Assembly (NCBI RefSeq): GCF_000153705.1
Contig: NZ_DS022272.1
Location: 1,991,839 to 2,055,838 of the forward strand
DNA length: 64,000 nt
Source: Fulvimarina pelagi HTCC2506
Lineage (GTDB): Bacteria > Pseudomonadota > Alphaproteobacteria > Rhizobiales > Rhizobiaceae
Direction: 5' to 3'
Part shown: positions 1-64,000 of the stretch, in pieces
Position numbering within the stretch: position 1 is the first letter of the stretch
Layout of the letters: each line of letters opens with the position of its first letter
Notes under the pieces: model-generated
Told to the model about the DNA's origin: nothing
Database searches by the model: none
Seen by the model: only the letters and a program-made list of their open reading frames with translations
Position numbers and translations under genes: made by a program

Positions 1-1
1 G

Positions 2-670
2 AAACTCTATGTCGCTCGCTGGCGCGATAGCGTTTCGGTCTCAGGTGCGGACATGGTTTTCTATCTCCAATCCGATCTCGACAAGCTGCTCGTCTTGGCA
101 TTCGGCGGCCCGGCCGCGGCCGGAATCTACGCCATCATCATGCGGCTCGTGGACCTCACTGCGCTACCGATGCGCTCCTTCAACACACTGATCGTCCAGA
201 AAATCATGAAGGTGCCGGCCTTTCTCGACAGCTGGGCGCGCCGTGTCGGCATAGAAGCCGCGATTGCCTTTGTTTCGACCACTGGTCTTCTCGCCCTCGG
301 CGGCTTTCTCTGGGTTTTCCCCACTGCCCTCGGAGAGAATGTCGCGGATGCGGCGCCCTTCATCTTGCTCGCTCTGGCCGTGCCGGCCTTTCGTAACCTC
401 GTCGAATACCAAGCTGAACTGCTCTATGCCCGCGGCAAGACCACGATACGGGTGGCAATCCTGGCTCTCTGCGCTCTACTCAAGGCAGGACTTCTCGCGG
501 CCGTGCTCGTCTCGTTGGAGGCAGAAATGACCTGGATTGTCATGCTCAACGGGGTCTTCGCGCTGCTTTGGCTCACCTCCGCGACAGCAAGCTACGCTGC
601 CCTCGACTGGCGCGGTTGGCCCGGCATCGGCGAGCGCCGGACCGAACGCGAAGCGACCGCGCTCTCCTGA
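2..670 (+). CDS. Polysaccharide flippase-like membrane protein, C-terminal part
   Basis: The reading frame is open to the left edge of the window, so only the last 222 residues of a longer protein are seen; the ATG at 53 is internal. The segment has at least four hydrophobic stretches (about residues 66-90, 101-118, 131-156 and 158-182 counted from that Met) separated by short basic loops. Upstream lies a polar segment with Asp and Lys followed by a glycine/alanine turn, typical of the Wzx/MATE-like lipid-linked oligosaccharide flippases of the inner membrane. It converges on three glycan-synthesis genes on the other strand, which supports a role in exporting a surface polysaccharide unit. 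The family call is by pattern and context; the substrate cannot be inferred. Confidence 0.7.
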   Translation, partial: KLYVARWRDSVSVSGADMVFYLQSDLDKLLVLAFGGPAAAGIYAIIMRLVDLTALPMRSFNTLIVQKIMKVPAFLDSWARRVGIEAAIAFVSTTGLLALGGFLWVFPTALGENVADAAPFILLALAVPAFRNLVEYQAELLYARGKTTIRVAILALCALLKAGLLAAVLVSLEAEMTWIVMLNGVFALLWLTSATASYAALDWRGWPGIGERRTEREATALS

Positions 671-722
671 CGCGTCGAGCGCCTGGTAGAGACAGAAGCC
701 GTTCAGAAAAATGCCTTCTGCC

Positions 723-1604
723 TCAGTTGAGGCCGGCCACCCTTCGAAGAAGCGCGCTGTCTGTCCCGGTGAAAGACTGTATCCCAGCCGCGACGTGATG
801 CGCCTCTAACGACGCGATGAACCGACGGAGGACCGGCTCGGTCATCGCATCGCCGGCCCAATACATCCGGCAGCGCTCAAAGCTGACGGGGTAGTGCCGG
901 TCAGGCCGGTTCTCGATCTCGTCGACGAAGCGCCCATAGATCGTGCATTCAGAAATCAACCTTGTCCGCGCAAGGGCGTCGATCGCTGAGTGACCCGTCA
1001 CGCTTTCAATCCGAGCGCTCATATCCCGGACTGAGGCGGTGTTCCAGGCTATCAGGGTCCCGATATAGCCTGTGTCCGTCACTTTCGGTTCCGGAATACC
1101 GAGGAATTCGCCCGCTTTACGTGACCAGTCGTAGTGAACCTTTTGATATTCCGCGAGAGCTGTGCGCACGCCACCGGGCTTGCGATAGAACGCGACCCGG
1201 CCTTTTTCGTCCTCGAAGTTCCCGGTCTCGAAATCGCGCAGAAACACGACGTCGGAGTCGACAGTTATCAATGCGGTCTCTTCGAGTTTCGCCCCAAGCA
1301 TGATGCGGCGAAGCTGCTGGGTGTGCCAGCCGCGAAGAGGCAAGCCCACAGGTGTCAGCCAGATACGCCGTTTGCCGAGCCGTGTCGGATCAGGGAAGGC
1401 GCGAAGCCACCATGGGAACAGGTCTCGCTCATCGACCACTTCCCGCTTTGGTCCTTCAAGGACGCGAAACATCGATACGTCGCGCGACTCGACTGCCAGG
1501 ATGTGCCTGGTATGCCCACGCACCCGCGCATCGATCGAATCACAGAGCAGGCGGCAACGCTCGAAATCGCCTCGATAGCTGGAAGTGACGATGGCCTGTG
1601 ACAA
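723..1604 (-). CDS. DUF6492 family protein, putative glycosyltransferase
   Basis: A 293-residue soluble protein that starts with TTG, preceded by an AAGG-type ribosome site about 6 bases upstream. Residues 112-122 hold the stretch ALITVDSDVVF, with Asp116-Ser-Asp118 placed like the metal-binding DXD motif of GT-A glycosyltransferases. An aromatic pair (WW at 65-66) and a conserved-looking WAGDAM near the C-terminus fit the DUF6492 proteins of rhizobial exopolysaccharide clusters. It lies downstream of, and on the same strand as, a WecG/TagA-type transferase (103-base gap), so it probably belongs to the same operon. Sugar-transferase activity is inferred from the DXD motif and the neighbours only. 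Confidence 0.7.
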   Translation of the reverse strand: MSQAIVTSSYRGDFERCRLLCDSIDARVRGHTRHILAVESRDVSMFRVLEGPKREVVDERDLFPWWLRAFPDPTRLGKRRIWLTPVGLPLRGWHTQQLRRIMLGAKLEETALITVDSDVVFLRDFETGNFEDEKGRVAFYRKPGGVRTALAEYQKVHYDWSRKAGEFLGIPEPKVTDTGYIGTLIAWNTASVRDMSARIESVTGHSAIDALARTRLISECTIYGRFVDEIENRPDRHYPVSFERCRMYWAGDAMTEPVLRRFIASLEAHHVAAGIQSFTGTDSALLRRVAGLN

Positions 1605-1707
1605 GGACGGCCTTCTCGCTGGAATGGTCTCAACCGCTGAAAGCGCGGGGCTATCTGACTGGATACCCTGACGGTGTAAGGGTCGCTCAGATCGCCCCTG
1701 TCAAGCC

Positions 1708-2523
1708 TTAGTGTGCCGCGCGCCGAGCCAGCCTCTCGTGCAGGATGTCGGCGAGGAAGATGGGATTTCCCAAGATGTAACGCCGCCAAAGCCGGGAGGG
1801 CTCGAGTGTGAGCCGCCAGATCCATTCGAGCCGGAGCCGGCGTATCGCGAGCGGCGCGCGCGGCACATTCCCGGCGAGGAAGTCGAACAGGGCTCCGACG
1901 CCCACCAAGATCCCCCCGTGCCGGGCATCGAGATGCTCGGTCATGAAGCGCTCCTGCGCCGGCACCCCCATGGCGACAAGGACGACGTCAAAACGTTTCA
2001 CCTCAAGACGCGTCAGCAGATCCGCCCGTCCCGCTTCGCCAAAATAGCCATCGGAGACGGCGATGAACTTGTGCCGCGGTGCGAGGGCGCCGAGCGCTTC
2101 GGCAGCCTTCTCTGCGACACCCGGAACGCCACCGACCAGGCCGACCTTCAGTGGCATCATGGCTCGCTTAAAAAAGCGCGGCACAAAATCCGTGCCGTTA
2201 AGATTCTCGACAAACATCCGACCATGGAGCAGCTGCGCGCCGAGATCGATTCCCAACCCATCGGGCAGGACGACGCACTGCTCGAGCGCGCGCCGATAAA
2301 CCTTGTCGCGCCGGGCGACATTGACACAATGCGCGTTGAGAAACGCCAGCCGCAGAAATTTACCGGTCCGATGGGCCTCGCAAAGGCGCTCCATGATTTC
2401 ATCGCCCGCAGCATTTTCGACGGCGACGCCGGCAAGAGTCATCTGATCCGTCGACCGCTCGACGGGCGCCTGACGCGCCGGTCCACCGCCCGCTTGGATA
2501 TCTTCATAGCTCGATCGCATCAT
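1708..2523 (-). CDS. WecG/TagA/CpsF family glycosyltransferase
   Basis: A 271-residue protein with the order of motifs of the WecG/TagA/CpsF family, which transfers N-acetylmannosamine-type sugars to undecaprenyl-linked acceptors at the inner face of the membrane. Visible are FLNAHCVNVARRD (about 61-73), LPDGLGIDLG (86-95), NLNGTDFVPRF (108-118), the glycine-rich VGLVGGVPG (127-135) and MGVPAQERF (about 185-193). The basic C-terminal tail rich in Arg and Trp probably binds the membrane. Its ATG overlaps the stop of the upstream glycosyltransferase gene (ATGA), so translation of the two is coupled. The exact donor sugar is not known. Start codon alternatives exist (Met28) but the ATGA overlap supports the first. 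Confidence 0.88.
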   Translation of the reverse strand: MMRSSYEDIQAGGGPARQAPVERSTDQMTLAGVAVENAAGDEIMERLCEAHRTGKFLRLAFLNAHCVNVARRDKVYRRALEQCVVLPDGLGIDLGAQLLHGRMFVENLNGTDFVPRFFKRAMMPLKVGLVGGVPGVAEKAAEALGALAPRHKFIAVSDGYFGEAGRADLLTRLEVKRFDVVLVAMGVPAQERFMTEHLDARHGGILVGVGALFDFLAGNVPRAPLAIRRLRLEWIWRLTLEPSRLWRRYILGNPIFLADILHERLARRAAH

Positions 2524-3743
2524 GCGCTCGCCTTCAGGCCGGTATCCCTCTGCCTCTTACGCGGAAGTTCTGGCTCGGCGGCGATATCCAACCGCGCAAG
2601 GCGCGCCAGTCCTGCCCGGACTGATTCCCTCAAAAGCGCCTTCTGGGCAGCGACGAACGCGCGGCCGTCCACGCGACCGATCGTACCGGCCCGCTCTTCT
2701 TCCACGAGCTTGATCAGCGCGCGAGCGAAGTCGGAGGCCCGGTCGGCCCGTCTGACATTGTTCGGAACGAAGGAAACGCCGCGCAAAGCCCGGCTCGTCG
2801 CGACGGCTGGCATCCCCTCCTCAAAGGTCTCCAGCGTCTTAAGCTGGATGCCCGTCCCGGCTTTCGTGGCCAGTGCAAGTACTCTCGACCCGTGCACGAA
2901 GGCCTGCGCGTCGTCCACCCGGCCCAGGAATCGGACCTTGCGCGCTGCCTTCGGCGGCTCACCGTCGAAGCGCCCGGCGATTGCGATCTCAAAGTCGAGT
3001 GGCAGGAGCGGTTGGACCTCGCTCAGGAACCAATCGAGCCCGACGCGGTTCGGTGCCCAACTCCAAGTGCCGATCATGCCGATATCCTGCGTACGGCGCC
3101 CGTCGTCCGCCAATGGTCGCCGCCCCACCACCAGCGGCAGATTGATCGCGCGCTCGTCGCGGGCGATGTCGAGCCCCACTTTGTCATCCTCGGCGAGCGT
3201 ATGAATGACGTGGGCCCGAGCCGAGGCGTGCAATTCGGCCCGCTCCAGAAGGTGCGCCTCGCGCCGGTAAAGCATTCGGTCGATCGTACTCTGGGCATTT
3301 TCGGCGTTCTCGATCGCCGAGCGGTTCTCGACGTTGTGGGCGACGAAGATCGTCGGATACTCGGCAAAGAGGAAGGGATAGGCCGCAGCCATCGCGATCG
3401 AGGAGAAGACGATGCCGTCGATCTTCCCAGCGCTCTTGATTTTCGTCAGGAGATCGGAATTGGCGTAGCGTGCGACCTTTGCCGCCGTCACCGGCAGCTT
3501 ACGGCGGATCGCGCCGGCAACCCAGGCAGCTTTCTGAAAACCCGATACCGCCGCGTTCTCGATCGCGAACTCGCCCAGGCAGATTGCATTATCGGGCATC
3601 GCAGCGCCGGGGCGCCGATAGCCCATGAGCGTCACCTTCACGCCCTCTTCGCGATAGGCGTCCAGGATGGCCTGATTTGCGATCTCATAGCCGGTCGACG
3701 GATTACCGTCCGGCAGGATGGAGACGATAACGAGAAGATGCAT
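2520..3743 (-). CDS. Glycosyltransferase, GT4-like
   Basis: A 407-residue protein. I chose the ATG at 3743 because the sequence from there begins MHLLVIVSILPDG, the usual first beta strand of a GT-B fold, with a GAAGG site just upstream; an in-frame ATG 14 codons earlier gives an unlikely N-terminus. The middle holds AHNVENRSAIENAE, resembling the AHNVE segment of GT4 enzymes that bind UDP- or GDP-sugars, followed by GMIGTWSWAPN and, further on, FLGRVDDAQAFVHGSRVL and a KTLETFEEGMPAVAT segment matching the nucleotide-sugar-binding C-terminal half. It is the first gene of a three-gene run for surface glycan assembly and overlaps the next by four bases. Confidence 0.75.
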   Translation of the reverse strand: MHLLVIVSILPDGNPSTGYEIANQAILDAYREEGVKVTLMGYRRPGAAMPDNAICLGEFAIENAAVSGFQKAAWVAGAIRRKLPVTAAKVARYANSDLLTKIKSAGKIDGIVFSSIAMAAAYPFLFAEYPTIFVAHNVENRSAIENAENAQSTIDRMLYRREAHLLERAELHASARAHVIHTLAEDDKVGLDIARDERAINLPLVVGRRPLADDGRRTQDIGMIGTWSWAPNRVGLDWFLSEVQPLLPLDFEIAIAGRFDGEPPKAARKVRFLGRVDDAQAFVHGSRVLALATKAGTGIQLKTLETFEEGMPAVATSRALRGVSFVPNNVRRADRASDFARALIKLVEEERAGTIGRVDGRAFVAAQKALLRESVRAGLARLARLDIAAEPELPRKRQRDTGLKASA

Positions 3744-3867
3744 GGAGACGCCTTCAGGGTATATCGATGGGAGTTTTCCCATCACCTTGCCCTGAAACCG
3801 TTGACTGAACGCTAATCCGAAGCCGTTGAGGTTCGCCGTCCTGTTGCCTTGAAAGGCTCCGCTAGCC

Positions 3868-4290
3868 CTATCGCACCGGAAATTCGACGACGCCGCGATG
3901 ATAAGGGAAGCGCGCCCTTTGCAACGGATCCGGCCCGGTGAAGATCAATCGCACGCGGAAGGCCGGCGGCGCGACGGCAACGAGAAAACGCCGGACTGTC
4001 GGGTCGTCCGGGTAAAACATCGGCCAGTCGAGATAACGCCGCTCCTGCCGCACCCATTCCGGAATTTCGGGCAGGTGCCAGCGCCTCGCCAGATGCTCGC
4101 CGACGCCGCCCAGGAAGGCATCGGCCCGTTCGTCATCGACGAAACCCGGATCCTCCGCGATCATCGAGAACTGCTGATCGAGATCGCCGTCGGCGCCGTA
4201 GAATTGATCGAGAAACTCCCTGAGGTGGTGATCCCAGTCCGGATCGCCCCGCGTTCGCTCGGCCACTTCTTTAAGGCTGTGTGGCCGCAT
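3868..4290 (-). CDS. Unrecognised protein paired with a nucleotidyltransferase
   Basis: A 140-residue acidic protein that I do not recognise. The start at 4290 is set by an excellent GGAGG site (4300-4304) that lies inside the last codons of the upstream gene; only four bases separate that gene's stop from this ATG, so the two are co-translated. The protein has an acidic helical N-terminal half with many Asp, Glu and Leu, then WVRQERRYLDWPMFYPDD and a basic, hydrophobic C-terminus. No membrane segment or signal peptide is visible. Because it is fixed behind a nucleotidyltransferase-fold protein, a partner or antidote role is conceivable, but this is inference from order alone. Confidence 0.7.
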   Translation of the reverse strand: MRPHSLKEVAERTRGDPDWDHHLREFLDQFYGADGDLDQQFSMIAEDPGFVDDERADAFLGGVGEHLARRWHLPEIPEWVRQERRYLDWPMFYPDDPTVRRFLVAVAPPAFRVRLIFTGPDPLQRARFPYHRGVVEFPVR

Positions 4291-4294
4291 CCAG

Positions 4295-4843
4295 TCAGCC
4301 TCCGAGAACCTGCGGTAGCCGCGACGTGATCTCGTAAGGCGGCTCTTCGTCGTGGATTGCAGAATAAAGGCCGAGCAACTCGTCTTCAGTCCGAATGTCG
4401 AGATGGAGCGCCAGTTCCCGCGCATCATCGAGATCGCGCTCGCCTCGATCGAGGCTTTTCAGCGCTGCGAGCTTCATGGCGAGCATATAACGCGGTTTGG
4501 CGACCAAGACCCGCAGTCCGGGCTGTTCGCCGATCGGATAGTTGCCTGAGAATTCGAAGAGATCGTCCGGCTCTTCCAGCGGTGTGAACATGCCTACGGC
4601 GTCGTTCAGCCAATCCGGTTGCAGCCCCATCTCTTGCGCGACGGCGGCAACGGACGATGCAAGCTTGCCCTCCCCGTGACCCGCACGCACCAGCGCATCG
4701 ACATCCTGCGTCATGCGTCGCCAGTCGAATTGGAGGATGAGCGCGCTGCCGCCGTAGACGGCGAGTTCAACAAGAAGCCCGCGACGCGAGAGATCGGCTC
4801 CTAGCAAAGTCAATGCCTCGACCAGCCTACCCCTGTCCAGCAT
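4295..4843 (-). CDS. DUF6036-like nucleotidyltransferase-fold protein
   Basis: A 182-residue protein whose N-terminal half carries the core of a minimal nucleotidyltransferase: LAVYGGSALILQF near residues 27-39 and, after an Arg, MTQDVDALV near 43-51. The GG-S and D-x-D pattern is that of AbiEii-type and DUF6036 enzymes, which bind nucleotide and metal. The segment KPRYMLAMKLAALKSLDRGERDLDDARELA (split here for reading: MLAMKLAAL and RDLDDARELA) matches the helical half seen in the same group. It is followed by a tightly coupled partner gene and preceded, 71 bases away, by hisG. Substrate unknown; members of this broad family include toxins of toxin-antitoxin systems. Confidence 0.75.
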   Translation of the reverse strand: MLDRGRLVEALTLLGADLSRRGLLVELAVYGGSALILQFDWRRMTQDVDALVRAGHGEGKLASSVAAVAQEMGLQPDWLNDAVGMFTPLEEPDDLFEFSGNYPIGEQPGLRVLVAKPRYMLAMKLAALKSLDRGERDLDDARELALHLDIRTEDELLGLYSAIHDEEPPYEITSRLPQVLGG

Positions 4844-4914
4844 CAGCCCACAACCTCGTTCAATCTGCCGAGCAAAAACATTGCAGACGCCAACTCGCGC
4901 TGCTTCACCGAAGC

Positions 4915-5625
4915 TTACGCGCCCGGAGCCATACCGCCAAACCGTCCGGAGAAATCGCCGACTAGCAACTCCTCCGCATCTGAGCGCCGCCGACTTTTCG
5001 ACTTCACGAGACAGGCCTCGGAGCGCAGGATCGGCTCGTCGTTCAGTACCTTCAGATGGTTGGCCTTGAGCGTCGAACCGGTGGAAGTGATGTCGACGAT
5101 CACATCCGCAGAGCCCGCTGCCGGCGCCCCTTCCGTCGCGCCGAGGCTTTCGACGATCCGGTAGCTCTGGATACCATGCAGCCGGGTGAAATGGCTTTGA
5201 GTGAGCCGCCAGTATTTCGTTGCAATTCTCAAACGGCGACCGTGCCTCGCGCGGAAGGCGCCTGCGACATCGCCGAGATCGTCCATCGTCTCGACATCCA
5301 CCCAGCTATCCGGCACCGCGACCACCACGTCGGCATGACCGAAGCCGAGCCTCGCAACGATCTCGACAGCCCTCCCCGGGCTCGGGATCGATTCGCGAAT
5401 CAAGTCCTCGCCCGTCACCCCGAAGTCGATCGCCCCGTCTCGCAGCTCGCGTGCGATCTCGGAGGCCGAGAGAAGCAACACTTCCAGCCCGTCGAAGCCG
5501 GTCACGCTGGTGCGGTAGGATCGTGCGTTCGCCGCCGGCTCAACGGTGATCCCGGCGCCTGCCAGCGTTTCGATCGTCTTGTCCTTGAGCCGGCCTTTGG
5601 AGGGAATTCCGAGCGTAATCGTCAT
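4915..5625 (-). CDS. hisG: ATP phosphoribosyltransferase, short form
   Basis: A 236-residue HisG of the short type, which lacks the C-terminal regulatory ACT-like domain and works with HisZ. It joins ATP and phosphoribosyl pyrophosphate in the first step of histidine synthesis. Typical stretches are LGIPSKGRL (5-13), [11 protein letters not shown] (about 66-76), [10 protein letters not shown] and the PRPP-binding loop [15 protein letters not shown], whose TSTGSTL is characteristic. The ATG overlaps the hisZ stop (ATGA), giving equal expression of both subunits. It is the last gene of the hisS-hisZ-hisG operon. Feedback control by histidine is expected to act through HisZ. Confidence 0.97.
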
Positions 5626-6770
5626 GCCGCCGCTCCCTCGTTAGCCACGCGAACATGCTCCTTCAACCGGGCGAGCCAAAGCGAGAAGCCGACGGCCGGT
5701 ATCCGCTCCTCGGCCCCAAGCAGCGTCATCAGCCGGTCGTATCGCCCGCCGCCCGCCAGCGTCACGCCGCCGCCCTTGGGGCGCACCTCAAAGACCATGC
5801 CGGTGTAATAGTCGATCGGCCGCCCGAAGGCCGCGCGATAGGTGATCGCCGAAAGATCGACACCGGCTGCCTGAAGCGCGAGATTGCGCGTCTCGAAGAA
5901 GCCGATCGCCCGGTCGAGCACGAGGCCCGCCCCCTCGGCGAGCGCGCGCACGGCATCGGCCGCCTCTGCCAGCGGACAGTCGATCGCAAGAAACCGTTTC
6001 AGGAGATCGATCGAGCCGCCGCTCAACCGCCCTTCGGCCGTCGCCACCTTCTCAATCAGCCGTTGCGCGACCTCCTGCGGCGTGCGCCCTGAATGGGGCG
6101 GCAGACCCGCTTCCTCCATGCGGTCACGGATCGCGCGGATCAGCGCGCCCTCCTCCCGCTCGCGAGCGAGTTCCAGAAGCCCGTCCGGAACGTTATCCAG
6201 CGAGGTCGAGCCAGGATTGGCGAGCGCAGCCATCACATTGTCGAGCTGCCGGTCCTCGCCGAAGGTGCGGATCAGCCGGCGCTGCCAGCCGTCCGGCAGG
6301 CCGAGCGCCGACAGAAACGCCTCGAACAGCCCCTGATCGCCGAGCACGACATCGATGCTGTCCGCCTCGACACCCAGCACCTCACAGGAGGCGAGCGCAT
6401 CGGCGAGCGCGCGCGCATCGGCCGTCGCAAGGTTCGGCTCGCCCAGATCCTCGATCCCCGCTTGCTCGAGTTCGCGCGGTCCCTCCCCACCTCGCGGCTG
6501 GCGGAAGACGAGGCCTCGATAGGAATAGCGGCAGGGCAACGGCTCGCGCCGCTCGATATGGTGCAGGCAGACGGGAATTGTGAAATCCGGCCTGAGGCAA
6601 AGATTGATGCCCGCCTCGCCGCGCGTCAGATAGATGCGCCGACGCAGCGCCTCCCCCGCCGTGTCGAGATAGGGCTCGGCCGGCTGGAGCAGATCCATGG
6701 TGATCGCGCTCGCCCCGCGGGTCTCGAAGAGCGAAGCCAGCGCCTCGGCCGATGGGCTTTGAAGGCTCAT
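5622..6770 (-). CDS. hisZ: ATP phosphoribosyltransferase regulatory subunit
   Basis: A 382-residue histidyl-tRNA-synthetase paralogue that activates short HisG and passes on histidine feedback. The catalytic fold of class II synthetases is kept ([15 protein letters not shown] near residues 58-72, [12 protein letters not shown] near 83-94, [20 protein letters not shown], then GGRYDRLM) but the tRNA-charging residues are altered, as in other HisZ proteins. The reading frame extends further upstream into hisS; the ATG at 6770 is chosen because it gives the expected N-terminus and overlaps the hisS stop as ATGA. Both junctions, hisS/hisZ and hisZ/hisG, have four-base overlaps, so the three genes are a translationally coupled unit. 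Confidence 0.95.
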
Positions 6771-8440
6771 GCCGAGCGGCTCTCCGCCTGCCGGGCGAGG
6801 ATCGCGGCGACGGCCGCGACCAGTTCGCTCTCGTCCACCGTCTCCTGCCCCGCGCGCGCCTCGCGCCATTCGGCATTGTCGGTGATTCCCGCCGACATCT
6901 CCTTGCCGAGCGCCAGGTCCTTCACCTGCACCTTGCCGGCCGCCTTCTCGTCCGCGCCCTGGATGACGACGCAAGGCGAGTTGCGGCGATCGGCATATTG
7001 TAGCTGATTGCCGAACTTCTTCGGATTGCCCTGGAAGACCTCGACGGGCACCGGCGGTTTGCCCGGATCGGCGTTGAGCGCGGCTCGCAGGGTGGTCGCC
7101 ATCGCCTGATAATCGGCCATCCGGTCGCGATCCATCACCGTCACTACGACGGGCCCGGTCCGCTGTTCGGTCTCGAGCCGGCCGAGATTCTTGAGCGCGG
7201 TCATCAGGCGCGAGACGCCGATGGAAAAGCCCGTTGCCGGAACCGGCTGGCTCATGAAGCGCGAGACTAGCCCGTCATAGCGCCCGCCGCCGCCGACCGA
7301 GCCGAACTGCACCTTCTGGCCTTTTTCATTGACGACATCGAAGAGCAGCTCGGCTTCGAAGACCGGTCCGGTGTAGTATTCGAGGCCCCGGACGCACGAA
7401 AGATCTAGCTTAATCCGGTTTCTCTCGTATCCAGCGGCACGCCAATGCGCCGCTGCATCAAACAGTTGCCAAACGCCTTCGACGCCAACGCTGCTGCCAC
7501 TGACGTATTCTAGCAGATACACGATCGCATTAAGATCGTCGTGATCTAGTGCTGCAGCTGCGTTCGCTGCGCCGATCTTACTGCTTATTACGTTAAGTGC
7601 GCGGCTTCGATGCTCGTTATCTGAAAGGACCGATTTTTCAGTCGTAAAAAGCACACCGTCACGTACACCAAATTCTACGCCGACTGCGGCCGTATTAATG
7701 AAAACCGGTATTAGCGTGTTGACTTGATCGTCAGTAAGATTTTGGCCTGGCGTAAAGTCGCCGCTCTCATCTTTACGGCCGTTTGTCACCAAACTGATGA
7801 ACCCTTCAACGCCAACTCGATCCACTTTATCGATTGCTCTTAAGACACCTAATCGCCGGCCCGCATTCTCCTCGCCACCAAGCCCGATCGCCTCCAGCAC
7901 CCCGTCGAGCACCTTCCGGTTGTTGACCCGGATCACGTACTGGCCGCGCGGAATGCCCAGCGCCTCCATCGTGTCGGCCATCATCATGGCCATCTCGGCA
8001 TCGGCCGAAACGTTCGGCGCGCCGACGATATCGGCGTCGAACTGCATGAACTGGCGGAACCGCCCCGGCCCCGGCTTCTCGTTGCGGAATACATAGCCCG
8101 CCCGATAGGAGCGATAAGGCTTCGGCAGGCTCTCGTAATTCTCGGCGACGAAGCGTGCGAGCGGCGCGGTGAGATCGTAACGGAGCGACATCCACTGCTC
8201 GTCGTCGTCCTGCAGCGAGAAGACGCCCTCGTTCGGCCGGTCGCTGTCGGGAAGGAACTTGCCCAGCGCGTCGGTGAACTCGAAAACCGGCGTCTCGACG
8301 GGCTCGAACCCGTAAGACTCGTAGACCCGGCGAATGGTCGCCAGCATATCCTCCTGCGCCCGCAGATCCTGAGCCTCGCGATCGACGAAACCCCGCGGCA
8401 ATCGCGGGGCAACGCGCTTGGGCTTCTTGTCCTTGACCAT
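6767..8440 (-). CDS. hisS: Histidine--tRNA ligase with atypical insertion domain
   Basis: A 557-residue class II synthetase that charges tRNA-His. Motif 1 lies near residues 17-53, motif 2 near 110-136 ([19 protein letters not shown]), the histidine-binding signature [15 protein letters not shown] at 351-365 and motif 3 at 379-412 ([21 protein letters not shown]); an anticodon-binding domain follows. Oddity: the insertion domain, residues about 197-348 (bases 7397-7855), is AT-richer than the rest. Sixty-base blocks I counted were 45-52 percent GC there against 67 percent in the flank, and rarer codons are used. From memory of the family, the protein is also about 50 residues longer than usual rhizobial HisS, the surplus falling in this domain. 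First gene of the hisS-hisZ-hisG operon. Confidence 0.96.
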
Positions 8441-8784
8441 TCTCGCAGGGGTCCTGTCTCGTCTGTTCAGCGGGCGCGGCCGCGCCCTCGAACGCGCAAC
8501 CTCGGTCGCTCTAGCGGATGCGTTTCAGGCGGACAAGGCGAGACGAATTCGGAGCAGAGACTCGCATCGTTTCCGTCCGAGCAAGGACCAACGGCCGCCG
8601 ATGGTTTGGGCAGTTCCGAAGGAAACATCGTGGAGGGAACGCTTCTGAGAAAAACCTAGGCCGTTCAAGCTTCCATGAATCGTCGCTTCCAAGCCCCTTT
8701 AACCCTGATTTTCATAGCCGGGGAACGGCTCGCAAGGATCGGCGTTCGCAGTCCGATATCGAAAATTTGCGAAAAGGCCATCCC
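8441..8784. other. Intergenic region between hisS and a glycine-rich protein gene
   Basis: About 340 bases without a convincing gene; it must hold the divergent promoters of the hisS operon and of the glycine-rich protein. The only conspicuous element is a 16-base all-GC perfect palindrome at 8472-8487, which would form a hairpin in the hisS leader. An AAGG at 8775-8778 is the likely ribosome site for the gene at 8785. No T-box or other leader motif was recognised. Confidence 0.5.
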
Positions 8785-9123
8785 ATGAGCAACACGACCC
8801 CGCCCAACGAACCCCGCGATCGCACGGTCATCGTCAACAATGATCGCGGCTCGGGGGGCGGTGGCGGAGGTGGTGGTGGTTGGCTGATCGCCGGCGTTCT
8901 TCTCGTGGTGATCCTGATCGGCGCATTCTTCGCCTTCGGCGGTGGCCTTTTCGGCGGCGGCTCGTCCGGCGGTGGCGGTGGAGACGTCAGCATCGAAGCG
9001 CCCGACGTGAACATAGATGCGGGCGGTGGCGGCGAGTCCGGTGGCGGTGGCGGTGGAGAAAGCTCCGGCGGCGGAGATGCGGGTGGTGGCGGTGGCGGCG
9101 AAGGCTCGTCCGGCGGCAACTGA
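8785..9123 (+). CDS. Small glycine-rich membrane protein
   Basis: A 112-residue protein with a short polar N-terminus (MSNTTPPNEPRDRTVIVNND), a first glycine run, one clear membrane helix (WLIAGVLLVVILIGAFFAF, about 33-51) and a C-terminal tail of about 60 residues made almost only of Gly, Ser, Glu and Asp. Within the tail sits the non-glycine island DVSIEAPDVNIDA. Predicted topology is N-in with the acidic glycine tail outside the cytoplasm, judged from the Arg and Asp before the helix. Small proteins of this build, with unknown role, occur in many Hyphomicrobiales. The start at 8785 is supported by AAGG seven bases upstream; a longer open frame upstream has no such support. Confidence 0.75.
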   Translation: MSNTTPPNEPRDRTVIVNNDRGSGGGGGGGGGWLIAGVLLVVILIGAFFAFGGGLFGGGSSGGGGGDVSIEAPDVNIDAGGGGESGGGGGGESSGGGDAGGGGGGEGSSGGN

Positions 9124-9303
9124 TCGATCGACGCTGTGCTCCGGGCGTGCATTTTCGCCGGGGCGCATGTCCTGGCCTGGTTCGCTGCTCGGCCAAATGG
9201 GGGCCGTGGCCAATAAGGCGGCCACAGCCTAACCCGCCTTCCATTCGAGATGATCATCGGCCATATAGCGGCCATGAGCGGAGAGACCGACCCAGACGCC
9301 AGG

Positions 9304-10188
9304 ATGAGTGTGCCTTTCGCGAGGATGAACGGCCTTGGCAACGAGATCGTCGTCGCCGATCTGCGCGGGTCGAAGACGCGTATCTCGCCCCAGGCCGCGC
9401 GCGCGCTGGCCGGCCATGAAGCGACGCGTTTCGACCAGATCATGGCGATCCACGACCCGCGCCTCGACGGTACGGACGCGCTCATCCGCATCATCAATCG
9501 CGACGGTTCGGAGGCCGAGGCCTGCGGAAACGGTACGCGCTGCGTGGTCCAGGCCCTCGGCAGCGAGAACGGTCAGCGAGACTTCACCTTCGAGACGCGC
9601 GCAGGCATCATTATCGCGCATGAAGCCGATGATGGCATGATCACCGTCGACATGGGCCGGCCCCGCTTCGGCTGGGAAGACATCCCCCTCGCCGAGGAGT
9701 TCCGCGATACCCGCGCGATCGAACTGCAGATCGGCCCGATCGATGCGCCGGTCCTCCATTCGCCCTCGGTCGCCTCCATGGGCAATCCGCACGCCATATT
9801 CTGGGTGAAGAACGACGTCTGGAGCTATGATCTGGAGCGGTTCGGCCCAGTTCTCGAACACCATCCGATCTTTCCCGAACGCGCTAACATTTCCATCGCC
9901 CAGGTCACCGCGTCCGATTCCCTCACCCTGCGCACCTGGGAGCGCGGCGTCGGACTGACGCTCGCCTGCGGCTCGGCCGCCTGCGCCGCCGCCGTCTCCG
10001 CCGCGCGCACCGGGCGAACGGACCGCGCCGTGACCGTCACCGTGCCCGGCGGCGACCTCCTCATCCACTGGCGTGAGGACGACAAGGTGATGATGACCGG
10101 CCCCGCGACTTGGATGTGGTCCGGCCGGCTCGACCCCGCGACCGGCGATTTCGTGCGCGACGCCCAAGAGGAAGCGGAGCCCGCCTGA
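9304..10188 (+). CDS. dapF: Diaminopimelate epimerase
   Basis: A 294-residue epimerase that turns LL- into meso-diaminopimelate for lysine and peptidoglycan synthesis. Both active-site cysteines are visible: Cys74 in EACGNGTRC and Cys222 in TLACGSAAC. The N-terminal [10 protein letters not shown] and the [11 protein letters not shown] segment (about 158-168) are also standard. The start is uncertain: ATG at 9304 gives the family's usual N-terminus, while ATG at 9274 and 9250 are in frame and would add 10 or 18 residues. The stop shares a base with the mtaB start (TGATG), so dapF and mtaB form an operon. Confidence 0.95.
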
Positions 10189-11462
10189 TGGGTGTCGACG
10201 TCGTCTCCTTCGGCTGCCGCCTTAACACCTACGAGGCGGAGGTGATGAAGCGCGAGGCCAGCGCCGCCGGCCTCGGCGCTGGCGAACGCCCGGCCATCGT
10301 CTTCAATACCTGCGCGGTCACCGCCGAGGCCGTGCGTCAGGCCCGCCAGCAGATCCGCAAGGCTCGGCGCGAGAACCCGGACGCGCGCATCGTAGTCACC
10401 GGCTGCGCGGCCCAGACGGAGCCGGCGCGATTCGCCGAAATGATCGAGGTCGACGCGGTCATCGGCAACGACGAGAAGCTGAAGGCCGAAAGCTACGCTG
10501 CCCTCCCCGATTTCGGCGTCGCAGCGGAAGAAAAGGTCAAGGTCAACGACATCATGAGCGTGACCGAGACCGCCGGCCACATGGTCGATGCGATCGAGGG
10601 CCGCGCACGGGCGATCGTCCAGATCCAGAACGGCTGCGACCACCGCTGCACCTTCTGCATCATCCCCTATGGCCGGGGCAATTCGCGTTCCGTGCCCATG
10701 GGCGCCGTGGTCGAACAGGTGAAGCGGCTGGTCGCTTCGGGCTACAACGAGGTCGTTCTTTCCGGAGTCGACATGACGAGCTGGGGGGCGGACCTTCCCG
10801 GCGCGCCGAAGCTCGGCAAGCTGATCCAGTCGATCCTGAAGAACGTTCCCGACCTGCCGCGCCTCCGCCTGTCGTCGATCGACAGCGTGGAGGCCGACGA
10901 GGCGCTGATCGAGGCGATTGCCTCCGATCCCCGCGTCATGCCGCATCTGCATCTTTCGCTCCAGGCCGGGGACGACATGATTTTGAAGCGCATGAAGCGC
11001 CGGCATCTGAGGGCTGATTCCATCGCATTCTGCACCGAGATGCGTCGGAAGCGCCCCGACATCGTTTTCGGGGCTGATCTCATCGCCGGCTTCCCGACCG
11101 AGACCGAAGCGATGTTCGAGAACACGCTGAAGCTCGTCGAGGAATGCGGACTCACCTTCCTGCACGTCTTCCCGTTCAGCCCCCGCGAAGGCACGCCAGC
11201 CGCGCGCATGCCGCAGCTTGAGAAAAGCGTGATCAAGAATCGAGCGGCGCGGCTTCGCGCTGCCGGTGAGAACGCGTTCGCACGGCATCTCACGCGACAA
11301 ATCGGCACGCAGCGCTCGATCCTTGTCGAGCGCGAAGGTGTCGGCCGGGCCGAGGACTTTACCCTTTGCAGGGTCGCGGACGGGCTTCCCGGATCACTGG
11401 TCGCTACTAAGATCATCGGTGCAAGCGGTGGAATGCTCGATACTGCGCCGCTTGCGTTTTGA
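10188..11462 (+). CDS. mtaB: tRNA (N6-threonylcarbamoyladenosine(37)-C2)-methylthiotransferase
   Basis: A 424-residue radical-SAM methylthiotransferase that modifies t6A37 of tRNAs reading ANN codons. The N-terminal UPF0004 domain has its three cluster cysteines at 10 (FGCRLN), 42 (NTCAV) and 73 (TGCAAQ); the radical-SAM cluster is C150-x3-C154-x2-C157 in QNGCDHRCTFCIIPYGRG, whose following PYGRG is typical. HVFPFSPREGTPAARM precedes a C-terminal TRAM-like RNA-binding region. MtaB rather than MiaB is favoured by the C-R-L-N start and by the usual dapF-mtaB-ftsY order in alphaproteobacteria. It starts inside the dapF stop (TGATG). Confidence 0.92.
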   Translation: MGVDVVSFGCRLNTYEAEVMKREASAAGLGAGERPAIVFNTCAVTAEAVRQARQQIRKARRENPDARIVVTGCAAQTEPARFAEMIEVDAVIGNDEKLKAESYAALPDFGVAAEEKVKVNDIMSVTETAGHMVDAIEGRARAIVQIQNGCDHRCTFCIIPYGRGNSRSVPMGAVVEQVKRLVASGYNEVVLSGVDMTSWGADLPGAPKLGKLIQSILKNVPDLPRLRLSSIDSVEADEALIEAIASDPRVMPHLHLSLQAGDDMILKRMKRRHLRADSIAFCTEMRRKRPDIVFGADLIAGFPTETEAMFENTLKLVEECGLTFLHVFPFSPREGTPAARMPQLEKSVIKNRAARLRAAGENAFARHLTRQIGTQRSILVEREGVGRAEDFTLCRVADGLPGSLVATKIIGASGGMLDTAPLAF

Positions 11463-11522
11463 CGGCAGGTCGCCAAGTTCTGGCGCATCCGACGCCGATC
11501 GTTGAAAGGATGACGACACGCC

Positions 11523-13330
11523 ATGGCCGAGAAGAAGGGCTTCTTCAAACGCATCTTTTCGTTCGGTTCCGCGAGCGAAGAAGAACGGACGCCTGAGAAT
11601 GGCCAGATGCCGCGTCCCAACGATACCGAGGTCGGCCGGGACAGCGCGCCCGATCCAGACTTGCGGCCTGTAGCAGCTGCTCATGTCGGTGCCGACGCGG
11701 AGGCGGGAGCGGAAAACTCTGATAATGGCGGCATCACGCCGCTCAAGGAAATGGAACGTCAGAGCGAGGAAAGTTCGGCCACGGGCGGCTCTGCTCAAAA
11801 AAAAACGGCTCAGAGGAGCCGCTGGAACTAGGCGAACCGACTGAAGACGAAGAAAGCAGCGACTTCAGCTTTCTCGACAGCGACGAAACGCCGGCCGAAC
11901 GCGAGGCCGACGCGCAAAGCCAAAGCGAAGAGTTCGGCTTTCTCGACGAGCCGGTCGACCCCGCTGCAGATCGTGATCCGGAAGGCGGTGAAGAAGCATC
12001 CGCCGACTGGTTGACCGATGCGCCGGAGGAAACGCCGCGCGCCGAGGAGACGCCACCGGTTTCGACGGACGAGACGGGTTCTCCCGCCCCGGTAAAGAGC
12101 GCCGGGCATCCGACCTCCGTGCCGGAGGCCGGCGAGCATCATCCGCAACCCGTCGAGAGCCCCGACGAACCCGAATTCCTGCGCAGCGACGCGGTGGAGG
12201 ACGATCAGGCTGACGACAGCGACTTCTCCTGGCTCGACAGCGACCTTCCGCCGGACGAGGACGAAGATGCTCCACGCTCGAGCGCTGTCGCCCGCGACCG
12301 GCCGCTTCCAGAAGTTTCCGACGATGCTGGGTTCCGGTTGCGCGAAGAAGCGCGCCGTGAAGACCAGAGCGTGGCAGCGGCCCCGAAACTCCCGTGGCTG
12401 CAACGCCTGCGCGAGGCTCTCGGCCGATCCTCTTCGAACCTCACCGGTTCGATCACTTCGATCTTCACCAAACGCCGACTCGACGACGATGTCCTCCAGG
12501 ATTTCGAGGACGTTCTGATCCAGGCCGATCTCGGTGTCGAGACCGCGATGCGCATCACCGACCGGCTTTCGGAGGGCCGCTACGGCAAGGAGATCTCAGG
12601 CAGCGAGGTGAAGCGCGTGCTCGCCGAAGAGATCGAAAAGACCCTCGATCCCGTGGCCCAGCCGCTGGAGCTCGATCTCGACAAGGTGCCCCACGTCATC
12701 CTCGTCGTCGGCGTCAACGGCACCGGCAAGACGACGACCATCGGCAAGCTCGCCGCCAAGCTGACGCGCGCGGGGATTTCCGTAACGCTCGCCGCCGGCG
12801 ACACGTTTCGCGCTGCGGCCGTCGAACAGCTGAAGATCTGGGGCGAGCGCACCAATTCCGAGGTCGTCGCGCGCCAGATCGGGGCGGACGCCGCGGGGCT
12901 CGCCTTCGATGCCTACGACGTCGCGGTCAAGAACAAGTCGGACGTCCTCATCATCGACACGGCCGGCCGCCTCCAGAACAAGGCCGAGCTGATGGCCGAG
13001 CTCGAAAAGATCATCCGCGTTCTCCAGAAACGCGATCCCGACTCGCCGCACACCGTGCTACAGACGCTGGACGCGACGACCGGCCAGAACGCCATGAACC
13101 AGGTCGACATCTTCCGGAACGTCGCAGGCGTCAACGGCCTCGTCATGACAAAGCTCGACGGCACCGCGCGCGGCGGTATCCTCGTCGCGATCGGCTCCAA
13201 GCACAAACTGCCGGTCTATTTCGTCGGCGTAGGGGAAGGCATCGACGATCTCGAGCCCTTCAAGGCGAAGGATTTCGCCAACGCAATCGCAGGCATCGAA
13301 GCCGAACGACAGGGCGCAGCGGCTAGCTGA
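11523..13330 (+). CDS. ftsY: Signal recognition particle receptor FtsY, frame broken at an A9 run
   Basis: SRP receptor GTPase that delivers ribosomes to the Sec translocon. ATG 11523 opens a frame with the membrane-targeting start GFFKRIFSFG and an acidic stretch, but it stops at 11831. The acidic domain continues without loss one frame back from the run of nine A at 11797-11805 (EEPLELGEPTEDEE onwards), then the NG domain follows: NGTGKTTTIGKLAAKL (G1), DTFRAAAVEQL, DTAGRL and TKLDGTARGG. The downstream frame has no ATG before 12548, inside the N domain; only a TTG at 12011 could start it. One extra A (A10) would restore a 602-residue FtsY of normal design. Either a homopolymer sequencing error, a mutation, or slippage. 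It lies 60 bases after mtaB. Confidence 0.9.
11797..11821 (+). promoter_or_regulatory. A9 run with abutting hairpin: candidate frameshift or slippage site in ftsY
   Basis: Nine A (11797-11805) are followed directly by CGGCTC-AGAG-GAGCCG (11806-11821), a perfect six-base-pair stem with a four-base loop. The run contains A-AAA-AAC, a known type of -1 ribosomal slippery heptamer, and A9 is long enough for RNA-polymerase slippage. The two halves of ftsY meet exactly here. Read on the other strand, the same element is a GC stem followed by nine T, the shape of an intrinsic terminator. Confidence 0.5.
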
Positions 13331-13406
13331 GAACAGCGAAGAAGCATGATTTGCGGCACGTCGCGAAAGGCTTCGGAAAGCCCTCACGTTTCGAGGCGAA
13401 ATGCGC

Positions 13407-13435
13407 TTGCGGCACCGGGGGCGAGCGGTTATATG
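13407..13435 (+). promoter_or_regulatory. Promoter of tRNA-Pro
   Basis: TTGCGG (-35, 13407-13412) and TATATG (-10, 13430-13435) are 17 bases apart and end 40 bases before the tRNA gene. The spacing is ideal for the housekeeping sigma factor. No experimental support; call made from the match and position. Confidence 0.55.
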
Positions 13436-13475
13436 GGCGCTCATCCGGCCGCCTCGTGCGCATGGTCGGAGATGT

Positions 13476-13552
13476 CGGAGTGTAGCGCAGCCTGGTAGCG
13501 CACCTCGTTCGGGACGAGGGGGTCGCAGGTTCAAATCCTGCCACTCCGACCA
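13476..13552 (+). tRNA. tRNA-Pro (anticodon CGG)
   Basis: A complete 77-base cloverleaf with encoded CCA. The acceptor stem pairs CGGAGTG (13476-13482) with CACTCCG (13542-13548); discriminator base A, then CCA. The anticodon stem CCTCG/CGAGG encloses the loop TTCGGGA, giving anticodon CGG for the codon CCG. The T arm is GCAGG-TTCAAAT-CCTGC. It sits between ftsY and argC. An open frame for argC runs back through it, which is why argC must start later. Confidence 0.97.
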
Positions 13553-13613
13553 TCGTGCGGCCATCGGCTCCCTTCCGGTCGCGGAACCATCCCAAGAAAT
13601 CGGTCGGAAAGCC

Positions 13614-14666
13614 ATGGAAAAGATCAAGGTCGGAGTTCTCGGCGCGAGCGGATATACGGGTGCGGATCTCATCCGCCTCGCTTTGCGCCATCCGACGATC
13701 GAGCTCACCGTGCTCACGGCGAACGCCCATGCCGGCAAACCGGTGAAGGACGTCTTCCGCCATTTCTCGCATGTCGACCTTCCGGACCTAATTTCGATCG
13801 ACGACGCCGACTGGGCCGCGGTCGACGCCGTCTTCTGCGGCCTGCCGCACGGCACCACCCAGGCGATTACCAAGCAGATCTTCGAGACCCATCCGAAGGT
13901 GAAGATCATCGACATGTCGGCCGATTTCCGGCTGCGCGATCCAGCCGCCTACAAGGAATGGTATGGGCTCGATCATATTGCGGCGGAGATCCAGCCGGAG
14001 GCCGCCTACGGCCTCACCGAACTCTACCGCGACGAGATCGAGGCAGCGCGGCTGATCGCCTGCCCGGGGTGTTATCCGACTGCGGTCCTCCTTTCGCTCG
14101 TCCCCCTCGCCATTAAGGATCTGATCGACGCGACGGACCTCGTTATCGACGCCAAATCCGGCGTCTCGGGTGCCGGCCGTGGGCTGAAGGAAAATACACT
14201 CTTCTGCGAAGCCGGCGAAGGCATCTCGCCCTATGCCGTCGGCAAGCACCGGCACATGGCCGAGATCGAGCAGGAGATCGGCAAGGCCGCCAATCTCGAA
14301 GGACTGCGCGTCAATTTCACGCCCCATCTCATCCCCATGAGCCGAGGCGAGCTGACCACCAGCTATGTGCGCATGAAGAACGGCGCGAGCGCGTCGGACC
14401 TGAAGGACGCGCTGATAGACGCTTATTCCGGCGAGCCCTTCGTCACCATCCTCGATGGCGAGACCCTGCCGCAGACTCAGATGGTGCGCGGCTCGAACTA
14501 TGTGGCGATGAACGTCATCCCCGACCGTATTCCGGGCCGCGCCATTGTCATCTCGACGCTGGACAATCTGGTCAAAGGCTCAGCCGGCCAAGCGCTGCAG
14601 AACTTCAACCTCGCCTACGGCATGGACGAGACGCTCGGCCTGGAACAGCTGCCGCTGTTTCCCTGA
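13614..14666 (+). CDS. argC: N-acetyl-gamma-glutamyl-phosphate reductase
   Basis: A 350-residue NADPH-dependent enzyme for the third step of arginine synthesis. The N-terminal dinucleotide-binding turn is VGVLGASGYTGADLIR (6-21); the catalytic cysteine is Cys153 in the family signature ACPGCYPTA. HLIPMSRGELTT and the C-terminal DNLVKGSAGQALQN are also typical. The ATG at 13614 is taken because everything upstream in frame lies over the tRNA gene. In many rhizobia argC follows rpsI; here it follows tRNA-Pro instead. A hairpin 20 bases after the stop probably serves the opposite strand. Confidence 0.96.
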   Translation: MEKIKVGVLGASGYTGADLIRLALRHPTIELTVLTANAHAGKPVKDVFRHFSHVDLPDLISIDDADWAAVDAVFCGLPHGTTQAITKQIFETHPKVKIIDMSADFRLRDPAAYKEWYGLDHIAAEIQPEAAYGLTELYRDEIEAARLIACPGCYPTAVLLSLVPLAIKDLIDATDLVIDAKSGVSGAGRGLKENTLFCEAGEGISPYAVGKHRHMAEIEQEIGKAANLEGLRVNFTPHLIPMSRGELTTSYVRMKNGASASDLKDALIDAYSGEPFVTILDGETLPQTQMVRGSNYVAMNVIPDRIPGRAIVISTLDNLVKGSAGQALQNFNLAYGMDETLGLEQLPLFP

Positions 14667-14682
14667 TTACGCGCGATCTTGC

Positions 14683-14721
14683 AAAAGGAGCGCCCTATCG
14701 AGGGCTTCGACGCAGCGCTCC
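14683..14721 (-). terminator. Intrinsic terminator after the dienelactone-hydrolase gene
   Basis: On the minus strand GGAGCGC (14721-14715) pairs with GCGCTCC (14693-14687), with a smaller inner stem, followed by four T (complement of 14683-14686). It lies about 20 bases after the stop at 14743. It could also slow transcripts coming from argC on the other strand. Confidence 0.55.
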
Positions 14722-14742
14722 CGAGCATATCGGCAGCAAGCT

Positions 14743-15507
14743 TTATCCCAAGTTCTCGCTCAGGAAGTCTTGGAACACGCTCCAGGATTTCTGGTCCGCG
14801 CGCTCCTGATACCGGTCCGAACCCATCACGGTGAAGGCGTGCGGGGCGCCGGAATAGACGTGGAGGCCGTAGGTGATGCCCTGCTCTTCGAGCGTTTGCA
14901 CGAGATCGTAGGCCTCAGACGGCGGGGTCGAGGTGTCCGCGCCGCCCTGCAGGATGAGGATCGGAGCCGTATCGTCCGGATAGCTCTGCCCCTCCGGCGT
15001 CGTCAGGCCGCCGTGGAAGGCTGCCCAGCCGGCGATGTTGTCGGCCTTGCCCGAGCGCGCCGCCTCCATGACCGCAGCTCCCCCGAAGCAATATCCCATT
15101 ACGACGGTGTTATCGGCCTTGGAGTTTTCGCGAGCCGCAGCGAGGCCGGCCATGATGCGCGTACGCATCGCGTCCCGATCGTCGTAGAGTGCGCCCGTTG
15201 CTTCGCGGCGAAGCTCGACAGTTTCGGGCCGATTGCCCGCGCCAAACAGATCGACGGCGAAGGCGTCGTAGCCCATCTCGGCCAGCATGTCGGCGCGCTG
15301 GCGTTCGTAGTCGGTAAGGCCGTCCCAGTCGTGGATGATGAGGACCATGCCGGCCGCGCCGCCCTCGCCCGAGGCCGGGGCGTAATAGCCCTCGTAATCG
15401 GCGCCGTCGGCCTGATAGGTCACGGCTTCGCCCGCGAATGCGCTGCCGGCAATAAGCGCGATCGACACGGATACGGCAGTCGTCAGAAGCTGTCTGCGGA
15501 TCGTCAT
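14743..15507 (-). CDS. Exported dienelactone-hydrolase family protein
   Basis: A 254-residue alpha/beta hydrolase with a signal peptide (RR, then a hydrophobic stretch to about residue 22, AFA cleavage near 25). The nucleophile is Cys140 in GYCFGG, with Asp191 (GGADTSTPP) and His223 (PHAFTV) completing the Cys-Asp-His triad of dienelactone hydrolases. The ATG at 15507 has a strong GGAGGAG ribosome site eight bases upstream; a Met six codons earlier lacks one. The natural substrate of the exported DLH-like group is unknown, so no pathway is assigned. It stands alone between argC (convergent) and ctaA (same strand, 133 bases upstream). Confidence 0.87.
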   Translation of the reverse strand: MTIRRQLLTTAVSVSIALIAGSAFAGEAVTYQADGADYEGYYAPASGEGGAAGMVLIIHDWDGLTDYERQRADMLAEMGYDAFAVDLFGAGNRPETVELRREATGALYDDRDAMRTRIMAGLAAARENSKADNTVVMGYCFGGAAVMEAARSGKADNIAGWAAFHGGLTTPEGQSYPDDTAPILILQGGADTSTPPSEAYDLVQTLEEQGITYGLHVYSGAPHAFTVMGSDRYQERADQKSWSVFQDFLSENLG

Positions 15508-15640
15508 TGAAGTCTCCTCCGGCACGTTCAGTGCGTTTCGCGGCCAGCGTAACGCATGTGACAGGAGGGCAAAGCGCCAGACCGCACCAGGCTGGTCAAG
15601 CCGACTTCAAAGCTTCGTGCATCTGGGTGCCGTAAGCGGG

Positions 15641-16732
15641 TCAAGCGGTGGCGGTGACCCGTCTCGGATACTCGCCCTTTAGCCCCCGCGCGTGAATGAT
15701 AGCGACAGCGAGAACAACGACCCCGCCGAACTGGTGAAGCAACGCCCAGGAGATCGGTACGACGAGAAGCAGGGTTACGATCCCGATGATCACCTGAACG
15801 ACGACGGTTCCGAAGAGCAGCCAAGCCGTCCGCGAATGATGCGTGCCGGGCGCCATCATCTGCGCGGCGATTGCGTGAATTAACGTCAAGACGAATATCA
15901 GGTAGGCGGTCATCCGGTGCACGAACTGGATCGTCAGGTGATCTTCGAAAAGGCTGAGCCACGCTGGCTGAAGACCGAACAGATTGGCCGGGATGAAGGC
16001 TCCGTCTATTAGCGGCCAGGTGTTGTAGATGAGGCCTGCATTGAGGCCAGCGACGATGCCACCGAGATAGATCTGCAGGACGACCAGCGCGACGAGCCCT
16101 AGACTGACGGGCAGCGAACCGCGCGTAGGCGGCGGTGAGGCGTCGCGGCGCTTGAGACCTTCCGCAACCCACAGCGAAGCCGCCAGGATCAGAGACGCGA
16201 TGGTAAGATGAGTTGCGAGGCGATACTGGCTGACATCGGTCCGGTCAACGAGGCCGGAGGCGACCATCCACCAGCCGATACCGCCCTGGATTGCACCGAG
16301 CGCCAGAATTCCGGAAAGACGCGGCTTGAGGAATGGCTCAAGACGGCCCGTGGCCCAGAAGAAGACAAGCGGGATCGCGAAGACGAGGCCGATGCCTCTT
16401 GCGAGCAGCCGGTGCGCCCATTCCCACCAGAAGATCGTCTTGAACTCGGACAGGCTCATGCCGCGGTTCAGTTCCTGATACTGGGGAATGCGCTTGTAGA
16501 GCGAGAATTCCGCTTCCCATTCCGCGGCCGAAAGCGGAGGGACAACGCCGTGGATGGGCTTCCATTCAGTGATGGAAAGGCCCGACTCGGTCAGCCGTGT
16601 TGCGCCGCCGACGGTGACAATGGCGAAAACGAAGGCGACTACGACGAGAAGCCAGAGACGCACCCAGAAGCGATTGCGCTCGGCCGAAGGTATGGCCGTT
16701 GTTTCGGCCCGATCGAATGTGGCGGTGCTCAT
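15641..16732 (-). CDS. ctaA: Heme A synthase
   Basis: A 363-residue membrane protein with about eight hydrophobic helices that oxidises the C8 methyl of heme O to give heme A for cytochrome aa3 oxidase. It is the alphaproteobacterial/COX15 type: GGATRLTESGLSITEWKP after helix 1 and WWEWAHRLLARGIG carry the expected Glu and His ligands, and paired histidines recur in ATHLTIAS, QFVHRMTAY and LLHQFGG. The ATG at 16732 is preferred over one 12 codons upstream because the family begins with a short polar N-terminus before helix 1. It is divergent from a DUF2842 gene, the standard arrangement in Hyphomicrobiales. Confidence 0.95.
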   Translation of the reverse strand: MSTATFDRAETTAIPSAERNRFWVRLWLLVVVAFVFAIVTVGGATRLTESGLSITEWKPIHGVVPPLSAAEWEAEFSLYKRIPQYQELNRGMSLSEFKTIFWWEWAHRLLARGIGLVFAIPLVFFWATGRLEPFLKPRLSGILALGAIQGGIGWWMVASGLVDRTDVSQYRLATHLTIASLILAASLWVAEGLKRRDASPPPTRGSLPVSLGLVALVVLQIYLGGIVAGLNAGLIYNTWPLIDGAFIPANLFGLQPAWLSLFEDHLTIQFVHRMTAYLIFVLTLIHAIAAQMMAPGTHHSRTAWLLFGTVVVQVIIGIVTLLLVVPISWALLHQFGGVVVLAVAIIHARGLKGEYPRRVTATA

Positions 16733-16947
16733 GGGCCGTCGTTTGCCTCCGATTATGGGCGGAAACAAGCCGCCTCAGCGTCGCAGCGTCTCAAGACCGA
16801 GCAATCGAGCATGGTACAAGCTGGCGGATGCGATAGGCCGCAGCGCCAGCGGCTGGTAATCGAGGTCCAACGTTGCCATTAAGAGCCGGGAGGGCAGCCC
16901 GGATTTACGCGCGGTGTCGGGCTCTACCCAGACCGAAAAGGAGCGAC

Positions 16948-17163
16948 ATGCCGGTTCGCCTGAAGAAGTTCATCGGAACGATCATCATCATTTTTCTGGT
17001 CACCGTTTACGCGCTGATTGCGACGACCGTCGCCGTCGCTTTCTTCGCGGAATCGAGCGGCTGGGTGCACCTTGCCTACTTCTTGCTTACTGGCTTCCTC
17101 TGGGTCATTCCAGCGATGTTCGTAATAAAGTGGATGGAGACGCCACCGCGCGAGAGCCGGTAA
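16948..17163 (+). CDS. DUF2842 family membrane protein
   Basis: A 71-residue protein with two membrane helices (about 8-30 and 40-60) joined by a short loop, and a basic N-terminus (MPVRLKKFIG). An AAAGGAG ribosome site lies seven bases before the ATG. DUF2842 proteins are small, of unknown function and conserved next to ctaA in alphaproteobacteria; a link to heme or oxidase assembly is inferred from that neighbourhood only. Its stop is four bases from the convergent tspO stop. Confidence 0.87.
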   Translation: MPVRLKKFIGTIIIIFLVTVYALIATTVAVAFFAESSGWVHLAYFLLTGFLWVIPAMFVIKWMETPPRESR

Positions 17164-17166
17164 GGG

Positions 17167-17652
17167 TCACACCGCTTTCCCAGGGAAGGCTTGCGGGTTC
17201 CGCTGCCAGACCGAATAGTTGAGGCAAGCCGCGGCCGTAACCCACGCAAGGTAGGGAACGAGCAGCAGGCCGGCCCACAGATCTATCGGCAGGAAGGCGA
17301 AGATGTTCGCGGCGACGAGGAACCAGAGCAAGACGACATCGGCGAATGCCAAATCGGCACGCTTCATTCCGAAGAAGATTGCCGACCACGCGGCATTTGC
17401 CAGCAGTTGTGCCGCGTAGATCGCGAATGGCACTGCAACCAAACCGGCTTCTTCGTAAACTCTCCATCCTGCGATTGCGATGAAGAGATAGAGGACCGTC
17501 CAAACGGTCGGGAATGCCCAGTCCGGCGGCGTCCAAGAAGGCTTGTTAAGGGTATCGTACCACGGGCCCGGCTTGAAGACCGCGCCGCTCATCGCGACGA
17601 CGAACACGATCGCCAGAAAAACCAGAAATGTCAGCACAGAACCCGTGAGCAT
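17167..17652 (-). CDS. tspO: TspO/MBR family tryptophan-rich sensory protein
   Basis: A 161-residue protein with five membrane helices. The family hallmark is present: WYDTLNKPSWTPPDWAF near residues 31-47, followed by PTVWTVLYLFIAIAGWRVYEE and, in helix 3, NAAWSAIFFGMKR. TspO proteins bind tetrapyrroles and cholesterol-like molecules; in alphaproteobacteria they modulate tetrapyrrole metabolism and stress responses. The position beside DUF2842 and ctaA may reflect heme-related control, but convergent orientation means it is not in their operon. Confidence 0.94.
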   Translation of the reverse strand: MLTGSVLTFLVFLAIVFVVAMSGAVFKPGPWYDTLNKPSWTPPDWAFPTVWTVLYLFIAIAGWRVYEEAGLVAVPFAIYAAQLLANAAWSAIFFGMKRADLAFADVVLLWFLVAANIFAFLPIDLWAGLLLVPYLAWVTAAACLNYSVWQRNPQAFPGKAV

Positions 17653-17761
17653 ATAACACTCTCATCTGAAGGTCGCGGTCATCCCGCGAGACTCAATCTG
17701 TTATGATGTTACGGTCAGCGACACAATGGAGCGGATGGGCGCACGTGTGCCGCTACAGCCA

Positions 17762-18025
17762 TCAAGTGCGACTGACGAACTTGCTGAACTGCGAATTGTC
17801 ACCGGAATCATCTACGAGAAGCGCAAGATTCTGTTCTTCGAAGATCTCGAAGAAGCGCTCCCATGAGATCGGCTCCAACCCATCGTTGTCCTGACCGTGA
17901 TCGAATCGTAAGAGGCCTGAACCACCATCTCCCTTCGTGTCCGAGACGACCGACGGCCTGCCTTTGTTTTCAGCAGCCCAGGCCTTGATCGCATCGTGGT
18001 CGGTCAACTGTTTGTTGCTGGCCAT
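17762..18025 (-). CDS. Small conserved hypothetical protein
   Basis: An 87-residue acidic soluble protein. It begins with a helical DHDAIKAWAAENKGRPSVV segment, then a short glycine-rich turn and ISWERFFEIFEEQNLALLV, ending in a Phe-Ser-Lys-Phe tail. Rhizobial homologues of this shape are commonly mislabelled as 1,4-alpha-glucan branching enzyme, but the length and lack of any catalytic motif make that wrong. Function unknown. It precedes tspO on the same strand with a 109-base gap. Confidence 0.75.
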   Translation of the reverse strand: MASNKQLTDHDAIKAWAAENKGRPSVVSDTKGDGGSGLLRFDHGQDNDGLEPISWERFFEIFEEQNLALLVDDSGDNSQFSKFVSRT

Positions 18026-18074
18026 CTCGGTCCTCCGAATCTTGTTTTACCCGGAGAAAGACGCTCGGGAAGGC

Positions 18075-18770
18075 TTACCTGTTCCCTTCCGGCCGACCAT
18101 CGTCAGCATGCAAATCGAGCGAAGCGTCGAGCAAAAGCGGAAGCGGCGTCCAGAACCCGGTCGTGATGCCCGCACGCCTCAACATGTCGCCGGTCCATGT
18201 ATTGCATCCGAAAAGTGCCTGGAAAGAGCCTTTTGCAGGATAGAAGCGATCGAAGGCGCCGTAGCCCGCAACAGCGAGCGGGGTCGGTGCGGTGCTGTCC
18301 CCGGTTCGAAAGCTCTGGAGGATGGCGTCGAGCATGTCTCGGTAGCGGGCGTCGCTAATCGGAACCGCGCGCACGAAGGGCGCCTCCGGATCGATCGCGC
18401 CGGTGAGGCCGACGCGCAGGACGGAACGATCGCCGAGAATCGACCGGATCACCGGCATGAATTCGAGATCGCTCCAGGTCGGGGTGTTCACGTAGAACGT
18501 CTCGCCGCCCCAACCGATCATGATCCATTCGGCATCGGGGCGGGAAATTGGCAGCCCCGCGGATTCGATGAAGTCGAAAGCCTCACGGGTCATGGGATCG
18601 AGCGGCAGGGCGATGTCCGTGTGGATCGCGTTGGACAGGACAAGGACAGCGCGGGTGTGTGGCGCGTTGTGCGGCCCGGGCGCTCCGCCTCTCGGCACGA
18701 GGACCCCGAGTGCCAGGCCAAGTGCGACGAGAGCGAGGAGTGCGGCCAGCCCACTGAAACTTCGCTTCAC
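18075..18770 (-). CDS. DUF2459 (TIGR02117) family membrane-anchored protein
   Basis: About 231 residues with a single N-terminal membrane helix (roughly 5-25) and a periplasmic body. The stretch VLVLSNAIHTDIALPL and later WIMIGWGGETFYVNTPTW match the TIGR02117/DUF2459 family, whose function is not known; the family's NxWTG signature appears as CNTWTGDML. The start is uncertain: GTG at 18770 gives a compact signal anchor beginning KRSFSG, while a TTG at 18818 would add 16 residues. It is the only family member in the window and has no clear operon partner. Confidence 0.8.
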   Translation of the reverse strand: MKRSFSGLAALLALVALGLALGVLVPRGGAPGPHNAPHTRAVLVLSNAIHTDIALPLDPMTREAFDFIESAGLPISRPDAEWIMIGWGGETFYVNTPTWSDLEFMPVIRSILGDRSVLRVGLTGAIDPEAPFVRAVPISDARYRDMLDAILQSFRTGDSTAPTPLAVAGYGAFDRFYPAKGSFQALFGCNTWTGDMLRRAGITTGFWTPLPLLLDASLDLHADDGRPEGNR

Positions 18771-18838
18771 GATTGGACCCGGCCGTCTCACGTCGTGTGC
18801 CGGTGCATGGGTCCGCAAAGGGTCGGTCCGGCGCGCAC

Positions 18839-19045
18839 CTATTGCTCGCCGAGCTTCATCTCGGGATCGTAGGTCTTGCCCTCGACCGTCTTCGTCACCG
18901 CCTGTCCGCAGCGCATCGTCCCGCTCGCCTGATCGAAGGCATAGGTCGGCGAGCCGTGAAGCTCCCAGCCCTTCGAAAGCGCGAGAGAGACCTTGTGGCA
19001 GAATGCGGAATCGTCGGGCCCGCTCAGGAACCGATAGAGCTTCAT
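18839..19045 (-). CDS. DUF1737 domain protein
   Basis: A 68-residue protein matching DUF1737: MKLYRFLSGPDDSAFCHKVS at the start, then LSKGWELHGSPTYAFD. The ATG overlaps the stop of the upstream citrate-lyase-like gene (ATGA at 19042-19045), so it is made by coupled translation. DUF1737 is usually found as a short stand-alone protein or fused to other domains; its role is unknown. The longer frame upstream is the shadow of the neighbouring gene. Confidence 0.85.
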   Translation of the reverse strand: MKLYRFLSGPDDSAFCHKVSLALSKGWELHGSPTYAFDQASGTMRCGQAVTKTVEGKTYDPEMKLGEQ

Positions 19046-19935
19046 GGCGATGGATCCTTGGAATGCCGCCGCGCCTCGATCGCGTCGCGCAGCTTTAGTA
19101 TGCGATCGGCTTCGGCGAGGTGCAGCCGGTCGATGGTGCGGCCGTCCAGCGTCGCGACGCCGGCTTCGATGTCCGGCGACGTCGAAAACGCGTCGACCAT
19201 TTTCTTGGCCCATTCGATCGCGGCGCGCGGTGGCGAAAAGCGCTCGTTGGCCTCGCCGACCTGCTGGGGATGGATCGTCAGCTTGCCGTCAAAACCGAGA
19301 CGCTGGCCGCTGCCACATTCGCGCGAAAAACCTTCAGCGTCGTGCACATCCGGGAAGATGCTGTCGATTGCGCTCAGGCCGCGGGATTTGGCAGCGAGAA
19401 CGATGGTCGCCAGCCAGGGCGTCAGTTCGGTGCGGTCCCGGTCGGGCCTCATGCCGGAAGCAATCTTGAGCGTTCCGATCCCAACGACCAGGGCGGCGAG
19501 CCGGCCTGAGCTTTCGCCGGCGATAGCGGTGGCGTTGGCGACGCCGGTCGGCGTCTCGACCATCGCCCAGAGCTTCAGTCCTTCGGGCGCATCGGTCTCG
19601 TGAAGTGCGGTGACAATCTGGCGGACCACACTGGGCTCCTCGACCCGAGGGAGGAGGATCGCGTCGACCCCCGCGCCCCGAGCCGCAAGAAAATCCTCCG
19701 TGCCCCAGATGGTGTCGAGGCCATTGATGCGGACGATCCGCTCGCCAGCGAAAGTCGAGGTCGCAAGGTGGGCACGCAATTTCTCGCGCGCGTCCGGCTT
19801 GTCGGCGGGCGCAACGGTTTCCGAGAGATCGTAGACGATACCGTCGGCCTCGACGCGGTCGGACGCTTCCAGCGCGCGGGCGTTGCTCGCAGGGACGAGG
19901 AGTAGCGATCGGCGGGGCGGAACGGTTGTCGGCAT
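19042..19935 (-). CDS. CoA ester lyase, HpcH/HpaI (CitE-like) family
   Basis: A 297-residue TIM-barrel enzyme of the CitE-like group. Recognisable are RRSLLLVPASNARALEAS at the N-terminus, VYDLSETVAP (with the metal-binding acidic residue), RINGLDTIWGTEDF, AMVETPTGVANATAIA and the C-terminal GFDGKLTIHPQQV, the last being a strong family mark. Such enzymes cleave or hydrolyse malyl-, citramalyl- or related CoA esters. The precise substrate cannot be read from sequence. The gene starts a two-gene operon with DUF1737 and follows a DUF3179 gene by 42 bases. Confidence 0.88.
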   Translation of the reverse strand: MPTTVPPRRSLLLVPASNARALEASDRVEADGIVYDLSETVAPADKPDAREKLRAHLATSTFAGERIVRINGLDTIWGTEDFLAARGAGVDAILLPRVEEPSVVRQIVTALHETDAPEGLKLWAMVETPTGVANATAIAGESSGRLAALVVGIGTLKIASGMRPDRDRTELTPWLATIVLAAKSRGLSAIDSIFPDVHDAEGFSRECGSGQRLGFDGKLTIHPQQVGEANERFSPPRAAIEWAKKMVDAFSTSPDIEAGVATLDGRTIDRLHLAEADRILKLRDAIEARRHSKDPSP

Positions 19936-19977
19936 GGACGCTGTTTCGCGCGCCAGAATGCGCTTGGCAACCGCCGA

Positions 19978-20979
19978 TTACTCGATCTTGAGCTCGGGAT
20001 AGAATGCGTGAGCCACGAACGCGAAGGTGACCTCGTGGAGGGCGGGTTGGCCAGAAGCGTCTAGGACTTGGACATTGCCGACGTCTCGGCCCTCAGCGAT
20101 CCGCTCGGCGTCGAGGGCCGAGGCCTGCCCGGCGCTCCAGTCGAGCCGGTATCCGGCGCGCTCGAGCGAAACGGCCTCGCGGAGCTCATTCATCGGTATG
20201 GCAGCCATCGGCTCGCCGGCTTCGTTGCGGACGAGGACGACGCGCTCCATCGCGCCAATTCCGTCTGGCATGTCGCCGTCGTAGAGGAAGGGACGCGGCG
20301 CGCTGTCGTAACGAGTATAGGGGTTGCGACCGTAGTCACGCAGCATCGTCTCTGGCGGCCGGAGCACTTGAGCATCCGGATTGCGCTCTTTGAAACCCTG
20401 CCAAGCGACCAAGCCCGTCGGGATCATCGCGAGCGTGCGTCCGGCCAGATCTCCAACCAAGGCGCGACCGGTGAACTGCTGCCACCAGGTCTCGGTCTGA
20501 CGGTCGTACATGACGAGATCCGATCTTCTGAGCTTGCCGGTCGTGCCGAACTCCAGGACTCTTTGATCGAGGCGGCGATCGAAGACGATCGCTGAATTGC
20601 AGAGGGGACAATAAGTGACCGCGACCGGCACGTCCGCGATGCGGTCATTGACGATCTCATGGAACATCAGGATGCGCACCGGATAAGCGCGGGTTTCGCT
20701 TCCGATCGTCACCGGGATGACGGGCTCGCTCGCTTCAAGGTCGGTCTCTTGCGAAACGGGTATGAAGCGAGGTTCGTCGATCGAGGGGATGCCATCCTTC
20801 GGGGGGCCGCCGTCACGGACTTCCGACAGATCGATTTCCGACCGAGAAAAATCGGTCGTCCAGCCTTCGCGCTGAAATTGCTCGACACGGACAGAGGAAG
20901 CCTCCTGCGCAAGCCCTGCGGGGGCGCAGAGCATGGTGGCGAGAAGGCACATCAGGAAGAAAGGAACGTGGCGGAACAC
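19978..20979 (-). CDS. Exported DUF3179 family protein
   Basis: A 333-residue protein with a signal peptide (hydrophobic 5-22, cleavage near GLAQ) and the DUF3179 body: FMFHEIVNDRI-like ILMFHEIVNDRI, VAVTYCPLCNSAIVFDR with a CPLC pair, then MYDRQTETWWQQFTGRALVGDL. The two cysteines and many aromatic residues are conserved in the family, which has no assigned function. It ends with an alternating hydrophobic strand (VTFAFVAHAFYPE). It is placed 42 bases upstream of the CitE-like gene, so all three could be one transcript. Confidence 0.88.
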   Translation of the reverse strand: MFRHVPFFLMCLLATMLCAPAGLAQEASSVRVEQFQREGWTTDFSRSEIDLSEVRDGGPPKDGIPSIDEPRFIPVSQETDLEASEPVIPVTIGSETRAYPVRILMFHEIVNDRIADVPVAVTYCPLCNSAIVFDRRLDQRVLEFGTTGKLRRSDLVMYDRQTETWWQQFTGRALVGDLAGRTLAMIPTGLVAWQGFKERNPDAQVLRPPETMLRDYGRNPYTRYDSAPRPFLYDGDMPDGIGAMERVVLVRNEAGEPMAAIPMNELREAVSLERAGYRLDWSAGQASALDAERIAEGRDVGNVQVLDASGQPALHEVTFAFVAHAFYPELKIE

Positions 20980-21080
20980 GGCGGCCTCCTTTTTATTCGT
21001 CGGCTCCGATCAATTCTTCGTCCAAGATCTTCCGCGCGTTACCTGCGCTGGAAAGCAAAGCTCGAACCGGAACCGCCGAT

Positions 21081-21701
21081 ATGTCGATCTTCTCATGGAT
21101 CAGCGCGAACAGCAGCGTTCTCAGTGTCTTCATCAACGCTGCGATGCTGTGCGTTTGGGTGGTCTATCTTCAGCTGCTTCTCAACAGCTATCTCCGGCAG
21201 CGACGCTCCTCCATCCTGATCACACGGGGCGCCGGGACCGGCCTCAAGGCGCGCTGCCTCATCACGAATATGAGCCAGGAGCCGGTCTACGTGACGAGCC
21301 TCATCGCCGAACTCCAAACCGATCAGGACAAAAGCGAGATCCAGCTCACCGACATGCGCGAACTGTCGGAAGACCTCGGCATGGATCCGCGCTCTGCTAT
21401 GCGTCAGGGCAGTCTGGAGCGAGGGCGGTATCTCGACATCGGCCATTTCGATGCGTTGATCGAGCAACTGGCGAACGATGCGCCGAACATCGAGCGCAAA
21501 ACAGATATCAAGGCTGTCGAGATGACCGTGGTAGCCCTCTACGGTCCGGAAGAGTTGCCGGTCGGAGCGAAACGCAGGTTCACTGTCGATTGGCAGGCAG
21601 ACGAGAACACGCGGATCACGCCCAACACAGTCGTCACGCAACAGATCCACAAGAACAGCGAGCGCCGCCGCCTGATGCAAGAACTGGAGCGGTTCCTATA
21701 A
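21081..21701 (+). CDS. Membrane-anchored hypothetical protein
   Basis: A 206-residue protein I do not recognise as a named family. One membrane helix (about 13-33) is followed by a basic patch (RQRRSSIL) and a soluble domain of about 170 residues on the cytoplasmic side, judged by the positive-inside rule. The body looks like a beta-rich domain (GLKARCLITNMSQEPVYVTS and VEMTVVALYGPEE) followed by a polar helical tail. Similar proteins of unknown role occur in other Hyphomicrobiales. It reads away from the DUF3179 gene and is 113 bases ahead of an RHH-domain gene. Confidence 0.7.
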   Translation: MSIFSWISANSSVLSVFINAAMLCVWVVYLQLLLNSYLRQRRSSILITRGAGTGLKARCLITNMSQEPVYVTSLIAELQTDQDKSEIQLTDMRELSEDLGMDPRSAMRQGSLERGRYLDIGHFDALIEQLANDAPNIERKTDIKAVEMTVVALYGPEELPVGAKRRFTVDWQADENTRITPNTVVTQQIHKNSERRRLMQELERFL

Positions 21702-21814
21702 GTCGGCGCAGCGCAGGACACCAATTCCGTTGGCGCGATTATTCACGCACGAACCTTGCCAGCCTACCTTGAAACGGTTCTAATAAAATCCTGTTTCGGA
21801 AGAGGCTTCGCGTC

Positions 21815-22165
21815 ATGTGCCAGATGTTTGCAGGGATCGCGCCGGAGGAAATCGAAGGCGAAACGCGCTCGGTGAGGCTGAGCGGACATTCCACTTCGAT
21901 CCGACTGGAAGCCGCCTTTTGGCGCACGCTCGAACACCTTGCCGAGAGTCAGGACATGTCGCTGGCGAAGTTTCTGACGAAGCTGCATGACGAGGTTCTG
22001 GATCTGCGTGGCGAAGTAAGGAACTTCGCCTCTCACCTGCGCTGCGCCTGCCTCGTCCATCTGGAGCATCAGGGCGCGCAGGCGGCCAAGGCTTGGAATT
22101 GCGAAACGGGCAAGCGGACGATCCGTTCGATGAGTGAGAGCCAGCATTTGCCGCTGGCGAGCTGA
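21815..22165 (+). CDS. RHH_4 ribbon-helix-helix domain protein
   Basis: A 116-residue protein whose middle matches the RHH_4 family: RSVRLSGHSTSIRLEAAFW then LEHLAESQDMSLAKFLTKL and LRGEVRNFASHLR. The basic SIRL strand and two following helices form the DNA-binding unit used as dimers by the MetJ/Arc fold. RHH_4 proteins are conserved in alphaproteobacteria and their targets are mostly unknown. A GGAAGAGG site lies 9-16 bases before the ATG. The final 30 residues lack family similarity that I can see. Confidence 0.85.
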   Translation: MCQMFAGIAPEEIEGETRSVRLSGHSTSIRLEAAFWRTLEHLAESQDMSLAKFLTKLHDEVLDLRGEVRNFASHLRCACLVHLEHQGAQAAKAWNCETGKRTIRSMSESQHLPLAS

Positions 22166-22365
22166 CTTAAACCGAGCCGCCTGCGACAAGTCGGGCGCGA
22201 CGTAACACCATCCTACTACCTTTGCCGTTCTGCGATCGCCTAAGCTGCTCGAAACGACTTCGCGGGCGGGGACCGGTGCGCCCTCAACAACCTCTTGTCC
22301 CCAAGCGAAAGGACCACCCGGATACAAGCGGGTCCTATTGAAAAGACGACAGACGAGGAAACAGC

Positions 22366-22761
22366 TTGGCGAAAATGATCCATACGATGATCCGCGTTCT
22401 CGACGAGGCGCGGTCTGTCGAATTCTACGAAAAGGCCTTTGGACTGAAGGTCGCGGACCGCTTTCCGTTCGACGGGTTCACCCTCGTCTACCTTTCGAAC
22501 GACGATGCGACGCACGAACTCGAACTGACGATCAACGGCGACCAAAGCGAGCCTTACGACCTTGGAAATGGCTACGGCCACATCGCCTTCTCGGTCGAGG
22601 ATGTGAAGGCGGAACGCGAGCGCATGGTCGCCGCCGGCCTGTCGCCGAAAGACGTCAAGGAAATTGCTTACAACGGGGCACTGCTCGGCCGGTTCTTCTT
22701 CATCGAGGATCCGGACGGCTACAAGATCGAGGTTTTGGAGCGGGCTGGCCGTTTCCAGTAG
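22366..22761 (+). CDS. gloA: Lactoylglutathione lyase (glyoxalase I)
   Basis: A 131-residue single-domain metalloenzyme that converts the hemithioacetal of methylglyoxal and glutathione to lactoylglutathione. Metal-ligand positions are visible: His6 (KMIHTMIRV), Glu in ELELTIN, His in YGHIAF and Glu in YKIEVLE. SVEFYEKAFGL and FFIEDPDGYKIE are standard. The start is TTG at 22366, chosen because GAGGAA lies six bases upstream; an ATG three codons later would be 15 bases from that site. It precedes the Tat-exported small subunit gene by 76 bases, but a functional link is not evident. Confidence 0.93.
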   Translation: MAKMIHTMIRVLDEARSVEFYEKAFGLKVADRFPFDGFTLVYLSNDDATHELELTINGDQSEPYDLGNGYGHIAFSVEDVKAERERMVAAGLSPKDVKEIAYNGALLGRFFFIEDPDGYKIEVLERAGRFQ

Positions 22762-22837
22762 CTTCACACATACGGTGCCTGCCGGTCTCGGGAGGACCGG
22801 GAGGCGCTTCTTTCCATCGCCATCGGGAGGAAACGAT

Positions 22838-23374
22838 ATGGCGCTCAGAGACGATACCCTGGTTCAGAACCGCCGCGGCTTTCTGAAGTCCGGCGCGGGC
22901 TTGCTGGCCATGACGATCATGCCCTCCGGCCTCATCGTCGGCAATGCCTGGGCACAGATGCCGCAGTCGACGGACCCCGACACCTTCAAGACACTCGTCC
23001 AGATGTCGCGCGACTGCTATCCGCACGCCCAGATCGAGGACAAGTACTACGCAAACGCCGTCAATATCCTGGACGAGGCGGCCCGATCCTCCGAGGAAGA
23101 ACTTGCCTTCCTCGAAGACAACTGCGCCAAACTCGATAAGGCGGCGATGGACGCGCATGGGGTGCGCTATTCCGAAATTCCCTCGGACGACGATCGCACG
23201 GCGCTTCTGAAGCTCATCGAGACCGATCCGTTCTTTCAGAAGGTGCGCGGCAACCTGGTCGTCGGACTCTACAACCAGAAAGAGCTCTGGCCCGTCTTCG
23301 GCTACGAGGGTGCATCGGCAGACAAGGGCGGTTACATGGACCGCGGTTTCAACGACATCGACTGGATTTCCTGA
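22838..23374 (+). CDS. Tat-exported small subunit, gluconate 2-dehydrogenase subunit 3-like
   Basis: A 178-residue protein with a twin-arginine signal (NRRGFLKSGAGLL at residues 11-23) ending near AWA, after an excellent GGGAGG ribosome site. The mature part is helical with FKTLVQMSRDCYPH and KVRGNLVVGLYNQKELWPVFGYEG, the latter matching subunit 3 of membrane-bound gluconate and related FAD dehydrogenases. Such subunits lack a cofactor and carry their flavoprotein partner through the Tat pathway. The flavoprotein gene follows after 124 bases and has no signal peptide of its own, which agrees with hitch-hiking export. Confidence 0.85.
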   Translation: MALRDDTLVQNRRGFLKSGAGLLAMTIMPSGLIVGNAWAQMPQSTDPDTFKTLVQMSRDCYPHAQIEDKYYANAVNILDEAARSSEEELAFLEDNCAKLDKAAMDAHGVRYSEIPSDDDRTALLKLIETDPFFQKVRGNLVVGLYNQKELWPVFGYEGASADKGGYMDRGFNDIDWIS

Positions 23375-23498
23375 GGCGCCAGAGCGCCCGCTCCCGGCAC
23401 GGTCCGGAGTCCGTTCGATGAAACTTCACGCATGAAGAAGCGGTCCGCAGCAAGTCTCGAGGAGGAGACGCGGAAGAGAGGCTTCGGGAGGAGAAATC

Positions 23499-25067
23499 AT
23501 GCCAGCACCTTTTGACCACAACGATTCCAATGTCGTCGTCATCGTCGGCTCGGGCGCCGGCGGCGGCACGCTCGGATCCGAACTCGCGCAGAAGGGGATC
23601 GACGTCGTCATCCTTGAAGCCGGCTCGCGTCACGAGACCTGGGACTTCATCAACGACGAATGGGATTCCTTCGGCCAGCTCGCCTGGAAGGACAAGCGGA
23701 TGACCTCCGGCGATTGGCAGGTCGCCAAGGACTTCCCCAACCTGCCGGCCTGGATCGTAAAATCCGTCGGCGGATCGACGGTCCACTGGGCCGGCGCCTC
23801 GCTGCGCTTCCAGGAGCATGAATTCAAGGCGCGGACCAATTACGGCGAGGTGGAGGGCGCAAACCTTCTCGACTGGCCGATCGATCTTGCGGAAATGGAG
23901 CCATGGTACGCGAAAGCGGAAGACCGGATGGGCGTGACGCGCACCAACGGCATTCCGGGCCTGCCGGGCAACAACAATTTCAAGGTGCTCGAAGCCGGCG
24001 CGAAGAAGATCGGCTACAAGGAAGTCCACACCGGACGCATGGCCATCAATTCGGAACCGCGTGACGACCGGGCCTCCTGCATGCAGATCGGCTTTTGCTT
24101 CCAAGGCTGCAAGTCCGGCGCGAAGTGGTCGACCCTCGTCTCGGAAATCCCGAAGGGCGAGGCGACCGGGCGGCTGGAGGTTCGTCCGGACAGCCACGTC
24201 ATGCGGATCGAGCACGACGACTCCGGCAAGGTCACCGGCGTCGTCTATGCGGATGCGGAAGGCCGCGAGCAGCGCCAGAAGGCCCGCGTCGTCTGCGTTG
24301 CCGGCAACTCGATCGAAAGCCCGCGCCTGCTTCTCAACTCGAACTCTTCGATGTTCCCGGACGGTCTCGCCAACTCCTCGGGCCAGGTCGGCCGCAACTA
24401 CATGCGACACACTACGGGCTCGGTCTACGGGGTGTTCGACAAGCCGGTTCACATGTATCGCGGCACGACGATGGCCGGCATCGTGCAGGACGAGGCCAAG
24501 CACGACGACTCGCGCGGCTTCGTCGGTGGATACGAACTGGAGACGCTATCGCTGGGCCTGCCCTTCATGGCGGCCTTCCTCATGCCGGGCGACTGGGGCC
24601 GCGACTTCGCCGCCGACATGGAGCAGTATCGCAACATGGCCGGCCTGTGGATCGTCGGCGAGGACATGCCGCGCGAGGACAACCGCATCACGCTCGCGGA
24701 CGAAACGGACGAATATGGCATGCCGATCCCGAACGTGAATTTCGACGACCACCCGAACGATACGGCGATGCGCGATCACGCCTACAAACAAGGCTCAGCG
24801 ATCTACGACGCGGTGGGCGCGATGCGGACCATTCACACGCCGCCCTACCCCTCGACGCACAATCTTGGCACGAACCGCATGAGCGAGCGGCCGGAGGACG
24901 GCGTTGTCAACCGCTTCGGACAGGCGCACGATGTGCCGAACCTCTTCGTTTCGGACGGCTCGCAGTTCACGACTGGTGCTGCCGAGAACCCGACCCTTAC
25001 GATCGTTTCGTTGGCGCTACGCCAAGCCGATCATATCGCGAACCGGATGGGCAAGGGCGAGCTCTGA
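23499..25067 (+). CDS. GMC-family FAD-dependent dehydrogenase, large subunit
   Basis: A 522-residue flavoprotein. The FAD dinucleotide fold is VVIVGSGAGGGTLGSELA (11-28) with the acid end EAGS; VGGSTVHWAGASLRF follows, and the C-terminal domain ends with HNLGTNRMSE, with the active-site His, then NLFVSDGSQFTTGAAENPTLTIVSL, the GMC signature. AGICFQGCKSG-like FCFQGCKSGAKWS is typical of gluconate and sugar dehydrogenase alpha subunits. A GGGAGGAG ribosome site precedes the ATG. No cytochrome c subunit gene is next to it, so either an unlinked cytochrome or another electron acceptor is used. Substrate unknown. Ends at a strong intrinsic terminator. Confidence 0.88.
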   Translation: MPAPFDHNDSNVVVIVGSGAGGGTLGSELAQKGIDVVILEAGSRHETWDFINDEWDSFGQLAWKDKRMTSGDWQVAKDFPNLPAWIVKSVGGSTVHWAGASLRFQEHEFKARTNYGEVEGANLLDWPIDLAEMEPWYAKAEDRMGVTRTNGIPGLPGNNNFKVLEAGAKKIGYKEVHTGRMAINSEPRDDRASCMQIGFCFQGCKSGAKWSTLVSEIPKGEATGRLEVRPDSHVMRIEHDDSGKVTGVVYADAEGREQRQKARVVCVAGNSIESPRLLLNSNSSMFPDGLANSSGQVGRNYMRHTTGSVYGVFDKPVHMYRGTTMAGIVQDEAKHDDSRGFVGGYELETLSLGLPFMAAFLMPGDWGRDFAADMEQYRNMAGLWIVGEDMPREDNRITLADETDEYGMPIPNVNFDDHPNDTAMRDHAYKQGSAIYDAVGAMRTIHTPPYPSTHNLGTNRMSERPEDGVVNRFGQAHDVPNLFVSDGSQFTTGAAENPTLTIVSLALRQADHIANRMGKGEL

Positions 25068-25092
25068 TTCGGGCTTTTACTTTAAGGAAGGA

Positions 25093-25120
25093 GGCCCTCG
25101 TCGATCGGCGAGGGCCTTTT
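25093..25120 (+). terminator. Intrinsic terminator after the GMC dehydrogenase gene
   Basis: GGCCCTCG (25093-25100) pairs perfectly with CGAGGGCC (25109-25116) around an eight-base loop, followed by TTTT. It lies 26 bases after the stop codon, ending the small-subunit/dehydrogenase transcript. Confidence 0.9.
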
Positions 25121-25350
25121 CGCATGCTGGGACTAACGAGTCATGGCTCGTCCCCAAGGAATGAACATCGGCGTATAATTACCGACGCTTCTGCACACGA
25201 AACGCGCTCCTCGAGCTCCGCAAACCGAGGCAACTTCAGTCTTGCACCCCCCGCGAAATCTGTAAAACGCCTCGCGGTATTCTGACGGAGGTCTTTTTTA
25301 CACCAAGTTGATTTTCGCCCGCAGTCGGCCGGAAACCTCACATTTTGACT

Positions 25351-25379
25351 TTTGCAGTGCCGAATGGAGGGTGCTACGC
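25351..25379 (+). promoter_or_regulatory. Possible promoter of proVWX
   Basis: The 348 bases between the GMC gene and proV hold the terminator and then no gene. TTTGCA (25351-25356) and CTACGC (25374-25379) are 17 bases apart, with TTGACT just upstream at 25345. The start of transcription would lie about 30 bases before the proV ATG. The match is only moderate, and osmotic control cannot be read from it. Confidence 0.35.
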
Positions 25380-25415
25380 TCGCGCGAAAGCACAATCACT
25401 CTCTTCTAACGGCGC

Positions 25416-26642
25416 ATGGCCATGGCGACTAAGCTCAGCATCAAAGCTCTCTATAAAATCTTCGGTGAACGCGGCGACGAGGCGATGCGCCTGATCGAAA
25501 GCGGCAAGACGAAGGACGAGATCCTCGCAGAGACCGGCGCGACCGTGGGTGTCAACGATGTCAGCGTCGACATCGAGGAAGGCGAGATCTTCGTCGTGAT
25601 GGGGCTTTCGGGATCGGGCAAGTCGACCCTGATCAGAATGCTCAACGGCCTCATCGCGCCGACCTCCGGGACGATCACTATCGACGGCGACGACATCGCC
25701 CATTGCAGCGACGAGAAGATTCGCGAGATCCGTCGTCAGAAGATCTCGATGGTTTTTCAGCACTTCGCCCTGTTCCCCCATAAGACGATCCTCGAAAACG
25801 CGGCCTTCGGGCTGAAGATCAAGGGCGTGGGCGTTGCGGAGCGGAACGAGCGGGCACGCAAGTCTCTGGCCCAGGTCGGGCTCGAACAATACGCCGACAG
25901 CTATCCCGAACAGCTCTCGGGCGGCATGCAGCAGCGTGTCGGCCTTGCCCGTGGTCTCGCTGCGGAACCGCAGGTCCTCCTGATGGACGAACCCTTCGGC
26001 GCGCTCGATCCGCTGATCCGCCGGGACATGCAGGAGGAGCTCCTCGAACTGCAGCGCTCGCTCGGCAAGACCATCGTCTTCATCACCCACGACCTCAACG
26101 AGGCGCTCATCCTCGGCGACAAGATTGCGATCATGAAGGGCGGCCGCTTCGTGCAGGTCGGTACGGCCGAAGAGATCGTGGGCAGCCCAGCCGACGCCTA
26201 TGTCGAGGCCTTCACCAAAGATATCGACCGCTCTCGCGTCTTCCCGGCCCAGCGTGTCGCAAAGCCGGCGGAGGCGCTGCAGAAGGCCGATCTCGTCGCT
26301 CCGTCTGCGTTGTCCGCAATGGAGCGTCTCGGCCGCGATGCGATCTACGTCGTAGAGAACGGCAAACCGGTGGGCGTGCTACGCTACCGGGATGCCCAGG
26401 GCGCGCTCCAGAACGCAGGCGGCGACTGCTTGTCGGCGCTGGTGACGAGCTTCCCGAAGGCCGATCGCAAGAAACCGATCTTCGAACTCTACCCGCTTGC
26501 TCGCAAAGGCCTGCCGATCGCGATCGTCGACGATGCGGACCAACTGATCGGGGTGGTCGAACCGGAGACCATCTTCGCCGAACTCGCTGGCGACGACGAA
26601 ACGGTGGAAGAAGAGGCCGCGCTCAAGACCGCGGCCGAGTGA
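25416..26642 (+). CDS. proV: Glycine betaine/proline ABC transporter ATP-binding protein
   Basis: A 408-residue ATPase of the OpuAA/ProV family powering import of compatible solutes under osmotic stress. Walker A is GLSGSGKST (63-71), the signature LSGGMQQR (167-174), Walker B VLLMDEPFGALD (188-199). The N-terminal extension LYKIFGERGDEAMRLIESG and the DRSRVFPA segment after the core mark the ProV subtype. Residues about 290-400 form a degenerate pair of CBS-like repeats, which in relatives sense ionic strength. An ATG two codons later (25422) is an equal start choice. First gene of proV-proW-proX. Confidence 0.95.
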   Translation: MAMATKLSIKALYKIFGERGDEAMRLIESGKTKDEILAETGATVGVNDVSVDIEEGEIFVVMGLSGSGKSTLIRMLNGLIAPTSGTITIDGDDIAHCSDEKIREIRRQKISMVFQHFALFPHKTILENAAFGLKIKGVGVAERNERARKSLAQVGLEQYADSYPEQLSGGMQQRVGLARGLAAEPQVLLMDEPFGALDPLIRRDMQEELLELQRSLGKTIVFITHDLNEALILGDKIAIMKGGRFVQVGTAEEIVGSPADAYVEAFTKDIDRSRVFPAQRVAKPAEALQKADLVAPSALSAMERLGRDAIYVVENGKPVGVLRYRDAQGALQNAGGDCLSALVTSFPKADRKKPIFELYPLARKGLPIAIVDDADQLIGVVEPETIFAELAGDDETVEEEAALKTAAE

Positions 26643-26717
26643 CGCAAGTTTGACATTCCGACTGGCGCACTGACGGCCGGACGGCCCGGCGCCCGAACCC
26701 GCACCTGGTGACCCATA

Positions 26718-27653
26718 ATGTACAGTCCCGCAGACATGCTCGAGATTCCCTTCGCCGACTGGGTCGACGACTTCGTTCGCGGCTTTCTAGTGCCGACCTT
26801 CAGGCCGGTGTTCCGCGCCATGCAGGAGCCCGTCGACTTCCTCATGCAGAATCTAGACGCATTCCTGAACGCGGTGCCCTGGCTGATCTTCGCTGCCGTC
26901 CTCGGCTTGATCGCCTGGCGCACCGCAGGTCGTGGTATGGCGATCTTCACGGTCCTCGCGCTCGCCTTCATCGACATGATCGGCCTGTGGTCGGAGACGA
27001 TGACGACGCTCTCGATGATCATCACCGCGGTGGTCTTCTGTATCGTCCTCGGCGTGCCGCTCGGGATCGCTGCGGCGCGCAGCGACAAGTTCCTGTCGAT
27101 CCTGAGGCCGATCCTCGACATCATGCAGACGATCCCGAGCTTCGTCTATCTCGTGCCGATCGTGATGCTCTTCGGCGTCGGCACGGTGCCGGGCGTCATC
27201 GCGACCATCATCTTCGCGCTTCCGCCGATCATCCGCCTCACCAATCTCGGCATTCGCAATGTCCGTGGCGATCTCATCGAAGCGGCCAAAGCGTTCGGTT
27301 CGACGCCGCGGCAGATCCTCTGGGAGGTGCAACTGCCGCTCGCGTTGCGCACCATCATGGCCGGTCTCAACCAGACCCTGATGCTCGCCCTCTCGATGGT
27401 CGTCATCGCGGCTCTGATCGGCGCGGGCGGGCTCGGGCTGACGGTGAACACCGGACTCGGACGCCTTGCGGTTGGGACGGCGACGGCCGGAGGCGTCGGC
27501 ATCGTGCTCCTCGCCATCATTCTCGATCGCATCACACAGGGTCTCGGCGAGGCCAAGAAGCGGACAGACGAGTCGAAGTCGGTCAAAGGCACTGTCAGCC
27601 GACTGCTCAAGCCGATCTTCGGCGGAAGCCGTTCGACCGAGCCGGCGGAATAA
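26718..27653 (+). CDS. proW: Glycine betaine/proline ABC transporter permease
   Basis: A 311-residue inner-membrane permease. The N-terminal part (IPFADWVDDFVRGF and PTFRPVFRAMQ) is the usual ProW lead, followed by a first helix group, the core DMIGLWSETMTTLSMI, PLGIAAARSDKF, and the coupling loop EAAKAFGSTPRQILWEVQLP (at about 193-212), which contacts ProV. The GAGGLGLTVNTGLGRL segment near the end is a strong family mark. It follows proV by 75 bases and precedes proX by 190, where relatives keep all three in one operon. Confidence 0.95.
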   Translation: MYSPADMLEIPFADWVDDFVRGFLVPTFRPVFRAMQEPVDFLMQNLDAFLNAVPWLIFAAVLGLIAWRTAGRGMAIFTVLALAFIDMIGLWSETMTTLSMIITAVVFCIVLGVPLGIAAARSDKFLSILRPILDIMQTIPSFVYLVPIVMLFGVGTVPGVIATIIFALPPIIRLTNLGIRNVRGDLIEAAKAFGSTPRQILWEVQLPLALRTIMAGLNQTLMLALSMVVIAALIGAGGLGLTVNTGLGRLAVGTATAGGVGIVLLAIILDRITQGLGEAKKRTDESKSVKGTVSRLLKPIFGGSRSTEPAE

Positions 27654-27843
27654 CCCCGATTCTCGAACGCCGCGCCGTGATTGCAGCGGCGTTCCGATAT
27701 CGAGCCTCGCGCTAGATCATAAAGTGCGCGGTTTGACAGGGATGTGCCCGAGTTGCGAGACTCCGGCACGAAATAGGTGCGGCAATCCAAGTGGATCGCC
27801 ACATCCTGCCAATAAGAACCAATCATAGGGAGTTTGAATACGA

Positions 27844-28920
27844 ATGATGCATAAGTCCACGAAGGCTCTTCTCGTCGGCGCGACGGCACTGTCCATGGCT
27901 TTTGTCGGCACCTTGCCGGCCGCCGCTCAGGACGGAGCCTCGATGCCGGGTGAAGGCACCACCGTCACCATGGCCCGCCCAACTTGGGACACCGGCTGGT
28001 TCTCCACCGAAATCTATCGCCAGCTCCTGCAGGAACTCGGCTACGAAGTCGGCCAGCCGACGACGCTCGATGCGCCGGCTTTCTATCAGGCCGTCAGCCA
28101 GGGCGACGTGACCGGTTGGGTCGAGGGCTGGTTCCCGCTGCACAACACGTATGAAAGCACGTTCAGCAACGGCGCCGAGCAGATCGGCTATGTCGCTCGC
28201 GGCGGAGCCCTGCAGGGTTACCTCGTCGACAAAAAGTCGGCCGACGAACTCGGAATTACCCAGATCACCGACTTCACCAAGGATGAAGTCAAACAGGCAT
28301 TCGACCGCAATGGCGACGGCAAGGCCGATCTCGTTGCGTGTCCTCCGGGCTGGGGCTGTGAGGAGACCATCACCTTCCAGCTGGACGCCTTCGAGCTGAA
28401 CGATCACGTCAACGCCATCCAGGCGAACTATTCCGCCGCCATGGCCGACGCGATCGCTGCCTATCAGCAGGGCAACCCGATCTTCTTTTACACCTGGACG
28501 CCGAACTGGACCGTCAACGAGCTCTCTCCGGGTGAAGACGTCGTCTGGATCCAGACCCCTGAAGTTCGTCTGCCGGAAGAGCAGATGAACCTCGCCGACG
28601 CTGCGACTGTCGAGGGCGTCGAGGGCTGCGTTGCCGATCCCTGCGAAATGGGCTGGCCGGCCAACGACATTCGGCCTGTCGTCAACTCGGAGTTTCTTGA
28701 AGCCAATCCCGCCGCACGCGTGATCTTCGAGAATGCCTCTATCCCGCTGAAAGACATTTTCGCGCAGAACGCCGAGATGAACAACGGAGCCGACAGCGAA
28801 GAGGACATCGTCCAGCAGGCTTCGACCTGGATCGAGAACAATCAGGAGACGGTCGATCAGTGGCTGTCCGATGCCCGCTCCGCCGCTGAAGGTGGTTCGG
28901 AAGGCGAAGCTGCCAACTAA
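27844..28920 (+). CDS. proX: Glycine betaine/proline substrate-binding protein
   Basis: A 358-residue periplasmic binding protein with a signal peptide (hydrophobic 8-27, cleavage near AAAQ). Aromatic residues that box the quaternary amine are visible in MARPTWDTGWFST and VEGWFPLHNT, and FFYTWTPNWTVNEL. DRNGDGKADLVACPPGWGC (154-172) matches the E. coli ProX stretch, with an EF-hand-like Asp/Asn series and a cysteine pair likely to form a disulfide. The protein resembles E. coli ProX more than the OpuAC of Gram-positives. It is last in the operon and followed by an intrinsic terminator. Confidence 0.95.
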   Translation: MMHKSTKALLVGATALSMAFVGTLPAAAQDGASMPGEGTTVTMARPTWDTGWFSTEIYRQLLQELGYEVGQPTTLDAPAFYQAVSQGDVTGWVEGWFPLHNTYESTFSNGAEQIGYVARGGALQGYLVDKKSADELGITQITDFTKDEVKQAFDRNGDGKADLVACPPGWGCEETITFQLDAFELNDHVNAIQANYSAAMADAIAAYQQGNPIFFYTWTPNWTVNELSPGEDVVWIQTPEVRLPEEQMNLADAATVEGVEGCVADPCEMGWPANDIRPVVNSEFLEANPAARVIFENASIPLKDIFAQNAEMNNGADSEEDIVQQASTWIENNQETVDQWLSDARSAAEGGSEGEAAN

Positions 28921-28966
28921 GCATCTATCGGTAAAGGCCGTACGTCGCGGCCGGCGCTGATGAAGG

Positions 28967-28993
28967 GGCGGGTCCGATCGGGCCCGCCTTTTT
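28967..28993 (+). terminator. Intrinsic terminator of proVWX
   Basis: A nine-base-pair stem, GGCGGGTCC (28967-28975) with GGGCCCGCC (28980-28988), contains one T-G wobble and a GATC loop and is followed by five T. It lies 46 bases after the proX stop. Confidence 0.9.
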
Positions 28994-29197
28994 CGTTCGC
29001 GGCAAGGGAGTGCGTTCGATCCCTCCCTGTAGCGATCGCAATGGACTTAGCGGCGCTCGTTATGAGCGCGAGACTTCTTGAGCGGATCGTGGGAAACGCG
29101 GCACCGACACGGCGCTTCCTGTGCGCGTCGAAGGTCGCGATCATGCTCACATTGGAAGGGCTGCGACGCTATCCGCTTCGGGCCTTTCTGTTACCGT

Positions 29198-30187
29198 TTA
29201 CCGGTTGAGGAAGCCGGAAATTCCACCGCTGCCGCCGATGCGGTTGCCGTTGCGGTCATAGCCAGGCCGGCGATGTTGCTCGGCGGCGTAGGCCTTTTCG
29301 CTGATCGGCTGGCCGGTCCTATAGCTGAAGGAGGATTGGGTCGCGAATTCGCTCGCGCTCATGCGCGACTTCAGTTCCTCGACCTTCACTTGATCCTGCA
29401 TATGCTTGGAGATCACGAGGTCCGGAACGTTCGTCTGTGGACAGGGGCCCGTAGGCGAGAGCTGCGCGATCGTCTCGGCCGACTGGTCGAAGATGTAGCG
29501 GCGGTCGCAGACCCCTACATGCGGCGGCTTGCGGGTCTGCTCGAAATAGTCCGAACCCTTCTTCAGCATCGTCCAGAATGCGTAATGTTCCGAATTGCTG
29601 TGACGCGCCATGTTCTGCGGCGTCATGCGGAAGGGATAGGCCTGGATCTGGAAGTTTCGCTGTCCGCCCTCGAAGGAGTGGCGCGCGAGGCCGTAGATTT
29701 CCTGCACCTGCACGTCGTCCATCGCGTAGCAGCCGGAGGAGTTGCACGAACCGTGGATCATCAGATGGCTGCCGGTGCGGCCGTTCGCCCGATCATAGGT
29801 GTTCGGGTAACCCATGTTGATCGCGAGATGATAGCTGGAATTCGGGTTCAACTGGGTCGGATTGACGTTGTAGAAGCCTTCGGGAGCCTGGCGATCGCCT
29901 TCAGCGAATTTCGGCCCGAGCTTCCCGGACCAGGCGCAGATCGGATAGGTCTTGAGGTGCGCGTAGGTCCCATCCGTACGCTGCTTCCAGACCTCGAGTT
30001 CCGATTCTTCCTTGAAGAGGCGCACCAGCATCGGCGAATTGACGCCCATGCTGTTCGCCCGTATCTGCGCGACGAGTGCGGCCGGTAACGGCGCTTCCGC
30101 GGGCAACAGATCGGCGTATTTGCAACTGGTTGCTGTGAACAGCGCGGTAGCCAGGAAAGCTCCGGTCAAGAGGCGGCGGACAATCAT
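29198..30187 (-). CDS. L,D-transpeptidase family lipoprotein (YafK-like)
   Basis: A 329-residue murein-modifying protein. From ATG 30187 the N-terminus is MIVRRLLTGAFLATALFTATS then Cys22, a likely lipobox, so the protein would be anchored in a periplasm-facing membrane. The catalytic motif HGSCNSSGC (145-153) has the His and Cys of the YkuD/YafK L,D-transpeptidase domain; KTYPICAWSGKLGPK and EGFYNVNPTQLNP are YafK-type lead segments. A long C-terminal part rich in polar residues and glycine follows. A Met 16 codons further upstream is a possible start, but the shorter one gives the signal sequence. In Hyphomicrobiales, L,D-transpeptidases shape the polar cell wall. Confidence 0.87.
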   Translation of the reverse strand: MIVRRLLTGAFLATALFTATSCKYADLLPAEAPLPAALVAQIRANSMGVNSPMLVRLFKEESELEVWKQRTDGTYAHLKTYPICAWSGKLGPKFAEGDRQAPEGFYNVNPTQLNPNSSYHLAINMGYPNTYDRANGRTGSHLMIHGSCNSSGCYAMDDVQVQEIYGLARHSFEGGQRNFQIQAYPFRMTPQNMARHSNSEHYAFWTMLKKGSDYFEQTRKPPHVGVCDRRYIFDQSAETIAQLSPTGPCPQTNVPDLVISKHMQDQVKVEELKSRMSASEFATQSSFSYRTGQPISEKAYAAEQHRRPGYDRNGNRIGGSGGISGFLNR

Positions 30188-30360
30188 GATCCCGTGGCTT
30201 CCCCCAATTGAGGAGCGCGGGACGACCATCCCCATAGCCGGACCCCGCGCTCTGTCTTATCCGCGACCCGGGGCGGCGTGCCCGGCGGATCGCATCACGC
30301 GGGAAGCTTGAGCCGAATGCCGAACCTTCGCGCGTTTCCCCTCATCCTCGTAGAAGCAAA

Positions 30361-30375
30361 TTAAGGTGTCGTTAA
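30361..30375 (-). promoter_or_regulatory. CtrA-type box upstream of the L,D-transpeptidase gene
   Basis: The 340 bases between the L,D-transpeptidase start and the accA stop hold no gene. TTAA (30361-30364), seven bases, TTAA (30372-30375) is a perfect match to the CtrA recognition pattern TTAA-N7-TTAA. It sits 174-188 bases upstream of the L,D-transpeptidase ATG. Cell-cycle control is an inference from this match. Confidence 0.5.
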
Positions 30376-30527
30376 ACAGCCCTATTTTGCTTCGGCCTGC
30401 TCACTCGCCGCAAGCGCGACGGGGGCGAGCCCAGCCGAGTGTCAGATGGTCGCATAACAGCGGCGAGATTTAGGCAGAATAACCCGACGGAAGACAACTG
30501 CGCTGCGTTGCGGCAGGGCAACAACGA

Positions 30528-31481
30528 CTAAAGATTGCGACCGATCGATAGAAACTTTTCCCGTCGCTGAGTCTTCAAGGTCGCACCATCGAGGCCGGAC
30601 AGTTCCGAAAAGCCCGCACGGACGTGACTTGCGGCGGCTTCGATCGCACTGTCCGGATCGCGATGGGCGCCGCCGATCGGCTCTTCCACAATCGCGTCGA
30701 TGATCCCGAACTCCTTAAGATCCTGCGCCGTAATTTTCATTGCCTGTGCAACATCTCTGGCGCGGGTCGCGTCACGCCAGAGAATCGATGCGCCTGCTTC
30801 GGGCGAAATCACCGAATAGATTGCGTGTTCGAGCATGTAGACCCGATTCGCCGTGGCGATGGCGATGGCCCCGCCGGAGCCGCCCTCGCCGAGGACCACC
30901 GATACGAGCGGCACGGTGAGATTGAGACAGGTCTCGATCGAGCGGGCGATAGCCTCGGCCTGACCGCGCTCTTCTGCACCAATGCCAGGATAGGCGCCGG
31001 CTGTATCGACAAGCGTGACAACCGGGATATCAAACCGGGCGGCCAGCTCCATTACGCGGACGGCCTTGCGGTAGCCCTCGGGCCGCGCCATGCCGAAATT
31101 GTGCTTCAGCCGCGTCTGGGTGTCGTTGCCTTTCTCCTGACCGATCACCGCGACGGACTGGCCGTCGAACCGGCCAAAGCCGGCGATCATCGCGTAATCC
31201 TCGGCGTAGTAGCGGTCGCCGGCAAGCGGCGTGAAGTCGGTGATCAAACGCTTGATGTAGTCGTTACAGTGCGGCCGGTCCGGATGGCGCGCGACCTGCG
31301 TCTTCTGCCAGGGGGTCAGCTTCTGATAGAGGCTGGCGAGCGCGTCCCGGGAGCGCGTCTCCAACCGGTCGATCTCTTCGTGCACATCGACTGCACCGTC
31401 CTCGGCCTCGATCTTCCTGAGTTCGAGAATCTGTCCCTCGAGGTCGGCGACTGGTCGTTCGAAATCCAGGTAGTTGTACAT
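30528..31481 (-). CDS. accA: Acetyl-CoA carboxylase, carboxyltransferase subunit alpha
   Basis: A 317-residue crotonase-fold subunit that, with AccD, passes carboxyl from biotin to acetyl-CoA in fatty-acid synthesis. The N-terminus YNYLDFERPVADLEGQI, then RHPDRPHCNDYI, QEKGNDTQTRLKHNFGM and VTLVDTAGAYPGIGAEERGQ (about 159-178) are typical, as is GEGGSGGAIAIA with the oxyanion glycines. The ATG at 31481 is chosen; the open frame runs 20 codons further up with no family similarity. It lies 94 bases downstream of xerD on the same strand, the usual rhizobial order xerD-accA. Confidence 0.96.
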   Translation of the reverse strand: MYNYLDFERPVADLEGQILELRKIEAEDGAVDVHEEIDRLETRSRDALASLYQKLTPWQKTQVARHPDRPHCNDYIKRLITDFTPLAGDRYYAEDYAMIAGFGRFDGQSVAVIGQEKGNDTQTRLKHNFGMARPEGYRKAVRVMELAARFDIPVVTLVDTAGAYPGIGAEERGQAEAIARSIETCLNLTVPLVSVVLGEGGSGGAIAIATANRVYMLEHAIYSVISPEAGASILWRDATRARDVAQAMKITAQDLKEFGIIDAIVEEPIGGAHRDPDSAIEAAASHVRAGFSELSGLDGATLKTQRREKFLSIGRNL

Positions 31482-31575
31482 TCGTTTCCGTTTCTCGCCC
31501 GAGAACTCCTCACGCCTCGCCGGCTGCTTCGGTAACGTCAAGGGGATCCATGGAGTTCGATTTGCGCGTCTGTTA

Positions 31576-32547
31576 TCAGGGCCCGCGCCCTACCGAAAGG
31601 GGATGATGCTCGGTGACGAGCTTGTGCAGACGCTCTTCCAGCACGTGAGTATAGATCTGGGTCGTCGAAATATCGGCATGGCCAAGAAGCTCTTGAACGG
31701 CGCGCAGATCGGCGCCGTTCTGCAGGAGATGGCTCGCAAAGGCATGCCGCAGAACGTGCGGCGAGATTTTGGCGGCGGATATGCCGGTGCGCGCGGCAAG
31801 ACCCTTCAACTCGCGCGCAAAGACCTGGCGGCTGAGATGGCCGCTCTCGGAATCGGCGGGGAAGAGCCAAGGCCCTTCGTTGTTCAAACCAGCCGCCTTT
31901 AGCGCCTGACCATAGGCGTCGAGCGACTCACGGGCCGCCGCGCCGATCGGCACCAGACGCTCCTTGTTGCCTTTACCGAGAACTGTGATCGTACGCGCCC
32001 GGTTGACGAGCATGCTCTTCGGCAAAGAAACGAGTTCCGATACACGGAGACCGGTGGCGTAGAGAAGTTCGACGAGGACGCGGAGACGGATCGCGCGGAC
32101 GCGCGAAGACGGCGAGAGCTCGGCGTCGTTCGTTTCGGCCTCAGCAAGATCCAGAAGCCGGTCGACCTCGTCTTCGCTCATGACCTTCGGCAGGGGTCGC
32201 TTCTTGCGGGCGCCCTCGATCGGACTTGTCGGATCGTCGGTCCGCCGACCTTCGGTATAGAGAAAGCGATAGAGCTGGCGGAGCGCCGACAGCCGCCGAG
32301 AGCGTGTCGACTCAGACAGCCCTTCGGCGGAAAGCGAAGTGAGATAGGCGCGGATCGCATCGCTGTCCGCCCGCATCAGGCCACCATGGGGTTTCAGGAA
32401 GCTGCGCGCGGCGTCTAGATCGCGGGCATAGGCCTGGAGCGTGTTGTCGGCGGCTCCGCGCTCCACGGCCATCATCTCCAGAAAGGCCTCGATCACCGCA
32501 CCATCGCCAGGTCCGATGCTCGAACCACCATCCTGTGGCGCGTTCAT
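31576..32547 (-). CDS. xerD: Tyrosine recombinase XerD
   Basis: A 323-residue recombinase that resolves chromosome dimers at dif with XerC. The N-terminal SAM-like core-binding domain is about 18-105. Catalytic residues seen are Arg in [12 protein letters not shown], Lys in [13 protein letters not shown], the box [19 protein letters not shown] (His and Arg) and [15 protein letters not shown], with the His and the nucleophilic Tyr near 299. Gene order xerD-accA downstream and a small membrane gene then aroK upstream is the standard alphaproteobacterial context. Its start overlaps the stop of the upstream small gene (ATGA). XerD rather than XerC is chosen from order. Confidence 0.95.
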
Positions 32548-32783
32548 CGAGCGCTCTCAGCGGCGGCTTCGGCGCCGCCAGTCGCTTCCGCCGCTTCGTC
32601 CGGAGCCGGTGGGGCAGGCTCAGACTCCGGCTCCGGCTCGACAGGCGTCAGCGGCGGCAAGGGGACTTCGATCGTGAGTTCACTGCGCGTCGGCTCTACG
32701 AAGTAGACGAGCGCAGCCATGATGCCGTAGATGATGCCGGCAATGATCGCGAGGATCGTGAGGAGACGGAAAAGGGTCGGCAT
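32544..32783 (-). CDS. Small single-pass membrane protein upstream of xerD
   Basis: A 79-residue protein with a membrane helix ([21 protein letters not shown], about 9-28, quoted in part) and a proline- and glutamate-rich tail ([18 protein letters not shown]). The short helix followed by [14 protein letters not shown] matches the small protein found between aroK and xerD in other rhizobia. Function unknown. The tail lengthens the usual form of about 50 residues with low-complexity sequence. The stop overlaps the xerD start, so the two are coupled; aroK starts 226 bases away on the other strand. Confidence 0.72.
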
Positions 32784-33009
32784 CGCGGCGTTCGGCGGAT
32801 TTCGTGATGCGGCCTCTGGGGAAAAGGCGTCTTCGCGAAAAGGGCGGCGGTTCTTGGAAAGGCTTTTATCTTGGCGCGCCGATATTGCAAAGCAAAACTC
32901 GGCGCAATCCCTTTTGTTGGCGTAGTTTTCGAGGGACGACTCGCCTGAAAGGCCGGCCCGACAACGCGGCCCTCGGCAACTTGCGACGAGTGAGGAAAGA
33001 CGCAACTTA

Positions 33010-33591
33010 ATGACATCGACCACGGCAGCGCTCGATTATTCGGATGTCCGGGAGAAACTCCAGGACCGATCGGTCGCGCTCGTCGGTCTGATGGGAGCAG
33101 GCAAGACAACCGTTGGGCGCAGACTTGCAGCACTCCTTGGACTTCCTTTTTCCGACAGCGACCAGGAGATCGAACAGGTCTCGCGGATGTCGATCCCGGA
33201 GCTTTTCGAAGCCTATGGCGAACCCGAATTCAGGGCACTCGAAGCCCGCGTCGTCTCACGGCTCGTGCAGGAGGGACCGCGCGTCTTGGGCACCGGCGGC
33301 GGCGCCTACCTCAATCCGGAGACCCGGAGTCATCTTAAAGATCACGCTGTGACCCTCTGGCTGAAGGCCGACCTCGACACGCTGATGGCGCGTGTCATGA
33401 AGCGCAACAATCGTCCTCTCCTGAAGACCGGCGATCCGCGTAAGATCATGTCGAAACTGATGGGCGAGCGCTATCCGGTTTACGGCAGTGCGGACATCAT
33501 CATCCAATCGCGCGACGTAAAGCGCGAGGTCATCGCGGCCGAGGCGGCAGAGGCGATTCGAGCCTATCTGTGCAGGAGAGATCCATCGTGA
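33010..33591 (+). CDS. aroK: Shikimate kinase
   Basis: A 193-residue kinase of the aromatic amino acid pathway. The P-loop is GLMGAGKTTVGRRLA (26-40), followed by FSDSDQEIEQ with the shikimate-binding Asp, EPEFRALEARV, VLGTGGGAYL and RNNRPLLKTGDP. The first ATG gives a 20-residue lead without known function, usual for rhizobial AroK. It overlaps aroB by four bases at GTGA (33588-33591). A GAGG about 14 bases before the ATG is a weak ribosome site. First gene of an aroK-aroB-CNNM operon. Confidence 0.96.
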   Translation: MTSTTAALDYSDVREKLQDRSVALVGLMGAGKTTVGRRLAALLGLPFSDSDQEIEQVSRMSIPELFEAYGEPEFRALEARVVSRLVQEGPRVLGTGGGAYLNPETRSHLKDHAVTLWLKADLDTLMARVMKRNNRPLLKTGDPRKIMSKLMGERYPVYGSADIIIQSRDVKREVIAAEAAEAIRAYLCRRDPS

Positions 33592-34736
33592 ATGCGGAGC
33601 GAAACGAGGGCGAATCTGCGCCCCGTGGACCGAAGACGATCACTGTCCCACTTGGCGAGCGATCCTACGACATCGTCATCGGGCCGGGCTTGATCGACGA
33701 AGCGGGAACGCGGATCAAGAACGTGCTGCCGCACGCACGGGTCGCGATCGTGACCGACGAGAACGTTGCGAGGCTGCATCTCGACAGGCTTCGTATAGCG
33801 CTGGATTCGGAAGGGATTGACCACAACGCGATCGTGCTACCGGCTGGCGAAAAGACAAAATCCTACGGCAGTCTCGAACAGGTGGTCGAAGCAATTATCG
33901 AGGGCCGGTTCGAGCGTGGCGACATCGTTCTCGCGTTCGGTGGCGGCGTCATCGGCGACGTCGCAGGTTTTGCCAGCGCGATTGTCCGGCGCGGCATGGC
34001 GCTCGTGCAGATGCCCACAAGTCTTCTCGCCCAGGTCGATTCCTCTGTAGGCGGCAAGACCGGCATCAATTCGCCTCAGGGCAAGAACCTCGTGGGCGCG
34101 TTCCACCAGCCGAGCCTGGTCCTCGCCGATACCGCCCTCCTCGATACGCTATTGCCGCGGGAATTTGCAGCCGGCTACGCGGAAGTTGTGAAATATGGAC
34201 TGATCGACCGGCCGGACTTCTTCGAGTGGCTGGACGAGAACCACCGCGAGATCTTCGCTGGCGGAACCGCGCGTATCGACGCGATCGCTGCCGCCTGCGA
34301 AGCCAAGGCCGAAGTGGTCGCGCGTGACGAGATGGAGGAAGCCTCTCGCGCGTTGCTCAATCTCGGCCACACCTTCGGCCATGCATTGGAGAAGGTCTGC
34401 CGATACGACGCGGCCCGGCTCGTCCATGGCGAGGGCGTCGCGATCGGCGTCTGCCTTGCCCACCGTTTCTGTGCTCATCTCGGCCTTGCCCCGGATGAGG
34501 ATGCGCGGCGTATCGAGATTCATCTTTCGGCTGTCGGCCTGCCGACCCGCATCCAAGACATTCCCGGCGAAGAGCCGAAAGTCGATGATCTGCTAGATGC
34601 CATCGCCCAAGACAAGAAGGTCTCTCGCGGCGCGCTTACCTTCATTCTTACCCGAGGCATCGGCAAAGCCTATGTCGAGAACGGCGTCGATCCTCAAACG
34701 GTCCGTGGCTTTCTGGAACAGGAGCTTTCGCAATGA
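33588..34736 (+). CDS. aroB: 3-dehydroquinate synthase
   Basis: A 382-residue NAD- and metal-dependent enzyme making 3-dehydroquinate from DAHP. Recognised are GERSYDIVIGPGL (about 22-34), FGGGVIGDVAGF, PTSLLAQVDSSVGGKTGINSPQGKNLVG (in part), FAAGYAEVVKYGLI with Glu and Lys of the metal site and LNLGHTFGHALE with His ligands. Translation starts at GTG 33588 behind AGGAGA; the GTG overlaps the aroK stop, so expression is coupled. The upstream extension in the same frame is not needed. Its stop overlaps the start of the following CNNM gene (ATGA). Confidence 0.97.
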   Translation: MNAERNEGESAPRGPKTITVPLGERSYDIVIGPGLIDEAGTRIKNVLPHARVAIVTDENVARLHLDRLRIALDSEGIDHNAIVLPAGEKTKSYGSLEQVVEAIIEGRFERGDIVLAFGGGVIGDVAGFASAIVRRGMALVQMPTSLLAQVDSSVGGKTGINSPQGKNLVGAFHQPSLVLADTALLDTLLPREFAAGYAEVVKYGLIDRPDFFEWLDENHREIFAGGTARIDAIAAACEAKAEVVARDEMEEASRALLNLGHTFGHALEKVCRYDAARLVHGEGVAIGVCLAHRFCAHLGLAPDEDARRIEIHLSAVGLPTRIQDIPGEEPKVDDLLDAIAQDKKVSRGALTFILTRGIGKAYVENGVDPQTVRGFLEQELSQ

Positions 34737-36217
34737 CGCTGGCGCTTGGGGTCCTGATCTTCTTTATCGTTCTCCTGATCTGCTGTTCTGCCTTTTTCTC
34801 GGGCTCGGAGACCGCCCTCACCGCAGTCTCGCGGGCGCGGCTCATGAGCTATGAACGGAACGGAGACAAGCGGGCGACGATCGTCCAGAAGCTGGTCGAG
34901 AAGAACGACCGTCTTATCGGCGCGCTCCTCATCGGCAACAATCTCGTCAACATCCTAGCCTCCTCGCTGGCGACGACCGCCTTTCTCGGTATCTTCGGCC
35001 AGTCGGGCGTCGTCTACGCGACGGTCGCGATGACCATCCTCGTCGTCATCTTCGCGGAGGTGCTGCCGAAATCAGCGGCGATCGCCTCGCCGGACGGCTT
35101 TGCTCTAAAGGTCGCGCGGGCGGTCTCGATCGTCGTCGCGACGCTCGGTCCCCTCACCCGCATCGTCAACTGGATCGTCCGCAAGCTGCTGTTTCTTCTG
35201 GGCGCCGGCCGCGATTCCTCAGCTTCGCTGCTGACCGCCCACGAAGAGTTGCGCGGCGCTGTCGAGGTACTCCACCGCGAGGGCTCGCTGGTGAACGCCG
35301 ACCGGAATCGGCTGGGTGGATTGCTCGATCTGCATGAACTCGAAGTTTCCGACGTCATGGTCCACCGTACCGGCATGCGGCAGGTCAACGCCGAGGATCC
35401 GCCGGCCGAGATCGTCAAGCAGATCCTCGAAAGCCCCTATACGCGCATGCCTATCTGGCGCGGGCACTACGACAACATCGTCGGCATCGTGCATGCCAAA
35501 GATCTGCTTCGGGCGCTCCACGACGTGGAAAACGATCCAGGAAAGATCGACATTCTCAAGGTCTGTACCAGCCCGTGGTTCGTTCCGGAGACGACGACAC
35601 TGCAGGACCAGCTCAATGCGTTTCTGCGTCGCAAGACCCACTTCGCCATCGTCGTCGACGAATATGGCGAGGTCGAAGGGCTCATCACGCTGGAAGACAT
35701 TCTGGAAGAGATCGTCGGCAATATCGCCGATGAGCATGATCTGGAGATGCAGGGCGTCACGACCGAGGCCGATGGCTCAGTCGTGGTCGACGGCCAAGTG
35801 CCGATCCGCGATCTCAACCGCGCCCTCGACTGGAATCTGCCGGACGAGGAGGCTGTAACGATCGCCGGCCTCGTCATCCACGAGACGGGCACAATTCCCG
35901 AGGAACGTCAGGCTTTCACCTTTTTCCAGAAGCGTTTTACGGTGCTTAAACGCGACAAGAACCGCATCGCCAAGCTCCGCATCCGCCCGGCTCAAGTGCT
36001 CGTGCCTCCGAAGAAAGGCGCACTCGCCGCGCTCGCTGTCGGCGCGGCGCAGTCGCCCGAACAAAGCAAACTCGAAGAGGCCGACATGTTCGAAGCCGAC
36101 AGCTTCGACGATGCGGATGACGAGGCAGCAGCGAACGCGCCTGAAGAGGCTAGGCACGAGGCAGACGTGGAGCGCGATCGCCGCTCAGACGTGCCCAGGG
36201 AACGCGGCGGCGATTAG
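34733..36217 (+). CDS. CNNM/CorC (HlyC) family membrane protein
   Basis: A 494-residue protein of the hemolysin C/CorC type, probably a divalent-cation (Mg or Co) exporter. The N-terminal CNNM domain has about four membrane helices ([16 protein letters not shown] follows helix 1, then [18 protein letters not shown] and [11 protein letters not shown]), followed by a pair of CBS domains (about 210-330: [21 protein letters not shown] and [16 protein letters not shown]) and a CorC_HlyC transport-associated domain. The C-terminal 70 residues are acidic and low-complexity. Usual company in rhizobia is aroK-aroB-corC. Ends overlap by four bases with convergent pncB. Confidence 0.9.
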
Positions 36218-37518
36218 ACCGCGACTTTGCGCTCGCCGTATTCCGGCTCGCCGAAAATCTTCAAGTAACGCTCGACTTCGCGCGGATCGCCAGTCGCTTT
36301 CGCCGCATTGTCCGAGAGCTTTACGGCAGGGTGTCCGTTGGCGCTGACGACCTTGCAAACGAGCGAGATGGCTTCGAGACCGTCGACTGGTTCCGGCGCG
36401 ACGCCGCGGAAGTCGTTGGTGAGATTCGTGCCCCATCCGAAGCTCATGCGAACACGCCCGTGGAAATGGCGATAGACCTCTTCGATGGTATCGGAGTCGA
36501 GACCGTCGGAAAAGACGAGCAAGCGTTCTTTCGGGTCGACCCCCCTTCTCGCCCACCATGCGATGATCTCTTCCCCGCCAGCGATCGGCGGGGCGGAGTC
36601 CGGGCGGAAGCCAGTCCAACGGGCCAACCAGTGCGGCGCATCCTTCAGGAAACTGCCCGTCCCGAAGGTATCGGGGAGGACGATTAGAAGATTACCGCCG
36701 TAATAGCTCTGCCAGTCCTCCAGAACCTTATAAGGCGCAGCACGGAGTTCGGTCTCGCTCTGGGCAAGAGCGGCGAGGACCATCGGCAGTTCGTGCGCGT
36801 TGGTACCGATCGCTTCGAGATCGGTCTCCATGGCCAGGAGCACGTTGGAAGAGCCAATCAACCTGTTGCCAAGGCCCTCTTTCAAAGCTTCGACGCACCA
36901 GCGCTGCCAAAGGAAGGAATGCCGGCGCCTCGTACCGAAATCGGAGATCTTGAGGTCCGACAGAGCCTTCAGCCGCTCCACCTTTTCCCACATTTTGGTT
37001 TTTGCGCGGGCATAGGCGATATCGAGCTCGAAGCGCTCGAAATCGCGCAAGGCGGCGCGGGAACGCAGTTCGTTGACAATGGCGAGCGCCGGGATCTCCC
37101 ACATCATCGTGTGTTTCCAACGACCTTCAAAGGTTAGCTCGAACTGTCCGTCGACTGTTCGTAACTCATAGGGAGGCAGTTGGAAGCCGGCGAGCCATTC
37201 GAGATAGTCCGGCCGGAAGATTTGGCTGTTGCCGTAGAAAGTGTTGCCGGCGAGCCAGATCATCTCGCGCTTGGTAAATTTCAGCGTGCGCGCATAGTCG
37301 AGTTGCGCTCGCAATTCAGCCTCGTCGATCTCGACAGCGAGCTTGACCGACTTCGTCCGGTTGATCAACTTGAAGGTAGCGTCGACGTCCGAATAGAGGC
37401 CGAAAACCATCTGCTGCATCAGGAGCTTGTAAAAGTCCGTGTCGAGCAGCGAGCGGACTATCGGATCAAGCTTGAAGGTGTGATTCCAAACCCGCGTCGC
37501 GATGTCGGTGGCCACCAT
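36214..37518 (-). CDS. pncB: Nicotinate phosphoribosyltransferase
   Basis: A 434-residue enzyme salvaging nicotinate to NAMN with PRPP. Typical stretches are [20 protein letters not shown] near 24-43, [31 protein letters not shown] with the active-site His next to the basic loop, [23 protein letters not shown] and [11 protein letters not shown]. The start Met gives the expected N-terminus. It converges with the CNNM gene and shares its last four bases. It is a single-gene unit, followed upstream by a short intergenic region without recognisable operator. Confidence 0.96.
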
Positions 37519-37661
37519 GATCGAACGATCCTGCTTTGGCGTCTTCGGCGCGGCGTGAACGATCGATGTCGCACACGTCGGTCAACCCGCAATAGGTGAT
37601 GGTACGGGAGAAGGCTAGACTGGCGGTCCGGACAGGTTCGCAGCTTAGCGAACGAAGCCGG

Positions 37662-37871
37662 TCACTTGCTCGGTTTGCGCTGGCTTTCGAGACGCTCGGC
37701 GACGCGCTTAAGGCTCTTCATCGACTGGGAAACATTGGCGCAGTCGTGGACCGCCGTCTTGAGGGCCTGTTCGTCGACCGGCTTGCCGGAATCGAGTTCA
37801 TGAAGGAACTCGCAGATCCCCTCGACACGTTCGCTCACAGAGTCGATCGCGCTATCGATCCCCTTCGCCAT
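37662..37871 (-). CDS. Small helical hypothetical protein
   Basis: A 69-residue polar protein not recognised. It is predicted fully helical (KGIDSAIDSVSERVEGICEF, then DEQALKTAVHDCANVSQSM and VAERLES) with heptad-like leucines and valines, so a coiled-coil dimer is likely. There is no signal peptide. The start at 37871 is preferred to one 12 codons earlier because the extra residues look like shadow sequence; the ribosome site is weak. It stands alone between pncB and the infB terminator. Real but of modest confidence. Confidence 0.5.
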   Translation of the reverse strand: MAKGIDSAIDSVSERVEGICEFLHELDSGKPVDEQALKTAVHDCANVSQSMKSLKRVAERLESQRKPSK

Positions 37872-37986
37872 CTGCCGCCCCCGAACCCCAAAACCCTCAT
37901 ACCGCATTATGCGAAGGAGCGTGCGAAACGCTAGAGCAATTCCGCATCAGCGTTACGAGAAGCACGAGAAAGTATGCAAAAATGAG

Positions 37987-38014
37987 AAAAGGCGGTCGAT
38001 CGCTCGCCCGCCTT
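37987..38014 (-). terminator. Intrinsic terminator of the nusA-infB operon
   Basis: On the minus strand AAGGCGG (complement of 38008-38014) pairs with CCGCCTT (complement of 37989-37995) around a 12-base loop, then TTTT continues into a T-rich stretch. It lies 34 bases after the infB stop. Confidence 0.8.
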
Positions 38015-38047
38015 ACTCCCTAATCAGTATGCACTCACCGCGATGCT

Positions 38048-41035
38048 TTACAGCTTGCGAGCCACATGCTCGACGCGGAAGCACTCGATTACGTCGCCCT
38101 GGCGAATGTCCTCGTAGTTCTGAAACGCCATACCGCATTCCTGACCGCTCTGGACTTTCGATACTTCGTCCTTGTAGCGCTTGAGCGTCTTGAGCGTGCC
38201 TTCGTGGATGACGACGTCTTCGCGCAGGAGGCGCACACCCGCGCCACGCTCGACCTCGCCTTCCGTAACGAGACAGCCTGCGACCTTGCCGACCTTGGTG
38301 ATCTGGAAGACCTCCTTGATCTCCGCATAGCCGATGAAGGTCTCGCGACGTTCCGGCGCCAGAAGGCCCGACATTGCATCCTTCACGTCGTCCACAAGGT
38401 CGTAGATGACGTTGTAGTAACGGATCTCGATGCCCTCTTGGGCGGCAGCATCCCGCGCCTGCTTGTTGGCGCGCACGTTGAAGCCGATGATCGAGGCATT
38501 CGAGGCCTTGGCAAGCGCGATGTCCGACTCGGTGATCGCGCCGGCGCCGGAATGGATTATACGTGCCTGCACCTCGTCCGTGCCAAGCTTTTCCAGCGCA
38601 CCGTCGATCGCCTCGATCGAACCTTGGACGTCGCCCTTGATGAGAAGCGGGAACGTCTTAAGGCCCGAGTCGGTCAGCTGACTCATCATCTGCTCGAGCG
38701 AGCCGCGTTGGCCGGCCGACTTGGCGACCTGCTTCTCGCGCGTCAGACGCTGGCGATAGTCGGAAATTTCGCGCGCCTTTGCCTCCGATTCGACAACGGC
38801 GAAGCGATCACCGGCCATCGGCGTACCCTGCATGCCGAGTACCTCGACGGGCATGGAAGGCGGTGCCTCCGACATTTGTTCGCCGCGGTCGTTGACGAGC
38901 GCACGTACGCGGCCCCACTCGTCGCCGGCGACGACGATGTCGCCCCGCTTGAGCGTTCCGGTCTGAATGAGGACGGTCGCAACCGAACCGCGACCCTTGT
39001 CGAGTTGGGCTTCGATGACGACACCCTCGGCCGTCCGGTCAGGGTCGGCTTTCAGGTCGAGGATCTCGGCCTGTAGAAGGATCGCTTCGAGGAGCTTGTC
39101 GAGATTGGTGCCGTTCTTGGCCGACACCTCGACGTCGAGCACCTCGCCGCCCATGGATTCGACGAAAACCTCATGCTGAAGAAGGCCGTTGCGGACCTTC
39201 GCGGCATCAGCGTCCGGCTTGTCCATCTTATTGATCGCCACGATGATCGGCACACCGGCCGCCTTCGCGTGATTGATGGATTCAACAGTCTGCGGCATCA
39301 CGCTGTCGTCTGCCGCGACCACGAGAACGGCGATATCCGTTGCCTGTGCACCGCGGGCACGCATCGAAGTAAAGGCAGCGTGACCCGGCGTGTCGATGAA
39401 CGACACCTTCTGTCCGCCCTGCTCCACCTGATAAGCGCCGATGTGCTGGGTAATACCGCCGGACTCTCCGGAGGCAACCTTGGTCTTGCGGATAGCGTCG
39501 AGCAGGCTGGTCTTGCCGTGGTCGACATGGCCCATGATCGTGACGACTGGCGGACGGGACTGGAGGTTCTCCTCCTTGTCCTCGACGTTGAAGATACCTT
39601 CCTCAACATCAGACTCCGCGACGCGCTTGATCGTATGGCCGAATTCAGACGCAATCAGTTCGGCGAGATCCTGGTCGATGATGTCGCCCGGCTTCATCAT
39701 CTGCCCCTCTTTCATGAGGTACTTGATGACGTCGACGGATCGCTCCGACATGCGGTTGGCGAGTTCCTGGATCGTGATCGTTTCGGGAATAATCACTTCG
39801 CGCGAAATCTTCTCTCTCGGAACGCTTTGCTGCGACCGTTTGAATTTTTCCTGACGGCGACGGATCGACGAAAGCGAACGCCCGCGACCGCCCTCGTCGC
39901 CCGAAAGGGCCTTATCGAGCGTCAGCTTACCACGGCGACGATCGCCCGAGGACTTCGCACCGCCACGCGGCGCCTCGGCTCCACCCTTGCGTGAACGCGA
40001 GCGGCTGGAATCGTCCTCGTCGGCACCCTTTCGGCGAGCATCGGTCTTCCCACCGCGGGCGAGCGCGATTTCGGCGTCGGCCGGCGACATCGGATCGGGT
40101 TCCGCGGGGCCTGGCCGCCCCTTCGCGACAGCAGGTTTGCGCCGTGCATTCTCTTCGGCTTTGCGGCGTTCTTCAGCTTCGCGCTCGCGGCGTTCAGCCT
40201 CTTCTGCTGCACGTTGTTCGGCCTCGGCACGCTCGCGCTGGCGGCGCTCGTCCTCGGACTTACGGCGAGCTTCGTCTTCCTGGAAGATGCGGCGCGCCTC
40301 GGCCTCACGCTGCTTGGCGATTTCGAGCGCACGTTTGCGCGCGTCCATTTCGCGCGAGGAAAGATCGGAAAGGACTGCGCCGCGCGGCGAGCGCTGCTGG
40401 CTGGTGCCACCGCCACCTGTAGAATCACGACGATCAGGACGCCCGCTGCCTGGCCTGCGGTCGTCGCGACCGCGCGCGCCATTTTGTCCGCCGCGGCCCT
40501 GAGGGGCAGTCGCTCCAGCGGAAGGCTTCGGAGCTGGGGCAGCGCTTTCGGTCTTGGCAGGCGTTGCTTTGGCTGGTTCCTCGACCTTTACCTCAGGCTT
40601 TGGAGCCTCGACTTCCGCCTGTGGCAGCGTCTCGGCTTCAGCCGTCGGGGTTTCGACCGGTTCAGGCTTTGCCGGTTGCGGCTTGGCGAATTCGATATTC
40701 CGCGGCTTGCCTGAGGGCGCCTGTGGGCGCGGCGGCGGCGGAGCGACCGTGCGATTGTCCGACGCGGGCGCCTTCGTCTCGGCGGGCTTGGCCGGTTCAG
40801 GAGCAGCCGGCTTCGGCTGGCGCGGCTTCAGGCCCTCGGTAACAGCCGAAGATGCGCCCGTTTCGCCCGGCTTGGTGATCCGACGCTTCTTCGTCTCGAC
40901 CACGACGTTCTTCGAGCGCCCATGGGAAAAATTCTGCCTGACCGTGGACTGCTCGTTGCCGCCACGCTTCAGGGACAGGGTCTTCTTCTGGTTCACGCTC
41001 AGCGTCTTGTCGTCGCCGGACTTGGTATCGCTCAT
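38048..41035 (-). CDS. infB: Translation initiation factor IF-2
   Basis: A 995-residue GTPase that places fMet-tRNA on the 30S subunit. Residues 1 to about 490 are a long N-terminal region: first a conserved basic head ([14 protein letters not shown]), then a low-complexity Ala/Pro/Glu section and a charged helical run rich in Arg and Glu. The G domain begins [20 protein letters not shown] (G1 near 500), with DTPGHAAF (G3) and NKMDKPDA (G4). Domains II, III and IV follow, including [13 protein letters not shown] near the C-terminus. Gene order rimP-nusA-ylxR-infB is standard. Internal starts may make shorter forms, as in E. coli. Confidence 0.97.
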
Positions 41036-41129
41036 CTATAATTCCGTTTCTCGGCACAGCGTCCGCGCCGCGCCCGTTCCGTGTTGGGAATGCCGCCTTG
41101 CAAGGGTGCGTTCCCGAATTCGACTCAAT

Positions 41130-41861
41130 TCATCGCTGGACCTCGCCATGCGCGTTTCGTTCCGGATCCGCAATATCGGCCCCGACGCTCTCGCCTCGGT
41201 ATTCCAGCAGCGCCCAAAGGCGTCTTGCGGCGGCCGTTCCCGCGTCTCCGGAAAGGATCGCCGCATGTATCACATTTCCACCCCCGAGCGCCAAATCCAT
41301 TTCCTCTCCCGAAAACGGTGCGACGGCCGGGACCGCGTTCTCCATCATTCCATCGGCGCCCGCATAGCGCGCCGCCGTAATCCGACGTCGGCCGTCTTCG
41401 CTCGCGTCCTGCGCATGTAGGACGAGGAGCGCTGCACCGGAACGGGCCGCCGCCTCGACCTTCGCGGAGCCGGTGACCAGTTGCCCCGCCTTCTTAGCGA
41501 GGCCCATGGAGCCGAGCGCGGATTTGGCGAGCAGCCGGTCTAGATCGGCTCCTAAATCAAACGGACCCTTCACTTCCGCCCGGAAAGCGCGGGCGAAAAG
41601 TTTACGGCGAACCGCCTCCTCGACCGCTGCCCTATCACACCGGACATGCGCGCCGCGCCCCGGCAGGCGCCGCTTCAGGTCCGGTACCACATTCCCGTCC
41701 GGCGAGAGGACGAAGCGGACAAGGCGATCGGCATCCATCGTCTCGCGGCTCACGATGCAGGTCCGGTCGTTCAGAACCATCTCCTCTTCGTCAGCCGGAT
41801 CGCCCACGAGCGCGTCCGTCGTCACCAATCCTCGTTCCCTCGCTCGTTCGAAGCCAGGCAT
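41130..41861 (-). CDS. YlxR-type RNA-binding protein fused to an L7Ae-like domain
   Basis: A 243-residue protein. The YlxR (DUF448) domain is at about 31-110: NDRTCIVSRE, DRLVRFVLSPDGNVVPDL and PGRGAHVRCDRAAVEEAV with the conserved GRGA loop that binds RNA. A second half resembles the L7Ae/L30e fold (LGSMGLAKKAGQLVTGSAKV, then ALLVLHAQDASEDG). This two-domain form is typical of alphaproteobacteria, while most bacteria have the domains apart. Start at 41861 is chosen from the expected length; ATG 27 codons later is possible. It lies 50 bases after nusA and 94 before infB. Confidence 0.88.
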   Translation of the reverse strand: MPGFERARERGLVTTDALVGDPADEEEMVLNDRTCIVSRETMDADRLVRFVLSPDGNVVPDLKRRLPGRGAHVRCDRAAVEEAVRRKLFARAFRAEVKGPFDLGADLDRLLAKSALGSMGLAKKAGQLVTGSAKVEAAARSGAALLVLHAQDASEDGRRRITAARYAGADGMMENAVPAVAPFSGEEMDLALGGGNVIHAAILSGDAGTAAARRLWALLEYRGESVGADIADPERNAHGEVQR

Positions 41862-41911
41862 CGGGGAGCGTCCCTGAACGCCGGACACCGGATGATCGCT
41901 CCCGGCACCGC

Positions 41912-43513
41912 CTACGCGGTCTCTGCCTCGATTTCCTCCTCGGCCTCTTCGTCGCCGGCGAGGTCTTCCTCGGTGATCCAGCCCGCCTTCAGCCGGGCGT
42001 TGAGAACCATCTGCTCGGCATCGGCTCGGCTGACGTCGAACTTGCTCAGCGTGCCCTCGAAGCGCTTGGTCTCGCCCTTGGAACGCTCCGTCCAGCCACA
42101 AAGATCGTCGACCGCGTAGCCCGCGAAATCCTCGATCGTCTTGGTGCCGTCCTCGCCGAGCGCAACGAGCATCTCGGTGGTTAGACCCGGGATCTGCTTG
42201 AGTTCGTCGGCGACACCGAGTTCGACCCGTTTCGCGTCGAATTCGGCTTCACGCCGTTCGAGAAATTCGCGCGCACGGCTCTGAAGCTCTTCGGCGGTGT
42301 CCTCGTCGAAACCTTCGATCGAAGAGACCTCTTCCGCGTCTACATAGGCGACCTCTTCAACAGTCGCAAAGCCTTCGGACGCGAGAAGCTGACCGACCAT
42401 CTCGTCGACGTTGAGCGCCTCCATGAAGATTTCCGATCGCTCGTTGAATTCCTTCTGCCGACGCTCGGATTCTTCCTCCTCGGTGAGGATGTCGATATCC
42501 CAGCCGGTCAGCTGCGAAGCGAGACGCACGTTCTGCCCACGCCGGCCGATGGCCAGCGACAGCTGATCGTCTGGCACAACGACCTCTATGCGCTCGGCGT
42601 CCTCATCGAGAACGACCTTGGCGACTTCCGCCGGCTGCAGTGCGTTGACGATGAAGGAGGCCGCATCTGGCGACCAGGGAATGATATCGATCTTCTCGCC
42701 CTGGAGTTCGCCGACGACTGCCTGAACGCGGGAGCCGCGCATACCGACGCAGGCGCCAACTGGATCGACGGACGAATCGGACGAGACGACGGCGATCTTG
42801 GCACGCGAGCCCGGATCGCGGGCGACCGATTTCAGCGTGATGATGCCGTCGTAAATCTCCGGCACTTCCATCGTAAAGAGCTTCGCCATGAACTGCGGAT
42901 GGGTGCGCGACAGGAAAATCTGCGGACCCCGCGGTTCGCGGCGCACGTCGTAAACATAGGCGCGCACCCGATCACCCGGACGATAGAGTTCGCGCGGGAT
43001 CTGCTCGTCGCGACGGATGATGGCTTCGCCCTTGCCGAGATCGACGATGACATTGCCGTATTCGACGCGCTTGACCTGGCCGTTGATGATCTCGCCGACG
43101 CGATCCTTGTACTCGTCGTACTGCATGTCGCGTTCGGCTTCGCGCACCTTCTGCACGATGACCTGCTTGGCCGACTGTGCCGCAATGCGGCCGAAATCCA
43201 TCGGAGGAAGCTGCTCAGCGATGAAATCGCCGGGCTCGGCGTCGGGGTTCTTGTCGCGGGCGAGCTCCAGATAAATTTGCGTCGCCGGATCCTCGACATC
43301 TTCGACGACCTCGAGCAACCGCTGCAGCTTCATCTCACCGGTCTTGGTGTTGATATCACAGCGGATGTTGGTTTCCTGGCCGTAACGGCTGCGGGCCGCC
43401 TTCTGAATAGCGTCGGCCATCGCCTCGATGACGATCTCGCGGTCGATCGTCTTTTCACGGGCGACGGCATCCGCGATCTGCAGAAGTTCCAGCCTGTTCG
43501 CACTCACTGCCAT
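41912..43513 (-). CDS. nusA: Transcription termination/antitermination protein NusA
   Basis: A 533-residue protein binding RNA polymerase and nascent RNA. Domains in order: N-terminal polymerase-binding (about 1-125), S1 (about 135-200; GQVKRVEYGNVIVDLG), KH1 and KH2 (about 205-350; DPVGACVGMRGSRVQAV and LSLAIGRRGQNVRLASQL), then two C-terminal helix-hairpin-helix acidic repeats and an acidic tail rich in Glu and Ala. The ATG at 43513 has a GGAGG site; the frame extends 16 codons upstream without one. Second gene of the operon begun by rimP. Confidence 0.97.
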   Translation of the reverse strand: MAVSANRLELLQIADAVAREKTIDREIVIEAMADAIQKAARSRYGQETNIRCDINTKTGEMKLQRLLEVVEDVEDPATQIYLELARDKNPDAEPGDFIAEQLPPMDFGRIAAQSAKQVIVQKVREAERDMQYDEYKDRVGEIINGQVKRVEYGNVIVDLGKGEAIIRRDEQIPRELYRPGDRVRAYVYDVRREPRGPQIFLSRTHPQFMAKLFTMEVPEIYDGIITLKSVARDPGSRAKIAVVSSDSSVDPVGACVGMRGSRVQAVVGELQGEKIDIIPWSPDAASFIVNALQPAEVAKVVLDEDAERIEVVVPDDQLSLAIGRRGQNVRLASQLTGWDIDILTEEEESERRQKEFNERSEIFMEALNVDEMVGQLLASEGFATVEEVAYVDAEEVSSIEGFDEDTAEELQSRAREFLERREAEFDAKRVELGVADELKQIPGLTTEMLVALGEDGTKTIEDFAGYAVDDLCGWTERSKGETKRFEGTLSKFDVSRADAEQMVLNARLKAGWITEEDLAGDEEAEEEIEAETA

Positions 43514-43644
43514 GTCTTCAGTCCTCCGATCAGGATCGCCCCGGCGCGTGAGCGCGGACACGATCTCGAAATATTATCACGTTGCCGGCGTACGGACCGG
43601 TCTGGCGTCGAAGCGCGGAAGGACCCCGCATCCCGACGGATGGA

Positions 43645-44253
43645 TCAATGCGGGCGGCTGGTCTCGCCGCCGCCATCGGCATCTGAAGCCGCAGCGTTGC
43701 CGCGCCCCTTGCGCCGGGCTTTGTCGGCCTTCAGCGAGGCTTCGATCAGGTCATCGGTAAGAACGAGCCGCGCGTCAGCGACGGCGTCGAGCGGGATCTC
43801 CACCGATGCCGGCTCGCCATAGGCCGGCTGGTCCCGCTCGATGGTGATCGTGCCGTTCTCGACCTTCACTATTTTGCCCCGATAGCGCTTGCGATCAGCG
43901 ACGAGACGTGAGGTCTCCAGCTTCATCAAGAAGCCGGCCCATGTTTCGAAGTCGGACACACGCACGAGCGGCCGGTCTATGCCGGGCGAGGAAAGCTCCA
44001 GATGATAGGCGCCGTCGACCGGATCCTCAGTCTCGAGCACCGGCGAGATAGCGCGACTCACTTCCTCGCAGCCCTCGACGTCCATCGTGCCGTCAGGCCG
44101 CTCCGCCATGATCTGCACCGTCTTGCCGTTCATTCCAGACACGCGCACCCGCACCAGCCGATAGCCGGTCTGTTCGATCGCGGGTTCGACGATGGATGCG
44201 ATCTTCGCCTCCAACCCGTCCTCGGTGACGATGCGCGTTTCCTTTTCGGTCAA
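43645..44253 (-). CDS. rimP: Ribosome maturation factor RimP
   Basis: A 202-residue two-domain protein needed for 30S assembly. [26 protein letters not shown] and [17 protein letters not shown] (both given in part) are the N-terminal DUF150 domain; [23 protein letters not shown] is the family signature, followed by a C-terminal SH3-like domain. A basic tail of about 30 residues ([12 protein letters not shown]) is added. It is the first gene of rimP-nusA-ylxR-infB. The promoter should lie in the 100 bases between its start and the terminator at 44353. Confidence 0.96.
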
Positions 44254-44609
44254 TGTCGCTCCGGTGGTTTCGCTGCAGCCGCGATGCCGCGCGCTTTCAA
44301 TGTCGCGTCATGTCTACGCCGTCCCGAACAGGCTTTCGGCGCTCACCGAAAACAAAAAAGAGCGGGACCGGGGGGACCCACTCTCTCGAAACGACCGTAG
44401 AGAATATGACTTCGATATACGCTGATCGGGCAGCGGGTTCAAGAGCGATATTGAATGCAACTTGCCGGAGTGACCGTATACTCATGCGATGGATGGCGTG
44501 CATCAAAACATCTCTCGATACACATTGTATCTTTGTGCATCGAAAGAAGCCTTATGCTCATGCTCGAAGTCCCGACTCACCTATCTTCCTTCATTCGAGG
44601 GAGGTCGAC
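44254..44609. other. Intergenic region between rimP and trmB
   Basis: About 356 bases without a gene. It holds the terminator of the trmB transcript (44353-44384) and, between that and 44253, the presumed promoter and leader of the rimP operon. The stretch from about 44400 to 44600 is AT-richer than its flanks; I saw no tRNA (as precedes rimP in enterics) or riboswitch in it. Confidence 0.5.
44353..44384 (-). terminator. Intrinsic terminator after trmB
   Basis: On the minus strand AGAGTGGG pairs with CCCGCTCT (eight pairs, one T-G) around a ten-base C-rich loop and is followed by six T. It separates the metK-trmB transcript from the rimP operon. Confidence 0.85.
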
Positions 44610-45320
44610 CTAACGCCGAACGAAGGTCAGATAGGCCGGCGTTCGTTTCTCTCGCTTCGCCTTTGCTTCGTAGCGCGTACCCGGCCAGCCTTCATAAGGA
44701 GTCCGCCAGTCGAACGGACCTTCTGCGATCCACGAGAAGGCAGGATGATCGCGGCAATGGACGAGCGTCCAGTTCACATAGGTGTCGATGTCGGAGGCGA
44801 AGCGGAAGTGGCCGCCCGGCTTCAAGACGCGGGCCAGCCGGTCAAGATTGGTCGCGTTCACGAACCGGCGCTTGAAATGCCGCTTCTTAGGCCATGGGTC
44901 CGGATAGAAGAGATCGACGCCCGAAAGACTGGCCGTCGGGAGCCAGTCGAGCAGGGTGACGGCGTCTTCGTCGAAGAGCAGAAGATTGTCCCGCGGCGCA
45001 TCGTCGAGGGCGCCGAGCAACTTGGCCATACCGTTGATGAAGGGTTCGACGCCGATGAACCCCGTCTCGGGGTATCGCCCGGTCTCGTGATGCAGATGCT
45101 CCCCACCGCCGAAGCCAATCTCAAGCCGGATCTCATCGACAGTGACGGGGAAGAGGTCTCTCAGCTGGGATGGTGGACCCTTGGCCAGATCGATCCGGCG
45201 CTGCGGCAGGACTTCCTCGATAAGCCGGCGCTGGCGCTCGCGCAGCTTGGGGCCCTTCAGCCGTCCGAAGAAAGCCTCGCGCTGGCGCGTCGGGTGGGAT
45301 GGTTTCGTCTCGCCGCTCAT
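44610..45320 (-). CDS. trmB: tRNA (guanine-N7-)-methyltransferase
   Basis: A 236-residue SAM-dependent enzyme that methylates G46 of tRNA. The SAM site is [14 protein letters not shown] (about 68-81), followed by GVEPFINGM and the substrate motif [17 protein letters not shown] near 135-151; [16 protein letters not shown] near the end is also typical. Start at 45320: the open frame runs far upstream into metK, but this ATG follows a GAGAG and yields the expected N-terminus [20 protein letters not shown]. It follows metK by 128 bases and is likely on one transcript with it. Confidence 0.95.
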
Positions 45321-45448
45321 CTCTCGTTCGGCTTTCTCGTCTGGCGCCCGGACCGGCCCCGCTGTCTCGTGAATGCAAAGAAGCCGCGCCCGGGCGGCGC
45401 GGCTTCCACTGTTCGGGAGGCGCTTGTCGCCTCCGTGCGCGTTCGGCC

Positions 45449-46714
45449 TCAGCCTTCCTTGATCGCCGCCTTCAGCTTCGTACCGAGATCGGTCTTCTCC
45501 CAGGAGAACGAGCCGTCGCGGCCCGGCTTGCGACCGAAATGGCCGTAGGCTGCCGTCTTGCCGTAGATCGGCTTGTTGAGGTCGAGATGCTTGCGGATGC
45601 CGGTCGGCGACAGGTCGACCGTCGCGCGGATCGCTTTTTCTACCTGCTCCTCGGTCACCTTGTTCCCGGTGCCGTGCATGTTGACGTAGACCGAGACCGG
45701 CTGGGCGACGCCGATGGCGTAGGCCAGCTGGATCGTGCACTTGTCGGCGAGCTTGGCCGCGACGACGTTCTTGGCGAGATAGCGGGCCATATACGCCGCC
45801 GAACGGTCGACCTTGGTCGTGTCCTTGCCCGAGAATGCGCCGCCGCCATGGGGCGCCATGCCACCATAGGTGTCGACGATGATCTTGCGGCCGGTGAGGC
45901 CAGCATCGCCGTCTGGTCCGCCGATCACGAACTTGCCGGTCGGGTTGATGTACCAGATGCAGTCCTTGGCGATCGGAAGCTCGCCCATGGCCTCGCGGAT
46001 ATAGGGCTCGCAGACCGAGCGGACCTTCTTCGAATCCCATGTCGGATCGACATGCTGGGTCGAAAGGACGATCGAGGTCACCTCGACCGGCTCGTCGTTC
46101 TCGTAGCGGATCGAGACCTGGCTCTTGGCATCCGGTCCGAGCTGGGCGACCTCACCCTCGCCCTTCTTGCGCGCTGCCGAGAGCAGTTCGAGGATCTTGT
46201 GCGAGTAGTAGATCGGCGCCGGCATCATGTCCGGCGTCTCGCGGCAGGCGTAACCGAACATGATGCCCTGATCGCCCGCGCCCTCGTCGGTGTCTGCGCT
46301 CTTGGTGTCCCGCGTCTCGTGCGACTTGTCCACGCCCTGCGCGATGTCGGCGGACTGGGAGTGCAGCAGCACGTCGATCTTGGCGGTCTTCCAGTGGAAA
46401 CCGTCCTGCTCGTAGCCGATATCCCGGATCGCCCGGCGTGCCGCGGAACGGATGCGGCCTGCGTTGATGACCTCTTCACCGGCTTTGTTGGTTTTCATCA
46501 GTGATTTCGGGAGGCGAACCTCACCGGCGATTACGACGCGATTGGTGGTCGCGAGGGTCTCACATGCGATACGAACGTCCCACAGATCGGCATCAGTCTT
46601 CCGCGCCTCGCGATAGATGAGATCGACGATCTCATCCGAAATGCGGTCGCAGACCTTGTCAGGATGGCCTTCCGAAACGCTTTCGCTCGTAAAGATGTAA
46701 TTGGCATGCGCCAT
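45449..46714 (-). CDS. metK: S-adenosylmethionine synthase
   Basis: A 421-residue enzyme forming SAM from methionine and ATP. Family stretches are [18 protein letters not shown] (11-28), [13 protein letters not shown] (about 146-158), [23 protein letters not shown] (in part), [20 protein letters not shown] and [19 protein letters not shown]. It is longer than the E. coli enzyme because of an insertion around residues 98-135, usual in alphaproteobacteria. The leader is about 250 bases long; I looked for SAM or SAM/SAH riboswitch features and found none. Next upstream on the same strand is the PraR-like regulator. Confidence 0.97.
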
Positions 46715-46967
46715 TCAATAGCACTCCTGTCTTCCTAAAAATCAAAGACCGGCCGCCACCGCGCTTTCACAAACAGCAGGGAAATTCGACCGTTCGGGGG
46801 TGCGTTTGAAGCGATTGCGACGCGAAGGTCAAGGCGAAGGGGGTAATATATCGCGAGAGCAGACTACGCCGTTGGGTCATCAAAAAGTACACAAAAGTGC
46901 AATTTCATGCGATTTCGGGTCCTTTGGAACGAAGGGCGCCGCCCATCGCAAGACGAGCATGCAGTTG

Positions 46968-47384
46968 TCAGTCGTCCTCGTCATTTTCCGCCAGAGAGCG
47001 CACGAGATCGACGACTCGGCGTCTGACTTTCTGGTTTCCGATCTTTATGAAAGCCTTGTTGAGCTGCAGTCCCTCGGAGGTCGAGAGGAAATCGACCATG
47101 TAGTCCCCGCCATGGGGCTCGCTCATTCCAGTAACGGTATTGCCGTTCGTTGGGGCATCCTCGAAAAAGAACGCAACTGGTACCTTCAGAACCTCCGATA
47201 TTCGTTGCAGTCTACTGGCGCCGATCCGGTTCGTGCCCTTCTCGTATTTCTGGACCTGCTGAAACGTTATTCCGAGCGCTTCACCGAGCTTTTCCTGGCT
47301 GAGACTGAGCATGGTGCGCCGAAGCCTAACGCGCGAGCCGACATGAATGTCGATTGGGTTTGGCATTTTCTTGTTCACCGGCAT
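46968..47384 (-). CDS. PraR-like XRE-family transcriptional regulator
   Basis: A 138-residue regulator with a helix-turn-helix of the Cro/CI type at about 14-70 (RVRLRRTMLSLSQEKLGEAL, then TFQQVQKYEKGTNRIGASRL). It matches, by length and by position beside metK, PraR of rhizobia, which controls biofilm and attachment genes. The C-terminal part DYMVDFLSTSEGLQLNKAFIKI ends with an acidic tail. PraR represses its own gene; any operator should lie in the 450 bases upstream. PraR is a proposal from order and shape; other XRE regulators cannot be excluded. Confidence 0.8.
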   Translation of the reverse strand: MPVNKKMPNPIDIHVGSRVRLRRTMLSLSQEKLGEALGITFQQVQKYEKGTNRIGASRLQRISEVLKVPVAFFFEDAPTNGNTVTGMSEPHGGDYMVDFLSTSEGLQLNKAFIKIGNQKVRRRVVDLVRSLAENDEDD

Positions 47385-47836
47385 CGCACGCCCTTGAGTT
47401 GCACATTCGTCTTCGCAGAACCTTTAAATCCGTTCAAGTGCAAACTGGCAACCGAAAGACGAAAGCGGTTGCGCCGGCTCTAGACTTTAGAGTCCTTTAG
47501 ACTGGACTTGCAGCCATGCGATCAATCTGAAAGCAGCTGCGGAAGTCAAATCGCTTCTTCTCGCCTTATGCTGCAGTGAAGCATAAATTCGTAACTTGCG
47601 GCGCTCACACCCTTTATAGCCGTTCCAATCGGCGCTAAGTGAACCGTGCAAACCATGCCAGCGACCGGCGTGGATCGTCATCAGAGCCGATACTGCGGCA
47701 CTTCCATCTCCCGAGGGTGCCCGGGGCGGACAACGCGGAAATGGTCGTACCCGCATCTTCGACGCGCGTTTTCCGCCGCGCGAAGGCTGTCCGCCCTTCG
47801 GCCGTCGTCTCGGTTCGAGAAGGAACGACACGCTCC
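47385..47836. other. Divergent control region between the XRE regulator and acnA
   Basis: About 450 bases with no supported gene. It should hold the promoters of the regulator (left) and acnA (right). A direct repeat CTTTAGA at 47485-47491 and 47495-47501 has a period of 10 bases, about one DNA turn, and is embedded in short inverted repeats (GACT/AGTC and AGTCC/GGACT). TTGCAC at 47399 and GTGCAA at 47440 are also mirror copies. A 114-residue open frame on the minus strand looks like a shadow. Confidence 0.4.
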
Positions 47837-50602
<2,766 letters not shown>

Positions 50603-50631
50603 GTGATGATTCCGAAATAGCTGACACTCAG

Positions 50632-50662
50632 GGCCGCCGGGTTTTCGCCTGGCGGCCTTTTT
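50632..50662 (+). terminator. Intrinsic terminator of acnA
   Basis: GGCCGCC (50632-50638) pairs with GGCGGCC (50651-50657), loop of twelve bases, then five T. It begins 30 bases after the acnA stop. Confidence 0.9.
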
Positions 50663-50833
50663 GTATCGCCAGGGTTGCCGCGCTCGTCGCTCACAACTTC
50701 ATCACGAGCGCTTCGCGCGATCGTTTTCCATCTCACCCCCACGTGACTGGTTAGCCAACGCGCAGACCTTTAATCTCATCAAAACAGGATCATTTGACTT
50801 ATATCATTGATTGATCGAGGTTAAGCGAGCACC

Positions 50834-51673
50834 TTGCATGTCTCCGGCATTCTAGAATCGGTAGAAATTGCCCGATCCAAGGTGAAGCACACCGCCAGGA
50901 CGCCGGTCTCCATTTCGATGCTCGCATTGATGTTGACATTGACGGGCCCTGGACGTGCGGAGGGCATCGATCAGACGATCGCCTCGACCAAGGTCGATCA
51001 CGTCGTCGAGCTCTTCACAAGCCAAGGCTGCAGTTCCTGTCCACAGGCCGAAACGGTACTCTCCAAACTGTCTGAAGAAGCCGACGTACTCGCGCTCGCC
51101 TATCACGTCGACTACTGGGACTATATCGGCTGGCGTGACACTTACGGCTCGTCTCAGAACACAGCGCGGCAGCAGGCGTACGGCAAGAGGTTCAATCTTT
51201 CTACGTTGTTCACACCGCAGATGGTGATTGATGGCCAACAGCAGATGGTGGGCGCGGAGTACGAAAGCGTTGCGGAAGTCCTAGACGATCTCGGGCCGAT
51301 CGGCAGCGGGGGAAGCGCATCGCTCTCCGCAAGGATCGCTGGCGACAATCTGAAGATCCGTGCCAGCATGAAGGAGCCTGTGGACAACGGATCGCTACCG
51401 GTGCTGATAGTCGTCACCTACGACAAGAGTTCGAAAACGCAGATCACTCAGGGCGAGAACCTGGGAGAGACGTTAACCGAGACGAACCCCGTCCGCGACT
51501 GGCGAATTCTCAGCGCGTGGTCTGGCGAACCGATGAAGATCAGCCTGCCGATCTCGACGCTGACGAATGGCGCCAGCGGGGAGAATGGTTGTGCCGTTTT
51601 CATCCAGGTTATGTCGCGGACCGGTGAGCCAGGTCCGATCCTTTCGGCAGCGCGCGTCGACCTCGACCAGTGA
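50834..51673 (+). CDS. Exported DUF1223 thioredoxin-like protein
   Basis: Up to 279 residues with an N-terminal hydrophobic stretch (MLALMLTLTG, about 29-38) that looks like a signal peptide. The body matches DUF1223: VELFTSQGCSSCPQAE with a CxxC pair (66, 69), then YHVDYWDYIGWRDTYGS and TPQMVIDGQ, a thioredoxin-like fold. The start is uncertain: TTG at 50834 and GTG at 50882 are both possible. The family is common in rhizobia and of unknown role, likely redox. It lies between two independently terminated units. Confidence 0.85.
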   Translation: MHVSGILESVEIARSKVKHTARTPVSISMLALMLTLTGPGRAEGIDQTIASTKVDHVVELFTSQGCSSCPQAETVLSKLSEEADVLALAYHVDYWDYIGWRDTYGSSQNTARQQAYGKRFNLSTLFTPQMVIDGQQQMVGAEYESVAEVLDDLGPIGSGGSASLSARIAGDNLKIRASMKEPVDNGSLPVLIVVTYDKSSKTQITQGENLGETLTETNPVRDWRILSAWSGEPMKISLPISTLTNGASGENGCAVFIQVMSRTGEPGPILSAARVDLDQ

Positions 51674-51872
51674 AACCAAATTCGAAAAATCGAGCTTGAG
51701 CGGCACAATCATGGATCTCGCTTTCTCAAGCGAAACTGGCTTTGAAAGCGATTGTCGCGATGCCCACTTCCGTGTCACGTTAAAGTACGGGCTGTTCCGT
51801 CCTAGGGTCTTCGGAACGACGGTGGCATAGATCTAAGCCACGGATATCGAGGAAAAGGGGTAATCGATCCGA

Positions 51873-52241
51873 ATGACCATCGCGAGCGCCACCGACTCAC
51901 CCAACCTCATCGCCTTTCCTGGTCAGAGAGGGTCGGACGCACAAGTGGTCTTCGACCGCAAAGAGCTTTCCGAAATCCTGAGAGTGTACGGCCGAATGGT
52001 CGCCGCCGGCGAATGGCGCGATTACGGGATCGACATGCTGAAAGATCGCGCCGTGTTCTCGATCTTCCGACGCAGCAGCGAGATGCCGATCTACCGCGTC
52101 GAGAAGAACCCCAAGCTCGCCCGGAAACAGGGCGCTTACCAGGTGATTAACTCCGGTGGCATGATCATGAAGCGCGGCCATGATCTCGGGATTGTGCTCG
52201 GCGTGTTCGACAAGCATTTGAAGATAGTCGACGCGGACTGA
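51873..52241 (+). CDS. DUF2794 family protein
   Basis: A 122-residue soluble protein matching DUF2794: VVFDRKELSEILRVYGRMVAAG at about 25-46, WRDYGIDMLKDRAVFSIFRRSSEMPIYRVEK (in part) and the C-terminal KHLKIVD. The family is limited mostly to alphaproteobacteria and has no assigned function. A GGGG tract lies about 13 bases before the ATG. It converges with the beta-lactamase gene, with a perfect hairpin in between. Confidence 0.9.
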   Translation: MTIASATDSPNLIAFPGQRGSDAQVVFDRKELSEILRVYGRMVAAGEWRDYGIDMLKDRAVFSIFRRSSEMPIYRVEKNPKLARKQGAYQVINSGGMIMKRGHDLGIVLGVFDKHLKIVDAD

Positions 52242-52287
52242 GCGCGACGATTTCCGCTCTTTGAGTCTTGGGTCGATTGGGGAGTTT

Positions 52288-52318
52288 GCTCACGGCGTCG
52301 TTTAGCCGTCCCGTGAGC
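52288..52318. terminator. Hairpin between DUF2794 and beta-lactamase genes
   Basis: GCTCACGG (52288-52295) pairs perfectly with CCGTGAGC (52311-52318), with an inner loop of 15 bases that has further pairing. It is placed between two convergent genes, so it may stop transcripts from both sides, but no T tract follows on either strand. Confidence 0.4.
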
Positions 52319-53190
52319 TATTCTACGAGACCGGCAACCGCGCGACCGATCTCCGCCAGAGCTTCGTTACGCGACTCCATCGGAATCTCTCGGCCGGTGA
52401 GATAGGCGGCGACCACGAACGGCGCATGTTCGGGCGGCCAGAGGACGGCGGTCACGCCACGCGTCCCAAAACCGCCCGCCCCGCTGCGGTCTGCGGCAAT
52501 CCATGTGTCCGGAATGCCGGCTCTCAGCAACGGACCAGCGACCTCGTTCGAGCGCATCCAGTTGCCCAGCAATTGCCGATCCGATGCTCCCAAGCCATCA
52601 TCCAAGAGAAGTGTCCGCAAACTTTCGGCGGCCGCGCGCGGTGTCGTTGTATCGCGCGCGTCGCCAGGTCGGGCCTCGTTCAGAGCGGTCTCGTAGCGGT
52701 CCAGGCGGGTAGCGTCGTCTCCGATCGAACGCATGAAGTCGGTGACGGCCTGCGGCCCGCCGAGGGCTTCGAGGACGATGTTCGCGGCGGTGTTGTCGCT
52801 GGTGCGCAGCGTCGCTTCGCAAGCCTCGCGAAGGCTAAGGCGGCTCCCGACGCGTTTCTCCGTGACCGGTGAATAGGTCACGAGATCGGAGACTTCCACG
52901 GCCACCGTATCGTCGAGCGCAAGGGAACCCTTCGCAGCCTTATCGAGCAATGCCGAACAGGCGAAGGACTTGAACGTGCTCGCCATCGGGAACCGTTCAT
53001 CGGCACGATGCTCCCAGGTCTCCCCGGTGCCCGTGTCGAGAACGAAGACACCGACGCGGGTCTCCAATCGATCTTCCAGTTTCGCGGCCACCTCGTCCGG
53101 CGCACGTGCGCCGACTTGCACGCATGCGATGCCGGTCGAAAGCGCGACGAGCGCGATTGCATGGGCCGTAGCACTAAACGTGGTCTGCAT
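52318..53190 (-). CDS. Class A beta-lactamase, carbenicillinase (CARB)-like
   Basis: A 290-residue exported serine beta-lactamase. The signal peptide is short (to about 28). Active-site motifs: STFK (71-74), SDN (131-133), Glu172 in ALNEARPGDARD (the omega loop) and RSG (235-237) in AADRSGAGGFG. The family's usual KTG is changed to RSG, as in the CARB/PSE enzymes. This is a chromosomal setting among housekeeping genes, with no integron or transposon nearby, so it is likely native. The substrate range needs assay. No AmpR-type regulator is beside it. Confidence 0.93.
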   Translation of the reverse strand: MQTTFSATAHAIALVALSTGIACVQVGARAPDEVAAKLEDRLETRVGVFVLDTGTGETWEHRADERFPMASTFKSFACSALLDKAAKGSLALDDTVAVEVSDLVTYSPVTEKRVGSRLSLREACEATLRTSDNTAANIVLEALGGPQAVTDFMRSIGDDATRLDRYETALNEARPGDARDTTTPRAAAESLRTLLLDDGLGASDRQLLGNWMRSNEVAGPLLRAGIPDTWIAADRSGAGGFGTRGVTAVLWPPEHAPFVVAAYLTGREIPMESRNEALAEIGRAVAGLVE

Positions 53191-53246
53191 GAACTCGATT
53201 ATTCCAAATTTTCCAAACGATGAGCCGTAAGGGCTCGACGCGACGA

Positions 53247-53810
53247 CTACCGCCCGATGGTTCCGGGATAAGCGTCCTTGTCAGGGATCGTATCCATCCC
53301 CTCCCCCAGGCTGCGTTGCATCAGAACCGTGTCGATCCAGCGGCCGAACTTGAGACCGGTTGCCTTCATCGTCCCGATCATCTCGAAGCCTTGGCGGGCA
53401 TGAACGCGGATCGACCCATTGTTGTCGGCGCCGCCGATGACTGCAATCATCTGCCGAAAGCCGAGGGCCTCGGAGCGGGCAATGAGATCGGCGAGAAGCA
53501 GCGTCCCGAGGCCCTGTCCGCGCGCCTCTCGGGCAAGATAAATCGTGTCCTCGACCATCCAATTATAGGCCGGACGCGGCCGATACGGGCCCGCATAGGC
53601 GTAGCCAAGCAGGGCGCCGTCAGGCGTTTGTGCGACAGTATAGGGATAGTCGTTATCCAGTAGGGTCTGGAACCGCCGTTGCATCTCGGCTGCTTCAGGC
53701 GGCACCAGTTCGTAGGTCGCCGTACCGTTGAGCACCTCGTCCTGGTAGATGGCGGTAATGGCGGGAATGTCGGCTTCGGTGGCAGCGCGGATGGCGGCGT
53801 TGGACTGCAC
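53247..53810 (-). CDS. GNAT acetyltransferase, phosphinothricin-acetyltransferase-like
   Basis: A 187-residue acetyltransferase of the PAT/MnaT (L-amino acid N-acyltransferase) type. IRAATEADIPAITAIYQDEVLNGTATYE at the start (given in part) and YAYAGPYRPRPAYNWMVEDTIYL are family features; the CoA site is ARGQGLGTLLLADLI. GTG 53810 is the most likely start, with GAGG 12 bases upstream. Such enzymes acetylate methionine sulfone, phosphinothricin or similar compounds. Substrate here is unknown. Not tied to the beta-lactamase by operon spacing (56 bases). Confidence 0.9.
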   Translation of the reverse strand: MQSNAAIRAATEADIPAITAIYQDEVLNGTATYELVPPEAAEMQRRFQTLLDNDYPYTVAQTPDGALLGYAYAGPYRPRPAYNWMVEDTIYLAREARGQGLGTLLLADLIARSEALGFRQMIAVIGGADNNGSIRVHARQGFEMIGTMKATGLKFGRWIDTVLMQRSLGEGMDTIPDKDAYPGTIGR

Positions 53811-53886
53811 GATTTGCAGCGTCCTCTTTCTTCGTGACGGGAATGTCGTAAGGGACGGATAGCTCGAAACACCATCCCTCAAAATG

Positions 53887-53914
53887 CAAAAAGGGCAGCC
53901 CGAAGGCCGCCCTT
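53887..53914 (-). terminator. Intrinsic terminator after the Bax-inhibitor-1 gene
   Basis: On the minus strand AAGGGCGGCC pairs with GGCTGCCCTT (ten pairs, one G-T) across a TTCG tetraloop, and five T follow. It lies about 48 bases after the stop at 53963. Confidence 0.92.
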
Positions 53915-53962
53915 CCACAAGTCGTTGGAACTGTCCGGAACCGTCCGGCTCTTTGTTCCCGC

Positions 53963-54721
53963 TTACTCGCGGTTGCCGAAGAGCTGCAGCAGGAAGAGGA
54001 ACATGTTCAGGAAGTCGAGGTAGAGGCGCAGCGCGCCCATGATCGCCTTGCGGCCCATGACCGCCGAACCATCGCCCTCGTAGTACATTTCCTTGATCTG
54101 CTGCGTATCGTAGGCCGTCAGGCCCGCGAAGACGAGAACGCCGATGACGGAGATCGCGAACTGCAGAGCCGGCGAGGCCAGGAAGATGTTCACGATCATC
54201 GCGATCACGATGCCGATCACGCCCATGAACAGGAACGAACCCCAGCCCGAGATGTCTCGCTTGGTGGTGTAGCCCCAGAGGGACAGGGCACCGAAGGAAG
54301 CTGCCGTGATGAAGAACACCTGGGTGATCGACTCGCCCGTGAAGACTGCGAAAATCGACGCGAGAGAGACGCCGACCATCGCCGCATAAACCCAGAAGGT
54401 CGTCTGCGCAGCTGCGACGCTCATCTTGTGGATGCGGAACGAGAGAAAGAACACCATGCCGAGCGGGGCAAGCATCACGACCCACTTGAGCGGTGTATTG
54501 AAGAGCGTGTTGCCGAGTTGCGTGAGTCCGACGACCTGACCGGCGTCGTTTGTCACGAACGACAGCATATACATTACGTAGGCCGCGACGCCGGTCAGAG
54601 CGACACCGCCTGCCATCAGGTTGTAGACCTTCAGCATGTAGCTGCGCAGGCCCTGGTCGATGTCCGCTCTTGTACCGGCAGCAGGCACCGTGCGCGCGCT
54701 GGTATTCCGATAGTCAGCCAT
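53963..54721 (-). CDS. Bax inhibitor-1/YccA family membrane protein
   Basis: A 252-residue protein with seven membrane helices. RSYMLKVYNLMAGGVALTGVAAYVM near 26-50 (given in part), PLKWVVMLAPLG, ASFGALSLWGYTTKRDI and FAGLTAYDTQQIKEMY with the conserved Asp in the last helices are typical of the Bax inhibitor-1 (TMBIM/YccA/YbhL) group. Family members are thought to form pH-gated calcium leaks and to bind FtsH in E. coli (YccA). It is a single-gene unit with a TTCG-loop terminator. Confidence 0.93.
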   Translation of the reverse strand: MADYRNTSARTVPAAGTRADIDQGLRSYMLKVYNLMAGGVALTGVAAYVMYMLSFVTNDAGQVVGLTQLGNTLFNTPLKWVVMLAPLGMVFFLSFRIHKMSVAAAQTTFWVYAAMVGVSLASIFAVFTGESITQVFFITAASFGALSLWGYTTKRDISGWGSFLFMGVIGIVIAMIVNIFLASPALQFAISVIGVLVFAGLTAYDTQQIKEMYYEGDGSAVMGRKAIMGALRLYLDFLNMFLFLLQLFGNRE

Positions 54722-55104
54722 ATTCGTTTGAATCCTTATACGAGTGTCCCGTCGGGTGCTCGATGTTGGCTCTCTAGGACGAGAGCGGGTTGATCAAGGG
54801 CCGCTGGCGGGACGCCCAGCGATGGTCATAATATGCGGTGTTGAGAGGCCGGACACAAGAGTTTCCGGTCCCTTCGCGAATGTTTGCGCTTCTCTCCGGC
54901 TGAAATCAGCGTGAACAATTCGTAAGTCATCTTCGAAACTCTGCGTCCAAGCAGTCTATCGTCATGCGAGCAGCAGTCTATGCGGCTCGTGCGACCATTG
55001 ATCGCTTCCTAAATCGTCGAACGAAGATCGGAAGGCGATATCCGGAACGGCTTCGAGCTCTGCCGAGATCTCAACCGAAATTACGGATGACATCACCGAC
55101 GGCG
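54722..55104. other. Intergenic region between the Bax-inhibitor-1 and ABC permease genes
   Basis: About 380 bases with no open frame I can support and no RNA or repeat that I recognise. It should include the promoter of the gene ending at 53963 (reading left). The stretch has ordinary base composition. Confidence 0.4.
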
Positions 55105-57723
55105 TCAGAGATTGCGCAAGACCGGCGCCGCTTTCTGCCCGAGGATGCGCCACGTGCCAGCCAAGCCAAAACCCACCGTGAGTACGAGCGACACGACGAG
55201 CGTCGTCAGGGCGACCGTCCAGTCGAAGACATACGGCAACGTCATGATCTGATCGACGACGAACCAGGAAGCGATCGCCCCGGCGCCGATGGCGAAAATT
55301 CCTGTCGCGAGCCCGAGGAGCGCGTATTCGGTTGCGAACGCCTTGATGAGAGTCACCCGCGTCGCTCCGAGCGTCTTCAGCACGACGGCATCGTGCACCC
55401 GCGCCCTATTGCCTGCCGCGAGCGCGCCGGCGAGCACCAGCACGGAAGCGATCAGTGCCACACCCGCCGCGACGCGGATCGCCAACGCGAGTTGCGCGAT
55501 CAGCGAATTGACGGCGTCGAGCGCATCCTTGACGCGGACCGACGTCACGGCCGGAAAGGCATTGGTGATTGTGTTGACGATCTCTTTTTCGCGGGCGGCA
55601 ACAACCGCGTTCGAGCGGTCGGCCCCGCCGTCGTCGAGGGTCAGTGTCGAGAGCCAGGCATGGGGCGCGCCTTCGAAAGTGTTGGGCGAGAAAACCATCA
55701 CAAAGTTAATCGAGAGGTTTTCCCATTCGATCACCCGGAAATTGGCGAGTTCCGCTGTGATCGAGCGGCCTAACACGTTGACGGTGATCGTCTCGCCGAC
55801 TTCGAGACCAAGCTCGCGCGCCTCCTCGTCTGCAAAGGAGACGAGCGGCGGGCCGTCGTAGTCCTCCGCCCACCATTCGCCGGCCGAAAGCGAGGCATTT
55901 TCTGGAGCTTCTGCCGAATAGGTAATGCCGCGGTCGCCGCGCAGAACCCAGCCGCCCTCTTCCGGAATCTCCATCGTCGCAACATCCTGATCCCCGAGAT
56001 GAGTGATCCGCCCGCGAAGCATAGGAACTGCTTCCAGATCCGAGCCGGGTGCGGCCTCTTCGACGGCCTGGCGGAACTGGTCGATCTCGTTGTTCTGGAT
56101 GTCGACGAAGAAAAAGTTCGGTGCACGGCTGGCAAGCCCCGTCCCGACCTCCTGCCTGAGGTCATAGTCGATGATTGCCAGCGTCACGAGCAGCGTCAGA
56201 CCAAGACCCAGAGAGAGGACGACCGACGGCGTCAGCGCGCCGGGACGGTGGATATTGCCGAGCGCGAGCCTCAACGGCGTCGAATGCACCTTCGGCGCGC
56301 GCCGGGCAAGCGCCATTACGCCGACGGCAACGCCGCGTAAAATGATGAAAGCTGCCGCCGTGCCACCGAGGAAAACGAGCGCGATTTGCTTGTCACGCGC
56401 CATGAAGAGCGCGAGGCCGGCGATGCAGAGGGCGAGCACGCCCGTCCCGATGGCGTAAGTCCAGCGTAGTCGGCCCGTTGCGGTTGCACCGGCATCGCGG
56501 AAAAGGGCCGTCGCGGCGACGTCCCGCGTCTGGCCGAGCGGCAGGAGTGCGAAGGTCAATGCAGTAAGAAACCCGAAGACTGCAGCGATCAACAGCGCTC
56601 CCGGGTAGAATGAGGCGTCCGCCGCGACCGGAATCACGCTTTCGAGGAAGTTCGCCGTCAAGAAGGGTGCGATCGCGCCAAGGACGAGGCCCATCGCAAC
56701 GCCGACGGCGGCGAGTGCCATGATCTGGAAAAGATAGACGAGAACGACGAGACGCCCTGCCGCGCCGAGGCTTTTGAAGGCGGCGATGACCGGACGCTTG
56801 CCGTCAAGATAGGCGCGCACCGCATTGGCGACACCGACTCCACCGACGATGAGCGCAGTAAGGCCGACGAGCGTCAGAAATTGCGAAAAGCGCTCGATAT
56901 TCCGCTGGAGCGAGGGGGCGGCGTCCTCGGCGGTGCGGACACGGAAGCCGGCGGTCGGGAACTGGTCGCGCGCCTCGTCCGCCATAACCTCGGCGTCGCT
57001 GCCGGCCGGCAGGCGCACACGCCAGTCGTATTCAACCAGACTGCCCGGCTGGATAAGACCGCTCGCATCGAGACCGGCACGCGACATCATCAGGCGCGGC
57101 GCGAATGCGAAGCCGTCCGAAAGAATGTCAGGCTCGCGATTGATGACACCGGTCAGTTCTATCTCGGCGTCGCCGAGTCGTACGATTGCGCCGGGTTCGA
57201 CATCCAGGCGGTCATAGAGTTCCTGCGCAGCGATCGCGCCGTACCGTCCATCTCGCTGTTCGAAGAGGGTTTCGAGAGCAATCGGCGGAGTGGTCTCGAC
57301 CGAGCCGTAAAGTGGATAAGCGCTATCGACCGCCTTCACCTCGGCAAGTGATTGGTCCGAACCATCTTCCAAACGAACCATCGAGCGCAGGCCCGCGGTC
57401 TCGGAAACCTCGCCCAGGCTGTTGATGTAGCTCGCCTCCTCCGGTGTGCGCTCACGCTGGACCAACTGGAAACGCAGATCACCACCAAGGATCGCCCTCC
57501 CCTCGCGCGCTATGCCATCGCTCATCATCGACGCGACAGAATTCACTGCAGCGATCGCGCCGACCCCGAGCGTGATGCAGAGGAGAAAAATGATGAAGCC
57601 GTTGAGACCACCGCGCATCTCGCGCAGAGCAAAGCGCCAAGCGAGCCGGATGGTCGGCAGAAGCCCTGCGTCTGCGGTTCCGGCCTTGGGGGCGAGTGAG
57701 GTGTCGACGTCAATAGCAGTCAT
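55105..57723 (-). CDS. ABC transporter permease, YbbP/FtsX-like
   Basis: An 872-residue permease with two FtsX-like units: an N-terminal helix (GLNGFIIFLLCITLGVGAIAAV, in part), a large periplasmic domain, then groups of membrane helices at about 270-470 and at the C-terminus (ALAIRVAAGVALIASVLVLAG and later). It matches the YbbP family of lipid- or protein-related exporters. It overlaps the start of the ATP-binding gene upstream by four bases (ATGA). As in E. coli, ATPase, permease and a divergent TesA-like hydrolase are clustered. Substrate unknown. Confidence 0.92.
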   Translation of the reverse strand: MTAIDVDTSLAPKAGTADAGLLPTIRLAWRFALREMRGGLNGFIIFLLCITLGVGAIAAVNSVASMMSDGIAREGRAILGGDLRFQLVQRERTPEEASYINSLGEVSETAGLRSMVRLEDGSDQSLAEVKAVDSAYPLYGSVETTPPIALETLFEQRDGRYGAIAAQELYDRLDVEPGAIVRLGDAEIELTGVINREPDILSDGFAFAPRLMMSRAGLDASGLIQPGSLVEYDWRVRLPAGSDAEVMADEARDQFPTAGFRVRTAEDAAPSLQRNIERFSQFLTLVGLTALIVGGVGVANAVRAYLDGKRPVIAAFKSLGAAGRLVVLVYLFQIMALAAVGVAMGLVLGAIAPFLTANFLESVIPVAADASFYPGALLIAAVFGFLTALTFALLPLGQTRDVAATALFRDAGATATGRLRWTYAIGTGVLALCIAGLALFMARDKQIALVFLGGTAAAFIILRGVAVGVMALARRAPKVHSTPLRLALGNIHRPGALTPSVVLSLGLGLTLLVTLAIIDYDLRQEVGTGLASRAPNFFFVDIQNNEIDQFRQAVEEAAPGSDLEAVPMLRGRITHLGDQDVATMEIPEEGGWVLRGDRGITYSAEAPENASLSAGEWWAEDYDGPPLVSFADEEARELGLEVGETITVNVLGRSITAELANFRVIEWENLSINFVMVFSPNTFEGAPHAWLSTLTLDDGGADRSNAVVAAREKEIVNTITNAFPAVTSVRVKDALDAVNSLIAQLALAIRVAAGVALIASVLVLAGALAAGNRARVHDAVVLKTLGATRVTLIKAFATEYALLGLATGIFAIGAGAIASWFVVDQIMTLPYVFDWTVALTTLVVSLVLTVGFGLAGTWRILGQKAAPVLRNL

Positions 57724-58424
57724 TCGGCGGCGTCGCGGGTTTCTTCAGCGCTTTCGCCCTCGATGCGCCCGGAACGGACGCCGACCTCACGCTCACAGCG
57801 ATGGGCCAAATTCGGATCGTGGGTAACAAGAACCAGGGTCATATTGCGGCGCTTGCGCTCAGCAAAGAGCAGATCGGCGATTTGCCGACCGGTCGTTTGG
57901 TCGAGATTGCCGGTCGGCTCGTCGGCAATGAGGATAGCAGGCTCCGGCGCAAGCGCACGTGCCATTGCGACACGCTGCTGTTCGCCGCCTGAGAGCTCGC
58001 CAGGATAGTGCGTGGCGCGATCCTTCAGGCCGACATTCTCGAGTTCTCTCAAAGCTCGATCGAACGGGTCGGGAGAGCCGGCAAGCTCCAGCGGAACCGC
58101 AACGTTTTCGAGCGCGGTCATGTTTGGGATGAGATGGAAGGACTGAAAGACGATGCCGACATTCTTACCGCGAAAGGCGGCAAGCTCATCTTCGGTGAGG
58201 CCGACCAGCGATCTGCCGGCGATCTCGACCTCCCCCTCATCTGCCCGCTCAAGACCCGCAAGCACCATCAAGAGTGTCGACTTGCCCGAACCCGAGGGGC
58301 CGACGATGCCCACCGAGTGGCCCTTCTCGACGTCAAGATCAATGCCTTTGAGGACGTGGACGGAACTTGCCCCGCTTCCCAGCGTCAAATGGACGTTTCG
58401 TAATCGGATCGCCGGTTCCGCCAA
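57720..58424 (-). CDS. ABC transporter ATP-binding protein, YbbA-like
   Basis: A 234-residue ATPase of the LolD/YbbA subgroup. Walker A is VGPSGSGKSTLL (about 41-52), Q-loop QSFHLIPNMTALENV, signature ELSGGEQQRVAMARAL, Walker B ILIADEPTGNLD, and an H-loop VTHD. It is divergent from the TesA-like gene with a 58-base gap that must hold both promoters. With the overlapping permease it forms a two-gene operon, in keeping with the E. coli ybbA-ybbP pair. Confidence 0.93.
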   Translation of the reverse strand: MAEPAIRLRNVHLTLGSGASSVHVLKGIDLDVEKGHSVGIVGPSGSGKSTLLMVLAGLERADEGEVEIAGRSLVGLTEDELAAFRGKNVGIVFQSFHLIPNMTALENVAVPLELAGSPDPFDRALRELENVGLKDRATHYPGELSGGEQQRVAMARALAPEPAILIADEPTGNLDQTTGRQIADLLFAERKRRNMTLVLVTHDPNLAHRCEREVGVRSGRIEGESAEETRDAAE

Positions 58425-58482
58425 ATCGTAATCAACCTATATGAACGTCGTCTAGGGCGCGGGTCCGCGCTGATGTGTCGAT

Positions 58483-59154
58483 ATGGGGTTCGTTGTGCAG
58501 CGCTTCCAACCGGTTCTCGCTTTACTGACGCTTCTGTTACCACTCGTTATCTCTTCACCTGCGCCAGCACAGGAGGAGACGGGTGCACCGCAGCGACAGA
58601 TCGTCGCCTTCGGCGACAGTCTGTCTGCCGGCTACGGCGTTGGGCCTGGCGAGAGCTTTCCCGAGCAGTTGCAAGCCGCGCTTCGCGAAGAAGGCTACGA
58701 CGTCACCGTCACCAATGCGGGGGTCTCCGGCGATACAACGAGCGGCGGTCTGTCTCGCCTGGACTGGTCGGTGCCAGAGAATGCCGACCTCGTGATAGTC
58801 GAACTCGGTGCGAACGATGCGCTACGAGGTGTGGACCCGAAGATCACCCGCGAGAATCTGTCGAAGATTCTCGAGCAGCTGAACGAACGTGGTCAAACGG
58901 TCATTCTCGCCGGGATGCTCGCCCCGCCGAATATGGGCGAGGACTATGCGGAGCGCTTCAATCCGATCTTCCCGGAGCTAGCCGAAAAATACGACGTCAC
59001 TTTCTACCCGTTCTTTCTCGAAGGCGTAGCGGCAGAGGCCGATCTCAACCAGGCCGACAAGATGCATCCGAACGCCGAGGGTGTCGGTGTTATCGTGGAC
59101 AACATCATGCCGACGGTGACCGAGGCTCTGGACAGCCAACCGACTGAGGGCTGA
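58483..59154 (+). CDS. tesA: Arylesterase / TesA-like SGNH hydrolase
   Basis: A 223-residue exported lipase-like enzyme. The signal peptide spans about 1-29. The SGNH residues are visible: Ser46 in FGDSLSAGYG, Gly in NAGVSGDTT, Asn111 in LGANDALRG, and Asp192/His195 in ADKMHPNAEG. This matches thioesterase I/protease I/lysophospholipase L1 (TesA). It is divergent from the ABC pair, the same pairing as E. coli tesA-ybbAP. The physiological substrate cannot be read. Confidence 0.93.
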   Translation: MGFVVQRFQPVLALLTLLLPLVISSPAPAQEETGAPQRQIVAFGDSLSAGYGVGPGESFPEQLQAALREEGYDVTVTNAGVSGDTTSGGLSRLDWSVPENADLVIVELGANDALRGVDPKITRENLSKILEQLNERGQTVILAGMLAPPNMGEDYAERFNPIFPELAEKYDVTFYPFFLEGVAAEADLNQADKMHPNAEGVGVIVDNIMPTVTEALDSQPTEG

Positions 59155-59169
59155 AGCGAGAACACGGTC

Positions 59170-59865
59170 CTAGGTGTTTGCGCCGAAGATCTGGCGCATT
59201 GATCTGGCCACGCCGCTCACGCCGAAAAGGGGCGCCGTCCAGCGTTTCCAGTTCGCCAGCCGCCATTCGAAAAAGGCGTAGGCCATTGCTTCGGCCTCCT
59301 GGCGCCATTCGCCGCGCAGACTGGCGAGATCGGCCGGGCGTGCAGGCAATTCGGCGACGATATCCTGATCGGTCGCGAGCAGCTTGGCGCCATGCTTGAG
59401 CGCGAGCGCCCGGATGCGATGGTTCTCGCGCAGGCACGTAAGGTGCAGCCTATTTACACCGCGATTGCGGGCCGCACCGACGACACGCTCGAAAAGCCGG
59501 CCGCCATGCCCTTTACCCTGAAAATGCCGCTCGATCGAAAACGCGGCCTCGGCCTCGTGGCGGTCCTCTTCAGAGAATCGCAGTTCCGCAACACCTCGAA
59601 GGACACCGTCGACGAAGAGGCCCTCTATCACGGCGTCGCCGGAGAGCGAGCGGGCCGCATAGGATTTCAGAAAAGCCTCGCCGACGAGGTGACCGAAGCG
59701 GGACCGCCGTGACTCGGGATCAAGCCGCTCGAGATGTGCAAGGAAAAGTTCATTCTCACCAGGATGCAGTCGCCGCACCGTCGTCCATTCCCGCTTTTCA
59801 GAGTGCATTTCATCCGAAACCACAGGGGTCGGATGCTCCGGAGAAAAACCAGCATTGATCGCCAT
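59170..59865 (-). CDS. GNAT family N-acetyltransferase
   Basis: A 231-residue protein with a GNAT fold in the middle (about 28-165): VRRLHPGENELFLAHLERLD, RFSEEDRHEAEAAFSIE and the CoA-binding QGKGHGGRLFERVVG (about 116-130), followed by NRLHLTCLRENHRIRALALKHGAKL. Residues 1-27 and the last 60 (rich in Trp and Arg, WKRWTAPLFGV) lie outside the fold. The AAAGG site sits well before ATG 59865. Substrate unknown. It converges on tesA with a 15-base gap. Confidence 0.87.
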   Translation of the reverse strand: MAINAGFSPEHPTPVVSDEMHSEKREWTTVRRLHPGENELFLAHLERLDPESRRSRFGHLVGEAFLKSYAARSLSGDAVIEGLFVDGVLRGVAELRFSEEDRHEAEAAFSIERHFQGKGHGGRLFERVVGAARNRGVNRLHLTCLRENHRIRALALKHGAKLLATDQDIVAELPARPADLASLRGEWRQEAEAMAYAFFEWRLANWKRWTAPLFGVSGVARSMRQIFGANT

Positions 59866-60098
59866 GAGGAAGGCCTTTCTTTATGCCAATGCCGTCACTG
59901 CAGACCGTAAATCCCGCTGCGATTGTGACGACGAACGCCTCCCGACCGTTCGTTTACAACTCCGAATATGGTACCGCGCCGAGGCTGATGGCATGGGCCT
60001 GTGTGCAAAGCCGATACCCTCTTGCGGCATATCTCGAAGGATGAAAGCCTGAGGCGTGGCCGCGAGGCGCCCCCGATGAGTTCGAAGGGAGACGATTC

Positions 60099-60698
60099 AT
60101 GCCCCGCTTGTTTGCTGCGCTCGAAATCCCGCAAGACGTCGCGACGACACTGACCTTTCTGACCGGTGGACTGCCGTCGGCGCGATGGATCGACCGCGAG
60201 AACTACCATCTGACATTGCGTTTCTTCGGCGACATCGAAGCGCGCTCTGCCGACGAGCTGGTCGAGGCACTCGATCGGATAGACCGGCCGCAGTTTCCTC
60301 TGACACTGCAGGGCCTTGGCGCCTTCACGCCAAAGAAGCCGCACTCGATCTATGCCGGTGTGGGCGCTTCGCCCGAGCTCATTGAACTGCAAGCCGAAAT
60401 CGACCGGATCGCCAAGCGGCTTGATTTGCCGAGCGACGGGCGCAAGTTCATGCCGCACGTCACCATCGCCCGTCTGCGCCAGCCGAAAGACCGGGACGTC
60501 GCGAAGTATCTGGCCGAAAAGGGTGGCTATCGCTCGCCCTCGTTTCTGGTGAAGCGGTTCGGGCTCTATTCGTCGAAGGCTTCGATCGGCGGCGGTCCCT
60601 ACATTCTCGAGGAACCATTCGAGTTGAAGGACCGTGCGGTGGCACTCCCGCGAAAGCCGTTCGAGGAGGCGGGAGCCTACGGGTCCTCAGGCAGATAG
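60099..60698 (+). CDS. thpR: RNA 2',3'-cyclic phosphodiesterase
   Basis: A 199-residue 2H phosphoesterase. The two HxTx motifs are HLTL (37-40) in ENYHLTLRFFGD and HVTI (120-123) in FMPHVTIARL; RLFAALEIPQDV at the start is also standard. ThpR cleaves 2',3'-cyclic phosphates at RNA ends and can ligate tRNA halves in vitro. A GAAGGGAG ribosome site is seven bases before the ATG. It stands 95 bases ahead of a DUF1232 gene on the same strand. Confidence 0.94.
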   Translation: MPRLFAALEIPQDVATTLTFLTGGLPSARWIDRENYHLTLRFFGDIEARSADELVEALDRIDRPQFPLTLQGLGAFTPKKPHSIYAGVGASPELIELQAEIDRIAKRLDLPSDGRKFMPHVTIARLRQPKDRDVAKYLAEKGGYRSPSFLVKRFGLYSSKASIGGGPYILEEPFELKDRAVALPRKPFEEAGAYGSSGR

Positions 60699-60792
60699 TC
60701 CGGATGGGGGACGGCGCAGCTTTATCACGCGCCCCTTGAGGCAGCCTTCAAGATGTCCCATCTCGATAGGCTGAACGACCCGGAGGATGGCT

Positions 60793-61167
60793 ATGGCGCT
60801 GGACAGAATCCGCATTCAGGAAATCTTGCAGCCCGGTGGCGCGGACGAGCAGAGCGAGAAAGAAGAGACGGTCCGCGCATCGTTCTTCGAGAAGGTGCGT
60901 AAGAACCTGAAGCGCGTCCCATTCATGGAAGACGTCGTCGCCTCCTATTACTGTGCGCTGGACACCGAGACGCCTGCGGCCAGCCGGGCCATTCTGTTCT
61001 CAGCGCTGTTCTACTTCATCCTGCCCTTCGACATCATCCCGGACATGTTCCTCGGCCTCGGCTTCACTGACGACATCGCAGTGTTGCTAGCTGCCTTCAA
61101 CGCGGTACGATCGAACATCCGGCCAGAGCATTATCATCAGGCACGAAAGACATTGGACGACCTCTAA
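60793..61167 (+). CDS. YkvA-like DUF1232 protein
   Basis: A 124-residue protein with the DUF1232 core: ILFSALFYFILPFDIIPDMF (near 69-88) and LGFTDDIAVLLAAF, giving a short membrane-linked pair of helices. Start at 60793 is set by GGAGG six bases upstream; an ATG two codons earlier (60787) overlaps that site. The function of DUF1232 proteins is unknown; many occur as small soluble or membrane-associated proteins. It is a possible operon partner of thpR. Confidence 0.88.
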   Translation: MALDRIRIQEILQPGGADEQSEKEETVRASFFEKVRKNLKRVPFMEDVVASYYCALDTETPAASRAILFSALFYFILPFDIIPDMFLGLGFTDDIAVLLAAFNAVRSNIRPEHYHQARKTLDDL

Positions 61168-61513
61168 CGGGGTCCTGAAACGCGGCACGATTGTCGCAAC
61201 CATAAGACAGCTCACAAAGATTCGGCAGCAGCTTACGCAATTTGCGTCGGTTGATGCTCCGATGCCGCACTGTCGCCAGATTCTTTCAGTTCTTCACGAA
61301 ACGTGATCGGTCCGCACCATCCCGGGGTATGATGGAGCTTCTTTACGAAGCGCGGACCGCGATGGAATACCGTAGCGCCATAGGGCCCGGGAGCCCGAGA
61401 CACGTCAGCGTTAACCCGCGGTAAAGGCGAAGCGTGCAACTGTCTCGGTCAGGCGAGGTCTTCGGCAGATCGGCCACGGTCAGAAGACGCGCGGGGCCCG
61501 TTAAGGCCATACG
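61168..61513. other. Intergenic region upstream of ialB
   Basis: About 346 bases without a credible gene (a 60-codon frame has no ribosome site and no recognisable product). GGTCCGC (61309-61315) and GCGGACC (61352-61358) are inverted copies 36 bases apart. TTAACCCGCGGTAAA at 61411-61425 is a near match to a CtrA box. An AAGG at 61504-61507 is the ribosome site of ialB. Confidence 0.4.
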
Positions 61514-62044
61514 ATGACGCAATCGAAGTGGGGAACCATGACCTTCAAAAAACTCCTGACGGCGACGGCGGCGATACTGATTGTGTCGAGCGCCGCAAGC
61601 GCAGCTCAGACGCCGACCCGCATGAACCAGTACAACGACTGGGGCACCTACGCCTACAACGATTCGAGCGGAAAGGTCTGCTACATCCTTTCCACGCCGA
61701 AGCAGATGCAGCCGTCCAATGTCGACCATGGCGACATCTTCTTCCTCGTGTCGCAAAAGCCGGGCCAGGGCATCGCCTACGAACCGCAGGTCGTCATGGG
61801 CTACGACCTGAAAGAAGGCGAGAAGGTCGAAGTGGACGTCGACGGTACGAAGTATGCGATGTTCTCCAAGAACGATTCGGCCTGGATGGAGAACGCGGCC
61901 CAGGAGCCGCAGCTCGTTTCAGCCCTTCGCGCGGGCCGCTCGATGACGATCTCGGCGACTTCGAAGCGCGGCACCAATACAAGTTACACCTATTCACTGT
62001 CCGGCGTGACAGCAGCATTGAACTCGATCGCGGACTGCAAATAG
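61514..62044 (+). CDS. Invasion associated locus B (IalB) family protein
   Basis: A 176-residue exported protein. The signal peptide is FKKLLTATAAILIVSSAASAA; ATG 61514 is backed by AAGG seven bases upstream and ATG 61538 gives a shorter signal with poorer spacing. The mature part matches IalB: WGTYAYNDSSGKVCYILSTPKQMQP with one cysteine, DIFFLVSQKPGQG and TKYAMFSKNDSAWM. IalB proteins are widespread in Hyphomicrobiales; the Bartonella member aids erythrocyte entry, but free-living species have them too. A C-terminal Cys may pair with the first. Confidence 0.93.
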   Translation: MTQSKWGTMTFKKLLTATAAILIVSSAASAAQTPTRMNQYNDWGTYAYNDSSGKVCYILSTPKQMQPSNVDHGDIFFLVSQKPGQGIAYEPQVVMGYDLKEGEKVEVDVDGTKYAMFSKNDSAWMENAAQEPQLVSALRAGRSMTISATSKRGTNTSYTYSLSGVTAALNSIADCK

Positions 62045-62299
62045 GTCCGAAGCGTGCTTCCCTGCTGCCGAATGTGTTGGCAGGGACTGTCGATCGATCG
62101 CCAACGAGCGCCCGGCCTTGCCGCGGCGCTCTTTCGCGTTGCCGGGACGCTTCGATCCTCGTGTCCGGCTTGAAGAAACGCCGTCGACACGGCATTTAGC
62201 GAACGAACAAACCGTATTGTCCTCTTAACTGCACCGCACGGTGTGTCCCATGTGCCGTGCGCAAAGCCGTTGATCCGTCCGCCTGAAGGTTCCTGTACA

Positions 62300-63523
62300 A
62301 TGTCCGTCTCTCTCGACCTCGCCGATCCGAAAACCCGGCCCGCCGTCGATGCTGCCGGGCTGTCTCCGGTCGATGTAGACGAAAGAACGTCGCTGATCGG
62401 AATGAGCCGTGAGGAGCTCGGAGAAGCTCTCGCCGCTGTCGGCGTGCCGGCCAAGCAGGTGCGGATGCGCACCGCGCAGCTCTGGCATTGGCTTTATGTG
62501 CGCGGCGTTTCCGATTTCGCGCACATGGCGAACGTCTCGAAGGATCTCCGCAACAAGCTTGACGCCGCCTATACGATAGCGCGGCCCGAAATCGTCACCG
62601 AACAGGTCTCGGTCGACGGCACGCGTAAATGGGTCTTTCGCTTCCCGCCGCGCGGCGCAGGCCGGCCGGTGGAGATCGAGACGGTCTATATCCCGGAGGA
62701 AGGTCGCGGCACGCTTTGCGTCTCTTCCCAGGTCGGCTGCACGCTGACCTGCACCTTCTGCCATACGGGCACCCAGCGCCTCGTGCGCAATCTGACGGCC
62801 GGCGAGATCGTCTCGCAGGTGCTGCTCGCCCGCGAGCGTCTCGGCGACTTTCCCGACGTCGACACCCCGGCGGGCGCGATCGTGCCGTCCGAGGGGCGCC
62901 TCGTATCGAACGTCGTCATGATGGGCATGGGCGAGCCGCTCTACAATTTCGACAACGTCGCGACCGCCCTCGGCGTCATCTCGGACGGCGAGGGCCTGTC
63001 GGTCTCCAAGCGCCGGATCACGCTCTCGACGTCCGGCGTCGTGCCGGAGATCGTGCGCGCCGGCGAGGAAACCGGCGTGATGCTCGCGATCTCGCTCCAC
63101 GCCGTGAACGACGAACTGCGCGACGAACTCGTGCCGATCAACAAGAAGTATCCGCTGGCAACACTTCTCGAGGCCTGCCGCAATTATCCGGGCCTCTCCA
63201 ACGCCAAGCGCATTACCTTCGAATATGTGATGCTGAAGGGCGTCAACGACAGTATGGAGGATGCGAGGAACCTCGTGCGAATGCTCAAGGGCATTCCCGC
63301 CAAGATCAATCTGATTCCCTTCAACCCTTGGCCGGGATCAAGATACGAATGCTCCGACTGGGACCAGATTGAACGCTTCGCCGACTACGTCAACCAGGCC
63401 GGCTACGCCTCACCGATACGCACGCCTCGCGGCCGCGACATCTTTGCCGCCTGTGGGCAATTGAAGTCTGAGTCGGAACGTATGCGGAAGAAAGATCGTG
63501 ACCGCATAGAGCTGCTGAACTAA
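62300..63523 (+). CDS. rlmN: Dual-specificity 23S rRNA/tRNA methyltransferase RlmN
   Basis: A 407-residue radical-SAM enzyme methylating C2 of A2503 in 23S rRNA and A37 in some tRNAs. The cluster is C147-x3-C151-x2-C154 in [31 protein letters not shown] and [10 protein letters not shown] are typical, and the catalytic Cys385 lies in FAACGQL. The ATG at 62300 gives the family N-terminus; the frame upstream has another Met with no support. GAAGG lies about 11 bases ahead. The full radical-SAM domain is intact. Confidence 0.96.
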
Positions 63524-63840
63524 ACAGAGTAACAGCGGCTATTGTTTCTAGTAAGCCTTATGGGCTCTGCAGACTCCGGCGACGGTGTTTCATCTTTCGG
63601 CTCTTTCGACCTACGTTGGCGGCGCGAGGTTGTGAGAGATAAAAGAGCCACTCTTCTTCCGGGCACTCGCGGCGGCTCAGAAAAAACAAACCCGTCATTC
63701 GTTCAATCCGGAAACGACTTGCGAGTAATGAAAGCGGTAGATCCGGCGTTTACTGGTTTTGGTGATACCAACCGGTTTGCTCTTCCATTTCGACCCGCCA
63801 CGCCTCCAGCGCGACGGGTCGCTCATTTATCTCGATCGAG
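63524..63840. other. Intergenic region after rlmN
   Basis: About 317 bases without a supported gene. A 100-codon frame (63542-63844) has composition and residues of non-coding shadow. CGACCCG (63791-63797) and CGGGTCG (63815-63821) form a perfect seven-base inverted repeat just after the stop of the next gene (minus strand), which may be a weak terminator without a T tract. Confidence 0.4.
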
Positions 63841-64000
63841 TTAAGCCGCTAGCTTGCCACGAACCGGATAGTCATTCTCGATAATGAATTGGAGGCCCTG
63901 AAGCAGCCCATCGATCGTTGGGCGCGCGAACGGCACATTCTGCAGATGGAGCGAGTAAAGCGTTCCATCAGGTTTGATAGCTGCAATTCCGGGCTCGCTG
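63841..64000 (-). CDS. C-terminal fragment of an unrecognised protein
   Basis: The last 53 codons of a gene that continues past the right edge. Residues include GIAAIKPDGTLYSLHLQNVP and LLQGLQFIIENDYPVRGKLAA, ending at a TAA whose complement begins at 63841. The alternation of strand and helix suggests an ordinary soluble domain, but no family could be named from this piece. Confidence 0.6.
   Translation of the reverse strand, partial: SEPGIAAIKPDGTLYSLHLQNVPFARPTIDGLLQGLQFIIENDYPVRGKLAA

Follow-up and report, generated by a model that had tools for sequence, protein, structure and literature searches.

We analysed a 64-kb window, the whole stretch of DNA read from Fulvimarina pelagi HTCC2506 (genome G000), in which hisS, hisZ and hisG lie side by side on the minus strand (Table 1). 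The hisS product scored 350.1 bits against TIGR00442, above the curated cut-off of 286.75, and carries the histidine signature RGLEYYTG at residues 351-358; judged by the invariant columns of a 53-sequence alignment, signature and conserved catalytic body are both present. No second hisS was seen in this genome, the remaining weak matches being hisZ. For comparison we used G001, a congener whose hisS is identical to that of Fulvimarina endophytica (L062), and G002, a third Fulvimarina species. Among the matches listed, F. endophytica was the nearest named relative, with 93% identity in the N-terminal part of HisS.

Table 1 Features of the hisS locus in window coordinates
Feature	Position	Strand	Basis
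hisS, histidyl-tRNA synthetase, alphaproteobacterial (eukaryote-like) type, 557 aa	6767..8440	-	ORF and TIGR00442
hisZ, HisRS-like ATP phosphoribosyltransferase regulatory subunit (longest ORF)	5622..6974	-	weak HisS similarity and S. meliloti annotation at the same place
hisG, ATP phosphoribosyltransferase	4915..5625	-	named by position after hisZ; hisG is annotated after hisZ in S. meliloti
block without blastn homology to hisS of G001 (= F. endophytica)	7398..7854	-	flanks align at 80% and 88%
non-canonical insert, residues 236-341, 106 aa, replacing the canonical 55-60 aa segment	7418..7735	-	GC 0.51
AT-ending codons in a conserved part of the protein upstream of the insert; probable edge of the import	7745..7864	-	comparison with G001
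predicted beta-hairpin in the insert, residues 256-267, absent from the canonical model	7640..7675	-	AlphaFold2, block confidence 54-59

A GC-poor, non-canonical insert in hisS

An earlier note, made from the letters alone, had described a low-GC block inside hisS, and sliding GC confirmed it: 150-base windows within 7400-7849 ran at 0.467-0.527, against about 0.65 on both sides. The edges proposed there (7397 and 7855) proved to be edges of DNA homology, since blastn aligned the window to the syntenic DNA of G001 over 4983-7398 (80%) and 7854-8440 (88%) and left the interval unaligned. Across 44 long ORFs that we selected within the 64-kb window, the minimum of hisS over 100-codon GC3 windows (0.42) was the second lowest, and GC3 windows at or below 0.52 made up 1.7% of the 688 sampled, hisS counted. 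The lowest minimum (0.39) belonged to the ORF at 41133-42248 on the minus strand.

We defined the insert as the segment between GDFTxGxxL and the histidine signature. Its GC3 was 0.46, compared with 0.80 in the remainder of hisS, and its 106 aa against the 55-60 aa of 102 canonical inserts agreed with the estimate that the domain is about 50 residues longer here. The window insert scored 8.8 bits against the canonical profile, on which canonical members reach 22.7 or more, and thus did not register as the canonical three-helix domain. Two causes were considered and discarded: an intein or mobile insertion, since the insert has no Pfam match up to E 1 and little canonical sequence is left, and a large overlapping gene, since no ORF of at least 100 aa besides hisS overlaps 7418-7735.

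In 20-codon bins, identity between the G000 and G001 HisS proteins was 0.90-1.00 to about residue 192, fell to 0.2-0.3 over most of the insert (a gappy bin with three aligned residues being the exception) and recovered to 1.00 at the histidine signature. Over the 40 codons that precede the insert, amino-acid identity was 0.80 and 0.70 and GC3 was 0.35 and 0.65, against GC3 of 0.90 and 0.80 in G001. The protein is therefore largely conserved there while its codons are shifted, indicating that the codon shift does not merely follow the composition of a new protein segment. The earlier note had named equal length and GC in near relatives, together with a domain tree matching the gene tree, as speaking against its reading; instead, the three Fulvimarina genomes held three different inserts of 106, 64 and 67 aa, the last (G002) with a GC3 of 0.34. 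With residues 232-340 of the window HisS as query, no genome besides its own matched among 397 of the order.

AlphaFold2 models of the window form and the canonical form (L118) rest on shallow alignments and have weak cores (mean pLDDT 68 and 74 for the two), so that only the order of helices and strands is usable. The canonical model has three helices (225-235, 240-250 and 257-273; ten-residue block means 83-95). The window model has a helix at 237-247, a hairpin (256-260/263-267) and helices at 275-289, 291-297, 300-313 and 317-335, with block means of 54-94; the extra material thus seems to follow the first helix and precede the last two. Foldseek with these models returned HisRS structures at TM-scores of about 0.25-0.42.

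Order-wide survey of the insert

We collected 250 hisS genes (245 distinct) from Hyphomicrobiales (Rhizobiales): 60 from relatives, 79 named loci drawn from the best 80 of the matches listed, 106 from 290 matching genomes taken best scores first, and five records of a plasmid collection; the genome collections hold one genome per species. Of these, L040 was excluded from just the first alignment, L062 was dropped as equal to L015, and G026 was left out because its hisS is split over contigs. L014, cut at a contig end, was kept; repeats of G057, G030 and G048 were dropped, L217 and L219 were not added, and five duplicates were removed before the tree and pair counts. Inserts were called canonical at 20 bits or more against the canonical profile and 62 aa or less, this threshold and the clusters being set by us.

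Canonical inserts were found in 102 of the 250 genes and non-canonical ones in 148, the latter falling into 82 clusters at E 1e-3, 58 of them singletons. The canonical share varied by sample (18/60 among relatives, 45/79 among named loci, 36/106 in the order sample), and since none of these is a random draw, 148/250 is not an order-wide frequency. Lengths ranged from 41 to 149 aa; 93 non-canonical inserts exceeded 62 aa, all of which also scored below 20 bits, and 55 were of 62 aa or less. The GC3 deficit relative to the rest of the gene was 0.219 for non-canonical and 0.048 for canonical inserts (P 3e-21), although some non-canonical inserts are not GC-poor or are even GC-rich. The canonical form itself is conserved, with 84-96% identity in the four close pairs tried and 42-70% in the cross-family canonical pairs listed.

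Two further observations concern particular groups of genes. A minimal 41-aa insert, in effect a shortened domain, is common to L251, L255, L258, L260, L263, L267 and L274 (family f181), L259 (f180), L113, L129 and L240. In Sinorhizobium meliloti, two records filed as plasmids and labelled pSymB (L214 and L217) carry hisS with identical canonical-looking inserts, and in L217 hisZ and hisG are annotated after hisS.

Inserts change between close relatives and recur across families

L118 and L132, one canonical and one non-canonical, have HisRS bodies that are 99.1% identical, and their DNA flanks align at 89-96% with a break at the insert. Among close pairs with different inserts, blastn broke at the insert in six of seven, the exception being L068/L069, which aligns through at 87%. 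We then counted pairs with at least one non-canonical member that share an insert cluster at E 1e-5. These were 1 of 5 pairs at a body identity of at least 98% and 7 of 73 at 95-98%, so that the insert type differs in 66 of these 73; the counts were 12/796 at 90-95%, 7/1285 at 85-90% and 8/1676 at 80-85%.

Similar inserts were also found in different families. Sixteen of the 24 multi-member clusters span at least two families, those of named loci being our own assignments (either to f1 or marked doubtful; f-numbers are family codes). Examples are L281/L324 (f165/f16, E 1.5e-15), L036/L302 (f1/f180), L013/L231 (f18/f166), L016/L309 (f1/f26) and L009/L244 (f7/f166), and, with loci that we placed in f1, L076/L319 (f20) and both L075 and L139 with L329 (f179). 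No pair reached 1e-3 in an all-against-all comparison of one shuffled set of inserts. On a FastTree tree of HisRS bodies, the canonical or non-canonical state changed 45 times, compared with a mean of 77 and a minimum of 65 in 200 shuffles, indicating inheritance with phylogenetic signal plus much switching.

The flanks of the insert carry a related signal. In hosts with a GC3 of at least 0.7, the ten codons before the insert had a GC3 of 0.70 in non-canonical and 0.86 in canonical genes, with parity reached about 50 codons upstream; downstream in GC-rich hosts, only the first ten codons clearly differed (0.78 vs 0.87). Third-position differences at codons for the same residue were 0.41 in different-allele pairs and 0.31 in canonical pairs over the first ten codons upstream, these pairs not being independent of one another. 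The excess was found in most bins, with one near-insert bin showing almost none (0.358 vs 0.350) and one distant bin raised (0.300 vs 0.208). We read these GC3 and third-position signals as marks left by tracts of homologous recombination.

Within clusters, dN was below dS in the five same-cluster non-canonical pairs for which both could be measured, three of the eight pairs giving no dS. Compared with the rest of the gene, dS of the insert was mixed and rests on few codons (2.39 vs 0.257 in L021/L108; 0.491 vs 0.852 in L077/L109).

Other synthetases and other taxa

We compared four synthetases in 15 congener pairs from five genera, which were picked for differing hisS inserts, so that low HisRS values were selected for. 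Identity in the poorest 40-residue stretch was 0.08-0.33 for HisRS (median 0.12), 0.43-0.63 for ProRS and 0.55-0.93 for ThrRS, and no replaced block of the HisRS kind was seen in ProRS or ThrRS of these pairs. As an effect of trimming, many minima in these comparisons sit at exactly 0.60 close to the ends. AspRS stayed at 0.60 or above in 13 of the 15 pairs, and the remaining two trace to a single insertion of about 86 aa common to two congeners. This in-frame insertion in aspS (L344 and L345; genomes G341 and G364, f166) is conserved between the two, absent from a third congener (L332, G204) and unrelated to the hisS block.

Outside the order, 19 hisS genes of the same HisRS type were fetched, and all 18 that could be read have inserts of 50-62 aa. 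L151, L152 and L161 were read by eye at 58 aa, with no GC figures used, and L164 gave no reading; in the 15 genes with usable figures, GC3 of insert and body differed by at most about 0.15. The remaining matches outside the order are more distant HisRS or HisRS-like proteins and did not enter the comparison. One of the outside genomes (G151; C24 and C51) holds two eukaryote-like hisS-like genes.

tRNA-His does not follow the insert

tRNA-His of this group, with A73 and no G-1, has been linked to a HisRS acquired from eukaryotes (available part of PMC3937112). The F. pelagi gene (L203) has A73 and no templated G-1, the trait expected with an alphaproteobacterial HisRS, and the same was found in all 30 tRNA-His genes read from 61 genomes searched. 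The acceptor arm GCGGTTG occurred in 11 of the 30, in genomes that hold two canonical (G021 and G027) and nine non-canonical inserts; G000, G001 and G002 have this same arm and three different inserts. Since one acceptor arm goes with canonical and very different inserts, matching at the acceptor end is not the cause of the variation. The earlier note had offered recombination, change to match tRNA-His or avoidance of an attacker: the first was supported by the homology breaks, the recurrence of insert types across families and the flank GC3 and synonymous signal, and the second found no support. The third is the driver that we prefer, but the phage, viral-contig and family searches described below gave no attacker.

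Search for an antagonist, donor or reservoir

Twenty phage records matched HisS; identity stayed under 60% in every case, and in no record did a single place cover 80% of the query. Among viral contigs, neither the window insert nor three insert clusters used as alignments gave a match, and the N-terminal part of HisS matched two, L207 and L208. Judged by their neighbours, both look like chromosomal hisS, that in L207 beside prophage genes and that in L208 with a canonical-looking insert, and they were rejected as viral genes. At L207:5728-5783, close to the insert, hisS falls into two overlapping ORFs, whereas the related gene in L208 is uninterrupted.

Insert clusters A3 and A5, each searched against 397 genomes, matched 55 and 131, with one match per genome and many matches over the conserved C-terminal end only. 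The five matches compared by coordinates (G217, G425, G277, G260 and G332) all lie in hisS, and no second reservoir was seen among them. Pfam returned a single match for ten inserts, at E 0.085 and below its cut-off, with no intein or endonuclease domain, and PHROGs returned four matches for eight inserts at E 0.054-0.18, to families of unknown function. Taken together, the phage, viral-contig and family searches and the 397 genomes of the order yielded no antagonist, donor cassette or phage relative.

Discussion

Comparison of the genes provides good support for regarding the HisRS insertion domain in Hyphomicrobiales as an exchangeable allelic module that has been replaced repeatedly by mostly low-GC forms, and for regarding the window allele as one such import. 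The first and last helices may anchor the segment on the enzyme body and accept many segments between them, so that swaps would be tolerated in what is probably a peripheral add-on. DNA from members of the order or from unsampled donors would be taken up by homologous recombination within the conserved flanks, and the resulting tract, mostly low in GC, would extend into them. As to what drives the exchange, we prefer an antagonist that binds the HisRS surface as the most likely cause: a phage protein, toxin or defence component could penalise common alleles, and imported rare alleles would then spread. For the explanation as a whole, an exchangeable module whose alleles are kept diverse by an antagonist, we put the probability at roughly 0.5.

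The variation might instead reflect neutral tolerance, with an outer segment so little constrained that any folding in-frame import, or drift, is accepted and recombination only reshuffles the result. The position of the segment between retained helices in the models, the wide span of lengths and the empty antagonist searches all favour this reading. We nevertheless consider it rather unlikely, because the canonical form is conserved within and across families, inserts stay at 50-62 aa in all 18 readable genes outside the order, the five non-canonical pairs measured for both have a lower dN than dS, and the over-representation of GC-poor sequence is not readily predicted by drift in a GC-rich gene. 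Selection by an agent that recognises the surface fits better than tolerance alone, a judgement that we hold at slightly short of even odds, given that many alleles are kept, that selection is purifying where measurable, that the alleles are mostly GC-poor, and that the pattern affects one of the four enzymes compared and, so far, one order. Co-evolution with tRNA-His, in which the domain adapts to the unusual alphaproteobacterial identity of this tRNA, draws on the A73, no-G-1 trait and on the movement of the insertion domain upon histidine binding as part of an induced fit (available part of PMC4335047); it is contradicted at the acceptor end by the 30 genes and the shared arm described above, and we regard it as very improbable.

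An attack on the DNA itself, by a homing endonuclease, an integrase or a self-targeting CRISPR spacer, with repair or escape bringing in foreign sequence, would account for a site that is always the same, for foreign composition and for tracts that reach the flanks. It also has a parallel, in that a CRISPR spacer matching hisS is reported to inhibit growth of a Geobacter strain carrying the Pelobacter gene (available part of PMC2923632). Escape from cleavage, however, should need a few synonymous changes and not dozens of new protein segments, and together with the Pfam result for the ten inserts this makes such an attack improbable. Equally doubtful is a moonlighting or regulatory role, with each insert a lineage-specific site for a cellular partner such as HisZ/HisG or another protein. 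The neighbourhood of hisS, hisZ and hisG would suit it, and a general role in binding has been suggested for segmentally variable proteins (available part of PMC387263), but blastn aligns hisZ and hisG without a break between G000 and G001. Partners would moreover need to change as fast as inserts that are unrelated between near-identical HisRS bodies.

Few enzymes are more conserved than the aminoacyl-tRNA synthetases, whose insertion domains are commonly accounted for by roles in tRNA binding or editing. The variable segment resembles the canonical insertion domain of class II HisRS in its place before the histidine signature, its first and last helices and the rest of the enzyme, and differs from it in that the canonical form has 55-60 aa and three modelled helices, whereas the window form is a GC-poor insert of 106 aa for which a beta-hairpin and additional helices are predicted. 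Mosaic loci diversified by recombination under selection are known from surface antigens and restriction specificity subunits. hisS shares with them conserved flanks, unrelated central alleles and exchange between lineages, and departs from them in that the locus encodes an essential cytosolic translation enzyme. We know of no exposure of HisRS to immunity or phage.

The nearest published concept is that of segmentally variable genes (Zheng, Roberts and Kasif 2004, PMC387263), in whose text the word "histidyl" is absent. Such genes carry 70 aa or more of variable sequence flanked by conserved regions, as hisS does here with its 106-aa insert and conserved flanks. In its available part, that work names aminoacyl-tRNA synthetases as segmentally variable, with ProRS as example, and attributes their variability to tRNA recognition, for which our tRNA-His comparison gives no support. 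No published report of this HisRS insert variation was found in the open literature, a scope that leaves subscription journals mostly outside.

These findings have practical consequences for work on the order: hisS is unsafe as a phylogenetic marker there, and a low-GC block in a gene should not be taken for transfer of the whole gene. We tentatively propose that the domain may be an order-wide conflict hotspot, recognised by phage proteins, toxins or defence effectors of a class not yet known, with a shared pool of alleles crossing families as immunity cassettes within an essential gene. An order-wide pool of exchanged, unrelated alleles without change at the tRNA acceptor end would suggest that translation in rhizobia, agrobacteria and their relatives faces a so far unrecognised attacker.
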